Assembly (NCBI RefSeq): GCF_000001735.4
Contig: NC_003070.9
Location: 12,332,001 to 12,396,000 of the forward strand
Reading direction: 5' to 3'
From: Arabidopsis thaliana
Lineage: Eukaryota > Streptophyta > Magnoliopsida > Brassicales > Brassicaceae
Length of the DNA stretch: 64,000 bases
Position 1 is the first letter of the stretch, and the number at the start of each line of letters is the position of its first letter. Of the stretch, positions 1 to 64,000 are shown one piece after another. The notes beneath the pieces were generated by a model. That model ran no database searches and was not told the origin of the DNA. It was given only the letters and a program-made list of their open reading frames with translations. Made by a program: the position numbers and the translations under genes.

Positions 1-797
1 GGGAGAGACAGGTCCATGGCGTCTTCCAGTCATCAGCTGTTGGATATCATTGGTTATTGTATCCAGCAACCCCGGTATTATGGAGGTGATTACATTCACA
101 AATGCCTCAAGACATTGTTGCAGGTAACTGTCTTTCTCTTTAGCTAATCTGTCCACCACAGGAAGAAATCTTGCATTGCAGAAGAAATTTGTCAGCCAAC
201 GCCTACTGTTTTTGCAGAGAAATGCAACAAAGAGAGGAGCTTTCCCCCTCAGAACTTCCGTTCCTTGCTCTATGATGGAGAGTAAACTAGGGAAAAGATT
301 TTTCTCCTCTGTCAATGTCACGAGATGCCTTCCAAAGCTTGTGAATGTATGATGACTTCCAATCATAGCCATGTTCAGAAGATTTAAGCAGACTTGCTGC
401 TCTCGTGCACTGCCTTTGACAAAAGATGAAGCTATTTCCTTCAATGAAAGCTTTTCCACGACAGTCTGAATGAGTCATGATTAACAGCAACACCAGAAAT
501 TTCTCTTCCTCGGTGAGTTTTAAGTTGAGGACTAGCACTAAGTGGCGCAGCTGACACGTCCATTGGCTCTGACTGCTCTGCATGGCAATCTCTTGCTTCA
601 CCCGAGGTTGGTATTTCATTTGCAGACGAGTTCTCATCGGGGACATTACTGCTTATAACTCCTTGTCTTCTGTGACCCTCATTTTGGCTCATAACTCTTT
701 CTTCTTGTGCACAAGAGGTGTTCTCGGTTCCTTCTGATTCATCAAGTCCCTCATCATCATCGTTTTCATCAAAATCAAGTTCCATACACTTATTCAA
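1..797 (-). pseudogene. RUNKEL/ULK4-like protein fragment with internal deletion
   Basis: Two reading frames on the minus strand resemble parts of a large plant ULK4/RUNKEL-type kinase-HEAT protein that acts in cytokinesis. The first (about 797-441) is an acidic, Ser/Glu-rich linker beginning near MELDFDENDDDEG. The second (about 468 to base 1) is a helical HEAT/armadillo-like stretch with LIQTVVEKLSLKEIASSF, then FGRHLVTLTEEKNLFPSLL and RWLTNFFCNARFLPVVDRL. It runs off the left edge. The two frames abut near 466-480 with a frame change and an in-frame TGA, so the middle of the protein seems to be missing. A splice acceptor (CATTCAG) at the junction could hide an intron, but I find no matching donor that restores the linker to the HEAT frame. 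No kinase domain is visible. The family call is from recall of the protein and is moderately sure; pseudogene status is an inference from the deletion and stop. Confidence 0.55.
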
Positions 798-1045
798 ACA
801 TGGAAGAAAACATAGTTATACAAAAGTCCACACACAACAAAAGAAACCACAATATAGTTTTGGACAGAACATGTAATCTGAAATACAAAATGGGAAAAAA
901 AACAGAAAGGTTTGGTAAAACATTTGAAATTTTGACAAACAAAACCTCCTTGATTGTATCTTCTTATGGCAACCCAAAATCCCTTTGGACGATAATAGTT
1001 ACTGATATTTCTTGAGAAACCCCTTTGTTAGAAAGAAGACATTTT

Positions 1046-4000
1046 TCAAAGAATGTTGCATGGAGTAATTGGCGGCAACGGGATGTGAATCTTAAGCGCC
1101 AGGTTCAGCTCGTTGTTTTCTTGTGTCATCTTGCTTAGCGCTTTTTCTTGCGCCTCCGCAGCATCTTTGAGCTTCTTCTCCAACTTAACAAAATATACTC
1201 AGAGCTTGTTAATATTGGAAAACCGGAAGTAGTCATATAAGATTTATGATCATATCTTTTACCTGCTCTGACATTTGTTTCAAATTCTCCTTATACAATA
1301 TAAGTGACTGATTCTTCATTTCAGCTGCACATTCTTCTGAATAGTTCTTTGATTCCAGCTCCTCATGATGCTTCCTTAGTTTCTCTGACTCTTCCTAAGA
1401 TACCACGAGATTTGATCATTTTAAAGTTTCAAAAATATCTGAGGAGAATATATGCAAGAGATTTTTTCACCTTTATCATATGATATGTATCATCGGTATA
1501 TGCTTCTCCACACTTGCTCCTTCTGATATCATCTACTAGGGAGAGAAGCTTATGGACTTGCTCTGCTTTTTTGCCTTCATCATGAGTCTTGTTATCGATC
1601 ACAACCTTTCGGTTACTAGACATCCTCATCACTTCCTGTAATTCAAAATCTTATATAATAAGAGAAGGTTTTTCCTAACTTTGCCTACTAATGCGACATT
1701 TGGCACTATACTTTGATGACACATGTACTTATCATTAATTGTAGTTTGACTAAAATAATTTATTAATAGATATATTAAATATTTAGAAAAATAGTCATTA
1801 AACTTTGAAATTACTTCATATTAAACTACAATTTTGAAATGAATTTTCTTCTAGCATAATTGCAACTCCCTTAACTAATTACAAAATCAAATCTTTAAAA
1901 TTTTGACATGATATTATGTTTTAGGGGGTGTTATTCGTGTATGATTTCAAAAGAGTTTTAGTGATTTAAATTGTCATGTAAAATCTGTTGTTATTCAATC
2001 AAGATTTTTTAAAAGTATGTTAAATTTTTGTGTTATTCATTTAAGATTTGTAAAAAGTAATCTAAACTCTTCATAAATTTTGGGTTATTAGATTCATACT
2101 TTTATAAAGTCATTAAAAGTTTTGTGTTATTCAATTAAAACAAAAAAATCTTTGATTGTTAATGATTGTTAATGATTTAAATTATTGTGTTATTGGTTAT
2201 GATTTCCTACATTTTTCTTCACAAAATGAAGTCATGAAAAGTCATGGAAAGTATTATCAAAATAAAGAGATTGTTTGAGAAACTTTACAAGATTATGAAA
2301 AACTAATCAACAAGATTATAAAAAACTCTCTAACAATCGTTTAAAATCTTTCATTTCTTTATTTTCAAGGATTTAATTGAAGTCATCAAAATTCCTTGTA
2401 AATTAGGAACCAATAAGACTGCACATTAATAGTTCACTACTATAAATTATCCTCCAATTTTATAAGAAAATTTTCCATCTTTAGTTTTTTTTTTTTAAAA
2501 CCTTAATTAATTAAAATAATTTTGTATCAATATTATATGATTAAAAAATTAAAAATATGTTAAAATTTGATATCTTACTTTTGCTCATATTTTAACAGTT
2601 TTTCTTTTTCTATGTTATTTATGCATGTATATATTAATAAACATATCATATCTTATTTTTACAAAATAAATGTATGATAAAGTAAATTACAAAATAATTT
2701 GTTGATATAAACTCATACATAATAGTTCCAATTCATTTTATTTTGTAAGTGACAAACTAATTTGTTTTCTTATAAAATCATATGAATTTTAATATAAAAG
2801 TTTTTTTTTTTAAACCCCAAGGACAACTTCTATCTTTTAAATTTATTGTGTTTTACCCATATAACAACATAAGATATATATACATGAATATAGTGCAAAA
2901 TGATGAGAGAATGATTATTTATAAGATGGTAATGAAAAATTGATTATCGAGATGTATTTAAACAAAAAAGAATAACAGTGTAAGGTTCATAATCTAAAAT
3001 TAAAATTTAGAATTAAGTGTTTACAATAATATTTTTTAAACTCATAACAACAACAAGAAAAAAACTTAAAACTAAACAAAACAATATTTAAGATACGGTG
3101 GAAGGGGATGAAGAAATGAGAGAATGAGAGAATGTATATATTTATAGGATGAGAAGTGATGGAAGTTACAATTTAAAAATAAATTGTGGGAGTTAATTTT
3201 TAATTTATTTTGTGTTGAATAAAATGGTGTGGAGAAATATAATTAATTTATATATATTTATGATTTCAGGTTTGTAAATAAATTGTGGTAGTTAATTTTT
3301 AATTAATTGTGTGTTGAATAAAGTAGAGTGGAAAAATATAGTTGATACATATTTTTTTGATTTCAGTTTTATATTAAACTGTGTGTTAAATAAGTTATTT
3401 ATTATTTATATAAATTTTAAAAAAACTTATATTGCCAAGTGGACCATTAAGGAAAGAGTGAAACTTTACTTTTATATATATGATTCCTAAGTTTTTGGTT
3501 TCATTTATTGTTGCCATTACATCACATATAAATAATAACAATTGTTATATAATATTAAATTAATTATATAAAAACATTATGGTTTCAATTTATAAAAGCT
3601 TATAACATTTAACTTAGAGACATATTTTCCCTACTTTTTCCCATCATTTGAAGTTAAACATAAATAAAACTATATTTATGCTAAATAATAAAACAAAAAC
3701 AATTAGAATTTTATTTCACCGTCTTATCTGTTTGGAAATCTAATAATAACAATTGTTTGACATTTCATTTATTATAATAAAAAATAAAAATATTTATTTC
3801 TATTCAACCTATATTGAAACTCATGTGTAATGGATTCATGGAAATATCTAATAAAAGATAAATAAAAAAAAGTTTAACAGTAATCTTAAACTGTTGAAAG
3901 CAAATTACCATAATGAAAAATTTTAATTTGTATAATTCAAAATCATGAATCAAATGTTTTATTAAACATGCTGCGTATTAATTGTTTTAATATAACTTTT

Positions 4001-7000
4001 GAGGAAAAATCCAGTAAAAAAAAATCTTCAAGGTGACAAATTTTTTATGTAATATCAAATATCAATTTATTTTTGTTGTTTAAGTTCTTAAAAAGAATAT
4101 TTAATTTATTCTAATTTAACTTACATTTACTTAAAGTATTGTTGATCATTTGGAAATTGGGTAGTGACATGACGTCTTTCACTATATTTATCAAATTTTA
4201 TATGATTTAATTTTCCCTTTGAACCGATATTCTGAGATCTTTAGTCAAGTAAGAGAATTTTTCATTGAGAGACATCTTAAATCATATGCTTTAAATTTTC
4301 ATATGTGAAGAAGGTTTATTTATTATTTCGACTTTCAAGACAATTGGTAATACATGTATTTGCATTTTCACAAAAAATAATATTTTAAGTTAAAAAAAAA
4401 AAAACATACATTTTTCACGAAAAAACGGAAAATAAACTATAGTGCATTGAAAACTCTTAAAAACTAAATTATCTTTTTTAAAGACATCACAATTTGTAAA
4501 CATCAAAATTAATATTTTTAATTACTTTCGAGTTTTCTATTAATAATTATAGATAAATTTTATATATAGTTTGTTTTTTTAGTACACTTATCATATTTTA
4601 TGTGACTTTTGTTTTCTTCAAAACTGACATTCTTAGATCTTTAGTTAAGTTGGTAGATTTTCCATTGAAACTTATTTTAAATTATAGGCTTTAAATTTTT
4701 AAACGTGAAGAAGGTTCATATATTTTTGAAAAATTCTTTCTAATACCCTTTTCATGATGACCCTTTTCAACTCTATCCTTTTGTTTTATCCATTTTGTTT
4801 CTACCCTCTTTAAATTTTTAATGACCATTTTACCCTTATTTGGAAATTGTTTTAGATTAACAAAATGAAATATTAATATTTTTCCGCCTAAAATATTCCA
4901 AAATAAATTTCCCGCCAAAAATTTTCAAAAAAAAAATTCCGCCAAAAATTTTCAAAAAACAAATTCCCGCCAAATTTTGTTTTCAAAAATATTTTTCCCG
5001 CCAATTTTTTTTTTGGCGGGAAATAGATTTACAAGGGATTTTTAAAGAGTTTTAAAAGATTTACAAGAGATTTTAAAGGGGTTTTATAAGATTTACAAGA
5101 GATTTTAAAAGGGTGATTTACAAGGGATTTTAAAAGGTTTTTAAAATATTTACAAGAGATTTTAAAAGGGTTTTAAAAGATTTACAAGAGATTTTAAAGA
5201 GATTTAAAAGATTTACAAAGGTCTTTTAAAGATTTTTAAACGGTTTAAAATTATTTTAAAATGATTTTAAAATATTTACAAGGGATTTTAAAAGGGTTTT
5301 ACAATATTTACAACAGATTTTAAAGGACTTTAAAATATTTACAAAAGATCTGTAAAGATTCTTAAAGGGTTTAAAAGTGTTTTGAAAGATTTACAAGAGA
5401 TTTTAAAACCTTTTAAAATTACTTGTAAATTTTTTAAAACCCTTGTAAATCTTTTAAAATCTCTTTTAAATCTTTTAAAACCTTTTTAAAATCTCTTGTA
5501 AATCTTTTAAGACCCTTTTAAAATCCCTTGTAAATCTATTTGCCGCAAACAAATATTTACAAGGATTTTTAAAATTATTTTTTTGGCTCAGAAAAAATTT
5601 GTTACGGAACAAAAAATTTGGCGGGAAACTTTTTTTTTGGCGGGAAAAAAGTTCGGCGGGAAATCTTTTTTGGCGGGAAAAAAAAATTTTGGCGCCAATA
5701 AATTTGGCGGGAAAAGTTCAGTTTCCAATTACATGTTTCTATTAGATGAGGGTAATTTGGTCATTTTGTTCAAGAGAAAGGGTATTTTTAAAAATGGACA
5801 ACATAAAAGGGTAGTAAAAAAATGATAGTTTTACAAATCTCCCTCTATTTTTTGACTTTCAAGACAATTGATAATACATGCATATTCATTTTCACAACAA
5901 AAAAAAATACATTCTTGAATATTTTAAGTTCTTATATAGTAAAATATACTGTTTTCACAAAAAAAAAAAAAAATCAGTTTAGTGCATTGAACATTTTTAA
6001 TCAACTAAAGTGTCTTTTTAACACATCATAATAATTTGTAAACATCCAAATTGAAATTTTATTTAATTTTGAGCGATATATTAACAATTTTTAAATAAAT
6101 TATATATATAACTTAACGTCTTTCAATATATTTATAAGATTTTATATGACTTATTTTTTTTGAACCGACATATAAAATCTTTAGTCAAGTTAGAGGGTTT
6201 TTCATTGAAAGTTATCTTAAATCATAGGTTTTAAATTTTTAAATGTAAAGAAGGTTCATCTATTGTTTTGACTTTCAAGAAAATTGGTCATACATGCATT
6301 TGCAATTTTACAAAAACAAATACTGAATAATTTCTGTTTATTTTTTTGGAAGAAAAACATACTGTTTCACAAAAAAATAATTTAAAATTGAGTGCATAAC
6401 TTTTAATCAACTAAAATGTCTTTGTAAAAAGCATCTTGTAAACATCAAAATTGCTATAATTAATTATTTTGAGCGAATATATAATCCACGCATCGCGTGA
6501 CAACTTCTAGTATACATATATTTTTAAGAATCATATAACTAAAATTTGGTATTTTAAAAATCATTATATCCAAAGTACCGACCTTTATGAAAGTAGGGCA
6601 ATCTCTACCCAAATAATCTTCTAGTGTCTCCTTGCACTCTTCTAGCACGTCACCACCGGTGAAAACAACGACGACATAATCAAGAATTTGACTCCCAAAT
6701 AGAGCCTGTAAGGTTCTAAGTGTGTTCTCTTCCTCTTGAGTAATTCGAGTCCTTGCAGATAAAACTAAGAGCACAGCATGTATCCCTCCTTCTGCTAGAG
6801 TTAGACATCTAACAATCTCTTTACTTATATACTCAGCCGACACTGACAAGTCAAACAGACCTGTCCCATATTAAGCAAGCAACTGGTGATATTTTTGAAA
6901 TCAATTGGAATGACAAAATCATAATCCCAAATCAATCCAAGATTCATGTAACAATATACCTGGAGTATCAATCACATTGATTTTGTGACCATCTTTTGTC

Positions 7001-7182
7001 ACAACTCCATGTGTCTGACATTTCATGGTCACACCAGAAGCATGTGCCTTTGAAGCAAACACCTTTTTTCCAATGAGGCTGTTACCTGTCGCACTTTTTC
7101 CATTCCCTGTCCGGCCTACTAAAACTATGTTTTCAGCTTGCTTTGACGAATGACCTTTCTGTTGAGCTCCACCCTTGTTCAT
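1046..7182 (-). CDS. IAN7: IAN7-like AIG1/GIMAP GTPase with a 4.9-kb intron
   Basis: AIG1-type GTPase (TRAFAC class, GIMAP/IAN family; defence- and stress-linked in plants). Exons: 7182-6960, 6860-6583, 1635-1471, 1394-1263, 1183-1046. Joined they give 311 residues with no stop, and exons 2-4 equal those of AIG1 in length (278, 165 and 132 nt). The G1 P-loop is [14 protein letters not shown]3 is DTPG at the exon 1/2 junction, and a VVFTGGD block follows. The C-terminal third is a coiled coil and the end is PCNIL, a CaaX-type box. The start at 7182 (MNKGG) was chosen to give the recalled 311 residues; an in-frame ATG at 7197 is possible. Introns are about 70-100 nt except intron 3 (6582-1636), 4,947 nt, against 88 nt at the same position in AIG1. 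Splice sites at both ends look normal, but splicing across it is unproven. Confidence 0.85.
1925..2425. mobile_element. MITE-like AT-rich element in IAN7 intron 3
   Basis: Begins with GGGGTGTTATT and ends with a roughly inverted counterpart around AACCAATAAGACTGC. The interior repeats motifs such as TTGTGTTATTCAATTAA and, toward the right, their complements. This looks like an old non-autonomous DNA element. The terminal match is imperfect and I could not define a target-site duplication, so boundaries are approximate. Confidence 0.35.
2430..4140. other. AT-rich intron filler, no gene seen
   Basis: Very AT-rich sequence within IAN7 intron 3. It holds a short near-repeat (AAATTGTGGGAGTTAATTTTT and AAATTGTGGTAGTTAATTTTT at about 3180 and 3280, each followed by a TGTGTTGAATAAA segment). 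No open reading frame of note. It may be the left part of the Helitron whose 3' end lies at 6510, but I could not identify a convincing 5' TC terminus. Confidence 0.4.
4909..5022. promoter_or_regulatory. Left cluster of E2F-like sites (TTCCCGCC x3, GGCGGGAA x1)
   Basis: TTCCCGCC at 4909-4916, 4964-4971 and 4995-5002, and GGCGGGAA at 5015-5022. These match the core of the plant E2F consensus (TTTSSCGS). Two near-matches lacking one C lie at about 4881 and 4937. They sit in a transposon inside an intron, so occupancy and function are unknown. Confidence 0.6.
5024..5545. repeat. Tandem TTTACAAGAGATTTTAAAAG repeats in long inverted arrangement
   Basis: A unit of roughly 20-35 bp (AGATTTACAAGRGATTTTAAAR) repeats from 5024 to about 5400. 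The reverse complement (TTTTAAAATCTCTTGTAAATC) repeats from about 5405 to 5545. The two halves can pair into a long hairpin. Such structures often feed small-RNA pathways when transcribed; that is inference here. Confidence 0.8.
5620..5713. promoter_or_regulatory. Right cluster of E2F-like sites (GGCGGGAA x5)
   Basis: GGCGGGAA at 5620-5627, 5639-5646, 5655-5662, 5672-5679 and 5706-5713, with a GGCGCC at 5691-5696. Spacing is 16-34 bp, unusually dense. The cluster is the inverted partner of the left cluster. Confidence 0.6.
6487..6510 (+). mobile_element. Helitron 3' terminus
   Basis: A short GC hairpin (CACGC-AT-CGCGTG core, 6487-6499) followed about 7 nt later by CTAG with T next to it. This is the classic Helitron 3' end (hairpin then CTRR, inserted before T). 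The matching 5' end should lie upstream in the intron but was not identified. Confidence 0.65.
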
Positions 7183-7260
7183 CTTCACAAAATTCATGCA
7201 TCCTTTGTTAGATGCATAACTATTAATGAAAAGTTGGCTAACACTTTCTAGAAAGCACAT

Positions 7261-9400
7261 GAGGAAATATAATGTGTCTTTGCATAATTTATATATAAAA
7301 ATTTAAATTCATATCTACTATTGTAAAAGCATAAACAATAAATCAAAATGAAATCGTAAAACAGAAAAGAAAAATCAATTGAAGTTAGATTTAATTAATG
7401 TTATTATGCAGGATTAAGATGTCATTCTAAATTTTTAATCATTGTTTCTTGCATTTAAACATTTACTATATATTTTCTAAATTCAATTTGTAGTATACTC
7501 TTTTGTATGTATTAGCACTAAAGTTAACAGAACGTGGTCATCTTGGTCCACACTTATCTATTGGCATTTTGTTTCTCTTCAAAAATAGTATTCCATCATT
7601 TTATATATCATGTATGTACATATATATATATATATATATCAAATACATCGTTTAACAATTGTATTTACGATAATGTTTTACAAAAACAAACAAAATAGTT
7701 GAATACTTTTTATTTTCAAAAGAGGCTTTAATATATATATATATATATTAAAATAGATATTTACATCTAATAAAATTTTAATTTATAAAGATGATATAAA
7801 ATAAGAAAGAAAAATACTAAATAATACATTTTCTATATGGAAAGTAGTATGCTAATAAAGTTCATATTCTTCTAGTAGTCAGTAGATGTAAAATTTTCCT
7901 AAAAACGTATTTAAAATTATTACTTCTATTGTAACCGCGAACAAAACAGTCAGAAAACAATGTCATGCAGGTCATTTAAATATATGTAAATTTTTTGCTA
8001 ATTTAATTATTGAAATACTTATCGTTTGATATTTTTCTAGAAATAATATTAAAAGGGATACTGCAAATAAATATGGTTTCAAGTTTGTCCTCCTTAACAA
8101 AGAATCAAAACAAGATCTCTGTTTTACATATTTTATCAATTCTTGTTCCTTGTTTTCCCCACTTTGTAAATAACTACTCATTATAGAAATGAAAGTTTAT
8201 TTTAAAAATAGATGTTGCCAAAAAAGCTTGACACTTTGGAGAATAGCATAAACTTGTCATCGAAGTTATTTTTTCTTTCTTGCCAGCTAGCCTAGTTATC
8301 TAAGAATTAAAGCTTAAGGATTTAGATATGAAGACGAGGACGAACTTTTTTTACCTTAACAATATGTGAGACAAGGTAGAAGATGAAGAATGAACCAAAA
8401 GATATGAATATTAGACAAGTATATATATCAATGTAGCAAGTGTACCTTATATAGAAAATTATTATTATTATTATTGTTTTCTTTCTTGTCGACGATTATA
8501 TTGAACGATCACAAAAGTCTTTTCTTTTATAAGTTTAAAACGAAAAATGGGTGATGAACATTCTAGGCACTAAAATTCTGAAAACACGTTATAATCTAAA
8601 TTCAAAACCGAATTTTGACATGATTGCCCATCTAGAATTTTGTGACAGTGCATAAAAAACAAAATATTTAAGAGGTCAGGGGGCATCTATGACGAGCAAA
8701 TTTTGAAGTTAACATTATGATCATGCATACGCAATTCTGCATTCAAACAATTACACCACACATAACACCGTCAATTTATCCACGATTTTTGTTTAGCATA
8801 TGATACTATGTGCTTACGAAACCACACCACGATGGCAAAACTAAGTGAGTCCTGTAATTTTTGCACACAATAATATTGAATATTTTTTTTAATATACTAA
8901 TACAATTATTCCTATTCACAAGAACTTCATAACAAGGTTGTCTTCGGATTTCATATTTGTGTCTAGTTACTACAACATTGTTTTTATGTAAACAAACATG
9001 TGAAGTAAAATTGAAGCCCTCCAAATCGCCATTTTGCAATTTTATTATATCTTCTGAAATGAAGATAAATCACATAAAATATAAAATAATACACAATTAA
9101 GTCTGTTGTCATTCTTTTCTTAAAATTTTGATAAAAATAATAGATCAAAATGAAGTTTTGTAACGAGGAGTTCAAGTCCATCTTATAAATGACCTATAAA
9201 AGTTATATTGTGTATTTATTTTTTACATTGTGATTGATATATTATTAGAGATGAAAGGTAGAATTGTAAAATATGACGATTTGAAAGCTTTTTTTTTTTC
9301 CGGAAAATCCTTATATTAAATGAAAAAAATCCAACTGGCCAGTAACATCGACGAGCAAGGATCTTAAGAATTGAATATATTGACACAAACCGCTGACTCT
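7261..9400. other. Intergenic AT-rich spacer upstream of IAN7
   Basis: No gene recognised. It holds (TA)n tracts at about 7618-7640 and 7729-7749 and an (ATT)n run at about 8460-8475. The 7.2-7.4 kb part should include the IAN7 promoter, but I see no distinctive element. Confidence 0.5.
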
Positions 9401-12400
9401 CTATATTGATCGAGAACGTTGATCCTAGAAAGAGCGTTCCATGGTCTTTAACAACAACAAAAAAGGTTGTTGCATGGAAGATTTTTCACCGTTGTTTGTC
9501 TTGAAGTGAAATTTTAATGTCTAGCTCCACCACTATTTTGCGTCAATTTTCTTCTAAGAATAAAACAAAAAGGAAAAGGAGAAGCAATTGCATTGAAGTG
9601 GTGAACAAAATTAAAGTCTCAACATCAAAGTTGATGACTTCATACATATAATTTCACACCTAAGAGACTAATTTCACACTGCTAGCAAAAATAAAAATCA
9701 AACCTTCATCATGGGTCAACTCTTAATTAAAAATCTAATTTATTAAGTTCTCTCCTATCTAGGTATTTATATGTAGTGTTGTTGTTTTAAGAACTAAAAT
9801 TAAATATCAAGAAAAGAAATAAGCTTGAAACGGAGTCGCGAAAAAAACAGGGTTTACAGTTTGATATAACACTGTATCGATGGAATGTGAAGTATAATGT
9901 TTTGATAATTACCAATCATAAAAGCATTATTAAAATCGATATTTTCGGCTTTTTACACCACTACTTTGTAACGTTTTTAACTATTTTTTATCGTTTGCCG
10001 CTAAACAGTTTATATCGTTTTTGTGTTATCCGTCAGACCCTAAAAACTAAAATGGAAAAATACAAGTTAACTTGTACATTACGTATGAGGAAGAGACATT
10101 ATAATTTGAGCAAAAAATATGACAGTTTTAGGGGCACGATGCTAGAGGAAAGAGATTCAAGTAAAGGTATGTCAATTTAGGTTTAAAATGAGATTTGGTA
10201 TAATAATTTTCTTAATTGTTTTGACACTACAAGAAATATCCACATTCTTAGCAAGTTAGAAGCGCTGTATTTGTTTATCCACATTATTTATAATAGTTTG
10301 ATTTGCTATAATAATTTTCTTAATAATTTGAAAAAAAATTGTTATCACATAGAAACTGTAATCACTATAAATAAAAATCATGATCCTTTTTATCCTATCA
10401 TTTAGTTATAGAAATTAAAGTTCTTAGATTCTTAAAAAAGCATAGTATTAGAATAAAGTCCTCATGTAATTAAAAATCATATTAAGGCTTAATAGACTTT
10501 GTAACATTTTGCTTCTTGTCATATATATTATATAGAAGATATTTTACCAAAAAAAATAAAAAAATCATGACGTTTTATCCTACATTCGTTGAATTATATT
10601 ATTAAAATAAATTCTCATAATATGCATGCAGGGGCTCGAGGAACAAACAAAATACGTAAGTTGGTGGAACCACATTATCAAAAGAAATGAAAACAACAAA
10701 ATAAGGTTTTGGAACCTAACTGAATAAGTCTATATCATTTATTCACCGACCCCTTCAGATTTTCCTTTTACTCAATTTGGTGCAATTCCATAATCGTTAA
10801 GAAGCAGATATGATATGGTCGGACTTGATTCAATTTGGTTCCACCAACTTATTATATTATATCATGTCCGGGCTGGTGGTCTAGTGGTAAGGAAAGGGAC
10901 TTAGGATTAATACATTCCACGTTTGATATTTCTGCTACGACAAACTTCAACATATTTTTTTGGACACTTACATAGATATGAATCCATTTTTAAAGTCCAT
11001 TTGAATATCTGGAGAGAGAATTTATCTATAGACATCTCTCCTAAAGATTAGTTTGAGCATCTCCGTAGGCCTAGAATTATACTGAGTTAATAAAAAAAAA
11101 GGTATTCTAATTAATTTTCCCTCTAGCATGTGCATATGATGAAGAACTATTTTTAATATAATTCAACAAGTTATATTTGACTATATTTGTAACGCAAATT
11201 AATGCCTAAAGTTTGTGCTAATTTATATATATATATATAATTAATCCCTCCGACCAATTTTCCGGCATCTTTTTCGGTGAGGTTCTTCACCGAAATGACC
11301 GGATTATGGAGTCTTTGGATTCCTTCTAATGAGTACTATAAGATAGTGTATTTACATGTCTAAATTAAAGTTACTATGAATGAGTAATTGAGGTCCAAAG
11401 TGGTGAGCTTGAAAGCTTGTAATAATAAATAATAACCTTTTGTCACACATTGGAAGTTCGTAGATCTTTTCTCTAATATATATAATGCTACATATTTAAC
11501 ATGGTTCACTAGCTGTTTGGAAAATGGGATGAGACACTATGGTGTAGGAGATGCAAGTCCTTTATGCAAAACAAGTCACACCCACATGTGAACCATGTTA
11601 AAATCCATAGTGTCCTAATACATGCATGTCCTTTATAATAACTCTAATACGTGTGGGTGTAATATATTATATGGTATCCGTACATATATAAAACTAAAAA
11701 TATAAAACAACGTAACAAACCTAATTCTTAATGTATATTATGTACTATATCATTTAAACATACACCATATAACTCTATCCTTGAAAGTAAAGTTTTAAGC
11801 CACGTGTGGTGTACGTATAAAGTTGGCTTTAAGTTTTAAAAGGCTACAAGCAAGAACAACAATGGTTAATTTTCTTGCACATTTCGTCGTAAAATAGATA
11901 CTTAATATAAAGAAAATGTATGCTACGAAAAATCTATGAATTTCATGAGGAAGAAATCTTACTGTAGTTAAAAAATTTGTATTAAATAAATGAGTTACTA
12001 TAAACTAAAAATATAAGAATGACCAAAGAGATATGTGGAGAAAGGACCAAACTGAAAATAGTGACAGAAAAATGTCGACATTGGATATTGACTGGGAACG
12101 TTGATCTTAGCAAGAACGTTTCATGGAAATTTTGTCATCAATATCAAAATGGATGAGTTCACATGTAATTTCACAGAAAGGAGATCAATGTATGGCTCCA
12201 CAATATGATTATGAAGTTATGAACAATTACTCCATTGTACCAATTTTCTTCTAATACATCAAGGAAAATGAGAAGCGATTAGTTCATGGAAGCATTGGTC
12301 AAAACTAGTCTCAACATCAAAATGGATGAGTTCACATGTAATTTCACAGAAATAGAGATCAATCTTCTCACGAAGTTTTATGTCTGCTAGCACACCATAT

Positions 12401-13600
12401 CAAGTCTCATGGACCAAGATCTTTTAGATCTAATTTTCTCCTATATTTTTTTGTTATTTCTCTCTAATAGTTCAATCTAGGTATTTTTCAGTAGTGAGCT
12501 ATCATTTTAGAATTAAATTAACCATTGAGAAAAATGATTTAAAATGAGCTGTGAATCAAGAAGTTTAAAAGCTAAACTTAAAAAGGAGTTGTAACTATCA
12601 GTGTTTGTCCTGAAATGAAATTGTAATGTATGGCTCCACAATTATTTTTGATTAAAGATATTAGGAACAATCTGTTACACCAATTGTTTTCTAATAAAAA
12701 AAACAACCATGAAGAGAAGAAGCAATTTCTTGGAAATAGTGATCAAAATTAATGTTTCAATGAGTTCATATGTAACTTCACAACAAAGAGATCAATCTTC
12801 GCACGAAGCTTTATCTACTTTGTCGGAAACATATCAACTAATTATAGAAGAAGTTTCATGGAAAATTTGTCATCAAACAAATTCACTGTAACTATCAATA
12901 TTTGTCTTGATCTCCAAATTTGATGTATGGCTCCACCATTTTTTTATGCTTGTGAGGTTAGGAACAATCCGTTGTACCAATTTTCTTCTAAGAAAAAACA
13001 AAAAGGAAGATGAGAAGTAATTCCTCAAAATTAATGTATCAACATCAAAATGGATGGGTTCACATGTACTTTCACAGAAAAGAGAGATCAATTCTCACGA
13101 AGTTTTATATATGTTGGCACAAAACAAATCAGACGAACCAAATCTTTTCGATCTAATTTTCTCATATTTTTATATGTTCTTTCTCATAGTTTATCTAGGT
13201 ATTTTTGGTAGTACTATCATTTCAAGAACTTAAATTAACAAAAAGAAAACAAAACTTAAAATGAGCTGTGAATAAAGAAGTTTAAAACCTTTTACGATTG
13301 TCCTGAAATGGAATTTTTAACTATGGCTCCACCATTAGTTTTGATTAAGATACTTTGAACAATCTGTTACACCAATTTTCTTCTAAGATAAAAATACCAA
13401 TGAAGAGGAGAAGCAATTTCATGCAACTAGTGATCAAACATAATGTTTCAACGTCAAAATAGATAAGTTCATCCAATTTCATAGCAAAGAATTTTATTTT
13501 TTTTATTTTTTTAAGCAAAGAGGTCAATCTTCTCACTTAACTTTATCTCCATTATCGAAAACATATCCATGGCTAGTTTTATTCGTACATTGAAGATTCA
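9400..13600. repeat. Dispersed/tandem degenerate ~300-380-bp repeat family
   Basis: Five diverged copies, at about 9400-9700, 12080-12460, 12600-12890, 12895-13200 and 13300-13600. Shared blocks in order: GTATGGCTCCACCATTATTTT, GTTACACCAATTTTCTTCTAA, an AAAACAAAAAGGAAGATGAG-like purine tract, AACATCAAAATGGATGAGTT, CACATGTAATTTCACAGAAA and GAGATCAATCTTCTCACGAA. Copies one and two also share GAACGTTGATCYTAG. The family is not recognised. On the minus strand part of it reads as a similar peptide in several copies (for example CEPIHFDVDTL), which may be chance conservation of DNA. Confidence 0.6.
10863..11100 (+). mobile_element. SINE-like element with tRNA-type A box
   Basis: CTGGTGGTCTAGTGGTAAGG near the start contains TGGTCTAGTGG (10877-10887), a perfect match to the pol III A box. 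A weak B-box-like GTTTGATATTTC follows about 35 bp later. The element is about 235 bp and ends in TTAATAAAAAAAAA at 11100. Length, internal promoter and A tail fit a RathE-type plant SINE remnant. No clear target duplication found. Confidence 0.5.
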
Positions 13601-14554
13601 CGATAGATGACTCTACCTATCCTACGTTATTTTTAATAATTTAAAATACTGATTTTAGATTAGTTACTAATATTTTTATACGAAATTTTATGTTTAAATA
13701 ATTTAATGAATTAAATTCATTTTTATATTGACGGTAAAATAAATACGAGAGATATGTCCAAAAGATTTAAATTTATGTTAAAATATGAAACTACTACTAT
13801 AACTTATATTTATAACATATATATCTACCATGAATTTATAAATTTGATTCATAAAATAAAATTTACAATTAACTTTAATTTATTGTTATTTAAGTTTAAT
13901 TTCTTTGTTCCAAACATTTTTTAAATAGTTACCTAGATAGTTTATTCCTATTTATTGTTTGTACTTTCATATTCTGATTATCCAAATTTTCTGTTTCTTA
14001 ATTTAATTCCTCTTTATTAGTTTCATTCATTTTTCTTTTTGTTTCTTAGTATTTCTTCTAGTGGTCACCAATCTAAAACTTCATATAATGCAGTCTAAAA
14101 AAGGATCCTTATATGTAAGACTAATTATGTATTTATTTATTATTATATAGATTTTATATTTATATTTATTTGAAGAAAAAAGGACTTTCAATTGTTCTAT
14201 TTAAACTTGAAAACTAGCTTGATGATGAACCACTTCTGCCTAGCATCTGTTAAGAGCTACCAGAAAAATCAAGTTCGTCATTTTCACACCTTTTTTTTTT
14301 TTTTTTAAATTTCTCATCGATCAATTTGTATGGTTTACGATTACGTGCCCTCTAAGCTTTCTCTGTATTTCATGTGATTTTAATTGACAACTTACAAGCT
14401 TTAAGTTTCCAGTTTTTCTTCATGTGATTATATTTTCCTTTTCTCAAACATCGTAACCATACACGTATAGCTTTTTCAACGTTTTTATGTTGATCTATTA
14501 GCTAATAATTAACATTTTACGTGAAAAATGAAGGGTTTAAGGAAATTTCAGCAA

Positions 14555-16184
14555 ATGGCCAACGATCAGAAGAATAGTGAGTCTTTTCCAGCGAAGGAAG
14601 ATCATAAGAAGGATGATGCGGCAGCTCCAGCAGAAGTAGACCATAAGGATGAATTCTCGGCATCACAGCCACATCCGGTCGAAAACATAGTTTTAGTTGG
14701 GCGTACAGGGAACGGCAAAAGCGCCACGGGGAACAGCATCGTCAGATCAAAGGTGTTTAAGTCGAAAACAAAATCATCAGGTGTTACGATGGAATGCCAT
14801 GCAGTTAAAGCAGTGACACCAGAAGGCCCTATACTCAATGTGATTGACACTCCTGGTACGTTGTGCCATGGGAAAAAGGTCATTAAAATCCTCAACTTAT
14901 TGAAAATGTTGATTTAATTTCTCAATTCTCGACGAAATAAAATATATATCAAACTTATGTTGATTTTCCAAATAAATACCCAACTTTTGTTGACATAAGT
15001 TTGATATTTATTTCGTTTGGTCGAGAGTTGAGGATTTACATTAACGCTTTCAATAGTTGAGGATTTTTATGATAGTTTTTCTGTTTTATCATTGCACATC
15101 TTGACTTTTTTATATGTCATCAGTATGTAACTAATGTGGACTGGGGTTGGTTACAGGTCTATTTGATTTGTCGGTATCTGCTGAATTTATCGGTAAAGAA
15201 ATAGTTAAATGCCTAACTCTAGCGGATGGAGGGCTACACGCTGTGCTCTTAGTTTTATCTGTAAGGACTCGAATTAGTCAAGAGGAAGAGATGGTACTTA
15301 GTACCTTGCAGGTTCTTTTCGGTAGTAAGATTGTTGATTACCTTATCGTTGTTTTCACGGGGGGAGATGTATTGGAAGATGACGGTATGACATTGGAGGA
15401 TTACTTGGGTGATAACATGCCGGACTTCCTAAAGGTTGGTAATTTGTGATCAAATTTGTGCACTCTACGGAAACAGAGGTTTCAGCTTCGTGACTTATTT
15501 ATTGCATTTTCTTTGGTTTCAGAGAGTTCTCATATTGTGTGGCCAACGAATGATTCTGTTTGATAACAAAACCAAGGATGATGAGAAAAAGACAAAGCAA
15601 GTCCATGAACTTCTCAAACTTATCGACTTGGTCAGAAAGCAGAACAACAATATTCCGTATACCGATGAGATGTACCATATGATAAAGGTTAAAGAGTTTA
15701 CCACTTTTGTTTCCATTTGCATCCATCTCTCGCGATGTTTTGAATGCTAAAGAAAGCAAATGGTCTCTCCCTCATCAGGAAGAAAATGAAAGGCACAAGA
15801 AAGAACAAGAGGAGCTAGAATCAAAAGGGCATTCAGAAGAGCAGCTCGCAGCATTGATGAAGGAGTTACAGATAATGAATGAACGAAACCTCAAGGCAAT
15901 GGCAGAGATGGTATAAACTCCTCATATTCTTTCACATATAAACATAAGCATAAGTGGTGTTGAAGTTGTCATTAACAATATCTTTTTATTTACCTCAGAT
16001 GGAGAAAAATATGAAAATAGCTATGGAGGCGCAGGAGAAGCTCTTTGAGCAAAGAGAAAAAGCTCAGGAGATGAGCTACCAGCAAAAAATGGAAATGCAG
16101 GAGAAGTTAAAGCAGATGGAAGGACGTATGCGTGCTGAAATGGAAGCGCAAATGCTCAGCCGTCAGCAGTGCAGCATTCTCTGA
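14555..16184 (+). CDS. AIG1: AIG1, avirulence-induced IAN/GIMAP GTPase
   Basis: AIG1 (IAN8), first described as a gene induced by Pseudomonas syringae carrying avrRpt2. Exons: 14555-14855, 15157-15434, 15523-15687, 15779-15910, 15999-16184, giving 353 residues. P-loop [13 protein letters not shown] (about residues 47-59), DTPG across the first intron, VVFTGGDVLEDD, FDNKTKDD as the G5-like region, then a long coiled coil of Glu/Lys/Gln/Met. The C terminus QQCSIL ends in a CaaX-type box (CSIL), suggesting geranylgeranylation and membrane attachment. The start at 14555 (MANDQK) gives the recalled 353-residue product; the in-frame ATG at 14528 would add nine residues. It lies convergent to IAN9. 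Intron 1 holds a MITE-like hairpin. Confidence 0.93.
14879..15080. mobile_element. MITE-like hairpin in AIG1 intron 1
   Basis: Left arm CATTAAAATCCTCAACTTAT..., right arm (reverse complement) CATAAAAATCCTCAACTATT.... Inner segments also pair: CTCAATTCTCGACGAAATAA with TTATTTCGTTTGGTCGAGAG, and CAAACTTATGTTGA with TCAACATAAGTTTG. It makes up most of the 301-nt intron, far longer than the other AIG1 introns (about 88-91 nt). Family not recognised. Confidence 0.7.
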
Positions 16185-16379
16185 TCATTCACTGTGCGCT
16201 CTTCCACCCTCACACTTTGCCTTCTTAATGACAAATAGAGAACCATTGCCTAGACTTTGTGTTTCTAACGCGGAACATTTTCTATGTTCCTCGTTTGAGC
16301 ATGCTCTTGGACTTTTGGCCTGTTATGAGTCAGCTTTTGCTTTTCTTTCATTTTCATTTATGTTATTTATCTAAATTGA

Positions 16380-17570
16380 TTAGGCCAGTCGTAGCCTAAT
16401 CTTTGTTTGATTTGCTACGTATTTTTAGTGTAATAAATATGTGTGTAAGTGTTATGTGAGGTGACACGTTTTTATATAATTTAATAGAGAGTCCAGAAAG
16501 AGATTTTTTTTTCTCAATGAAAAGTTTCATTGTGTTGAGTTATGGAGCATAATCTCTCAAGACACACTCGACGCTTTCATTAAGGTATTTCACGTTTTAG
16601 TCTATGTTTGTTAACCCTAGGATTTGTATACTTGATTTGAATCAATATCACCTTTTTCTCATTGTAAGAATGAAGAGGCGAAAAGAGCTAAGATTTGTAA
16701 TTTTTGAATATTACAAGAAAATGTTCGATTTTCCTACCGTGTAAAGCCTATGATAATAGTAGGAACAAGCAAGTTCCTACAATTTTTCTTACAAAAAAAT
16801 ATGTATAAGTAGTGTTACGTAGAAAATCGAGAATGACAGGAAGTTCGTCGCAAATTTCTTACCGACTGAAAACGTGGAAGAAAAATGGTAATAAAGTTCC
16901 CGACGAATTTCTTACCATTCTCTTTGAAGAGAAAACAGTTCCTCCCATTTTCCTACCAATAATTATGTTTTTAATTAAAGAAAGCTGCAATAGCGAAGTT
17001 CTTGCTTACCGTTTTACATATTTCCTTATGTCTCTTTTATGGTTTCATTTCTTTTTTTGTTGCATTTAGTGGTTAATTTGTGACTTCTTGAACTTTATAA
17101 CTCCAAGGGAATTATTTGTGGTATTTTAGTTGCGTTTTGGAGTCATTTCATTGGCATTTGGCAAGATAGGCGGATTCCAAACACAAGAGGATAAAACGAG
17201 CCAAGAATGAGTTTGAAACATATAACCCATCAAGTCAACACAAAACAAAAATTAGAAAACTGATAAACCGAAATTTGACCAGAATCAAAAGATCGAAAAT
17301 ATGCACATGCATGCGTCTTATTGTCTATGATTAGAAAACCATATGGTGATATGACAAAGAGGGCCCTTACCAAAAGAGTTTTCTAACTGTCACCAAACAA
17401 AACGTCATGTTTACACCAAAAAAATTGGACGTATTGGATCAGTGATTTGGATGCACCTAAAATAAGGGGTATGATTTAAGCAAACTTATAACACACTGCC
17501 ATTAATGATAAAACCATATTGTTAAAAAACCAAAAGAAAACAAAAGACTACATAAAAAAACTTGACATGA
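16380..17570. other. AIG1-IAN9 convergent spacer with repeat debris
   Basis: No gene. Between about 16700 and 16980 the sequence repeats motifs such as TTTTCCTACCG, AAGTTCGTCGCAAATTTCTTACC and CCCGACGAATTTCTTACC, typical of old DNA-transposon interior repeats in plants. The rest is ordinary 3' flanking sequence of two convergent genes. Confidence 0.4.
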
Positions 17571-17613
17571 ATGATCTTATCAGATTTCACTGGAGCTACA
17601 ACATCTCAACATA

Positions 17614-18960
17614 TCATAGATTGATGCACTTTCCCAGTTTTTTCTGAAGTTCCTTCGTCTCTTTTTCCGCCCTCTCCAGATTCTCTCTGAGCTTCTTAAT
17701 CTCATCGCTCGACCGCTTCTGAACTTCGTTTGCCCTCTTCTCCGCTTCAAGTCTTGCAGCTTGCTCTTCACCTAGTTGCTGCTCTAGTCTCTTAGCAGTG
17801 TCTCTCAGCTTAGTCTCCACCTGAACAACAACAAAACAGAAAGCTGTCGGTCAATGAAACTCTCCTGTGAGACCATAACTATTGATAAATTAAATTACCA
17901 TCTCGGTGATGCGGCTAAGCTGCCTATCATAGGACATATCGATTTGCTTCTTGAACTCATCTATCTCATTATTAGAGTAACCCTGAAGTAACTCAACCTC
18001 CTTTTTCTGGTCCCTTAGCTTGATAGCCTCTTCCTGAAATTGCAACCACAGTTAGAATCCTCTCCTCCAAAACAGAATAACTCAGAAAAGTGAGTGAAAG
18101 CAACAATCTCCACCTGTAGCTCATGGAACAACTCATCTGAATACGGTTTTCCATTGTTCTGTTTAACAACAGATTCAACAAGTGAGAGAAGCTTCTGAAC
18201 TTGCTCAGCTTTCTTCACCTTATCAGTAGTCTTGTTATTAAACAACACCAACCGATTGTCACATATCCCAAGAATTTCCTACAAGCCACACACAATTCAA
18301 ATTATACTTCTTTAATGAAAGACTCAAGAAAAGAATAGCCAAAGTCAGCTTACTTTAAGAAACTCAGGGCAATAGTCAGCCAAATACTCCTCCAATGTCT
18401 CCTCATTCTCTTCCAACTCATCGCCACCGGTAAAAACAACGATCATATAGTCAGCGATCTTACTGCCGAATAGCGCTTGCAAGAAACTAAGCACAGTTTG
18501 CTCCTCTTCAGCAAGCCGCCTCACAGAGAATACCAACAAGATCGCATGAATCCCATCTTCTGCCAAACTTATACACCTCACAATCTCTTTACCAATAAAA
18601 TCAGCTGCAGTAGACAAATCAAACAAACCTATACACAAAACTCACCATTAACATAACACTCAAATAGTAAAATAGACTAAAAGTGAAACAATTTACACAA
18701 TTGGGGAGCTTACCAGGAGTATCAACAACATTAATGATATCACCATCTTCTTGAACAACTCTCTGTGACTCGCACGTGCTTGTCACTCCTACAGTTCTAG
18801 CTCTTGACCTAAAAGCTTTCCTCCCAAGGATACTGTTACCTGTCGCACTCTTTCCGTTTCCAGTACGGCCCACAAGAACTAGGGTTCTTTTAGGGTTTGA
18901 TGATGACGCAAATTCCCAATCATCTTCCATCATATCTCCACCCATGTCCAACAAACTCAT
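17614..18960 (-). CDS. IAN9: IAN9 AIG1/GIMAP-family GTPase
   Basis: IAN-family GTPase; Arabidopsis IAN9 has been reported as a negative regulator of immunity associated with the plasma membrane. Exons: 18960-18714, 18628-18354, 18278-18114, 18033-17899, 17820-17614, giving 342 residues. P-loop [13 protein letters not shown] near residue 30, DTPG at the first splice junction, [19 protein letters not shown] as the G5-like region, and a strong C-terminal coiled coil rich in Glu, Lys and Arg (exons 4-5). It ends GKCINL, so CINL is a CaaX-type box. The start MSLLDMGGD at 18960 gives the recalled 342 residues; MGGD at 18945 is an alternative. The same intron positions and phases as AIG1 and IAN7 show common descent. 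It is divergent from UPF3. Confidence 0.93.
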
Positions 18961-19224
18961 ATACCCTTATCTGAAAAAACAGTGAGATAATTGTTGATCG
19001 CTTAAAGGGTCACGTAAAGTTCTAATCTTTGATAGAGAAATCACAAAATCAAAGCAAAAACAGTGACGATCGAATATTACTTGCTTGCTAAGAAGAATTA
19101 AACACCAAAAACAGAACAAAACAGAGCCAGAAGAATCAAACCTAACCACAGAATCAACAGATGAATAAGCAATCAAGTAAAGAAGATAGAGACGAAAGAA
19201 GATTACTTGCTTAAAAACCGGAGA

Positions 19225-19718
19225 AGCTAAAGCGACAATCTTAGAGAAAAATATCTTTTTTGGACTTTATACAGAATCAGTAAAACCTGACAAGACCAGA
19301 AGTCTCTGCGAAACAAACTCGTACTTTATCACCTGCGACGCGGATCACCTATTAGATTGATTATACACCGTACGATGTATTATTATAATCTTCATCCTAC
19401 GGTAAGCCCAATAACAAGCCCATTTCACAAACTATCAGAGTAATTATCTGCCGTCCGATGCCTTAAAACTTAATCCGACGGTTGAAACATATAATTAAGG
19501 CCCATTAGAGGCCCATATAGGTTAAAAAGTCCACGTAGACCGAAGATTGATTTGTCTACGGGTATTTTAATTTTTTCTTTTCCCAGAGGAAAGGGAAGAG
19601 AGGAAACAAAAATTAGGGCAAAATTAGCGTATTGATGTGTTTCACTTTTCTTCTTCTTCTTCTTCATCGTGTTCGTGTTTGATTTGCGACTTTCTCCAAG
19701 GAAAATTTAGGGTTTTCG
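19225..19718. promoter_or_regulatory. Shared IAN9/UPF3 divergent promoter with site II-like motifs
   Basis: The start codons of IAN9 and UPF3 lie about 760 bp apart, head to head. IAN9 5' leader sequence seems to occupy the left part. The central segment has GCCCA elements at about 19406, 19418, 19501 and 19512 (GGCCCATTAGAGGCCCATAT), the reverse of TGGGC site II motifs bound by TCP factors and common in housekeeping genes. A TTCTTCTTCTTCTTC tract and AATTTAGGGTTTT precede the UPF3 start. Confidence 0.55.
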
Positions 19719-22401
19719 ATGAAGGAACCTTTGCAGAAGAAGAAGGTGGTTGTTCGTCACTTGCCGCCTTCTCTTTCACAGTCCGATCTCTTATCTCAAA
19801 TTGATCCTCGTTTCGCTGATCGTTACAATTGGGTTTCGTTTCGTCCTGGGAAGTCCAGGTTAGGGTTTTATTTTCTCGTTGGGTCTTGAATTTGGAATTT
19901 TGGTTTCTATGAATTTTAGGGTTACGAATTTTTGTAATTTAAGAAGATGATGGAAATTAAAGAAGATTGTATTTGATTATGTTGGAAATTGAAGATTATT
20001 GTATAGATTTTTGTTACTTAGTTGATTGTAGAGAAATTATACTTAGTAGTATTGGGTTTTTTTTAGTGATGTGTGTGTGTGTTTGTGTTTTTGTGGTGTC
20101 TTCAGCTATAAAAATCAGAAGTATTCACGGGCCTATGTAAGTTTCAAGGCACCAGAAGATGTTTATGAGTTCGCTGCATTTTTCAACGGGCATGTGTTTG
20201 TTAATGAAAAGGGTATTTGACTTTTTAATCTGTCTTTGTCTGATGGTTGCATGTGGTTTTAGTAGTGTGTGTATTTGAAGATGTGATTTTTGTGGTTTCT
20301 TTTGGTTTAGGTGCTCAGTTTAAGGCTATAGTTGAATATGCACCTTCTCAGCGTGTTCCGAAACCGAGTGATAAGAAAGATCCTCGTGAAGGGTCTATTA
20401 GTAAAGATCCTGATTATCTTGAGTTTCTTAAGGTGATTGCACAACCTGTTGAGAATCTTCCTAGTGCTGAAATCCAGTTGGAAAGAAGAGAAGCTGAGCA
20501 GTCTGGTTCGTGTTTCGTATTTGCAATCATTTTGATGCTTCTTTTGTCTGAAGAGGTTGGTTATTCTCTAGTGAATTAATCGAAATTACTAACACAACAA
20601 TTATTTTTCTTAGGTGCTTCAAAAGCGGCTCCCATTGTTACACCTCTTATGGAATTCATACGTCAAAAACGTGCCACTGTGATGGGACCCCAGGTACATT
20701 ATGCTCACAGTTTTACGGGGTTTTCACTTATTCTACCTAGTTGAATATCAGAACTTTCCTGGGACGGATGTCTCTCTATTTTATTTATTTCAAAATGGAA
20801 CTTCTATTGTTGATCTCTGGTTTCTGTTCAAGCAACAGGGTTTATCTGATATTCGAAGAGGAGGTAGAAGAACCAGAGTAGTCTCTGCAAACAAGCCGAG
20901 TCCAAGGCCCTCGAAACGTAACTCTGAAAAGAAAAAGGTTTGTCTCTCACTTTTTAGGAGTCAATAGTCAGTGTCGTCTGCCATTATACTCATCTGTTGC
21001 CATTATATTTTTCATTCTAGTATGTGGAAAAAGAAAGTTCAAAGAATGTGCCCCGGAAGACTACAGCAGACGTCAGCAGCTCTAAGCCAGATTATCGTCA
21101 GTCAAATTCAAGTGGAAAGGAACTACCAGGAAATGAAACTGGTAAAAAATCAACAGCTGTTGTTATTCCTAACTAGCTAATTACATATTTTTAAAAGGCC
21201 ACGTTTAACTCTTTGTCTTTTTGCTACTCAATTGCAGCCGCTATCATTGATAGCTCTCCCCCTGGGATAGCATTGACTATGGATTCTGGGAAGAAAAAGA
21301 TTTTGCTCCTGAGATCAAAAGACCGAGACAATCCTGATGTAAGCTTTTTTGTTCTTTATGAAAGTTGTGCAGGCTGTTTGATTGTAAACAGAATTATAAG
21401 CCATGTAAATTTCTTATTTGTTAATGGTATTTTTAGAACCCTCCACCACAACCGGAACAGCATATAGACACTAATCTTTCTAGAAACTCCACGGATTCAA
21501 GACAAAACCAGAAGAGTGATGTTGGTGGGAGGTTGATCAAGGGAATACTTCTGAGAAATGACTCTCGACCGAGCCAGTCTTCCACTTTTGTGCAGTCTGA
21601 GCAAAGAGTGGAACCCTCAGAAGCAGAAAACTACAAACGACCTTCTCGACCAGCCAACACTCGAGCAGGTTATAAAGGAATACAATTTAAGTGAAAATGT
21701 TTGCTTCCCAAGTTGGGCTGATAATTCAAAATAGATGGTCCATGTGCAGGGAAAGATTATCATACTTCTGGTACCATCAGTGAGAAGCAAGAGAGGCGTA
21801 CAAGAAACAAGGATAGACCTGATCGTGTTATGTGGGCTCCTCGTCGTGATGGTAGTGAGGATCAACCACTATCTTCAGCAGGTTCTGTTTCTGTTGTTGA
21901 CCAATAAATAATTAGTTTCATTTTCATGGTTGTGTTTCTCCTCCATGACATTTGATAGGTTCTTACAGGAAACAATGGAGAAGTGAAAGACAGGATGTTC
22001 TCTCAAAGATCGGGAGAAGTGGTGAACTCCTCTGGTGGTCACACTCTTGAGAATGGTTAGTTCATCTGAAGTTGGAGAATGCATAATGTGTCTTGTGTCA
22101 TTATTATATGAATAAATAAAAGTGACGTTGGTTCTGCCAAAAACTTTTGACTCTATCCAGGTTCTGCCAGACATTCTAGTCGCCGTGTTGGAGGTCGCAA
22201 TAGAAAAGAAGAGGTGGTGATTGGCGAGGGTAAAACCTCCCGGAGAGGAAGTGGTGGTGGTCCCAGTTCACATGAGGCAAGCCAAACCAAAGTCTTTTCT
22301 TACTACTTTTCCTCTGTCCTCTTTTAACCATGTATAGAAGATTCATTTTTACTGTGTTGCAGAAGCAAATGTGGATCCAAAAACCATCATCCGGTACTTG
22401 A
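19719..22401 (+). CDS. UPF3: UPF3 nonsense-mediated mRNA decay factor
   Basis: UPF3 links the exon junction complex to UPF2/UPF1 in nonsense-mediated decay and shuttles between nucleus and cytoplasm. Twelve exons: 19719-19858, 20106-20212, 20311-20505, 20614-20693, 20839-20937, 21021-21141, 21238-21338, 21437-21668, 21750-21881, 21969-22055, 22161-22276, 22363-22401. They join to 482 residues without a stop. The N-terminal Smg4/UPF3 RRM-like domain shows KKVVVRHLPPSLSQSDLL and YVSFKAPEDVYEFA. Next come ISKDPDYLEFL, a basic RRGGRRTRVVSANKPSPRPS segment, KKKILLLRSKDRD, and a low-complexity Arg/Gly/Ser C-terminal region. The last intron starts GCAAGC after GAG and ends CAG, so it is a GC-AG intron. 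Using the in-frame GT in CCG|GTACTT instead would give an alternative C terminus. Confidence 0.95.
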
Positions 22402-22639
22402 TATATTCTCTTAACATATGGTAAGCTTCAGTCGCACTACTACCCTCTCTTACTTGAAATTTGTCAACACAGTTTTATGATTGTTGTGACCTTTCAGGCT
22501 AAATATATGAGCCATTCCACTGGATTTTGTCCTTCAATGGGAATCTATAGATCTCAATCGAAATGGGGAAGTAACATTATCAACATCACTTGGGTTTTGG
22601 AGACTTTTGGTCCAACGTTGTAAGTCGTAGTATTGCACA

Positions 22640-23900
22640 TAAAAGAGGCCGTTCTCAAAGTTAGGAATCAGCTCAAGATTTATGAGAAGTGAGATAAGAA
22701 AAACTCGTTTGCTACTGCCTTTTGAAGGCCCTAGCGGTTCACGGTACCTGCATCCCCCCTTTTGGCTTGTGCGGTGTCACAGACAAGTGAGTGAGAAGTG
22801 AGAACTTACTCTCGAGTCTGAGTAATGAAAATAAAGTCAAAAGTGTATAGGGAGCGGGAAGCACAGTGTGTCGGGTTTTATTTTGGGTTCCTGAGAGGCC
22901 TTAGAACTTGATTGCACGCTTTTAACCATATAAGAGTTTGATTACTTTGAAGTTAATTTCTTGCTAAGTAATATTTTCTTGTGGAAGTTAGTTTATTTTT
23001 TATATGATTAGTCTATTTGTACTTATTTTTGATTTCACCAACATAAAAGTTATGCTGAAAGTGATTTCACGTTTAGAAAGACCATATTCTTGCGATTAGG
23101 ATTAAAGAGGGTTACATAAATTAATCAAATGGTCAAAAATTAGGAAATGAGAACTCACTTGTGGAAGAGAAGTCATAAGGATAAGAGACCAATATATATT
23201 TCCCCTTGGGGTCGAGTTTTTTGGGCCTGGCTTGTTAGTTGTTACAATCGAGTGTGATGCGTCCCATTTCGGCGGAGACTTTGAATGTGTATTATTGACC
23301 TTTGATTCCTTTGTCCATCATTTGTTTTGTGTTTGCTTAAAATTAATTTTTGGTCTTCCCCAGTCGACTATATACTCTCTTGGTCACTTGTAACGAAGTA
23401 ACAAAATGAAATACATGTCACATGTGATATATTTATACACAGACTACAATGAAATCAAGTATGTTGACTAAGAAGAGAAGAAAATGAAGTTTGTTGACTA
23501 AAGAAAGGTCAAAATTTTTAGAAATTATCATCAAATCATAAAGATAGTAAAATAATGTTAACAGTATGAAGTGTGAACTCATATCTTCGAAGAGATTGAG
23601 ACAGAGTTTAGAAAATCTCTTACAAATCTAGTTTCTACAACCTCAACTAACATTGTCCAAATCTGTCTCTATCCTCTGTTTTATTTTTTTCTTCCGGTGG
23701 TACAAAAATTCACAATGAACTGTATTTATCACAATTAATGACCGATTGCTTCTTCACCTACTCTCTCTCTCTCTCTCTCTCTCTTTGGAAGTAACCAAAC
23801 AAGCCTATATGCTGCTGATCCCATCTAGGGGCCAAGCCTCTCTTCTTTAAAAACTTTTGACTTCCATTTTCTTGAGAATTCCCCTTTCTGGGTTCTTGAT
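22640..23900. other. UPF3-MES14 spacer
   Basis: UPF3 3' flank, then the MES14 upstream region. A (CT)n tract lies at about 23759-23783 just upstream of the MES14 start, probably in its 5' leader. No other gene or RNA recognised. Confidence 0.5.
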
Positions 23901-23908
23901 TTGGAAAG

Positions 23909-25894
23909 ATGGGTAACAAGATAATCTCAATGATGAAGAAAGATAGCAAAGATGGAGGAGGAGGAGGATCTAAGAGCAAGAGAATGAATCGGTCTCAGAG
24001 GAAATTACTTGCTGATGAAGAGATGTTGCATCGTCGAGCTCTTTCCATGGCGATTCATCAAGCTCAGCTTTCTCAGAGATTTGATGGATCTATGTCTAGA
24101 CGGGTCGGGTCTACTAGTACTAGGAAACGTACTCTCTCTGACCCGTTTTCTAATGGCAAGCAGGTTAAGTCACTACTGATTCTCAATCTTCTCCACACTT
24201 ATAAAAGTTTCAATCTTGAAAAGTTCAAAAGGTTTCATTTTTATATGATTTAATGATCGTTTCGACTGAGTCTTTGCCTTTTTGCCGGTTTTAATGATTG
24301 TTTGGGAACTTTTTATATATTTTGGTTACTATAAAAGTGGAGGAAGAGAAGATTCTGTGTTAAGATTAGAAAAGAGATGTGAAAAAGTGTTGTAAGATTT
24401 CTGACTTTTTTGTTGGTAATGTTAACTTTATCATGAAATGAAAAGTTCTAAACTCTGATACTGATACTGACACTGGGTTGGGACCAGATGAGCTATAAAA
24501 CTATGGAGTGTCTGTCTTTAGCCACACCCCATAACCTTACAACAGAAGTACTGATAAACTTTTAATTGTCTTTCAATTGCATTTTGTCTCTCCTCTTGTT
24601 TCTCTATAAATTTATGCTTGCTATGACTAGAAGAATGAGTGAGAAGAGAAGATCTTTTTCTTTGTTTAAAGAACTTAAGTTACATCACTTTGTTCGATAG
24701 TGAATCATCTTTGCTGATTGTTTGTTTCTGTCTCACCTTGTCATTGCTATAGAGATTGATGATGTTATTGTTATAAACTAGCTTTCAGATGTTAGAGCAA
24801 TGAATCTATGTTCCTTTTTCAGGTACCTGATTTTTCAGAGAGCTTGATAGTGAAGAAATTTGTTCTGGTGCACGGTGAAGGATTTGGGGCATGGTGTTGG
24901 TACAAAATGGTTGCTTCATTGGAAGAGTCAGGACTGTCTCCTGTTACAGTTGACCTCACTGGGTGTGGATTTAATATGACTGACACAAATACTGTCTCTA
25001 CCTTGGAGGAATATTCAAAACCGTTGATCGATCTCCTCGAAAATCTCCCCGAAGAAGAGAAGGTTAGAGCCTGCTCTCTTTGTTTATTCAGAACCATTTG
25101 ATTGGAGGAATGAGGCAATGAGATACAAGTTTGTTGTTTAATGTAGGTTATTCTAGTGGGTCACAGTACTGGAGGTGCTTCCATTTCATATGCGTTAGAG
25201 AGGTTTCCAGAGAAAATCTCTAAAGCTATATTCGTATGTGCAACAATGGTTTCTGATGGCCAAAGACCTTTTGATGTTTTCTCTGAAGAGGTAATTAATT
25301 AACACTCTTTGAGTTCATATCTGTAATGTAGTCTTTGTTTCTGTTTCTTCTTGTTGTGCTAACATTTGTGCCAAACTGTCTACACTGCTGCAGCTTGGTT
25401 CCGCAGAGCGGTTCATGAAAGAGTCGCAGTTCTTGATTTATGGGAACGGTAAAGACAAGCCTCCTACGGGGTTCATGTTTGAGAAGCCACATATGAAAGG
25501 CTTGTATTTCAATCAATCACCCAACAAGGTACACTCCAACATGCTAATTCTTAACTCTGCATTTGCACTTGGTAATCACTTACTGTAACTTTTTTAAACG
25601 ATATGGTTTATGGTTTTGCAGGATATAGCATTGGCGATGATCTCAATGAGACCTGTACCACTCGGACCAATGATGGAGAAAGTATCTCTAACCGCAGAAA
25701 GATATGGGAAAGGGAGAAGATTCTACGTCCAGACGCTAGATGACCGTGCACTTTCACCAGATGTTCAAGAGAAGTTAGTGAGAGAGAACAGCCCTGAAGG
25801 AGTCTTCAAGATCAAAGGAAGTGATCATTGCCCTTTCTTCTCAAAGCCTCAATCTCTCCACAAAATCCTTCTGGAGATTGCACAGATTCCTTAA
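23909..25894 (+). CDS. MES14: Methylesterase 14 (alpha/beta-hydrolase)
   Basis: MES-family alpha/beta-hydrolase, related to esterases that cleave methyl esters of hormones such as methyl-IAA, methyl jasmonate or methyl salicylate. Exons: 23909-24163, 24823-25062, 25147-25290, 25394-25528, 25622-25894, giving 348 residues. Exon 1 encodes an N-terminal extension of about 85 residues with GNKIISMMKKDSKDGGGGGS and a basic Ser/Arg-rich stretch, typical of the MES11-15 subgroup with putative plastid targeting. The start MGNK could also be read as an N-myristoylation context. The core has FVLVHGEGFGAWCWYK (oxyanion region), VGHSTGG (nucleophile Ser in GxSxG), LDDRALSP (likely Asp region) and GSDHCPF (catalytic His). 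The substrate of this member is not known to me. Exon 1 is separated by a 659-nt intron. Confidence 0.93.
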
Positions 25895-26150
25895 CAAAGC
25901 TCTGAGATTATTATACTTTTGAAAACGAGAATACACTTTCCATTTAATCCTCAAAACATCTTTTGTATGCAATTCTAGAATCAATGATACAAGATCGTAT
26001 TTATACCATTTGAAGATAAAAGTGATTGAATACACAAATGGCCCTGTATTATATAGATACATATACAGGAAGAAGAAGAAGAAACAACAAGAAGAGGAAT
26101 CGAAGAGAAGAGAGAAAAGGATCTGTCTATATATAACAACAACACTCTTA

Positions 26151-26902
26151 TTATTCCAAGTCTAGAATGCCGAAATTTGAGAGAAGGATCTTAACTTGAT
26201 CAACAAGGTCTGATCCTGTTGCATACTCTGTGAGCATACCAACTGCGAAACCAAACATAGCCCACCTACAAACAAAACACACAGAGTTATCTCTTGTCTA
26301 GGCAGTACCAACTGACAAGTGTGAAACTTTAGGCTATATATGTCTGAATTTGAAGAAACATCAATGACTAGTAACTTGTTTATTCAATACCAGAGCTACC
26401 TCAAATGCAATTCAAACAAATCTCTCTATATCTATTAACTTTTTGAGTTATTAGCATCCATCAATCAAATACAAGAATTGAGATCATAGCTTAAGTACCT
26501 TCCATTGGAGATCTCATTTTTGGGTTGGAAACCAAAAAAGGGACCTTGACCAGCAGCTTCAAGCTTTTTCTGTTTAAAGTACTCTTGAAGCTCTTTAGCC
26601 TTTTGTCTCTGAAACTCCACTGTAGTTACACTCTTCCCATCAACAGCTACAGCTTTCTGCGGCGGCGGAGAAGGAGGAGGAGAGGAAGATGGCTGTGATG
26701 GAGGAACAGGTTTTTGAGGCTCCCGGAGAGTAGGAGGAGCCGATGGTCTTCTTAAAGGACCTTCTGTCTGAGAGCATCTGATGATGAAGACACATGGCTT
26801 AGTCGTTGTTGAGAATCTAAAAGACGACGAAGCTGTCGAAGAAGAAGATGAAGATGATGGATTTAGAATCCTGATACATTGAATCGGTGAAGCTACTGAC
26901 AT
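26151..26902 (-). CDS. OHP2: One-helix protein 2 (OHP2), chloroplast
   Basis: OHP2, a light-harvesting-like protein with one helix, works with OHP1 and HCF244 in early photosystem II reaction-centre assembly and D1 synthesis. Exons: 26902-26499 and 26265-26151, giving 172 residues. The N terminus MSVASPIQCIRILNPS plus a Ser/Thr-rich stretch is a chloroplast transit peptide. A Pro-rich linker follows (SQPSSSPPPSPPPQK), then EFQRQKAKELQEYFKQKKLE. The LHC motif NEISNGRWAMFGF spans the intron, with the ExxNxRxAM chlorophyll-binding pattern. The single helix is WAMFGFAVGMLTEYATG, and the protein ends SNFGILDLE. An in-frame upstream ATG at 26983 exists, but starting there would hide the transit peptide. 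Confidence 0.95.
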
Positions 26903-26904
26903 TT

Positions 26905-27800
26905 TTTTGTTAGTTGAATTGTCTGATTTTCGAAGCTTTGGTTCTGTCTTTTGGTAATGTCTTTGTGGATGTGATATGGCCAAGTCTCATGGTTATGTGC
27001 AAATGGTACTTTCGTAATCATCCCACGCGCGTTGAAAGCGCGTGTAATAGTTTTAACTGTTGTTTGACTTGAAAGCTAAAACCAAGTAATGATGATTGGG
27101 TAGATTTTTTTTTAAGAGCTGAAACTTTGGTTAACCAAACCGGAAAGAGCCGGTTTATTTGGTTGTCGGTTAACCAAAGTATTTGTAAAGTGTTGTTGAA
27201 AAGAAATTCGGTTTGGTTCTTGGGTAAATTCGATTTGTTTTTTGTTTTTTTCTTTAAAATTTGATTAAAATTGGCTATTTTGTATAAACCGGTCTTATTT
27301 TTGTATTAACCGATGTAAATTAGAGTATTGGTGATAACTGATCTAATTTTGGAATAAACCGGTCTCATTTTAGTATAGTCCAGTTATTAAGAAAAACAAT
27401 TACATGGGAACTGGACTGAAATTCTTAAGTAACCAAACACAAATTGTAATAATGCCGATTGTTGTTACCAAAATAACCGAAACCGAACCAAAAACAAAAT
27501 CTCGGTTCAGTTCAAAATTCCAGCATTTTTTTAATTGGATTTTCTTTTCCAAAAGTTGTGGTGTGGATTTTATCATTACAGGACAGAGTAGCATAGAGAT
27601 GTAATACAAAGAATAATCTAAAATACAGCACAAAATTGACAAATCAAGTGGCTACAAAAGTACACATCCAAAAGTTCCTCTTCTTCTTATCCAATCTTTT
27701 GCAAATCCTTCTCCCTCTCTCTTTCTATATATAATAACAAAGGTGCACATGATAAGAGAGCAGCTACATCAACTATATGAAAAGCCCTTTGTCTGCAAAC
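26905..27800. other. OHP2-unknown gene spacer
   Basis: Contains a short GC palindrome (CGCGCGTTGAAAGCGCG, about 27026-27042) and several AACCGGTYT/ACCAAACCGG motifs between 27130 and 27500, as found in degenerate plant repeats. The left end is the OHP2 promoter region; the right end is the 3' flank of the gene ending at 27821. Confidence 0.4.
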
Positions 27801-27820
27801 AATTTTTAACTTCCAATGGG

Positions 27821-29223
27821 TCACATGATTGTGCACATACAGCTTTTTCCACTTCCATGATGAAACTCATCTTCTGATTCATCAACTTCACTGCAAAATT
27901 TCAATCAGAGCACACTGTTTTCAACATTTGTTCCCCAAAATGGTAAATGAAAGACGAAATGTGAATGATTACACAACTTCTTAAGAACAAAAAGCCATTG
28001 TGTCAAGAGAATAATTATCACTAGTCTACTAAAGGGAGTTATGACTTATGAGTAGTATCTATTCAAGAATGACCTAAAGACTTTTTGGATCTATTACACT
28101 GTTGCTTATTCATGATCTTGAGAGTTACTACTATAAAATCTCGGACTATAAGCTTAAGTTTACATGGAAGAATCCGGTAAGATCATGATAAAAGATGTGC
28201 CCTAAACCATTTTAAGCAGACAGAGAGGGAATAAGTCAGTTCTTTCCTATGAAAACAGGTTATTCCCTACTCTAACATAGACCAGAACTTACATCTAGTG
28301 GCTACACATATAAAGAATAATCAAACAGAATCTAACTTCATAAGAGAAAGCATCCATACCTAGGCTCAAATTCTCTGACCTCAGCAATCTCAATACCACA
28401 TGTATCAGGCCACTGCACTTTCCTTCTATCTATATGATCCACCACACCATCTCTACTCACATCATCATCACCAATCACAACATCACTAAACGATCTTTTC
28501 TTCAAGCTGCTTTTAAGTGCAAACCTATTAGTGACTTCACAGTTATTATAGTCCTCCACACTCGGTGCCTCATCTTTCTTCCCCTCGCTTTCCAGTCTTT
28601 CGGATTTTCGACCAAAACATATGAGAGAAGTGCAAGCAGAAGAGAGCCAATTCTTAGACGAATCTAACCGAAACCCGGTATCAGAATCTTCAAGAACTAA
28701 ATGATAATGGTTCCATTGTGATGAAACTTTGATTGGTTTTTGTTCAGTCTTTTGACCTAATAGAAGAAGAGCTAAACCATTGCTATAACCAGAAGCTGAT
28801 GAAGAGAAGAATCCTCCTCCTTCTGCTGCAAATAACATTTCCAATATTGTCTCATTTGCACATTCCAACAACAGTCTTTTTGTACACAAACTCCAAATCC
28901 CTATACCAAAGTTCATAAATCAAAAATCATTAGGATGACAAAGAAGGCATTTTTACAGAAAACAGGATTAATGCTTTGGGATCTAAAACACTTCCTAGTG
29001 TGATTCATCTTCAGATTTAGAAAGAAATAATATTTTTTTGAGACTGTGGGTAATTAAATGGGGAAGAAACGAGGATGGTGAAGTATTTACCGGATGGATC
29101 TGAGAGACGTACCGGAGAGAATGCCGGCGGCAGAGCAGAGAGTAACGGCGAGAGAGAGAGAGAGAGAGATTGGTGGGCTTTTGTTGGGTTGGTTAGCTTT
29201 GTGATGGAAAAAGCAAAGCTCAT
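27821..29223 (-). CDS. Unknown plant protein with C-terminal CaaX box
   Basis: Uncharacterised protein at the position of At1g34010. Exons: 29223-29091, 28900-28360 and 27890-27821 give 247 residues in one frame. The first exon reads MSFAFSITKLTNPTKAHQ with a Ser/Leu-rich run encoded by a (CT)n tract. The middle exon has CTKRLLLECANETILEMLFA, QWNHYHLVLEDSDTGFRL, LKKRSFSDVVIGDDDVS and RRKVQWPDTCGIEIAEVREF, with no catalytic motif that I know. The last exon is acidic and ends SGKSCMCTIM. CTIM is a good CaaX farnesylation box (X = Met) with another Cys two residues before, so lipid anchoring is likely if the model is right. An alternative donor (GTACGT) in exon 1 and an ATG at 28916 leave the N terminus uncertain. 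Confidence 0.75.
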
Positions 29224-29229
29224 TAGTTA

Positions 29230-30055
29230 ACTTTATTTGTCTTTGAGTTCCATTTTCAGGTTATAATAATGTTTTTACAGTTTTTAATCAATTATTCCTA
29301 AAACTTATATGATTTACTATGTGTTTTATAAATTAATCTTTGGCACAAATATGAGCTTATCCCCTCTCTAATGATTCGAAAGACCAGATCAGTTTTTTTA
29401 CTTTTTATAGAGGCAAGGCATAGATGATTTGAGACCACAATTCTCAACTCTACATTATGGGATCAAACTAGAAAAAAAATCCTTGGTTAATTGGAGCAAA
29501 GTGGTGTAGTTTGGCCAAAGGATGCCCCAGTGTGCTCTTTTTTTTGGTTTTTTAGTTACCCGTGCATAATTGACTATCAAAAAGAGCTCGAATGCGTAAT
29601 TGGTGATAAATTCAAACTTATGTTATACGGTGAACCGGATGTATGCAGAGATGATCTTTTTTTTTGTCTGTCTATTTTTTTCGCTGTTTGAATGACGGTA
29701 GGTAGGTCCCTTCTCCAGGAGTAGCATGATCCAGATTGGGGAGAAACATTACAAAGACTAATCACAAGCACGGGTAATCAACAACATGACAATCTTCTTC
29801 ACATCTGCTTTCAAACGACAATATATCTCATATGGATTGGAATGAGAGAAATGCTAGAATTGACCGGTACAGATTCTCATAAGTTACTCAACATACTAAC
29901 AGATTGATAAACTAATCTGTAATCGATGTCTTATCTCGATTGCACTCTTGTGTCTTCGTAAGCCACTCCAGAAAAGGTTTGAAGCATCATCCCTCTCTAT
30001 GGGAAACATCTAAATCACAACATTTGATTCTTTGTATTTGTTTTGATTTATAACC
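29230..30055. other. Spacer without recognised gene
   Basis: AT-rich sequence upstream of the 29223 gene. A (GA)n tract at about 29152-29169 belongs to that gene's exon 1. Nothing recognisable in 29300-30055. Confidence 0.4.
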
Positions 30056-30057
30056 AG

Positions 30058-31188
30058 TAGTTTTAAAGGCTTCAAGCCAAAGAACCCAGCCAAATGGAAT
30101 GAGAAAGATCGCCCAGGTGGTTGTGTTAGGAACACCCATCTTAACTGTAAGACGGACGAGTTTTTGAAGCTTTCCATGCTGAAACTTCCTAGAAGCGGTT
30201 CAGCAATTTCAATCAAGGGAATGTGGTTCGACCCTTGTCGAGACTACTGCTTGAAGAACTGCAAATGTCAAGCTTTTGCATTACCAGTAGGTCCGGCAAC
30301 TTTGAGAAAGTGAAGTTTGTAGTGTGTTCAAAATTGTCTTCGGTAACATTCTTTCCAAAGCTGTTGTGGGACAATTTATGTATCTCAATGCACCACTTCT
30401 TGTGATGAATGTCCGTATTCACCTTCTACAATATCCACGTTTATTTGAAATTGATGTTGTCTTCATCACAATCCCCCAAATAATTGAAGAGATTATGAGT
30501 TAGATTGATGAGATTAAATAGACCTTTATAAATCTCCAAGCTCTCATTTTGTATAAAACTAGGACAACATCCGCGCTACGTTTCATGTATTTTTTTGTTT
30601 CTTTTAAATTTAATATCATATTTTGATAAATTTTATTTATAAATTTTCAATCATTCACTCATGCAACCACCAACTTTGTTAGTGTCAAAATACTTTTCAG
30701 AGTGTAAAAGTTTTTCAACAATATATCACACTCGCACAATCCCGAAACAAATTTGTCCTAAACCAATATTATAAATGGTAATATTTGGATTATATAAGAC
30801 TCAAGAATTTGATGATGTACTTATTATATACTCATATTTTGAGTTAAGACTTCAAAAAATTAGCAAAAAAAACTCAAACAAATTTAAAAAAAAAAACCAA
30901 AAAACTAATTAAAAATAAGTAATATATAATAATAAAGTAAAATTAGCATTAGAAAAACTAAATATAGATAGTAATAAATATACCTTTAATATTAGAAAAT
31001 AAATATATCATTAATATTTATAATATAAGATATACATTTTACATTAATTATGACTGCACAAGTACCAGATGCTCGAGTAGTGATGGGTCATTCATATAGA
31101 GAAAGTTGGCTAACTTCATATATATGATTATTTTTTTGGCTCCCTGATCAATGAATTAAATGTTTTTAAAAACAAAAATACAAAAACA
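30058..31188 (+). pseudogene. S-domain (SRK-like) pseudogene, copy A, with empty Helitron site
   Basis: Encodes remnants of the S-locus glycoprotein/PAN region of an S-domain receptor kinase: KGFKPKNPAKWNEKD, GGCV, then FLKLSMLKLPRSGS, IKGMWFDPCRDYCLKNCKCQ. No lectin or kinase domain is present and the frame breaks after about 80 codons. The sequence continues as AT-rich flank shared with copy B. At 30783/30784 (GGTAATA/TTTGG) it has the uninterrupted version of the site where copy B carries a Helitron. Confidence 0.75.
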
Positions 31189-31189
31189 G

Positions 31190-34100
31190 TTCTCTGTGGA
31201 ATGAAGTCAGTGTACAGGGAATGCAAATGGCCTCACCTCAAGATTGACTGTGACTGATAAGGGTTTGTTGCAGCAGTTCAGGTGGAACCAAGCAGCTCAG
31301 GATTGGGATCGGTTATGGTCAATGCCAGAGGAGGTATGTGATGAATTACTCTGAGTGTGGAAGCAACGCGTATTGCAATCCGATTACAAATCTCATATGC
31401 AACTACTTTAAAGGCTTCAAGCCAAAGAACCCAGCCAAATGGAATGAGAAAGATCGTCGGGGTGGTTGTGTTAGGGACACCCGTCTTAACTGATAAGACA
31501 AGTTTCTGAAGCTTTCCATGTTGAAGCTTCCTAGAAGCAGTTCAACAATTTCAATCAAGGGAATGTGGTTCGACCCTTGCCGAGGCTACTGCTTGAAGAA
31601 CTGCAAATGTCAAGCTTTTGCAGTTACCAGTAGGTCCGACAACTTTGAGAAAGTGAAGTTTGTAGTGTGTTCAAAATTGTCTTCGGTAAGATTCTTTCCA
31701 AAACTGTTGTGGGACAATTTATGTATCTCAATGCACCACTTCTTGTGAAGAAGGTCCACATTCATCTTCTACAATATCCACGTCTATTTGAAATTGATGT
31801 TGTGTTCATCACAATCCCCCATATAATTGAGGAGATTATGAGTTGGATTGATGAGATTAAACAGACTTTTATAAATCTTCAAGCTCTCATTTTGTACATA
31901 ACTAGGACAACATCCGCGTTACGTTTCATGTATTTTTTTGTTTCTTTTAAATTTAATATCATATTTTGATAAATTTTATTTATAAATTTTCAATCATTCA
32001 CTCATGCAATCACCAACTTTTTAGTATCAAAATACTTTTGAGAGTATAAACGTTTTTCAACTTTTTCAACAATGTATCACACTCGCACAATCCCGAAACA
32101 AATTTTGTCCTAAACCAATATTATAAATGGTAATATCCTACTATATTATTTGGGAAGTACATTTTAAATATAACCTTAATTTTTGTAAGTAATTACATAG
32201 GTATGCCATTAAAAATAAAATTTTAAAGAGTAAATTAATTTATCTCTTTAAGGATTAAAAAGTCAAATACTAATTTAATTAATTTAATTTAATTAAAAAA
32301 CGAAATATATTATTAATTTTCAAAAATAATAACCAATCAAAATCAACATATAAGATTTGATATCTAAATTTTAATTAATTTAAATTAATTAGAAAAACGA
32401 AATACATTATTAATTTCCAAAAAAGTAACCTATTAAAATCAACAAATTAGATTTGATATCTAAATTATCATATTAATTTTTTATTAATTATTATAGTTCA
32501 CTTCTCATCTTTATATGATTCTATTTTTGCGAAAAATAATATCATCATTATAAAAAAATAATTAGAGTTTTTTCGCATATGCCATAATTTGAATTTTTGA
32601 AAACGAATATAAACTGTTCAATACATGAAAATATATTATAACGGGTGAAAAATAGATTTAAGAAAACTTTCTACTGAGTAACGGGTCATAATTTGAAATA
32701 TTTATATTCAATTTCATACATATTATATTGAAAATTTATAATCTATATACTATAATAATTAATAACATATTAGATTTTTTTATGTGTATAATATGATTCA
32801 ATTTTTAATACAAGCTGGAAAATCCTATAATTGACGGGTTTAGATCGATATTAATACAAGATGGTATACTACAGATGAAACTCTTAAATTAACAATCAAA
32901 CTACAAGTGTATAATCTTAAACACTAAACAATATAGATAATATCAACAAAACATATACAACTCACATTTTACTTTTAATATTTTATATACAAAATCAATT
33001 AAATCTTAAATTAAATCTTAATCACATAAAAATTAGCACAAAAAAAAATATTCAACAATTAAATTTTTATCAAATCTCTGTGTTATATAAGTTTTGATAC
33101 TATATTCGAATAAAGTGTAATATAACTTTTCAGTTTTTATTCTTTAACTAATTTAAGCTAACTAATATATTTGCTAATCTTATACCTATCAAAACCGACT
33201 ATCGTTTCTTATCTCTATAGTATTTTTGCAAGACTTTTTTGGTGGATTTGGGTAAAATTGCATTCGGGTCATATGGTACATTCCCCTATTAAATAAAAAT
33301 GGTATACTCCTATGTTATTAGCTAAAATGTTTAGATTATAATTCAGAGTCATATCATTAATAAAATTAATATTAATAAAATAAATGGCTTTTTGGCAAGA
33401 CGGATTTGGAGTGACGGGTTTTTGAATCAACATTAATAAAAAAGTAAAATATAATTAATACACCGTTTCAATATGGGTTAAATCTTTAATTTATTATTTT
33501 TTAAGACCACTAATATTAAACATATCAAATCATCTTAATTTAGAAAAAATTATATAAAACCAAAAATGTTATGTGGTATGTATAATGTTACTATATATAA
33601 AATATAAATGTATTAGAGAATGATATAATTTGCAAAACTTTTATCTATAAAAAAATAATTCTTAAATTTTAAAAATTACTACTTTAAAAAGAAAATCACA
33701 GGACGGGTAAAGAAATTATAGAACGGGTTTTATTTTGGAATTGAGTTATATGGTGGATGTATTTGAATCAATATTTATAAAATTTTAAAATATTATTAAT
33801 ATACTGTTTTAATAGGGGTTACAACTTCAGTTTTTTAACAATTGTCTCATAGATTCGTGGTATAGTCTTACTTAATAACAATTATAAACTGTAAAATATA
33901 AATATTTTATAAAAATAAAATTTGCAAATTTTAATATATATTACTTTTAAAAAATAAATCGTCCCGCGATATACTGCGGGTTAAAATCTAGTTTGGATTA
34001 TATAAGACTCAAGTATATTTGAAGATGGACCTCATCTTAGGTATTTTTCACACTTAGAAAACTATTAGCTAACTCATTGTACTTATTATATACTCATATT

Positions 34101-34435
34101 TTGAGTTAAGACTTCAAAAAATTAGCAAAGAAAACTCAAACAAATTTTTTTAAAAAAAACCAAAAAATTAATTGAAATAAGGAGTATATAATAATAAAGT
34201 AAAATTAGCATTGGAAAAATTAAATATAGATAATAATAAATATACCATTAATATTAGAATATTAATGATACTTATAATATAAGATATAAAATTTACATTA
34301 ATTATGAATGCGAGTAGTAGATATTCATATAGAGAAAGTTGACCAACTTTAGTAAATATGTCATATATATGATTATTTTTCGGCTCCTTGATTAATGAAT
34401 TAAATATTTTTAAAAACAATAATATAAAAACAATT
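31190..34435 (+). pseudogene. S-domain (SRK-like) pseudogene, copy B, carrying a Helitron
   Basis: Retains more of the S-locus glycoprotein domain than copy A: SRLTVTDKGLLQ, FRWNQAAQDWDRLWSMPEEV, then after a one-base frameshift SECGSNAYCNPITNLICNYF and KGFKPKNPAKWNEKDRRGG, followed by two stops (TGA TAA near 31491). A second segment gives MLKLPRSSSTISIKGMWF and YCLKNCKCQAFAVTS. The shared part with copy A begins at about 31404 and resumes after the Helitron at 33992-34435. The direct tandem arrangement implies a local duplication before the Helitron inserted. Confidence 0.78.
32136..33991 (+). mobile_element. Complete non-autonomous Helitron, 1,856 bp
   Basis: The 5' end is TCCTACTATATTATTTGGGA, directly after A. 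The 3' end has a GC hairpin (CCCGC at 33963-33967 and GCGGG at 33976-33980), then TTAAAATCTAG, directly before T. Insertion between A and T, 5' TC, 3' hairpin and CTAG are all Helitron hallmarks. The duplicated copy A (30783/30784) has the exact empty site, which fixes both boundaries. No Rep/helicase reading frame is present; the interior is AT-rich. Confidence 0.95.
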
Positions 34436-34439
34436 TTGG

Positions 34440-35358
34440 GACTGCAGATAATAAGTTTAAATACAATAAATTTTGTAACTAAAATGTTATAGTCATTTAC
34501 TAATTTTATTTAATTATATTATATACTCATTTACTTAATAATCATCTCATGCACATGGTGCAGATAGATGACATAGTTTCGTTCGTAGATGACTAGAGTA
34601 CTAAAGTGATAAGTATACATGAATTCTATCAAACATGTATATTTCATTTCAAAATTTTGGATTTTTGAACCAATTTTAATTTTTACATATCATCCTAAAC
34701 TTTCTTTACGATTTTGGCTCGCATTATATACGATCTCACGACTAAAATTATCTTTTAATATTTACAAATTTATCTTTTAAAAAACTGTATATTGGAAATA
34801 TGAAAATTGAGAAATAAAAAACTTAAAATAGTAACAATTAACGATTTTGCTTTAAACATACACTCTCTTGTCACTCCACGAGCCCTACGCTTCCCAACCG
34901 CCTGCCTTTTTCAGATTACCTCCGGTTTCTACCACTCTCGCCGTCGCCGTCACCGGTACTCCGATCACCTCCGCACGATTCATTTCCTATTTGCATTTTT
35001 CACCTCTCTAGGTAATAACTCCACGCCGTCTCATCAATTTGCTTCCTCTCCTCAGATTTGATTTCAATCAGTGAATTGCTCTGTCGAAATTATTGATCTA
35101 CGATCTTAGATCTTACGGAAATTTCGTTCCGATTTCAATCTCCGGTGACTGATCCGATCTGATCGAATCGTGTTACATTCAAATTTACTGTTGCTTAGCG
35201 ATCGCGATCGAATTCATATGTTTTTCGATTCTGTGATATCTTCATGACTCTTGATTCGTGACTCGATTCTTTAGCGGAAAGTGAGTCTTCTCGAGAATGG
35301 GAGATTGAAGAAGTAAGAGATTCACTGATTGAGGAAGAGAGAAAGTTAGTTCAGAAAA
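34440..35358 (+). promoter_or_regulatory. URGT6 upstream region and 5' leader
   Basis: 34440-34800 is AT-rich. From about 34850 the sequence becomes C/T-rich, typical of an Arabidopsis 5' leader. A likely leader intron runs from CTCTAG|GTAATAAC (about 35010) to TTTAG (about 35273). Transcript ends are inferred. Confidence 0.45.
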
Positions 35359-36965
35359 ATGGCTCCAGTGAGTAAAGCTGATAAGAAGGCAGCCGTAGAT
35401 GCTGCTGCGTGGATGTTCAATGTCGTCACTTCTGTTGGTATCATCATTGTTAATAAAGCTTTAATGGCGACTTATGGTTATAGCTTTGGTAAAGATTTCT
35501 CTTTTGCTCTTACTTAAGACGTTTTCTTTGAAACCTGTAGCTATTCTTCTAATTTGTTTACTTATCATGTTGCAGCTACAACGTTAACTGGTTTACATTT
35601 CGCTACAACGACTCTGATGACGCTTGTTTTAAGATGTCTTGGTTACATTCAGCCTTCTCATCTTCCGTTTACGGAGCTTTTGAGATTTATTCTGTTTGCT
35701 AATTTCTCCATTGTTGGAATGAATGTCAGTCTTATGTGGAACTCTGTTGGTTTTTATCAGGTATTAGACATCATCTAGCTCTGTAATTGTGAAAAGAAAT
35801 GTATTGCTGATTTTATGATTGTCCTGTTTTTGCTTGTCAGATTGCTAAGCTCAGCATGATTCCTGTATCTTGTTTGTTGGAAATGGTTTTCGATAAGATT
35901 CGTTATTCCAGAGATACAAAGCTTAGCATAGGACTGGTTCTTGTGGGTGTTGGTGTTTGCACTGTTACTGATGTTAGTGTAAACACTAAAGGATTTGTAG
36001 CCGCTTTCGTTGCTGTGTGGAGTACTGCTCTGCAACAATACGTAAGTGTTCTGTGCTCTTACGGAGTAACATATCGTTTCTTTGTTTAAGATAATACTAA
36101 TATTGGTGTGGTTTTTACATGATGCAGTATGTACATTACCTTCAGCGCAAGTACTCGCTTAACTCATTCAACCTATTGGGACATACCGCTCCAGCCCAAG
36201 CCGCAACATTACTGGTAGTTGGCCCGTTTCTTGATTATTGGCTGACAGAAAAAAGAGTAGACATGTACGATTACAACTTGGTTTCAGTGGTAAGTACGAA
36301 AAACCTCAATAAGTTCTTAGTCTCATTGGAATTAGATTTAACTTGACTCTCCTCACAAAAGCAAAATCGCATCATTATGTCAATAGAAGTAAAATGTTAC
36401 TACCTTATGAATTTTGTGGTAGTCTGATTATGATAGCCTTTTTGTGTTTTTGCTGTTTGGTACCAACTTTGTTTAGAGTCAGCATGCAGAGCCAAGCAGA
36501 TACTATAGGAATCTAGCTTATTTCAATGCCTGTTTCTTAGTTAACTTACAAACCATTTCTCTGTGCTTAAGGCCAAACCGTGCTGTACATACATGGTAGA
36601 AACTTATTCGAACCTAATGTCCCTGAATTCTGCAGCTGTTTATAACCCTGTCGTGCACAATAGCGATTGGAACCAACCTAAGCCAGTTCATCTGCATCGG
36701 AAGATTCACAGCTGTATCGTTCCAAGTGCTGGGACACATGAAGACGATCCTGGTGCTGATAATGGGCTTCTTCTTCTTTGGTAGAGAAGGTCTTAACTTG
36801 CACGTGGTTGTTGGAATGATAATTGCAGTACTGGGTATGATCTGGTACGGTAATGCCTCTTCGAAGCCAGGAGGCAAAGAGCGACGAAACTATTCTCTTC
36901 CAACTACCCGTCAACAGAAACTCGGAGCTGCTTCGGATTCTGACGACAACGAAGACAAAGCCTAG
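35359..36965 (+). CDS. URGT6: UDP-rhamnose/UDP-galactose transporter 6 (Golgi)
   Basis: Nucleotide-sugar transporter of the drug/metabolite superfamily (TPT/NST group). URGT proteins exchange UDP-rhamnose or UDP-galactose for UMP across the Golgi membrane for cell-wall pectin synthesis. Exons: 35359-35488, 35576-35760, 35841-36041, 36128-36289, 36636-36965, giving 335 residues. The N terminus is [20 protein letters not shown]. Visible signatures include [24 protein letters not shown]-type sequence, [21 protein letters not shown] and WQVLGHMKT-like [14 protein letters not shown]. About ten hydrophobic segments alternate through the length. The C terminus is hydrophilic and acidic ([10 protein letters not shown]) after [13 protein letters not shown]. 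Intron 4 is the longest (346 nt). The neighbours MES14 and RPS18 also have relatives next to URGT5 on chromosome 4 (recall). Confidence 0.93.
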
Positions 36966-37224
36966 TAGTAAGTAGTATATTATCAGGAACATCACATAGT
37001 TACGTCTCTGTTTTGAGTTGTTTTTTTATTAGCTTAATTTATGATTCTCGTGCTAAATTTTGGTTTGGTACGAAAGAAAGCGAATTTTTTCATACAGACG
37101 TTTGAGATTTTTGTAATGCATTTTTGCGAAATCAAGTTACATCAACGCACAGCTTTCAATATTGAAATAAGAAATTTATAAATTTGTTTGATTATTCTGG
37201 GGTGTTTATTGCCGATAACCATAC

Positions 37225-37925
37225 ATGCTGCACAGGCTCTGATGTGTGCAGCCACTCGGAAAAACTGGTGGGCAATGGAGAATACTTTGATCTGGTTTGA
37301 TCCCTAGCTATCTAACTCATCTATTCACTGCCTTATGGAGAGTAAAGGCTTGTCCCAAGTTCAAGAACTTTTATAGTGGTATGACTAAAAGTCTTTCTAT
37401 CTCAGTTAATCTTTGCTTATAGGAACCTATCAAGGGATTCACCATCTGCAAGATGGCACTCACGCAAGGAGACTGTTAATTACTTACTCTTTACATGCCC
37501 TTTATGCAAGATTAACTTGATCACTATCACCTATCCCAATTCCTCCTAGAGGTGAACTGGCGTTCCCTATTTGCAAACTTCTATCAGCTGTGATACTTCT
37601 CCCTGAAGGACTCTCCACCAGAGAAGCAGATACACAACTTATATCCATGGATCTTATGGAGGCTCTGTGAATCAAAGAACACTTCCATAATAGAAGGTCA
37701 CGACTATTCAGCTAAGGAAACAGCAGAGAAGGCATTAGAGTGGCGCTCACCGCTCACCTCGAACAGTAGATGAATGCAGAAGTAGAAGCATTATGTTTGG
37801 GCAGTTCTTCGTATCGTTTCTGATCCAATGCTCAAAATGTCTTACAAGCCGCAAGCTTGGCACTCTCCAACCAAACTATTAAGACATTGCAGTCTGAAGT
37901 GAGAAATTTGAAATAATAACAGCCT
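37225..37925 (+). mobile_element. LINE-derived remnant (zf-RVT / C-terminal region)
   Basis: Broken frames resemble the C-terminal part of plant non-LTR retrotransposon polyproteins: WRVKACPKFKNFY (compare the WK-APPKIKHFLW motif), LYMPFMQD at the HLLFTCP position, LYPWILWRLCESKN (compare PWILWRLWKNRN), EGHDYSAKETAEKALE, and AEVEALCLG. Several stops and frameshifts. No poly(A) end or target duplication was seen. Confidence 0.65.
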
Positions 37926-38284
37926 CGATCAAGTAATGCCGTAGCTGAGTGAGTACCAAATTTTTCTCTCTTTATGCTCTTTGTTGCAAGGTTACACACT
38001 TTAGTACAAAAATAGTTGCATCCATTTCTCGAGGTTGATAGAACTATTCATGAGCTCCCAATTTAATCGATGAAGAAAACAATTAAATAGGCCAACCGAA
38101 AGATGATGTAACTAGAGAGGTGACATAAGATCCAGTAAGCAACATTATCTTAAAAGCAATATGACAGTAGAGAAGATCTCTCACAAAAGACCCAAAATCG
38201 AGTCGTGCAAAATTGTACGAACAACAAAATTTAAAATTCAGTCCTTATCAAAGATCCAATCCAGCTGCAACTAGCAACATTGGC

Positions 38285-39465
<1,181 letters not shown>

Positions 39466-39489
39466 TGTGATTTGAAGATAAGAGATGCC

Positions 39490-40585
39490 TGAGAAAAGAT
39501 GGAGCTCTCGCCGTCTTCAAGCTTTCTCTCTTCAGTGATTCAACAGCGTGAGCTAGGGTTTTTTTTTGTTCGGCTTATATAGCTCATTTTGGCTATCGAA
39601 ATTACTGATTTTCTGAAAAGACTATTATACCCTTATTTGGTTTAAGCCCATTCTTGTCCAATTAAACCGATACACTTAGGGATATCACATTATCACTTGA
39701 ACATGGACACAGGACATTTGATTAACAATCTAGAAAGATAAAATGTATGGTCTAATAAAGACGCTTCAAATCAATGATAGATAAAACGATGACATGAATC
39801 CTCTTCGTAAGCGTGTTTCAGGTAACAAAACAAAAGAGTGAATCAAGATATATTTGTTCAATCAAATGAGTTATACTACTATCAAGTGATTCATCGATCT
39901 TTGAACTAGATTTGGAGCACATATGACGCAAAGGAGGGTTTGGATTCTTACATATGTTATACACTATACAGTATAGAATAACGCGTCCACTGCAACCGTT
40001 TGTGGTCTTCACTTCCCATCTCGACGCATGGTATTTAGTTCTGTCTGACGGTTTTGTTATATAATTTTAGGAAGCTGGAAATACTTGTTTACTTATATCA
40101 TCATGCAAAGCATCACGAGATCTTTCTCTATAAGTAGTCTTCACTCATACATATCTGAAAGTTACTTTTTAGTAGGTAATGCATAATGAAACTATTACAT
40201 CACGTTACTCACGTAAGCTTAACGATGAAATTTGTCAGGAGAGTTATAGAAAATATATTAATGTTTGGTTACGTTACATAAGTAGCCAAAAAAAGTAGTT
40301 ACTTTAATTAAAAAACTCTTCAAATACCACTATTTAACAATCACCTTCAGTATCTCACTCACAAAATGTAATGTTCTTTTGCAAACCATGAACCATCACA
40401 CTTGACGTTGTGAGCCACTCGTAACGTTCCGCCATCATCATCGCTAGCAAGCTACCTCGTCCGCTTTCCGCGATGGATCCCACCCTTGCCCAACAGGTGA
40501 TATATTGCTCCGAGAGATTTAAAAAAATTGATTACTAACCCTACATATCATCACGAGATCATTTTCCGTGTTTTGTACTTTATCA
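39490..40585. other. Spacer upstream of RPS18
   Basis: The RPS18 promoter region lies at 39490-39700. A short GC-richer patch at about 40380-40490 (CTCGTCCGCTTTCCGCGATGG) looks like a gene fragment ending in a splice-like CAG|GTGATA, but is too short to identify. Confidence 0.35.
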
Positions 40586-40587
40586 TA

Positions 40588-41112
40588 TAAGAGCATTTTC
40601 GGTGGTGATAAATGGAAACTTTTTTATGAAGTTCTCTTGATTAAATTGAAAAAAATAAATCAAAACTAACTAAAAAGAAAAAAGCTGGCTCTCTTTGGAG
40701 TCGTTGCCGTTTTCGTGTGTTATCTTAGTTTTTGATGAGCATTTAAAATCGAGTTCGTGATCGAGATATGCATTTATAATTAAAAACCATTTGGTTGAGC
40801 ATGAAAAAAATTCGCAACCATATTTTTAGAACTTCGTTATTTCAGTTTTTTTTTGCACATCTATTATAAAATGTTTGAAAATAACTTATGTGTTTTATTT
40901 TATAATTTGCAATATTTGTTAAGTTTTATGAAATAAAATAATTTTAAAAGAATAAGTTTTTTCTGAAATTCTTACTAAAAGAGACTACCCTTGGATTATG
41001 AAAAATTAAAAAAAAAAAACCTGAAACTCTCATCCAACATTTTTCAGAAATTTATACTTAAAAAACCGAAAGAATCCATTGAAAGGCTCGATCCACTAGA
41101 AATGCTCTAAAG
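40588..41112. mobile_element. MITE-like element, AGAGCATTT termini
   Basis: Left end AAGAGCATTTTCGGTGG, right end CCACTAGAAATGCTCTAAAG, which are inverted copies over about 16 bp with two or three mismatches. Interior about 520 bp, AT-rich, no reading frame. Termini like TTAGAGCATTT...TGG are frequent in Arabidopsis non-autonomous DNA elements. Target duplication not clear. A second AGTATCTCATCC...GGAGGTGCTCTTAG element may follow at about 41180-41315. Confidence 0.55.
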
Positions 41113-41454
41113 TACTTCTTGGTAAGCCACCCAACATTGATTTTTTAAGTTCAAACAACCTTCTGATTAACCTATGAGTATCTCATCCACATAATATTAA
41201 TAGTTTAATATAAAAAATTATATTAAATTTTACATCTTTTTATATTTTAAACTTATCAACTATATTTTTATTATATTAGACATTTTGTAAAAAAAATAAT
41301 GGAGGTGCTCTTAGTAATCTAGATTGGTTTAATACCCATAGTGTGGACAATTGATAATTTAAATAACTAGTGTACCGCTTATCTTATTGTTATCCGGAAT
41401 ATTTTAGAGTATATTTGTTGGAATAAAACGGTCCATACATACGTAGAGGTTCAT

Positions 41455-42100
41455 ACATAGTCCTGGGCATAATACCCGGAACCGAATATCCGAACCAAAA
41501 AACTCGAAAAATAACCGAACCGAACACGAATCCGATTTTTAGAATTACCCTAATGGGTCCTTGACCTCACTACCCGAACCGAATCCGAACCGAATCTAAT
41601 ACCCGTGGGTACCCGAATACAAATGTAACCTAAATATATTAGTTATATATATATTTGTAATACCTCAAACACCCAAAATTAAAATTATAAATCCGATTAT
41701 ACTAGATTTTTTTAGTAATTCATATAAATTTGGATATATTTGGGATAAAAGTAACAAATGTTATAGTTTTCTTTTAGGTAATTTAAGTATTTTGGTTACA
41801 TTTGGTTATATTTGTATAAAAAGTAAACAATATATTTACGGGTAATTGGGTATTTCGGGTAGATTTGAGTATATATGAGTAAAATACCCGAATCCAACCC
41901 GAACCCAAAAATATTTTGGGTATTTTTGGTTATTTTTACATTTTTACTAAAATAACCGAATCGACCCGAATCCGAACCGAAACCGAACCGAATTTTTAGA
42001 ATACCCGAATGGTTCTCAACCTCCTACTCGAATAGACCCGATACCCGAAAAAAAAGAACCGAACCCGAACGGGTACCCGAATGCCCACGCCCTAAATTAC
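41455..42100. repeat. ACCGAACCGAA-rich repeat element
   Basis: Two flanking zones (41465-41630 and 41870-42100) are full of CCGAACCGAA, ACCCGAA and GGGTACCCG motifs around an AT-rich centre. The left edge is CTGGGCATAATACCCGG and the right edge GGGTACCCGAATGCCCACGCC, whose outer parts are inverted (GGGCAT and ATGCCC). A very common kind of dispersed repeat in Brassicaceae. Its class is unknown to me. Confidence 0.6.
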
Positions 42101-42432
42101 ATACTACATGGTCAACGTGAGATTAAATTTTCAAGCAACAAAAGAATGAGAACATTTTTTTTTTTTTGTCTTTCGGAGTAGACCAAATCTCATCAGAAAT
42201 ATGCATAAAAAAACAAATAATATGTAGTTGTTTAAGAAATTAGGTAAGTGCTATTGATACAAACATGTAATCTTATTCAAATACGTAGTGGTTTTAAACT
42301 AATTTCTTGTTCTCCCCTCATTGTCACATGTCAACTTTTTCAATAGTCGTACAATAATTCAGCTATCAATGAACCCTCCATTTTTTTGCCACTAAGTTAC
42401 AATCTTAAAGTGTTTTTGTAGGTAAAGTAAAG

Positions 42433-44179
42433 ATGATACATAACAAGCTACTCATTGCAGGGTCGATCATCTTGAATCTTGTTTTCACCATTCATATTCT
42501 TTATAATAATACAAGCACATGGAGTCCAACGTGGACCAATAGAGCCGCCTTGGAGGCAGAAGCTGCAGCCTCTGTTTCATGCTCAGGCCATGGCAGATCT
42601 TACGTGGACGGTCTTGGTGTCCTTGACGGCCATAAACCTTGTGAGTGTCACGATTGCTACACAGGCAAAGATTGCTCCGTTCTTCTCAAAGATTGTCCTG
42701 TCGATGCTAACTCGTATGTAACAACTTTTCATCTCGATCATTATGACCAAACCAATCTGTAAAATTTGGAATAAAAATGTTATTGTTGTTTTTGTGGATT
42801 TTGAAGAGGAGACCCTTTGTTCTTGGAGCCTTTCTGGATTCGAAAGGCAGAGGAAAGTGCGGTTGTTGAGTCAGGATGGCACAGGATGAGTTATACTTTT
42901 AACGGATATGGCTTGTTTATGTCGGCAGAGCTTGAGAAGATCATTAGAAAGTTACATAATGTAGTGGGAAATGCAGTTACTGATAACAGATTCATAATCT
43001 TTGGAGCTGGAGCCACACAATTGCTTGCAGCTTCTGTTCATGCCTTGTCTCAAACAAATTCATTATCTCCTTCAAGACTTGTGACTTCTGTTCCATACTA
43101 CAATGTAAGCAAAAAAAACGCTCTGTTCTTGGCTTTATGTAACAAGTTGATATGTGTGGTTCTGATCAGTTATATGTGTGTGTGAGTGCAGTTGTACAAA
43201 CAACAAGCAGATTTCTTTAATTCTACCAATCTCAAGTTTGAAGGAGATGCGTCTGCGTGGAAGAGGAGCGAGCGCAATGATGATATTAAACAAGTTATAG
43301 AGATAGTGACATCTCCGAATAATCCAGATGGGAAGCTGAAAAGAGCGGTTCTTGATGGTCCTAATGTGAAATACATTCATGATTATGCTTACTACTGGCC
43401 TTATTTTTCACCTATTACACGTCAAGCTGATGAAGATTTGAGCTTGTTCAGTCTCTCCAAGACTACAGGTCATGCTGGCTCAAGATTCGGGTGACTATTA
43501 ACTTTGACTCTCCTAGTAACTCTATACAAAGGTTTGGATTGGTCAAAACAACTCATAAGTGTTTTTGTTTGTTGTTGTTGTTGTTGTTCTTGCAGCTGGG
43601 CATTAGTAAAAGAGAAAACTGTTTATGAAAAAATGAAAATATATATAAGTCTAAGTAGTATGGGAGTTTCAAGAGACACACAGCTTCGTGCTTTGCAGTT
43701 GCTTAAAGTAGTGATTGGTGATGGAGGCAATGAAATATTCCGTTTTGGTTATGGAACCTTGAAAAAAAGATGGGAGATTTTGAACAAGATTTTTTCCATG
43801 TCTACGCGTTTTTCGCTCGAAACTATCAAACCTGAGTATTGCAACTATTTCAAGAAAGTTAGAGAGTTTACTCCTTGTAAGTTTTTCTTCTAACTAATGC
43901 AAGAAAGTGAGACTTTTGTTTTGGTTTGGTACTTATAATTATGCGTTTGGTTTTCATTTGAAAGCTTATGCATGGGTGAAGTGTGAGAGACCAGAAGACA
44001 CAGACTGCTATGAGATTTTCAAAGCGGCGAAGATAACAGGACGTAATGGGGAAATGTTTGGATCGGATGAAAGGTTTGTGCGGCTAAGTCTCATCAGATC
44101 ACAAGACGACTTTGATCAGCTTATTGCAATGTTGAAGAAGTTTGTCTCCAAGGAAGCTGTAGTTGTTGACTCCATCTGA
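42433..44179 (+). CDS. TAR3: TAR3, alliinase-like PLP aminotransferase
   Basis: Member of the TAA1/TAR alliinase-related family (PLP fold type I). TAA1, TAR1 and TAR2 convert tryptophan to indole-3-pyruvate in auxin synthesis; TAR3 and TAR4 are closer to alliinases and their substrate is unclear. Exons: 42433-42713, 42807-43104, 43192-43490, 43596-43876, 43965-44179, giving 457 residues. There is an N-terminal hydrophobic segment (LLIAGSIILNLVFTIHILY), then an EGF-like alliinase domain with six or more Cys (SCSGHGRSYVDG, CECHDCYTGKDCS). PLP-binding pieces are FGAGATQLLAASVHAL, TSPNNPDG, DYAYYWPYFSPI and the Schiff-base Lys in FSLSKTTGHAGSRFGW. The protein ends KEAVVVDSI. The frame is open throughout. 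A tandem relative (TAR4) is expected just right of the window by recall. Confidence 0.93.
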
Positions 44180-44514
44180 AAACTTGATGTTGTGATCACA
44201 CGTCATCAATTTGATCATATAAAATGAATAATTTTGAATACTCTTGACAAATAATTGAATGAGACAGCTCAACTTCCAATTTTGTAATACAAAGAAACCA
44301 TTATACGACAGACTTATAAAAATAGACATAATCGAATCATATCATTGATTATTTAGAGATCTTAAAATCTTTATATTATTTAATTATTGCGTTAACTTGG
44401 AAGATAACCATAAATCCAGATGTTATTATGTGTAGAGATTGACTCTCATAATGATTACAATAAGGTACATGTGTTTATATAGAGAATACGATAATAATGT
44501 AAGTTACGGTTTGC

Positions 44515-45608
44515 TAATATTCGGAATAACATTTACACAACTCAGAACTCAGAAGGATTAATATTTCAAGAGTAAAAAGAGCCACACGGCGTCATTATTA
44601 CTCGTTTTGTTTCAGTTCCTAGCCGCAAAGTGTCAATGCCTATGAACGACACTCACACCTTGCTCACCTCTACGACAGTTTAGGTGGATCCATGCTTTCT
44701 AAAGAAGCACGTCCATCCAAATGTCGATGCCCATGAACGACACTCACACCTTGCTCACCTCTACAACAGTTTAGACGGATCCATGCTTTCTAAAGAAGCA
44801 CGCCCATCCAATCTAGGCGACAAGGGTTCACATTTCGTTCATCACCCTTGGTCGACTATCGAATAACCGGACTCCCATCAAAAGATGGTTGCCAAGAACA
44901 TCTTTTTGCTAATGTACTCGGAATAACATCTACACAACTCGGAAGGATTAACATCCCAAGAGTAAGAAGAGCCACCCAAAATCGTTGCTACCCGTCTCGT
45001 TTCAATTCCTAGCCACAAGGTGTCAATGTCCATAGGCGACACTCACACCTTGCTCACCCCCGAGACAGCTTAGGCGGATCCATGCTTTCAACGAAGCACG
45101 CCCATCCAACCTAGGCGGATGGAATCGATGCCCATGAGGACATCTCGGTATTTCGTGCACATTACGAATATACCGCCACCCAAATGGCCTAGAAGAATCC
45201 ATTTCAGCCCATGCATGACACCTATTCTCTTCGGCGACGAGGTGAAACGATGCTCGTGGGGACATCTCAGTATATCATGCGCTAAACTCATATACCGCCA
45301 CCCCTAGGCCTCAAAGAATCCATGTCAGTCCACGCATGACACGCCCATTCTTCTCCATCTCTCAGCAATTTTTGTCCGAGAACTGCTAAAAAACTCCGAT
45401 CCTTATATACCGCCACCCTAATGCATCGAAGAATTAATGTCAGCCCACACATTGCACGCCCATTCTCCTCGACGATTCAACAATTTTTGTCTGAGAACTG
45501 CTGAAAAACTCCAAAAAGGCAACAAAGCCGATCGGTGGTCATTCCTCGTGTCGATATTCGATAGTATCCCTCGATCCCTACCCACGTCTAGAACCGAGTA
45601 GGGGGTTC
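44515..45608. mobile_element. LTR-retrotransposon debris (possibly Athila-like), with internal duplications
   Basis: GC-richer than the surroundings. A block beginning TCGGAATAACATYTACACAA and running through GTGTCAATGYCYATRRRCGAC, ACTCACACCTTGCTCACC and GGATCCATGCTTTC occurs at about 44520-44705 and again at 44915-45090, with a partial third copy at 44722-44810. Later ACATCTCGGTATTTCGTGC and ATATACCGCCACCC repeat two or three times (45145-45420). The style matches long terminal or untranslated regions of Ty3/Gypsy elements. Assignment to Athila is from memory and weak. No protein domain found. Confidence 0.5.
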
Positions 45609-46866
45609 TGTAATAACCGTCTCCCTAAGTCTGTGGGCCGGGCACTAGGGAATTCGAGTGTGAGGAACTGAGACGAAGGTTATTTGTTTGGGCCGAGAGT
45701 TGGCCAAACGTATGGGCTGTTCTATGAAATCTGTCGAGTAAATGGGGCGCTGTCCAAGTTTGAGTCGAGCGAATGTGTTTTATTCAGGATTTAAGGGGTT
45801 TTAACTCGAAGGGTCTGCACGTTTAACCAGGATAGGTCCAAGGGATTGGATCGGGCTTGGGCGGACCGAGGAATATGCGAATATGTTGTTGGGAGAGATA
45901 GGATTGCGTATCCTAACAACGAGATTTGGACCAAAAATTCCTTAGATCCTCTGGAGGATTGGCGAGCCAGATATTTTGGCCAGGATAGATTGCGATCTAA
46001 CTGACAAGATTTGATCCGAATATTCTGTGAAGATGACCTGTAGATCCAAAGATCCCCAAGCATCTTGTCCCCCTTATAAGTATTGCTCAGGCAGCGTTAG
46101 AGCGGGGCGGGGGCACAAGTACGCCGCGATTATCCTTAGAGAAGGGGAGAGAAATAGTTGGATGGAATTAGAGAGAAAATCCGAGTGATGGTTTAGAAAT
46201 CCGAGAGGCGATTAGGGAACCCTGTTGTTAGGGAATCCGTTCTGGCCTTGGAAGACGAAAGGTGTCTAAGTCTGTATCTGAGATCAAACGATGAGCGATT
46301 CAATTAAATCATGCCATCAGAGAGCGAATCTGTTTGGAGAAACTTAAGCTAGAGCGGAATGGGTCTGATTGTTCTTTTGATCGGAAGGATTAAGGTTCTG
46401 GTGATTCTAGTGGTACATGCGAGTGATACGGATGTTCGGTGTCTAATGTGTAATCCAGACGTCTCTCTTTGTACATAGTCTCGTGGGCTTGGTTGGTTGA
46501 ATGACTCGGTACGAACGGAGATGTTGGACAAATTATTAGTAGCTGGTACAATTGATGCAAGAGAGCTATGAGTGATAGTGGAGCTAATGAAGGATCGAGT
46601 CCTTGGAGTTGAAGGTGAGATAGTGGAAGCACATGAATGTAAATGAGTCAGAGTCTACGAATGGCTAAGGTATTGGTTAAGTAAGGGTCTAGCTTGTAAT
46701 GTTTTTCTGCTGCGTAGAACGGTTAGGTTAAATGGCTAGCCAAAATTGTCATAAATCTGTGTTTTAAGAGCAAATCGGAGTTTTGCTGCAATTTTGGGTC
46801 TTTGGCGGATTTGCAAAACAGGTTAGGACATTTCAGGTTCCCTTGGTCTGTGCAGACTCCCTCAAC
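45609..46866. mobile_element. Possible solo LTR
   Basis: Starts TGTAATAACCGTCTCCC after a different sequence type and continues as a moderately GC-rich stretch without coding potential. It holds a TATA-like CCCCCTTATAAGTATTGC at about 46070, a plausible LTR promoter. The right boundary is uncertain; a change of composition comes at about 46865. No internal retrotransposon proteins flank it. Confidence 0.4.
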
Positions 46867-47230
46867 ACCCACCCTTTCATATAGCTTTATATCTATTTTT
46901 TGACTTGGCACGAGTAGACATTGAAATGTCTAAGGAGTCACTCGTGCCAAAAAAACAATACTTGGAATTTGAAAATTCTTTTGGCATGCTTTATAAGAAT
47001 AGTGAATCCTATTTTCGGGAAAATTTACGTAATTTTCTAACACCTCCAGCTAAGTCATTTGACCTAAAACAACATCGGATTCTCATGGTCTAGCTGTGCC
47101 CCCTGGACACATTTGATGCAAGCTTGACATCCTAAACTCTTTATTAATGAATTTTAAGAGTTTCGACCGCAAAATATTGCATCGTGGACGATAATTTATG
47201 AAAGTTAATCAGTTATTTCTTTTTTTCTTG
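46867..47230 (+). other. Unrecognised segment with short reading frame
   Basis: A 62-codon frame (46905-47093) reads MARVDIEMSKESLVPKKQYL and then a hydrophilic stretch with SYFRENLRNFLTPPAK. I do not recognise it. It lies between LTR-like sequence and a minisatellite and is probably transposon-derived. Confidence 0.3.
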
Positions 47231-47234
47231 GATA

Positions 47235-48200
47235 TTCGGACGTCGGAATCGATGATTCCTCGGACCCGATAGATTTTTCTCGAAGATTTAAAGTTCGGAT
47301 CGAGGATTCCTCGGACCCGATAATCTTTTTTTGACGATTCCGACCCCAGGTTAACAATTCTTCAGACCCGATAGATTTTTTCTCGACGATTCCTAGTCCG
47401 GGTCCAATAATTTTTCATCGACCATTTCAAGTCTCGGTCGAGGAATCCTCAGACTCGATAGAGAAAACTCGACAATTTCTAGTCCGCAATGACAATTTTT
47501 TGGACTCGATAAAGAAAACTCGACGATTACAAGTCCGCATCAGGGATTCCTCTAACTTGATATAGATAACCTCGACGATTCCAAGTCCTGGTAGACGATT
47601 TCTCGGACACGATAGAAAAACTCGACGATTCCTCAGACTCGATAGAGAAAGCTTGACCATTCCAAGTCGACAACGTGGATTCCTCATACCTGATATATTT
47701 TTCTCAACGATTCCAAGTGCGGGTCAAGGATTCCTCGGACCCGATAGATTTTTCTCGACGATTTCAAGTTTGGATCGAAGATTCCTCAGACTTGATTTAT
47801 TTTCCTCGACGAATTCATTTCCCAGTCGAGGAATGCTCGGACTTGATAGAGAAGACTCGACGATTGCTCGGACTCGAGAGAGAAAACTCGACGATTTCTC
47901 GGACTCGACAGAGAAGACTCGATGATTCCAAGTCTGCATCACGGATTCCTCGTACCCGATAGAGAAAACTCGACAATTCCAAATCCGCATCGGGGATTCA
48001 TCGGACTTGATTAAGAAAACTCGATGATTTCAAAAGTCTTGGTCGATGATTTCTTGGACTCGATAGATAAAACTCGACCATTCCTGAGACTCGATAGAAA
48101 AAATTCGACGATTCCAAGTCCGCATTGGGGATTCCTTGGACACGATAGAGAAAACTCTACAATTCCAAGTCTGCATCAGAGATTTCTCGGATATTTCCTC
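47235..48200. repeat. 51-bp minisatellite, about 18 units
   Basis: Unit about 51 bp: GATTCCTCGGACCCGATAGA, then (G/T)-variable AAAACTCGACGATTCCAAGTCC and GCATCGG. Because 51 is divisible by three, long frames stay open on both strands, each with a 17-residue period (plus strand: DSSDPIDFSRRFQVRIE-like). Units differ by scattered substitutions and small indels. There are two unit variants, one with TTTTTCTCG and one with GAAAACTCG. Protein coding is unlikely. Not recognised as a named family. Confidence 0.85.
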
Positions 48201-48572
48201 ACTAGTTTTCATTTTGTCAGATTTTCAGTGTTTGGAGGGAGATTTTGGCTTTTTTGTTTGCTTTTTAGCTGGTGTGAGTTTGTCACATTGAATGTTTGTG
48301 TTCATATACCAAGTTGAGTGTAAATGATGACTCAACTTTTTATTTTAATTGATATGTAAATGAAATATCTGAATTACAATTTCTCAAAAACTTTACAAAC
48401 CAAAAAATAATATGCAGACATAAAATCAAAGTAAAAATTGATCACACGATATTTTTACTGACGCTGAAAAATATATTAGGAAGAGAATATTGAAACAAGA
48501 ATTGAGTGAAAATTAGTGCTGCTCAAAAAGCCATTCTCATAAGAATCTAAATTTAAAATGAGTTTGAGAGGA

Positions 48573-49197
48573 AGCAAACTTAGGCATGACCAAAAAAAGA
48601 AAAATACATATGCATGACTCATGCCGCATGACTCATGCCGCATGACCATAGTGACGGTTTATTAAACCAACGGTTATAATTATAAAAAAAATTTAATCGT
48701 AACCTTAACTGCTATATATATATACGGTTAAAACAATTACGATTTAATATAGTTACGGTTAACTGATGATTACGATACGAGTAACATAAGAAGCAAAATT
48801 TTACAAATTATACGACCTTTTACACTTTTAATAAGATGGAAAAAAATATTGTAGATCAATTTTTCTTTATTTTGCAATATGACATTACAACATAATTGTT
48901 TGAGACATTACTTGTCTTTAACATAGATCTTTACATATGCATTATCATTAAGAAAAAAAAAATTATCGGAACATTCGATCATTGTCTTTGCATTATACAC
49001 ATTTACAATATATTTGTAAGGTTTTGACTGTATGGTTAATTAAAAGTTAGTGTATTTTTAACCATAGTCCATAGCTAATACTTTTATGGTTAACGGTTAA
49101 GGTTTTTTAACCGCTTGATACGTTTACAAACTAGTTATTATTTAAAGACAGTTCGGTTACAAACCGAAATACGGTTATAATCATGCCTAAGCAAACT
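48573..49197. mobile_element. Non-autonomous hAT-type element with 8-bp target duplications
   Basis: The element spans 48581-49189 (609 bp) with perfect 9-bp terminal inverted repeats, TAGGCATGA and TCATGCCTA. It is flanked by exact 8-bp direct repeats AGCAAACT at 48573-48580 and 49190-49197. An 8-bp duplication and TAGGC-type ends mark the hAT superfamily. Subterminal repeats are present (GCATGACTCATGCC twice at about 48612-48645, and many ACGGTTA motifs). No transposase frame. Confidence 0.9.
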
Positions 49198-49870
49198 CTT
49201 GTAATCGTGAATTTGTGGAATTTCTGTGATTATGAAGTTGTAAAGTGTATTTTTGCAATTTTCTTGTACTTTTGTATTTCCTTTTACGTGATCGTGAATT
49301 TGTGGAGTTTCTATTATCGTGATTTTGTGGAACTTATGTGATCATGAAGTTGTGGAATTTATTTTTGCATTTTTCTCGTATTTTTTGTGTTTACTTGTTG
49401 TGTGTGTTTTAAAGATAATGTATTTTTGTTTGTTTATGATTAATTTCTGTGATCGTGAAGATGTGGAGTTTATTTTAGTATTTTATTGTATTTTTGCCTG
49501 TGTTTAAATTAATATTTTTTTGTTTATGATTTAATTTACTTGTTTGTGAATTTGTGGAATTTATGTTTATTTTTTATTGTATTTTTGTATTTACTTGTTG
49601 CGTGTGTTTTAAAAATAATGTTTTTTTGTTTGTTTATGATTTATTTATGTGATCGTGAAAATATGGAGTTTATTTTAAGCATTTTTATTGTATTTTTACA
49701 TGTGTTTAAATTAATGTTTTTTTGTTTATGTTGAATTTCAAGAATTTATGTTATCATGATTTTGTTGAATTTACGTGATCGTGAGTTGTGGAGTTTATTT
49801 TTGCATTTTTAAGTTTAATGTTTTTTTTTTTTTTTTGGTGGTGTTTAGTGTTTTTTTTTTGTTCGTTGTG
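49198..49870 (+). repeat. T/G-rich tandem array of about 100-170-bp units
   Basis: Repeated blocks: GTGATCGTGAATTTGTGGAAT, TTTATTTTTGCATTTTT, TATTTTTGTATTTACTTGTTG and GTGTGTTTTAAARATAATGT, then TTTTTGTTTGTTTATGATT. At least four diverged copies. No coding function inferred, though frames stay open on the plus strand because stops are sparse. Confidence 0.65.
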
Positions 49871-52800
49871 TAAGGAACATTTTTGGATGTGTTTTTTTGA
49901 AGAGAGAGAGAGCAAGAGAGAGTTACCGTAACTAACTCAGTTACGTCATCCAAGAGTCACTTGTTCTCAGCTACACCAAGATTCTTTGCTGCTCCTAAAA
50001 GTTAGAATACTTTGTTATTTACTTTGAGCATAGTGAAACATATCAAAAAAAGATAATCACAAGATAAAATTTATACAACAAAATTATAGCCGAGAAATAA
50101 TTAATGAAACTCTTACTGTTACATCCGTTGCTTCTCATTCATACTTTTAACCTGACAAAAGTAATGCAAAGTAAATGAATTTCACATCCGTTGAAAATCA
50201 TGACACTAAATATACTAAAGAAACAAGTTACCTTAACATGAAAATGCTTGGCTCTCCCATATTCACAAGACTTTTAATTTTTCACTGACGTCTTTAAGTG
50301 TTGTTAGTCCTAATATAATTTAGCGAATAATGTTATCCGAATATTTCACAATAGAAAACACAGTCATTATAATCTTTGGCCAACATTCTAAGAAACTACT
50401 TTACCAAACAAAAGCTTACCTTCTTCAAGTCTCTTTACCAACTCCTTAATAGATACATCAGCAAGTCTATTTACCAACTCCTTAACAGATACATCAGCAG
50501 GCTCACACTAAGTTATATTCCTGCAATACACATGAATAATGAACAATGTCTACATCAAACGGACAAAACCACACAACTTAATTTGAGAAAACATGCAATA
50601 AAACACTAACATTCTCTAATCTTGAGGCAGAACCGGTGGGAGCTATCATCTGAAAATAGAAGATTATAACTACACCCCTGAATACTTGGAATATATATTA
50701 AACTCACATTGGTTCTATTAAGAAGAGTATAAAATGATGGGAATAGGTTTAACATGATTACCTTATCATTCATGAGTACGTTGAAACGCATCTGAGACAT
50801 TTCCTCTTTCTCATGAAACCATTTACCAAGAAATAAGTTAATAGAAGCTATTCTAAGGCAATATATTAAAAAAGAGTAAGAAATGTGGAACATTCACAAA
50901 GCAAGTTCTTGACATCAAATATGATTATCCACACTTTTGGTTAAAGAATTTTTGTAAAAGTTTGCTTTCTGTTTTGGAAGTTGTTTGGACGTTCTGTGCT
51001 ATGTTTTGGTTTTGTGTGTTTGAATTTCGTTGTGTCTTAGTGAGTTTAAGTTGTGTTTGTGTTTCATTTTTTTGTGTGCATTTGAGCGTGTGTTTTCGTG
51101 AATTTATGTTCTGTTTTTGAGACAGTGCAAGAGATGTGATAAGTGAGAGAGAGAAAGATTGAGAGAGAGAGAGAGAGTGAGCTACTTCATCAATCACCAT
51201 ACCTTTGAATGGTCTTCAGATCTTCTTTGCAGCTAAACACTCCTTCATCTTGAAACCCTTTATCAAGAGTTCTTTGGTCACCAAAGAACCCTTGTTAAAA
51301 ATAAAACGAATATTTAACAGGAAGAAACATGTTACCGTCAAATCAAATTACCTTAACAGGATGCACTAAAAGAATGCTTGGTCTCCCATATTCACGAGAT
51401 TTTGGCCATCTTATCACTGAGGCTCAAGATTAGGGGATTCTGTTACTGTCATCCACAACCAGAGCCTTTTTCTGTGTGTATTATGTTGATTCCCCTGATC
51501 AGAAAGTAATTAATTACCCAATAGAACCGAAAATACAATGTCTGTCAAAAAGACAGAAACCATAACTCTTAAAAAGCCTTAAACATTATTGAGATAACCA
51601 GAATGCGATATAAAAATAAGTACCTGGGGAAACTTCCGCAAGCATCAGAGGCCGTACTCAAACACCACCTTCAAGCACTATTCACCATCACAAACAAACA
51701 CATCAATAATCTGATCCATAAAAAGTACCACAAAAGATGGCACCATCATAAACAAACACATCATAATCTGATCCACAAAAGTACCACAGGAGATGGCAGA
51801 AATGGGTTATCGAAGCAGCTAAGAAAATCATTAATATGTTTGAGGCACTTTGAGCTTTGCGGGCATTCTATAGTTAGCTACCTTTTCCTGGTAATTGTTT
51901 AGCGACTGGATACCTTGAGAGATATGCGGAGTTTCAGCTGCAAGGCATAAATAAAATCTTATTTTTAGCAGCAATATCTCAATTGAGAATTCAAAATTAA
52001 AGTTTGTGATAGTGGAGGAAGGTGCAAACCTTTGTCTCAGGATCCTTGAGTTTGGTGACAGTCTGAAGCAAGGGCCGTCACTTCTTGACAGAGGTTAAGC
52101 TTTTTGCAGAATTGGTCTGATTTGACTTGTAAGAAGAAAAGCTCGGTAGAATGATCTACCATGGAAGACATTGCATTATAAACATAAGAGCAGAGTTAAT
52201 ATGTAATCACTAATCAAAAGAAAAGGAACCGAAGAGCTGAGAACAATCAAGAAAGAAACCACAAATGTCAATGTTTAATCTTACTCACTGGTTCGAGAAT
52301 AATCGAGTTTCGAGCATCACAAGACCATGTCATCCAATCTACCGTCCATGGTTCCTCCATAAACTATAACCATTTAATAATCAAACCCGATTCAGAGGTC
52401 ATCAAGCCTTTAACATTATGGAGATAACCAGAATAAACAAGTACCTGGGAATCAGAAGAGGACTCTTCCCTGCAAGTTACACATCAATTCGTGGAATGTG
52501 AAGTTTTTTGTTCCTATTGTTTAGTTTTACTGTTTGAGTTAGATTTTTTCTGTGATTGAGCGTGAATTGTGTTTTCTTTTTTCTTTTGAATATGCATGCG
52601 TTTGGAAGTGTGTTTGTGTTATGTTTTCGTGTGTTTAAATTTCGTTTGAGCGTGAATTTGTGTTTTAGAATTTTGTTGTGATTGAGCGTGAATTTGTGTT
52701 TTTGCCATCTTTGATCTATTTCTGGGATAAAACAACATGGAAAAAATACATGATGAACATGCCACAGGCCAGAGGACTAGTCTATGGCCAGTTTGTGGTA

Positions 52801-53830
52801 AGAGAGAGAGATACTTACCTCAACCCTTGTATGCTGAAACTTTTGGTCTTTGCAGCTTAAAGATATTTCTTTTGAACGTGAAGTACCTGATCAATAAAGT
52901 CGGCAACAAACACAGAGATTATAAAACTAACTAGACCAACAAAAAATAACAGAACCTTCTTTATGGAATATCCTGGCTATCTAACTATGTTCACGAGATA
53001 CTCCAAGAATATAGTTTAAAATTTCTAATCCGACTCTTTCAAATAATTAAGTGTTGCTAACAATTGAAATGGAGATATGAAAAACATCAATTAGAGAATC
53101 AGGTAACATCTTATGGACACTAAAACATCTTATGAGTAAGCATTGGCCAAGTTTTGGTATTATCAAGTCTAAGAACTATAGCTTCTAGACCTTACCTTGG
53201 AAGCTTTTTTGAACAAGTATCCCTATCTTCTCTACTGCGATAGGCTGATCAGCGAGCTTTATTATGTTTTCCTGCAAGTTTACAAATATTATTGGAAAAT
53301 AGTCAGTAATAACTTTGTCTTTTCTACACAATTCTTATTCAAGTATACACGAAATTGAGCCACAAAACAGCTTTCAAAGTTTTGAATTAGCAAAAGTGAT
53401 TATGAGATTGAGAGACAAAACTGAATCACGAAACGTTTACAATTGCATCGGCTGTGGCGCATGATGACAAACAGAGACAAATCATCACAAATAGTTGTGA
53501 TTTTCATAATCAAAGAAACAACGATCAAATCAAAACACATGTAACTGATGTTATTCAAAACCATAAAACGTTGATCATATATCTATTTAATCTTTCAAAA
53601 ACTAGCAATAAACAAGATTAACAGAGATGATACGAAGATCATCATCACACTGATTCTTCTAGATCGCTAAGAATAGGGTTTATACCTGAGAGATTTGTGC
53701 GTTTGTGTTCAACGATCGAAGCAACAGACCCAGATTTAATCACACGCTTCTGTTCTGGAATAATCGGAAGAGAATTTTGAAGTGAATGAAATGAATATTT
53801 TGCAAAGAGAAAAAGAAAAAGCTTTGTATT
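49871..53830 (-). other. Degenerate multi-exon-like region, identity unknown
   Basis: No family recognised. On the minus strand several GT-AG bounded segments look exon-like: about 53270-53197 (ENIIKLADQPIAVEKIGILV), and 52164-52048 with MVDHSTELFFLQVKSDQFCK and LNLCQEVTALASDC before a stop. A possible first exon lies at about 53775-53690. Two segments around 51585-51640 and 52415-52460 are duplicates (ATTATKGAGATAACCAGAAT, AAGTACCTGGG). T/G-rich low-complexity runs like those at 49.2-49.9 kb recur at 50940-51125 and 52500-52700, and a (GA)n tract lies at about 51150-51178. It could be a decayed gene or a noncoding transcript. Confidence 0.35.
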
Positions 53831-54218
53831 TGTTTGTAGTGGTTAAGCCAATTAATATGTAACTACGGAAAATGCCCTTGTTTATTCCGTTAAACCATTT
53901 GGATTCAAAATTGAAAATGAGATTTTCCCCCCCTAATCAAGATATTTTTGTCCGTTAAAACTTAAAACTCTACACAAAATTCAAACGTACATTTCGAATC
54001 ACATGTGCTAATACATGATTTATCAATACCGTGTTGTTTAGCGTGGTTTCGGTTTGTTTTTGTAAACCGCAATTTCAAATAAAAAATACTATATCTTTTT
54101 CCAAAACGAAGTTGTTTCGTCTCAAATTTGAGTTTTGAAAACAACACCTCTATTTTTCATTTCTTTCAAATTTGTCCCAGATATTTAGCATAGAGAAATT
54201 AATCAGGCAACTAGTTCA

Positions 54219-55342
54219 ATGTCTATTTCCTTGACTTCTGGTTCGATTGTTATCTGCTCCGAGCATCGTATCTGTCAATCTCCGTTGTATTTGAGAACCT
54301 CTTCTTCGCAGCCACTTTCCCTCTTTTCCTGTAATAAGCAACTCTCTCTCCACCAGTTTACTCATATCTCACGTACGATCAAAGTCACTGCAAGAAACGC
54401 CATGATGACGACGGCGGAGACAATTTCCAGCGGTGTTCCCAACAATACGATGAAGCTATTGTTCGTTGAGATGGGTGTGGGTTTACGATCTGCACGAGTA
54501 CGATCAAATCTACTCTCAAAATTTTGCGTCTTGAATCGATCATACACTGATGTGAGAGTCGTGAGACTGAATCTTGAAAATGTTTAAAAAACTCGAAACT
54601 GGCAAGACTTGACATCTACGGCTATGAAGGCTTGTAAGAATGCAATTTCTTCGAATTCGATTCCTGCTTTTAGAAGAGGTACCAAAACTCTCCGCCTTGT
54701 AAGATTGTTCTGAAACAGTCTCTTTGCTCAACTATGAAAGGAATTTTGAACATAATCCAAATGGTTTCTTTGGAAACTGTTGACTTTTAACTTGACTTGG
54801 TGGCGTTGAATATGTCGAAGGTTCGATTCCTTGAGTTTCATTTGGAGTAATGAAGTTGCAGATTAAGCTTGGAGTGCCTCATTCTCTTCATCAACAGCTG
54901 GATTTGGAGAAGGTAAGAATATCTTCCCATAGGAAGTTCCACAAGTAACCTCTTCTATCATAGAGTTTCTAAACAAAGTTGTTGTCTTTCCAAAAGAAAC
55001 TTGAGTTCTTTGTTTCAAGTATTGTTGTGGAAAATTGGAGTTGAAATTTTGGCTTGTACTAGATATAACTTACTTTGAAGTTGGATTAAGAATGATTAGC
55101 ATTGCCTTATTTGATCATGTATAGTGTTGTGGGAATACATCTAATTACTTAGTCTTGGAGTCAGCTTTATCTACCATGTTATCACAATCATTACTTCCTT
55201 TTTTGTTTGAGGTGGGAAGATTGTTAATGTAGAGGTGGTGGATGGAGGATTGATTTGTTCAAGTGGCGTTCTAGTTGAAAAAATGGGTGATACAAATGAA
55301 GATTGCTATATTGTAAATGTCGCAGTCTATGTCGGCTACTAG
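54219..55342 (+). pseudogene. Lin0512-family (PF09585) protein, broken copy
   Basis: Resembles nuclear-encoded plant members of the Lin0512 family, small conserved proteins of unknown function with a plastid-type presequence. The first exon opens MSISLTSGSIVICSEH with a Ser-rich leader, then NNTMKLLFVEMGVG. The usual GYDQHGQD region is disrupted by about 110 bp of sequence with stops. Later pieces match: QDLTSTAMKACKNAISSNS, IPAFRRG, then (54821-54912) GSIP-stop-VSF and KLQIKLGVPHSLHQQLDLEK, then (about 55212-55342) GKIVNVEVVDGGLICSSG and CYIVNVAVYVGY before TAG. An in-frame TGA lies at 54832-54834, and the segment before GKIVN is lost. Intron positions look preserved, so it derives from a DNA-level gene copy, not a retrocopy. 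Confidence 0.8.
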
Positions 55343-56110
55343 TCTATCGTTCTTGTATGGTCGACCCTGGTTTAGCACTGTCATCCTCGTCGATAGAAGA
55401 GAAAAACTAGAACACCTCAGTCACTTATAGTTGTAAATTTTGATTTCAAAACCATTTTTGGTTAGTAGGCGTGCATCTATATCACAATTTCAATTTTAAA
55501 CATTTGTCCGATTTCCACTCATAGGTCATGTTTGTTTCCTCATCTCACTGATGCATCTAGCTGTAGATGCAAAGTGATGTTCGTCTAAGTATAGTTTTGC
55601 AGATAAGTTGGATGGAGATGCGTTTGACAAACTCATCCAAAAAAGCCTATTTTATAAGATGCATTCAAATGAGTTTATGTGATGCATCTGAATGCTTTTA
55701 TAGTTTTCTCATTTTATATTTTAAAATTCTAAATTACTAAAATACCCCTATTAAATTAAAGAATTATTTAATAAATTAAATAATGTTAATACTTTTATAG
55801 TTTTCTCATTTTATATTTTAACATCTCTAAAAATTGTAAAATCACAAATATCAACTTTCAATAAAACCGACAATTACGATTTTGGTAGGCAAATTACATT
55901 TTCTTGTAAAAACTATAAAAACACGATTTTAGCATAATTATGTTTTCCCGACAAAACCATAGAATCATAGTTTTCTTCCAAAACTATAAAATCACAATTT
56001 AGCGAGAAAATTGCATAATTGCATTTTTCGCCAAAACCGTAAAATCATATTTTCTGCCAAAACTATAAAATTCTTATTTAGCGGGAAAATGCTGAATTAT
56101 TCATTTTTAG
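55343..56110. repeat. Spacer with AAAACTATAAAATCA-type repeats
   Basis: A segment starting GGTCATGTTTGTTTCCTCAT (about 55525) has the look of a DNA-element end. From about 55860 to 56100 a unit of about 55-60 bp recurs: CCAAAACTATAAAATCACA, TTTAGCGGGAAAAT, GCATAATT. Several units contain CGCC/GCGGGAAA E2F-like cores. Class unknown. Confidence 0.45.
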
Positions 56111-56512
56111 TTTTTTTTTACAGGTAAAGTGGTATAAAACTATACATAATAATTAATAAGCAACTTGGTCAAGAATAGGCAACTTGTGTTATAAAAAATG
56201 ATTTATAGATGTCAAGTCAGAATTAGACGTAACTCAAATTTGGTTGGTCTTTTGGTTTATAAAGTTTGATTGGAAGTCAAATTCACTGGTTTTCCGAAGG
56301 CAAAACAAATTTTAACCGTCGTATACTATAAAATATATATTCGAACATGAAAAGGAGAAAAATAATTGAATATTTAATTAATCATAGAAACTTGTCTGAC
56401 TATAATAAAGGGTTTCAAACTTGATTACTGAACCTATATATTAGTAGCTAATAAATAAAAATTCAACATGATGTGCTCATATGACTCGAGGGTGTGGGTG
56501 GACCGATGATCA

Positions 56513-57475
56513 GATTTTGCAAGGAGAATGCTAGAGAAGTTCCCAAAACTAGCTTGGAATGCTGATGGAGAATTGTCAACACCATTGCATCATGCGTGCA
56601 ATGCCAACAACCTCGAGATAACAAAAATGCTGCTAGAGATTGATGAAAGCCTCGTAGAGAGGGTCAATAAAGATGGTTTCACACCTTTGCATTTGGCGGC
56701 CATGCATGAAATGCTCAATTCCAATTCTCAATGATTTTTCGGATAAGGCTCCAAGATATTTCGACATTCTAACACTAGGAAAAGAAACCGTCTTCCATCT
56801 AGCTGTGGAACACAAAAATATACCAACGTTCTATATCGTGGCAGAGAGTCCCGATAGAAACAATCTTCTCCACCAGGTAGATAGATATGACAACACCGTA
56901 CTACACATTGCGGTCATGTCCAGCTGCTATTCCGTGAGTTTTTTTCTTGCTCTCTTAATTTCTGTATGGAAGCTTAAAAGACATTTAGGTTTATTAAATA
57001 AATTGAGCGGAGTTGACTAAACTTACCAAAAACGAGAGTGCATTTTGGCACTTCGTACTTTTTTGGTAAGATTCGTTTGCTCAGTTCCATATGATCTTAT
57101 TCTTATCATTCAAAGAAGAGTAAATGATACATGGGACCATAGCCACTTTTTATAATCATTCAAAGCAGATATAATTAATCATTCTATTTTTATAATATTA
57201 ATTAGTAATTTTTGATTAAAGCGTAGGTGATACTCTACATCACTATGATACAACAATAGATCTCTACGTCAAAAACACTCGAGGACTGGAAGCGGTTGAT
57301 CTTATCAATGTCGACCATGAAGATTATGGTAAGATATCCGGCTGGCTTAGATTTGATGCAAAACAAATGCGAAATCCTATTTGTCCTCAACAAGGAAACC
57401 ATAACATTGGGAATATACCTGAATATAAAATGCAAATGTTTGAAACCTATGAAGCACCTCCAAGCAAGGAAAGTA
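56513..57475 (+). pseudogene. Ankyrin-repeat gene copy, frameshifted and truncated
   Basis: A close duplicate of exon 2 and the start of exon 3 of the ankyrin gene at 61495-64000. It reads MLEKFPKLAWNADGELSTPL, HHACNANNLEITKMLLEID and DGFTPLHLAAM, then a 4-bp insertion (extra CATG at about 56702) shifts the frame to an early stop. The out-of-frame continuation still matches (KETVFHLAVEHKNIPTFYIV). The exon 3 equivalent starts at about 57226 but breaks off at about 57475, before the PGG membrane part, where LINE-like sequence begins. The shared DNA starts upstream at about 56120, within sequence matching intron 1 of the intact gene. Confidence 0.88.
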
Positions 57476-58075
57476 ACTTTAATATCAATGTATTATCTTT
57501 TTTTTTTAAGCTTGTTCGTAAGTGTAGCCACTGACCGGCAAGTCGCTCGTATTATGGATTCCAACTTTGTCAGAGTAGAAGTTTAGGTTTTCTATCTTTG
57601 GGAGGTAGTATTGATTTGTTATAGGAGGTTTCTCTAGTTTCGTTTAGTGATTGACTTTGATCATCTTAGGTTTTGAGAGTATTGTTGACATTTTTAGATC
57701 TTTAAAATCTTGGTTTAGCCGTTGGAGGTGGATTCTGAGTTGGTAGTTGGTCTTATACGGACAAGGGTAAACGACGTTTATCTTCTAGCATTCCTGATAC
57801 GTATGTGTCATGACTTTTTTTTCAAAAAACTGTTTAATTTGGGTTACTCACGCGTATAAGGAGGCTAACCGTCTCACAAACGGATTAGCAAACTATGTGT
57901 TTTCATTACAGTTAGGTATATTCTTTTATTTAATTACTGTCCTATGTAGTTAAACCGATTATGTTAGAGGATGCTAATGGGACGGATTTTTTTCGTCCCA
58001 TTCTCATGTAGTTCCTTTATTTTCATGGAATAAATTGAAGGAGACCTCTCTCCAACCAAATTTTTTTTTTACTAG
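57476..58075 (+). mobile_element. LINE-like 3' remnant
   Basis: A plus-strand frame has TDRQVARIMDSNFVRVEV and, further on, THAYKEANRLTNGLANYVFS, the latter close to the C-terminal RNase H end of plant LINE polyproteins (REANRLADGLANYAF). Many stops. Runs up to a T-rich stretch at about 58062. It abuts the truncated ankyrin copy and may mark the break. Confidence 0.55.
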
Positions 58076-58493
58076 TAGTATAAATGGTCACCAGTAATAC
58101 TGGTCCAATATCATCAAGTTTCTTAACTATTACTAAATTATTATTTACATATCAAATGCAAATTCCTCACGACGAGGATCTAAATATTGCTTTAAACTTA
58201 AAGAGTATAAATCTCTTGGATTTGGCCTGCATATTTTGTAAGTTAAAAATAAACTTGCAAAACTGTCACTAGCGGTGAATGGAATGAATGAACACAAACC
58301 CAAACACACAAAACAAGTTTACGATTAAGAAAGAAACGAAAGTGCACACAACATGAGCTTAGACTTTGGAGCAAGCATAGTTAAGCTTTGCCCTTGATGT
58401 TTTATTTGGAAGCAAAAGAAACTTGAACATTAACATACACACACATAATGTCCTCACACGGAATGGAAGCAAAGGTTAGACTTGTTGATGTTA

Positions 58494-58839
58494 TCAAGAC
58501 GTTCCGTAGCAATGGCAGTGTTTCACGCCTCCCTCGACTTCAACACGTCCAGCACACACTGCAGACCCGAAATTCCCCACGCAACAGCTTGTGCAATCAG
58601 CATTTGTACCTGGGAACGGGACCGCCCCACACTCGCCTAAGAACTTGAAGCATGCAGCCTCGGTCTCTAGGATTCCTACATACATGTTGACATATTCATC
58701 AAGTTCATCTTCACAACATAATTAAACAAATTAGACTCGAGTGGATAATAGATAGCTTCGTGTAATTAATACCAGTGGAAGCCATCAAGAGGACAAGCAA
58801 GAGAACGGTAAAGCTGACAGTGTTGAGGTTCTTTGCCAT
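58494..58839 (-). CDS. Defensin-like (DEFL) secreted cysteine-rich peptide
   Basis: Small secreted peptide of the defensin-like family, at the position of At1g34047. Two exons, 58839-58773 and 58675-58494, give 82 residues. Exon 1 is a signal peptide ([20 protein letters not shown]) ending just before the intron, the usual DEFL layout. The mature part has eight Cys in the order C, C, C-x2-C-C, C, C-x-C, with CTSCC giving the C-x3-C helix motif and the final HCHC giving C-x-C; the last residues are YGTS. This fits the cysteine-stabilised alpha/beta fold. Function may be antimicrobial or signalling; nothing in the sequence decides. The frame is intact, with a TGA stop. Confidence 0.88.
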
Positions 58840-58859
58840 TTCTTTTGTTTTCGCTTTTC

Positions 58860-59340
58860 TTTTTCAAAACTTAATATTCTTCTTTTTCTGTTATATAAAC
58901 TTTGACTTGAGTGATAGAAATGCATATGTGTTATGATCTATTTATAGTCGAAACTCTGTAGTTTGTTATAATTGTTTAGCCTATCTTCTTCATAATGTCG
59001 CCACAATTGTGCATTGGCTCCTTTTTATATAACATTTTATTTTCCGAAGGTATTTCTTTTTTATTATCATAGACTTGTTTAACTATTTAATCCATAGGAA
59101 GGTCGTTGTAAGTCATTTTATGTCCATTTTTTTTATTTTTTAGTTCTAAATAACTATTGTCTGAAATTGATAATGTGGTTGTCATTGCTAGAGTAAACAC
59201 GAATCTTCGACATTTTTAATTTTGATAGTTAAGCTTTTGCTTTATTAATTCAATTAAAAACTTTAGGGTTTTACAAACATTGCAGCCATCATGTCGACAC
59301 TATCTCAATTTGTTTGAACATCTTCGTATGCATGTCATGA
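58860..59340. other. DEFL gene upstream region
   Basis: AT-rich promoter region of the defensin-like gene with no other feature. A purine/pyrimidine tract (TCTTCTTTTTCTG) lies near the probable leader at about 58876-58890. Confidence 0.4.
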
Positions 59341-59346
59341 TGTTTT

Positions 59347-59702
59347 TATTAGAGATAACAATGTCTTATATTTGAAGTTGAGTAAGAATTTAAGTGAAAT
59401 ATCTAAGATATGGGTGTCTTTATTTATTGTCAATTGGTTTTGAGTTGGAAGCTTATAGTCTAATATGGTATCAGATCCCAATCTACATATACCCAACCTA
59501 ATCCACATCGCGATCCGGCCTAATAGTTGGTGCACCGATCCATGCCCGAACATACCGACATCAATAGATAGAAGAGTTATCATCTCGAGAACATATATTA
59601 GGGAGAACAATGTCCCACATTAAAAGTTGAATAAGATATATAATATATATGGGTTTCTCCACTCATTGCCAATTAGTTTTGAGTTGGAAACCTAGTAATA
59701 GT
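59347..59702 (+). mobile_element. TRIM element (Katydid-like)
   Basis: Two direct repeats of about 110 bp frame a tiny interior. LTR 1 (about 59347-59464) has ATTAGAGATAACAATGTCTT...GGTTTTGAGTTGGAAGC. LTR 2 (about 59596-59702) has ATTAGGGAGAACAATGTCCC...AGTTTTGAGTTGGAAAC. Directly after LTR 1 comes TATGGTATCAGATCCC, a primer-binding site matching initiator tRNA-Met (TGGTATCAGAGC) with one mismatch. The interior is about 130 bp without coding capacity. This is the TRIM layout; the name Katydid is from recall. Confidence 0.8.
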
Positions 59703-59704
59703 TC

Positions 59705-61390
59705 TGAAGTTATTTGGTTTGATGAAAATCATAAAGAAAGCATAGAAGAGGCGAATTAGCACTATAGAAAATGTCCATTACAACTCAAACCCCCACTCAT
59801 TGGCAAACTAAACAGATTTATTATACCTACTAGATCATGATGTTTCGGTACCATAATTTTGTAAATTTGATAGAAAAACTAATATGCAAATTAAAATTAG
59901 AGAAATCTCTGATTACTCATTGCTAAATCTATGGTTTGTTTGTTATGCGTTAAACTTAACCTTAAAGTCCTTTTGACGCCCAAAGTACTATAAAATAGTT
60001 TGGAACGTAAGTGAATTACTCTCTAGATGAGCTTTCGAAAAAGTCCAATAGAGTTAGCGCCTTTATGATTTTTGTAGTTTTGTCTATAAAAAACACTCAT
60101 AACAACTTTAATTGTAAATTATAAAGAGAGAAAAAATAGAGAAGATAGTCGTTTTTCAACCATCGTCGGTTATAAGATTCCCAACTCTGTCGTTGATTGG
60201 AATAGAGTTGATATGTTTTGTTTCTAAGATTGTGTGGTGGTGGCCAGCTGTTTTGAGTCAAGTTCTTTTTTATGTTTCCTTTTCCTACCATTGCGGTTTT
60301 TTATTCGCTTTCAATCGGTTAATCTAGAATTTTTCACATCTACTTTGGAAGGTGAAGCGGTTGGACCACATTTTCAGTTTTTTTTTCCACTCGAATTCAA
60401 GACCAGAACTGCTCGAGATATGTTTAATTCTTGTTTTTCCTCAATCTAACTTTACTTGAGTATACCTTAAAATTATCACTATCTAGATGGTTACGAAATC
60501 TCAAGAGACAGACTCATCAAGGCCGAGTAAGTAAGCATATGTTTCAACTTCAGAAGTCTACTAAGCAAAGAACAAGTATATGAAGATCATAAATTTTTGG
60601 TGAGGTTTGAATTTTCGTCAACATCAAAACAATTTATGCCCTTGGAAAAAAAAAACAGTTGATAGGTTTAAAATTTCATTGGTAAAAATTTTGGTTTAGC
60701 AGTTTTAATATATATATTTAGTATTTTTCACAATGTGTCTCAAATTTTAGAGTTATGTCTCCGGAGATTTTAACATTTTTTGTTTGCTTAGCTACTTTCC
60801 TACGATGTTTCTTTCTTTCCGTTGGCGTATGTAGATTCATCGGTTTTTAAAATAAAGTTTATGATGACAAATAAAAATCAATTTCATACTTAGCACAGTT
60901 GTGAGATTAAGCTATATTGATTCATATAATATTGCAATTTTTTAGGTAATGACCTTGTTATAACAATAATAATCAACTTTACTTTATATATATTTTTCAT
61001 TTATTTAATAAAAGCCTACTATGGTTTGAGGGTCTAATTAAAGTGTTCTACACGCTTTCTTGAATACTGATTTGTAATTATACTAAACGCATTACGTCAT
61101 AATCGATCCTAATCCTTACTGCAAAACAAAAGATTTATAATTAATGAAAACCAAAACTTGTCGCACAAGTTCAAGTCCATAAACGTGTTCGATCAAAAAC
61201 CCAACTAGTTAATTACTAGAAGATGTGCTGCATCATATAATCGAATTATTTTACTTTGATGGAAGATAACAAGCAATGGGTGCAGTTTCAATTTTTTTCT
61301 CATTTTCTTTTCACGTCTCAACGGGTTGACTTTTAACGGATGCTTCTTGGAAGGGGAAGTAACAAACTTATAATACGAATATATAGTTTC
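59705..61390. other. Spacer upstream of the ankyrin gene
   Basis: No gene recognised. A short plus-strand frame at 60234-60449 is not conserved in any way I can see. The last few hundred bases should hold the ankyrin gene promoter. Confidence 0.4.
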
Positions 61391-61494
61391 AACCGGCATT
61401 GTTAATTTTAAAAGATGACATCAAACAAGTATTTAAAGCAACCCATCAACAGATTAATTCATACCAAATATCAGCACAATTTCTAGCTAGAAAG

Positions 61495-64000
61495 ATGATG
61501 ATGCAAGAAAAAAGTCACCTTAAATCACTGGAGAAGAAGAAGATGGTTGCACCAATTATCGATGCCATCCTCGCAAACGACGTGTCCACTTTACTCGCTC
61601 TCGCAGAGGGGAATCTATCGGTATTGAGGGAGAGATACCACTGGGATTCTCTCGGTGGGACGGTTTTGCATCTAGCGACTGAACTTGGGCATAAGGAAAT
61701 TGTCGAGGCGATAATTAAGCTTTGTCCTTCTCTAGTCGGTGTTACCAACCTTGATGGCGACACTCCTCTTCATTTTGCTGCACGCTGGGGACATGCGACC
61801 ATTGTGGCTCAGATATTAGCGTCTGGATATGCTGAGTTCACCCCGGTCAACGGACGAGGAGAAACTGCCTTCGTTGTTGCTTGCCGCTACACTAACCCCG
61901 ATGTCGCTAGTCTTATATTGGAAGAAACAAGTTCTATCACAATCGGGGAATTTTATGCAACGTTTGTTCTTGGAGAATATACGGGTTAGTGTGTTTATTT
62001 ATTTACTTATAAAACTATACATAATAAGCAACCAAGGTCATGCAACTTGACAACTTGTAGTGTTACAAAAGAATGTTTTCTATCAAGTTAGTATTAGAGC
62101 TAATTATGACTTGATAGTATACGGAACGCGTAACTCAAATCTTGTCTGGTGGATAAGCTTTGATTGTAAGTCAAATTTAGTTCACTAGATTTTTCACAAA
62201 GACAAAGCAAATTTTCACTAATACAAAATTTAAATTCGTACATGAAAAAGAGAAAAATAATTGAACTTTTATTAATTCTCTTGAACAAAGTGTAAATAGT
62301 TAAGTGTTAAAGACTTTCATGCAAAATCTAGAGGTCGCGTATTTGAACACTTGGGAGGGGACTAATAAAAAATTCTGGTCTCTGGCCTGAGGAGATGTAC
62401 GGGCGTAGGTCTAAACCTCTTAGTAATTCAAAAAAAGAAAAAAGAACTAATAAATATGAACTCAGCATGTGTTCATGGAAACATGTCGATCACTGTACTG
62501 ACATGTGTTCATATGATCAGATATCGCAAGGAGAATGCTAGAGAGGTTCCCAAAACTAGCTTGGAATGCCGATGGAGAATTGTCAACCCCATTGCATCAT
62601 GCGTGCAACGCCAACAACCTCGAGATAACAAAAATGTTGCTAGAGATTGATGAAAGCCTTGCAGAGAGGGTCAACAAAGATGGTTTCACACCTTTGCATT
62701 TGGCGGCCATGAAATGCTCAATTCCAATTCTGAAGGAGTTTTCGGATAAGGCTCCAAGATATTTCGACATACTAACACCAGCAAAAGAAACCGTCTTCCA
62801 TCTAGCTGCGGAACACAAAAATATACTAGCGTTCTATTTCATGGCAGAGAGTCCCGATAGAAACAATCTTCTCCACCAGGTAGATAGATATGGCAACACT
62901 GTACTACACACTGCGGTCATGTCCAGCTGCTATTCCGTGAGTTTTTTCTTGCACTCTTAATTTTCGTATAGAAGCTTAAAAAACATTTATGCTTTTCAAA
63001 TGTATTGAGGGGAGTGGACTAATCCGCTCCGTTCCATATGATCTTATCATTCAAAGCAGGGTAAATGATACATCATACATGGGACGTCATAGCCACCTTG
63101 TTTTAATCATTCAAAGCAGATATAATTAATCATTCATATTTTTCCTAATATTAATTAGTATTTTCCTAATTGAAATGTAATAATTCACAGGTGATAGTCA
63201 GCATCACTTATGAAACAACAATAGATCTCTCTGCCAAAAATAATAGAGGTTTGAAAGCGGTTGATCTTATCAACGTCGATGATGAAGATTATAGTAAAAT
63301 ATCCCGGTGGCTCAGGTTTGATGCAAAACAAATTCGAAGCCTTAGTGATCCTAATCATCAACAAGGGAACAAAAACATGGGAGTATTATCTGAGTATAAG
63401 AAGATGCAGATATTTGAAACGCCTTCAAAGAGGGAAAGTAAAATGCATGCAGAAGCATTGCTGAACGCAAGGAACACAATCACAATAGTTGCAGTTTTGA
63501 TTGCCTCGGTTGCCTTCACCTGCGGTATAAATCCTCCTGGTGGTGTCTATCAAGAAGGACCCTACAAAGGAAAATCAACTGCGGGAAGAACGTTGGCCTT
63601 CCAAGTGTTTTCTATAAGCAACAACATCGCATTGTTCACATCCCTTTGCATTGTAATCCTTCTTGTCAGCATTATACCTTACAGGACGAGACCACTCAAG
63701 AACTTCTTAAAACTAACACATAGGATACTTTGGGTGGCTGTGGCATCCATGGCACTCGCTTATGTTTCCGCAGCTTCCATAATCATACCGCATGTCGAAG
63801 GAAAAAGATGGTTGTTCACAACTGTTCTTTCTATCTCTACCTTGATGCTCGGAGGTCTGTTTGCGTTTATGACCTATAAAGTCATCAGACACTGGTTGAA
63901 GAAGATGACATTTAACCCAATGATGATTATTATGTCAGCGTTTACTTCTATATCCATAGGTGTTGACTGGCTAGCCGCTGGAAGTGACGGCTATTACTTC
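61495..64000 (+). CDS. Ankyrin-repeat PGG-domain membrane protein (right edge truncated)
   Basis: At the position of At1g34050. Exons: 61495-61984, 62521-62936 and 63191 to beyond 64000, joined without a stop. The N-terminal part has ankyrin repeats: GGTVLHLATELGHKEIVEAI, GDTPLHFAARWGHATIVAQI, GRGETAFVVACRYTNPDVA, ELSTPLHHACNANNLEITKM, GFTPLHLAAMKCSIPIL, KETVFHLAAEHKNILAFYF and GNTVLHTAVMSS. Exon 3 carries the PGG domain (NTITIVAVLIASVAFTCGIN, PPGG) and further membrane segments (FTSLCIVILLVSII, LWVAVASMALAYVSAASIII, FTTVLSISTLMLGGLFAFM). Plant relatives of this type (ACD6/ITN1 class) act in defence and salt responses at membranes; the role here is inferred only by family. The start MMMQEK at 61495 was preferred; the frame is open upstream to ATG 61399. 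The stop lies outside the window. Confidence 0.9.

What the first reader, a model, noticed from the sequence alone, without database searches (positions are those of the whole stretch)
4909..5713. Nine E2F-like sites packed in one foldback transposon
TTCCCGCC/GGCGGGAA occurs nine times in 805 bp, in two clusters placed symmetrically in the element. Amplification of E2F sites by Brassicaceae transposons is established; a cluster this dense inside the intron of a defence gene could titrate E2F or bring cell-cycle control to IAN7.
Basis: partly seen in the sequence, partly recalled or inferred. Interest (0 to 1): 0.75.

Follow-up and report, generated by a model that had tools for sequence, protein, structure and literature searches.

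The report
Foldback transposon with twin E2F-site arrays
A small parasitic DNA element inside a plant defence-type gene carries nine cell-cycle (E2F) binding sequences in two end clusters; nearly every copy of this small element examined carries them, but the larger protein-coding relatives do not at the ends read, so the clusters look like an extra that the small elements picked up.

Summary
In detail: nine exact TTCCCGCC sites lie in 805 bp, against 0.04 expected from dinucleotide shuffles of the same stretch. The element is window 4728-5843 (1116 bp), with a 9-bp target duplication and an empty counterpart site. It fits the known Arabidopsis foldback MULE family FARE (its 1.1-kb class; family description recalled). 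It sits in a Helitron in a 4.9-kb intron of an AIG1-type GTPase gene. Of 49 complete copies examined, 48 carry sites, 42 in both arms; all 231 sites lie subterminally. Five coding relatives of about 15-17 kb share 80-110 nt of the termini but have no exact site in the 450+ nt read at either end. hAT-like elements carry the same 12-mer in arrays. Amplification of E2F sites by Brassicaceae transposons, E2Fa and RBR occupancy, and titration are published; I saw this only in reviews. I found no support for cell-cycle control of IAN7. What I did not see in print is the confinement of the arrays to the non-autonomous class. I favour a selfish E2F-docking module; that function is inferred.

The parts
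4728..5843 (+). Non-autonomous foldback MULE (FARE, 1.1-kb class), 1116 bp; the longest stop-to-stop ORF touching it is 104 aa (not domain-searched)
   Evidence: Boundaries from an empty Helitron site (L044) and from terminal motifs shared by the family; 40 places scored by similarity; 49 complete copies examined; ORFs
4719..4727 (.). Target-site duplication, left copy TATATTTTT (one mismatch to the right copy)
   Evidence: the empty site reads TCTATTTTT once
5844..5852 (.). Target-site duplication, right copy TCTATTTTT
4909..5022 (.). Left E2F cluster: four exact TTCCCGCC (4909+, 4964+, 4995+, 5015-)
5620..5713 (.). Right E2F cluster: five exact GGCGGGAA (5620, 5639, 5655, 5672, 5706) plus TTGGCGCC at 5689-5696
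4728..4813 (+). Left terminal segment, homologous to the left end of the 15.5-kb coding relative
   Evidence: 77% over 86 nt, E 2e-13
5732..5843 (-). Right terminal segment, homologous to the right ends of coding relatives
   Evidence: 75-83% over 78-112 nt with 11 of 11 right ends examined; the query was a consensus of 20 FARE right ends, not this copy alone
5023..5550 (.). Internal foldback core made of repeats of about 31 bp in opposite orientations
   Evidence: the repeat finder families D2/D9 and inverted pairs I1-I4
6487..6511 (+). Helitron 3' end: hairpin CACGCATCGCGTG followed by CTAGT (Helitron hallmarks recalled); the foldback element is nested in this Helitron
   Evidence: 1 match, 0.00 expected; related copies with and without the insert
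1636..6582 (-). Intron of an AIG1-type GTPase gene that holds both mobile elements; exon 2 lies above it (ORF to 6870, its own 5' border not determined), exon 3 below it (from 1635)
   Evidence: Splice motifs; PF04548 on the exon 1, 2 and 3 ORFs and on joined exons 2+3 (E 4e-52)

Best explanation
The feature is a non-autonomous MULE foldback transposon of the FARE kind (1.1-kb class). It shares about 80-110 terminal nucleotides with coding relatives, presumably the part their transposase recognises, and just inside them it has, on both sides, an array of canonical E2F sites (TTTCCCGCCAAA, with TTGGCGCC interleaved on the right) that the coding relatives lack. The arrays spread because the element spreads. 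Most likely mechanism (inferred): E2F/DP, with or without RBR, docks on both subterminal arrays in cycling cells and makes the ends accessible in S phase, when a transposon can gain copies, which favours the non-autonomous element as a substrate for a transposase made elsewhere. Inside IAN7 it is probably a passive hitch-hiker, spliced out with the intron. Shown: element, duplication, nesting, site counts, subterminal placement, absence of exact sites from the coding relatives' ends. Inferred: that the arrays were gained by the small class rather than lost by the large one, binding at this copy, benefit to the element, and no effect on the gene.
For: Nine sites against 0.04 expected. Empty site plus duplication. 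Among 30 copies scanned for a 9-bp duplication 12 gave a perfect one, 3 (the window copy among them) one mismatch, 5 worse, 10 no usable pair of ends; mixing left and right flanks of different copies gave 0 perfect in 380. 48 of 49 complete copies have at least one site, 42 of 49 in both arms; sites lie only 155-393 nt from the left end or 130-309 nt from the right end; orientation mirrored (left + 103, - 27; right - 95, + 6). The 24 of these 49 that were fetched because of their terminal 20-21-mers all have at least one site (one of the 24, L056, also overlaps a similarity hit). Coding relatives: 0 exact sites in 5 left ends and 11 right ends read. Genome: 3089 octamers against 517 for the reversal; 679 same-strand pairs 5-35 nt apart against 5. 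The 12-mer TTTCCCGCCAAA recurs in elements with other termini: 152 of 231 FARE sites, 9 of 9 in a hAT-like element with TIR and 8-bp duplication (L048), 17 of 19 in L080, 6 of 6 in L049, which favours a shared host factor. Reviews report E2Fa binding to such transposon sites and RBR occupancy at transposons carrying the motif (PMC12595863, PMC7956360).
Against: No binding, methylation, expression or transposition data were available. The coding relatives exist in several copies without the sites, so the arrays are not needed for mobility. Motif columns were only slightly better conserved than their surroundings in the left arm (5 of 141 shifts as good) and not in the right arm (50 of 212). One complete copy has no site and seven lack sites in one or both arms. 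The commonest one-step variants are C>T and G>A changes, as expected of ordinary decay. The interiors of the coding relatives were not read. The family assignment rests partly on a recalled abstract.
Confidence: 0.55

Rival explanations
1. The arrays are a host-side silencing handle: E2F-RBR (with polycomb or histone-modifying partners) is recruited to transposons through these sites and represses them; the sites persist because the element is tolerated where it is silenced.
For: Review PMC7956360 section 8: about a third of chromatin-bound RBR in Arabidopsis is at transposons, most RBR-bound transposons carry an E2F motif, and loss of RBR derepresses some.
Against: A silencing handle gives the element no reason to gain arrays on both sides, and loss by mutation would be favoured, yet 48 of 49 copies keep sites. 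No long ORF touches the window copy, so there is little to silence.
Confidence: 0.2
2. The octamer is the target of a transposon-encoded DNA-binding protein (transposase or a VANC-like anti-silencing protein); the likeness to E2F sites is incidental.
For: VANC proteins, which have a DUF1985 domain, bind short motifs in fast-evolving tandem arrays in non-coding parts of VANDAL MULEs, and one VANC also acts on a TE unrelated to VANDAL (PMC5735166 passages). A DUF1985/Ulp1 MULE exists here and is nested in one FARE copy. The coding relatives have, by eye, a different tandem repeat at the same place.
Against: The coding relatives with FARE-like termini lack the octamer at the ends read. The same 12-mer occurs in hAT-like elements. 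The motif is the full canonical E2F site (consensus recalled).
Confidence: 0.12
3. Neutral hitch-hiking: a subterminal stretch that happened to contain the octamer was multiplied by slippage and conversion between foldback arms and then copied by transposition; any E2F binding is accidental.
For: Spacings are irregular (commonest 14, 28, 19, 31, 52-53 nt); right-arm conservation is not above its surroundings; variants follow C>T decay.
Against: The same 12-mer in arrays of elements with different termini and a genome-wide pair excess of 679 to 5 are hard to get by chance.
Confidence: 0.25
4. Intronic enhancer: the arrays put the AIG1-type gene (IAN7) under E2F control.
For: Position inside the intron; transposon-borne E2F sites near genes in A. 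thaliana are reported to be polymorphic between ecotypes (PMC12595863 passage).
Against: AT1G33950 moves with AIG1 in the one stress table seen and is listed with a defence gene in another; no cell-cycle link seen, though no targeted search for one was made beyond; the array is nested in repeats.
Confidence: 0.05

Closest known systems
FARE foldback transposons of Arabidopsis (Windsor and Waddell 2000; text not held, abstract recalled)
   Same: Recalled: 1.1-kb elements made almost wholly of modular inverted repeats of about 550 bp, 9-bp target duplications, a larger class up to 16.7 kb with a transposase-like gene. Measured here: 1116 bp, two 558-nt halves, 9-bp duplications, coding relatives of 15,396-16,731 bp. 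[quoted passage not shown]
   Different: I do not recall E2F sites in that description and could not check the text. Here the arrays are in the small class and not at the ends of the large class.
E2F-site amplification by Brassicaceae transposons (Henaff et al. 2014; text not held)
   Same: E2F sites multiplied by hAT, PIF/Harbinger and MULE MITEs and Helitrons, able to bind E2Fa, dilution of E2F proposed (PMC12595863 and PMC13317346 passages); 73% of consensus sites in Arabidopsis in transposons (PMC7956360 section 8).
   Different: The passages seen do not name FARE, paired subterminal arrays or the contrast with coding relatives; the original may.
KAONASHI (KI) MULEs (Hoen et al. 2006, via PMC6117577 and PMC2528002 passages)
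   Same: Non-TIR MULEs with a Ulp1-type protease opposite to mudrA; an element of this plan is nested in a FARE copy (L056).
   Different: That element has its own termini and its own 9-bp duplication TATAAATTT; it is a passenger inside FARE, not its coding form.
VANDAL MULEs with VANC target arrays (PMC5735166 passages)
   Same: Short motif in tandem in non-coding parts of a MULE.
   Different: Different motifs (YAGTATTAY; AGTTGTCC/AGTTGTAC) and a TE-encoded binder; the FARE motif is a host E2F site also found in hAT-like elements.

Membership tests
FARE foldback transposon | Long modular inverted repeats making up a ~1.1-kb element | tested here: met
   1116 bp; halves 85% identical as inverted repeats over 486 aligned positions
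FARE foldback transposon | 9-bp target-site duplication | tested here: met
   Window copy 8 of 9 with an empty site in a related Helitron; of 30 copies scanned 12 perfect, 3 with one mismatch, 5 worse, 10 without a usable pair of ends; 0 of 380 perfect in the mixed-flank control
FARE foldback transposon | Larger class, up to 16.7 kb, with a transposase gene and related ends | tested here: met
   Five elements with both ends found; the three with a duplication measure 15,396, 15,491 and 16,731 bp, two show none; MuDR DNA-binding domain in one; transposase matches of 42-43% identity, one of the five with stops. Interiors not read
FARE foldback transposon | Sequence identity to the published FARE1/FARE2 records | not testable with these tools
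   No named FARE sequence was held; paper not held
Mutator-like elements (MULE) | Termini shared with an element that encodes a MULE transposase | tested here: met
   Left end 77% over 86 nt, right ends 75-83% over 78-112 nt
KI-MULE (KAONASHI) | Same termini as the Ulp1-coding element | tested here: not met
   The coding stretch in L056 has its own ends and a perfect TATAAATTT duplication inside a FARE copy; its left part recurs elsewhere in the genome
E2F-site array | Match to the E2F consensus, denser than chance | tested here: met
   9 observed, 0.04 expected
E2F-site array | Bound by E2F in vivo | not testable with these tools
   No ChIP or DAP data on hand; reported for transposon sites in general (review passage)
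VANC-type target array | Element family encodes the array-binding protein | tested here: inconclusive
   The coding relatives lack the motif at the ends read; their proteins were not tested for binding and their interiors were not read

The most novel reading that the evidence does not exclude
The small, protein-less FARE class gained twin E2F arrays that its own coding relatives do not have, in parallel with unrelated hAT-like elements: convergent evolution of an S-phase docking module by transposon parasites, which would give non-autonomous elements an edge over the autonomous ones and, as a by-product, spread cell-cycle sites through the genome.
Probability: 0.3. Interest if true: 0.65.

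Novelty: new member of a known kind. Interest (0 to 1): 0.42.

Why it matters
That plant transposons multiply E2F sites is known; why they do so is not settled in what I read. A family in which the parasite has the arrays and the coding relative does not, both in one sequenced laboratory genome, is a natural test: if the arrays help transposition, FARE should depend on E2F and its coding relatives should not. For the gene in the window the finding is ordinary: a large repeat-filled intron.

Tried and rejected
1. L056 as the coding form of FARE. At first I took the 8.75-kb stretch between FARE ends at C5:10.2 Mb, with MuDR/MULE and DUF1985/Ulp1 ORFs, for the autonomous partner with E2F arrays as its promoters. 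One search showed the interior repeated elsewhere, and one search found a perfect 9-bp duplication TATAAATTT around it. It is a KI-type MULE nested in a FARE copy; the promoter model was dropped. Notebook entry 2 still states the wrong reading; entry 5 corrects it.

2. L054/L055 (C2:6.717-6.730 Mb, 13 kb between FARE ends): the long ORFs look like an LTR-retrotransposon insertion (by eye, no domain search), not a coding FARE.

3. Fetching the ends of three more transposase copies by guessed distance (five stretches) gave no FARE end and no site.

4. Selection on the octamer: weak on the left, absent on the right.

5. A first pattern with an exact 3-nt spacing after AAA found 0 matches in the genome; the spacing is variable.

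6. Promoter/terminator scans, structure prediction and Rfam were not used; they do not bear on a plant intronic repeat.

7. Rows dropped before counts: one spurious pairing (L057:200-6724, 7 sites) of 50; 18 of the 66 loci given to one search had no recognisable pair of ends and are not in the 49 (48 loci; L058 gave two). Every one of those 18 shows at least one octamer in the stretch counted. Searches list only the first ~100 places; their totals are whole by the tool's statement.

Full report
1. The observation. TTCCCGCC on either strand occurs nine times in the window, all in 4909-5713, where the whole window would be expected to hold 0.34. Shuffles of the stretch itself that keep its dinucleotides give 0.037 on average and never more than 1 in 2000. 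Counting every TTSSCGSS place, there are ten in the element, the tenth being the palindrome TTGGCGCC at 5689.

2. What the element is. The stretch between 4728 and 5843 is absent from a related Helitron copy at C1:9.547 Mb, where left and right flanks overlap by nine bases reading TCTATTTTT; the window has TATATTTTT and TCTATTTTT on either side. The ends are GAAAAATTCTTTC and the reverse complement of GGGAGATTTG. Of 30 copies scanned for a 9-bp duplication, 12 gave a perfect one, 3 (with the window copy) one mismatch, 5 two to five mismatches, and 10 no usable pair of ends. The scan picks the best of several offsets, so I ran a control: left flanks against right flanks of other copies gave 0 perfect in 380. 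The interior is a foldback of ~31-bp repeats, and the two halves match as inverted repeats at 85% over 486 positions. A genome search by similarity scored 40 of 306 candidates, which fall at 40 places; 74 left ends and 145 right ends match the terminal 21-mer and 20-mer with up to two mismatches, some of the right ends belonging to the coding relatives.

3. Nesting. The element lies in a Helitron whose 3' end (hairpin plus CTAGT) is at 6487-6511, and the Helitron lies in an intron, 1636-6582, of a gene on the minus strand whose exons carry the AIG1 domain (PF04548; joined exons E 4e-52). The locus name AT1G33950/IAN7 is recalled. FARE has entered this Helitron group at least twice: the copies at C1:10.53 Mb and C1:19.94 Mb hold an insert at a different position and share its right-hand junction with each other.

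4. Sites across the family. From 66 loci given to the script, 49 complete elements were recovered in 48 loci (18 loci gave no pair of ends; one spurious pairing dropped). They hold 231 exact sites and no reversed-control octamer. 48 of 49 have at least one site, 42 of 49 have sites in both arms, and none lies outside 155-393 nt from the left end or 130-309 nt from the right end. Of these copies 24 were fetched for their terminal 20-21-mers and not for likeness to the whole window element (one, L056, also overlaps a similarity hit); all 24 have a site. The window copy's nine is the maximum, shared with L009, L011 and L072. One-step variants are mainly C>T and G>A. Motif columns are slightly better conserved than their surroundings in the left arm (5 of 141 circular shifts as good) but not in the right (50 of 212); I do not claim selection from this.

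5. The coding relatives lack the sites. Right ends that share the FARE terminal sequence (75-83% over 78-112 nt, 11 of 11) were read at 11 places, about 650 nt inward each; 0 of 11 contains the octamer or any one-mismatch form, and FARE's own array region finds no match there. In its place stands, by eye, a different tandem repeat. Five of these lie, in the right orientation, 11.4-13.5 kb from transposase matches of 42-43% identity to a MULE transposase (coordinates; one of the five has stop codons). For all five the left end was then found on the far side of the transposase; four are 96-98% identical to the fifth, which is 77% like FARE's left end over 86 nt. Lengths are 15,396, 16,731 and 15,491 bp for the three with a 9-bp duplication (two perfect, one with one mismatch); two have none. 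One left region encodes a MuDR DNA-binding domain. Reading 454-2361 nt inward from the five left ends shows 0 exact sites in 5 and a single one-mismatch form in one of them. As yardstick, 47 of 49 FARE copies have an exact site within 450 nt of the left end and 43 of 49 on the right. The interiors of the large elements were not read. So what FARE shares with its coding relatives is the outer ~80-110 nt, and the arrays begin just inside it. Whether the small class gained them or the large class lost them is not decided by this; gain is the simpler reading because the coding relatives have another repeat there.

6. A wrong turn. I first took the ORFs in L056 for FARE's own genes. They belong to a KI-type MULE with its own 9-bp duplication nested in a FARE copy. 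The arrays are therefore not that element's promoters.

7. Other families. TTCCCGCC occurs 3089 times in the genome against 517 for its reversal, with 679 same-strand pairs 5-35 nt apart against 5 and 289 triplets against 2. Most of the ~100 listed triplets are 27-28-bp tandem arrays. One such element (L048) has inverted termini TAGGGATGTCAAAAT... and an 8-bp duplication GTTTAGAG, as hAT elements do (recalled), with nine sites, all nine in the 12-mer TTTCCCGCCAAA. L080 has the same kind of left terminus but a worn right end and no duplication seen, with 17 of 19. The FARE set holds 152 of 231 in that 12-mer. The same long site in elements with different termini argues for a host factor, and the canonical E2F/DP site is the obvious one.

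8. Literature seen. Passages of two reviews (PMC12595863, PMC13317346) and one whole section of a third (PMC7956360 section 8) summarise Henaff et al. 2014 and RBR chromatin work: E2F sites multiplied by hAT, Harbinger and MULE MITEs and by Helitrons, able to bind E2Fa, possibly diluting E2F; 73% of consensus sites in Arabidopsis in transposons; about a third of chromatin-bound RBR at transposons, most with E2F motifs. The originals were not held. FARE's description is recalled; PMC3169594 confirms the MULE transposase (passage). Searches with FARE, foldback and E2F terms showed no paper on E2F sites in FARE among the rows listed (20 of 181; 8 of 8; 15 of 36); this covers only the open library and not the two key papers.

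9. Mechanism. Shown: a mobile element with twin E2F-consensus arrays just inside the segment it shares with coding relatives whose ends lack them. Inferred: E2F/DP docking at the arrays helps the element, most simply by opening its ends in S phase. Host silencing through RBR and neutral hitch-hiking remain open. For the gene, removal with the intron is the default; AT1G33950 behaves as a defence gene in the two tables seen, alongside AIG1 in one, and nothing I saw ties it to the cell cycle.

10. Verdict. Observation confirmed and highly non-random; general interpretation already in print; the claim about IAN7 unsupported. The part that I did not see in print is the confinement of the arrays to the non-autonomous class.

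Noticed in passing
L056:914-8608 (C5:10.198-10.206 Mb): A KI-type MULE (MuDR and MULE domains on one strand, DUF1985 and Ulp1-type protease ORFs on the other) is inserted in a FARE copy with a perfect TATAAATTT duplication; a second genomic copy (C5:18.47-18.48 Mb) has a 99% identical, uninterrupted transposase stretch.
   Followed up: partly
L086-L096, first ~450 nt from the right end: The coding FARE relatives carry, where FARE has E2F sites, a different tandem repeat (CTCCGATTTCACTCAAAATCGCCGACGAATTTC-like units, by eye) of unknown meaning.
   Followed up: partly
L098 (left end region of the 15.5-kb element): Tandem units containing CTTTTAAAATCCCTTGTAAATT lie upstream of the transposase and match FARE's core repeat over 26-27 nt at 96%, suggesting where the core came from.
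   Followed up: no
window 4000-6511; L044, L046, L047: The host Helitron is itself built of ~400-bp repeats, and two separate FARE insertions are found in copies of this Helitron group.
   Followed up: partly
L038:480-501 (C3:12.092 Mb): A FARE copy starts within about 20 bp of the left end of a coding relative, as if inserted at its edge.
   Followed up: no
window 1900-2450: Another AT-rich, palindrome-like repeat lies in the same intron and looks like a further MITE (by eye only).
   Followed up: no
L049 (C1:55.5-56.8 kb): A third E2F array, of ~27-bp units, sits between GGGTACCC-rich repeats and lacks the TAGGGGTGTCAAAAT terminus.
   Followed up: no
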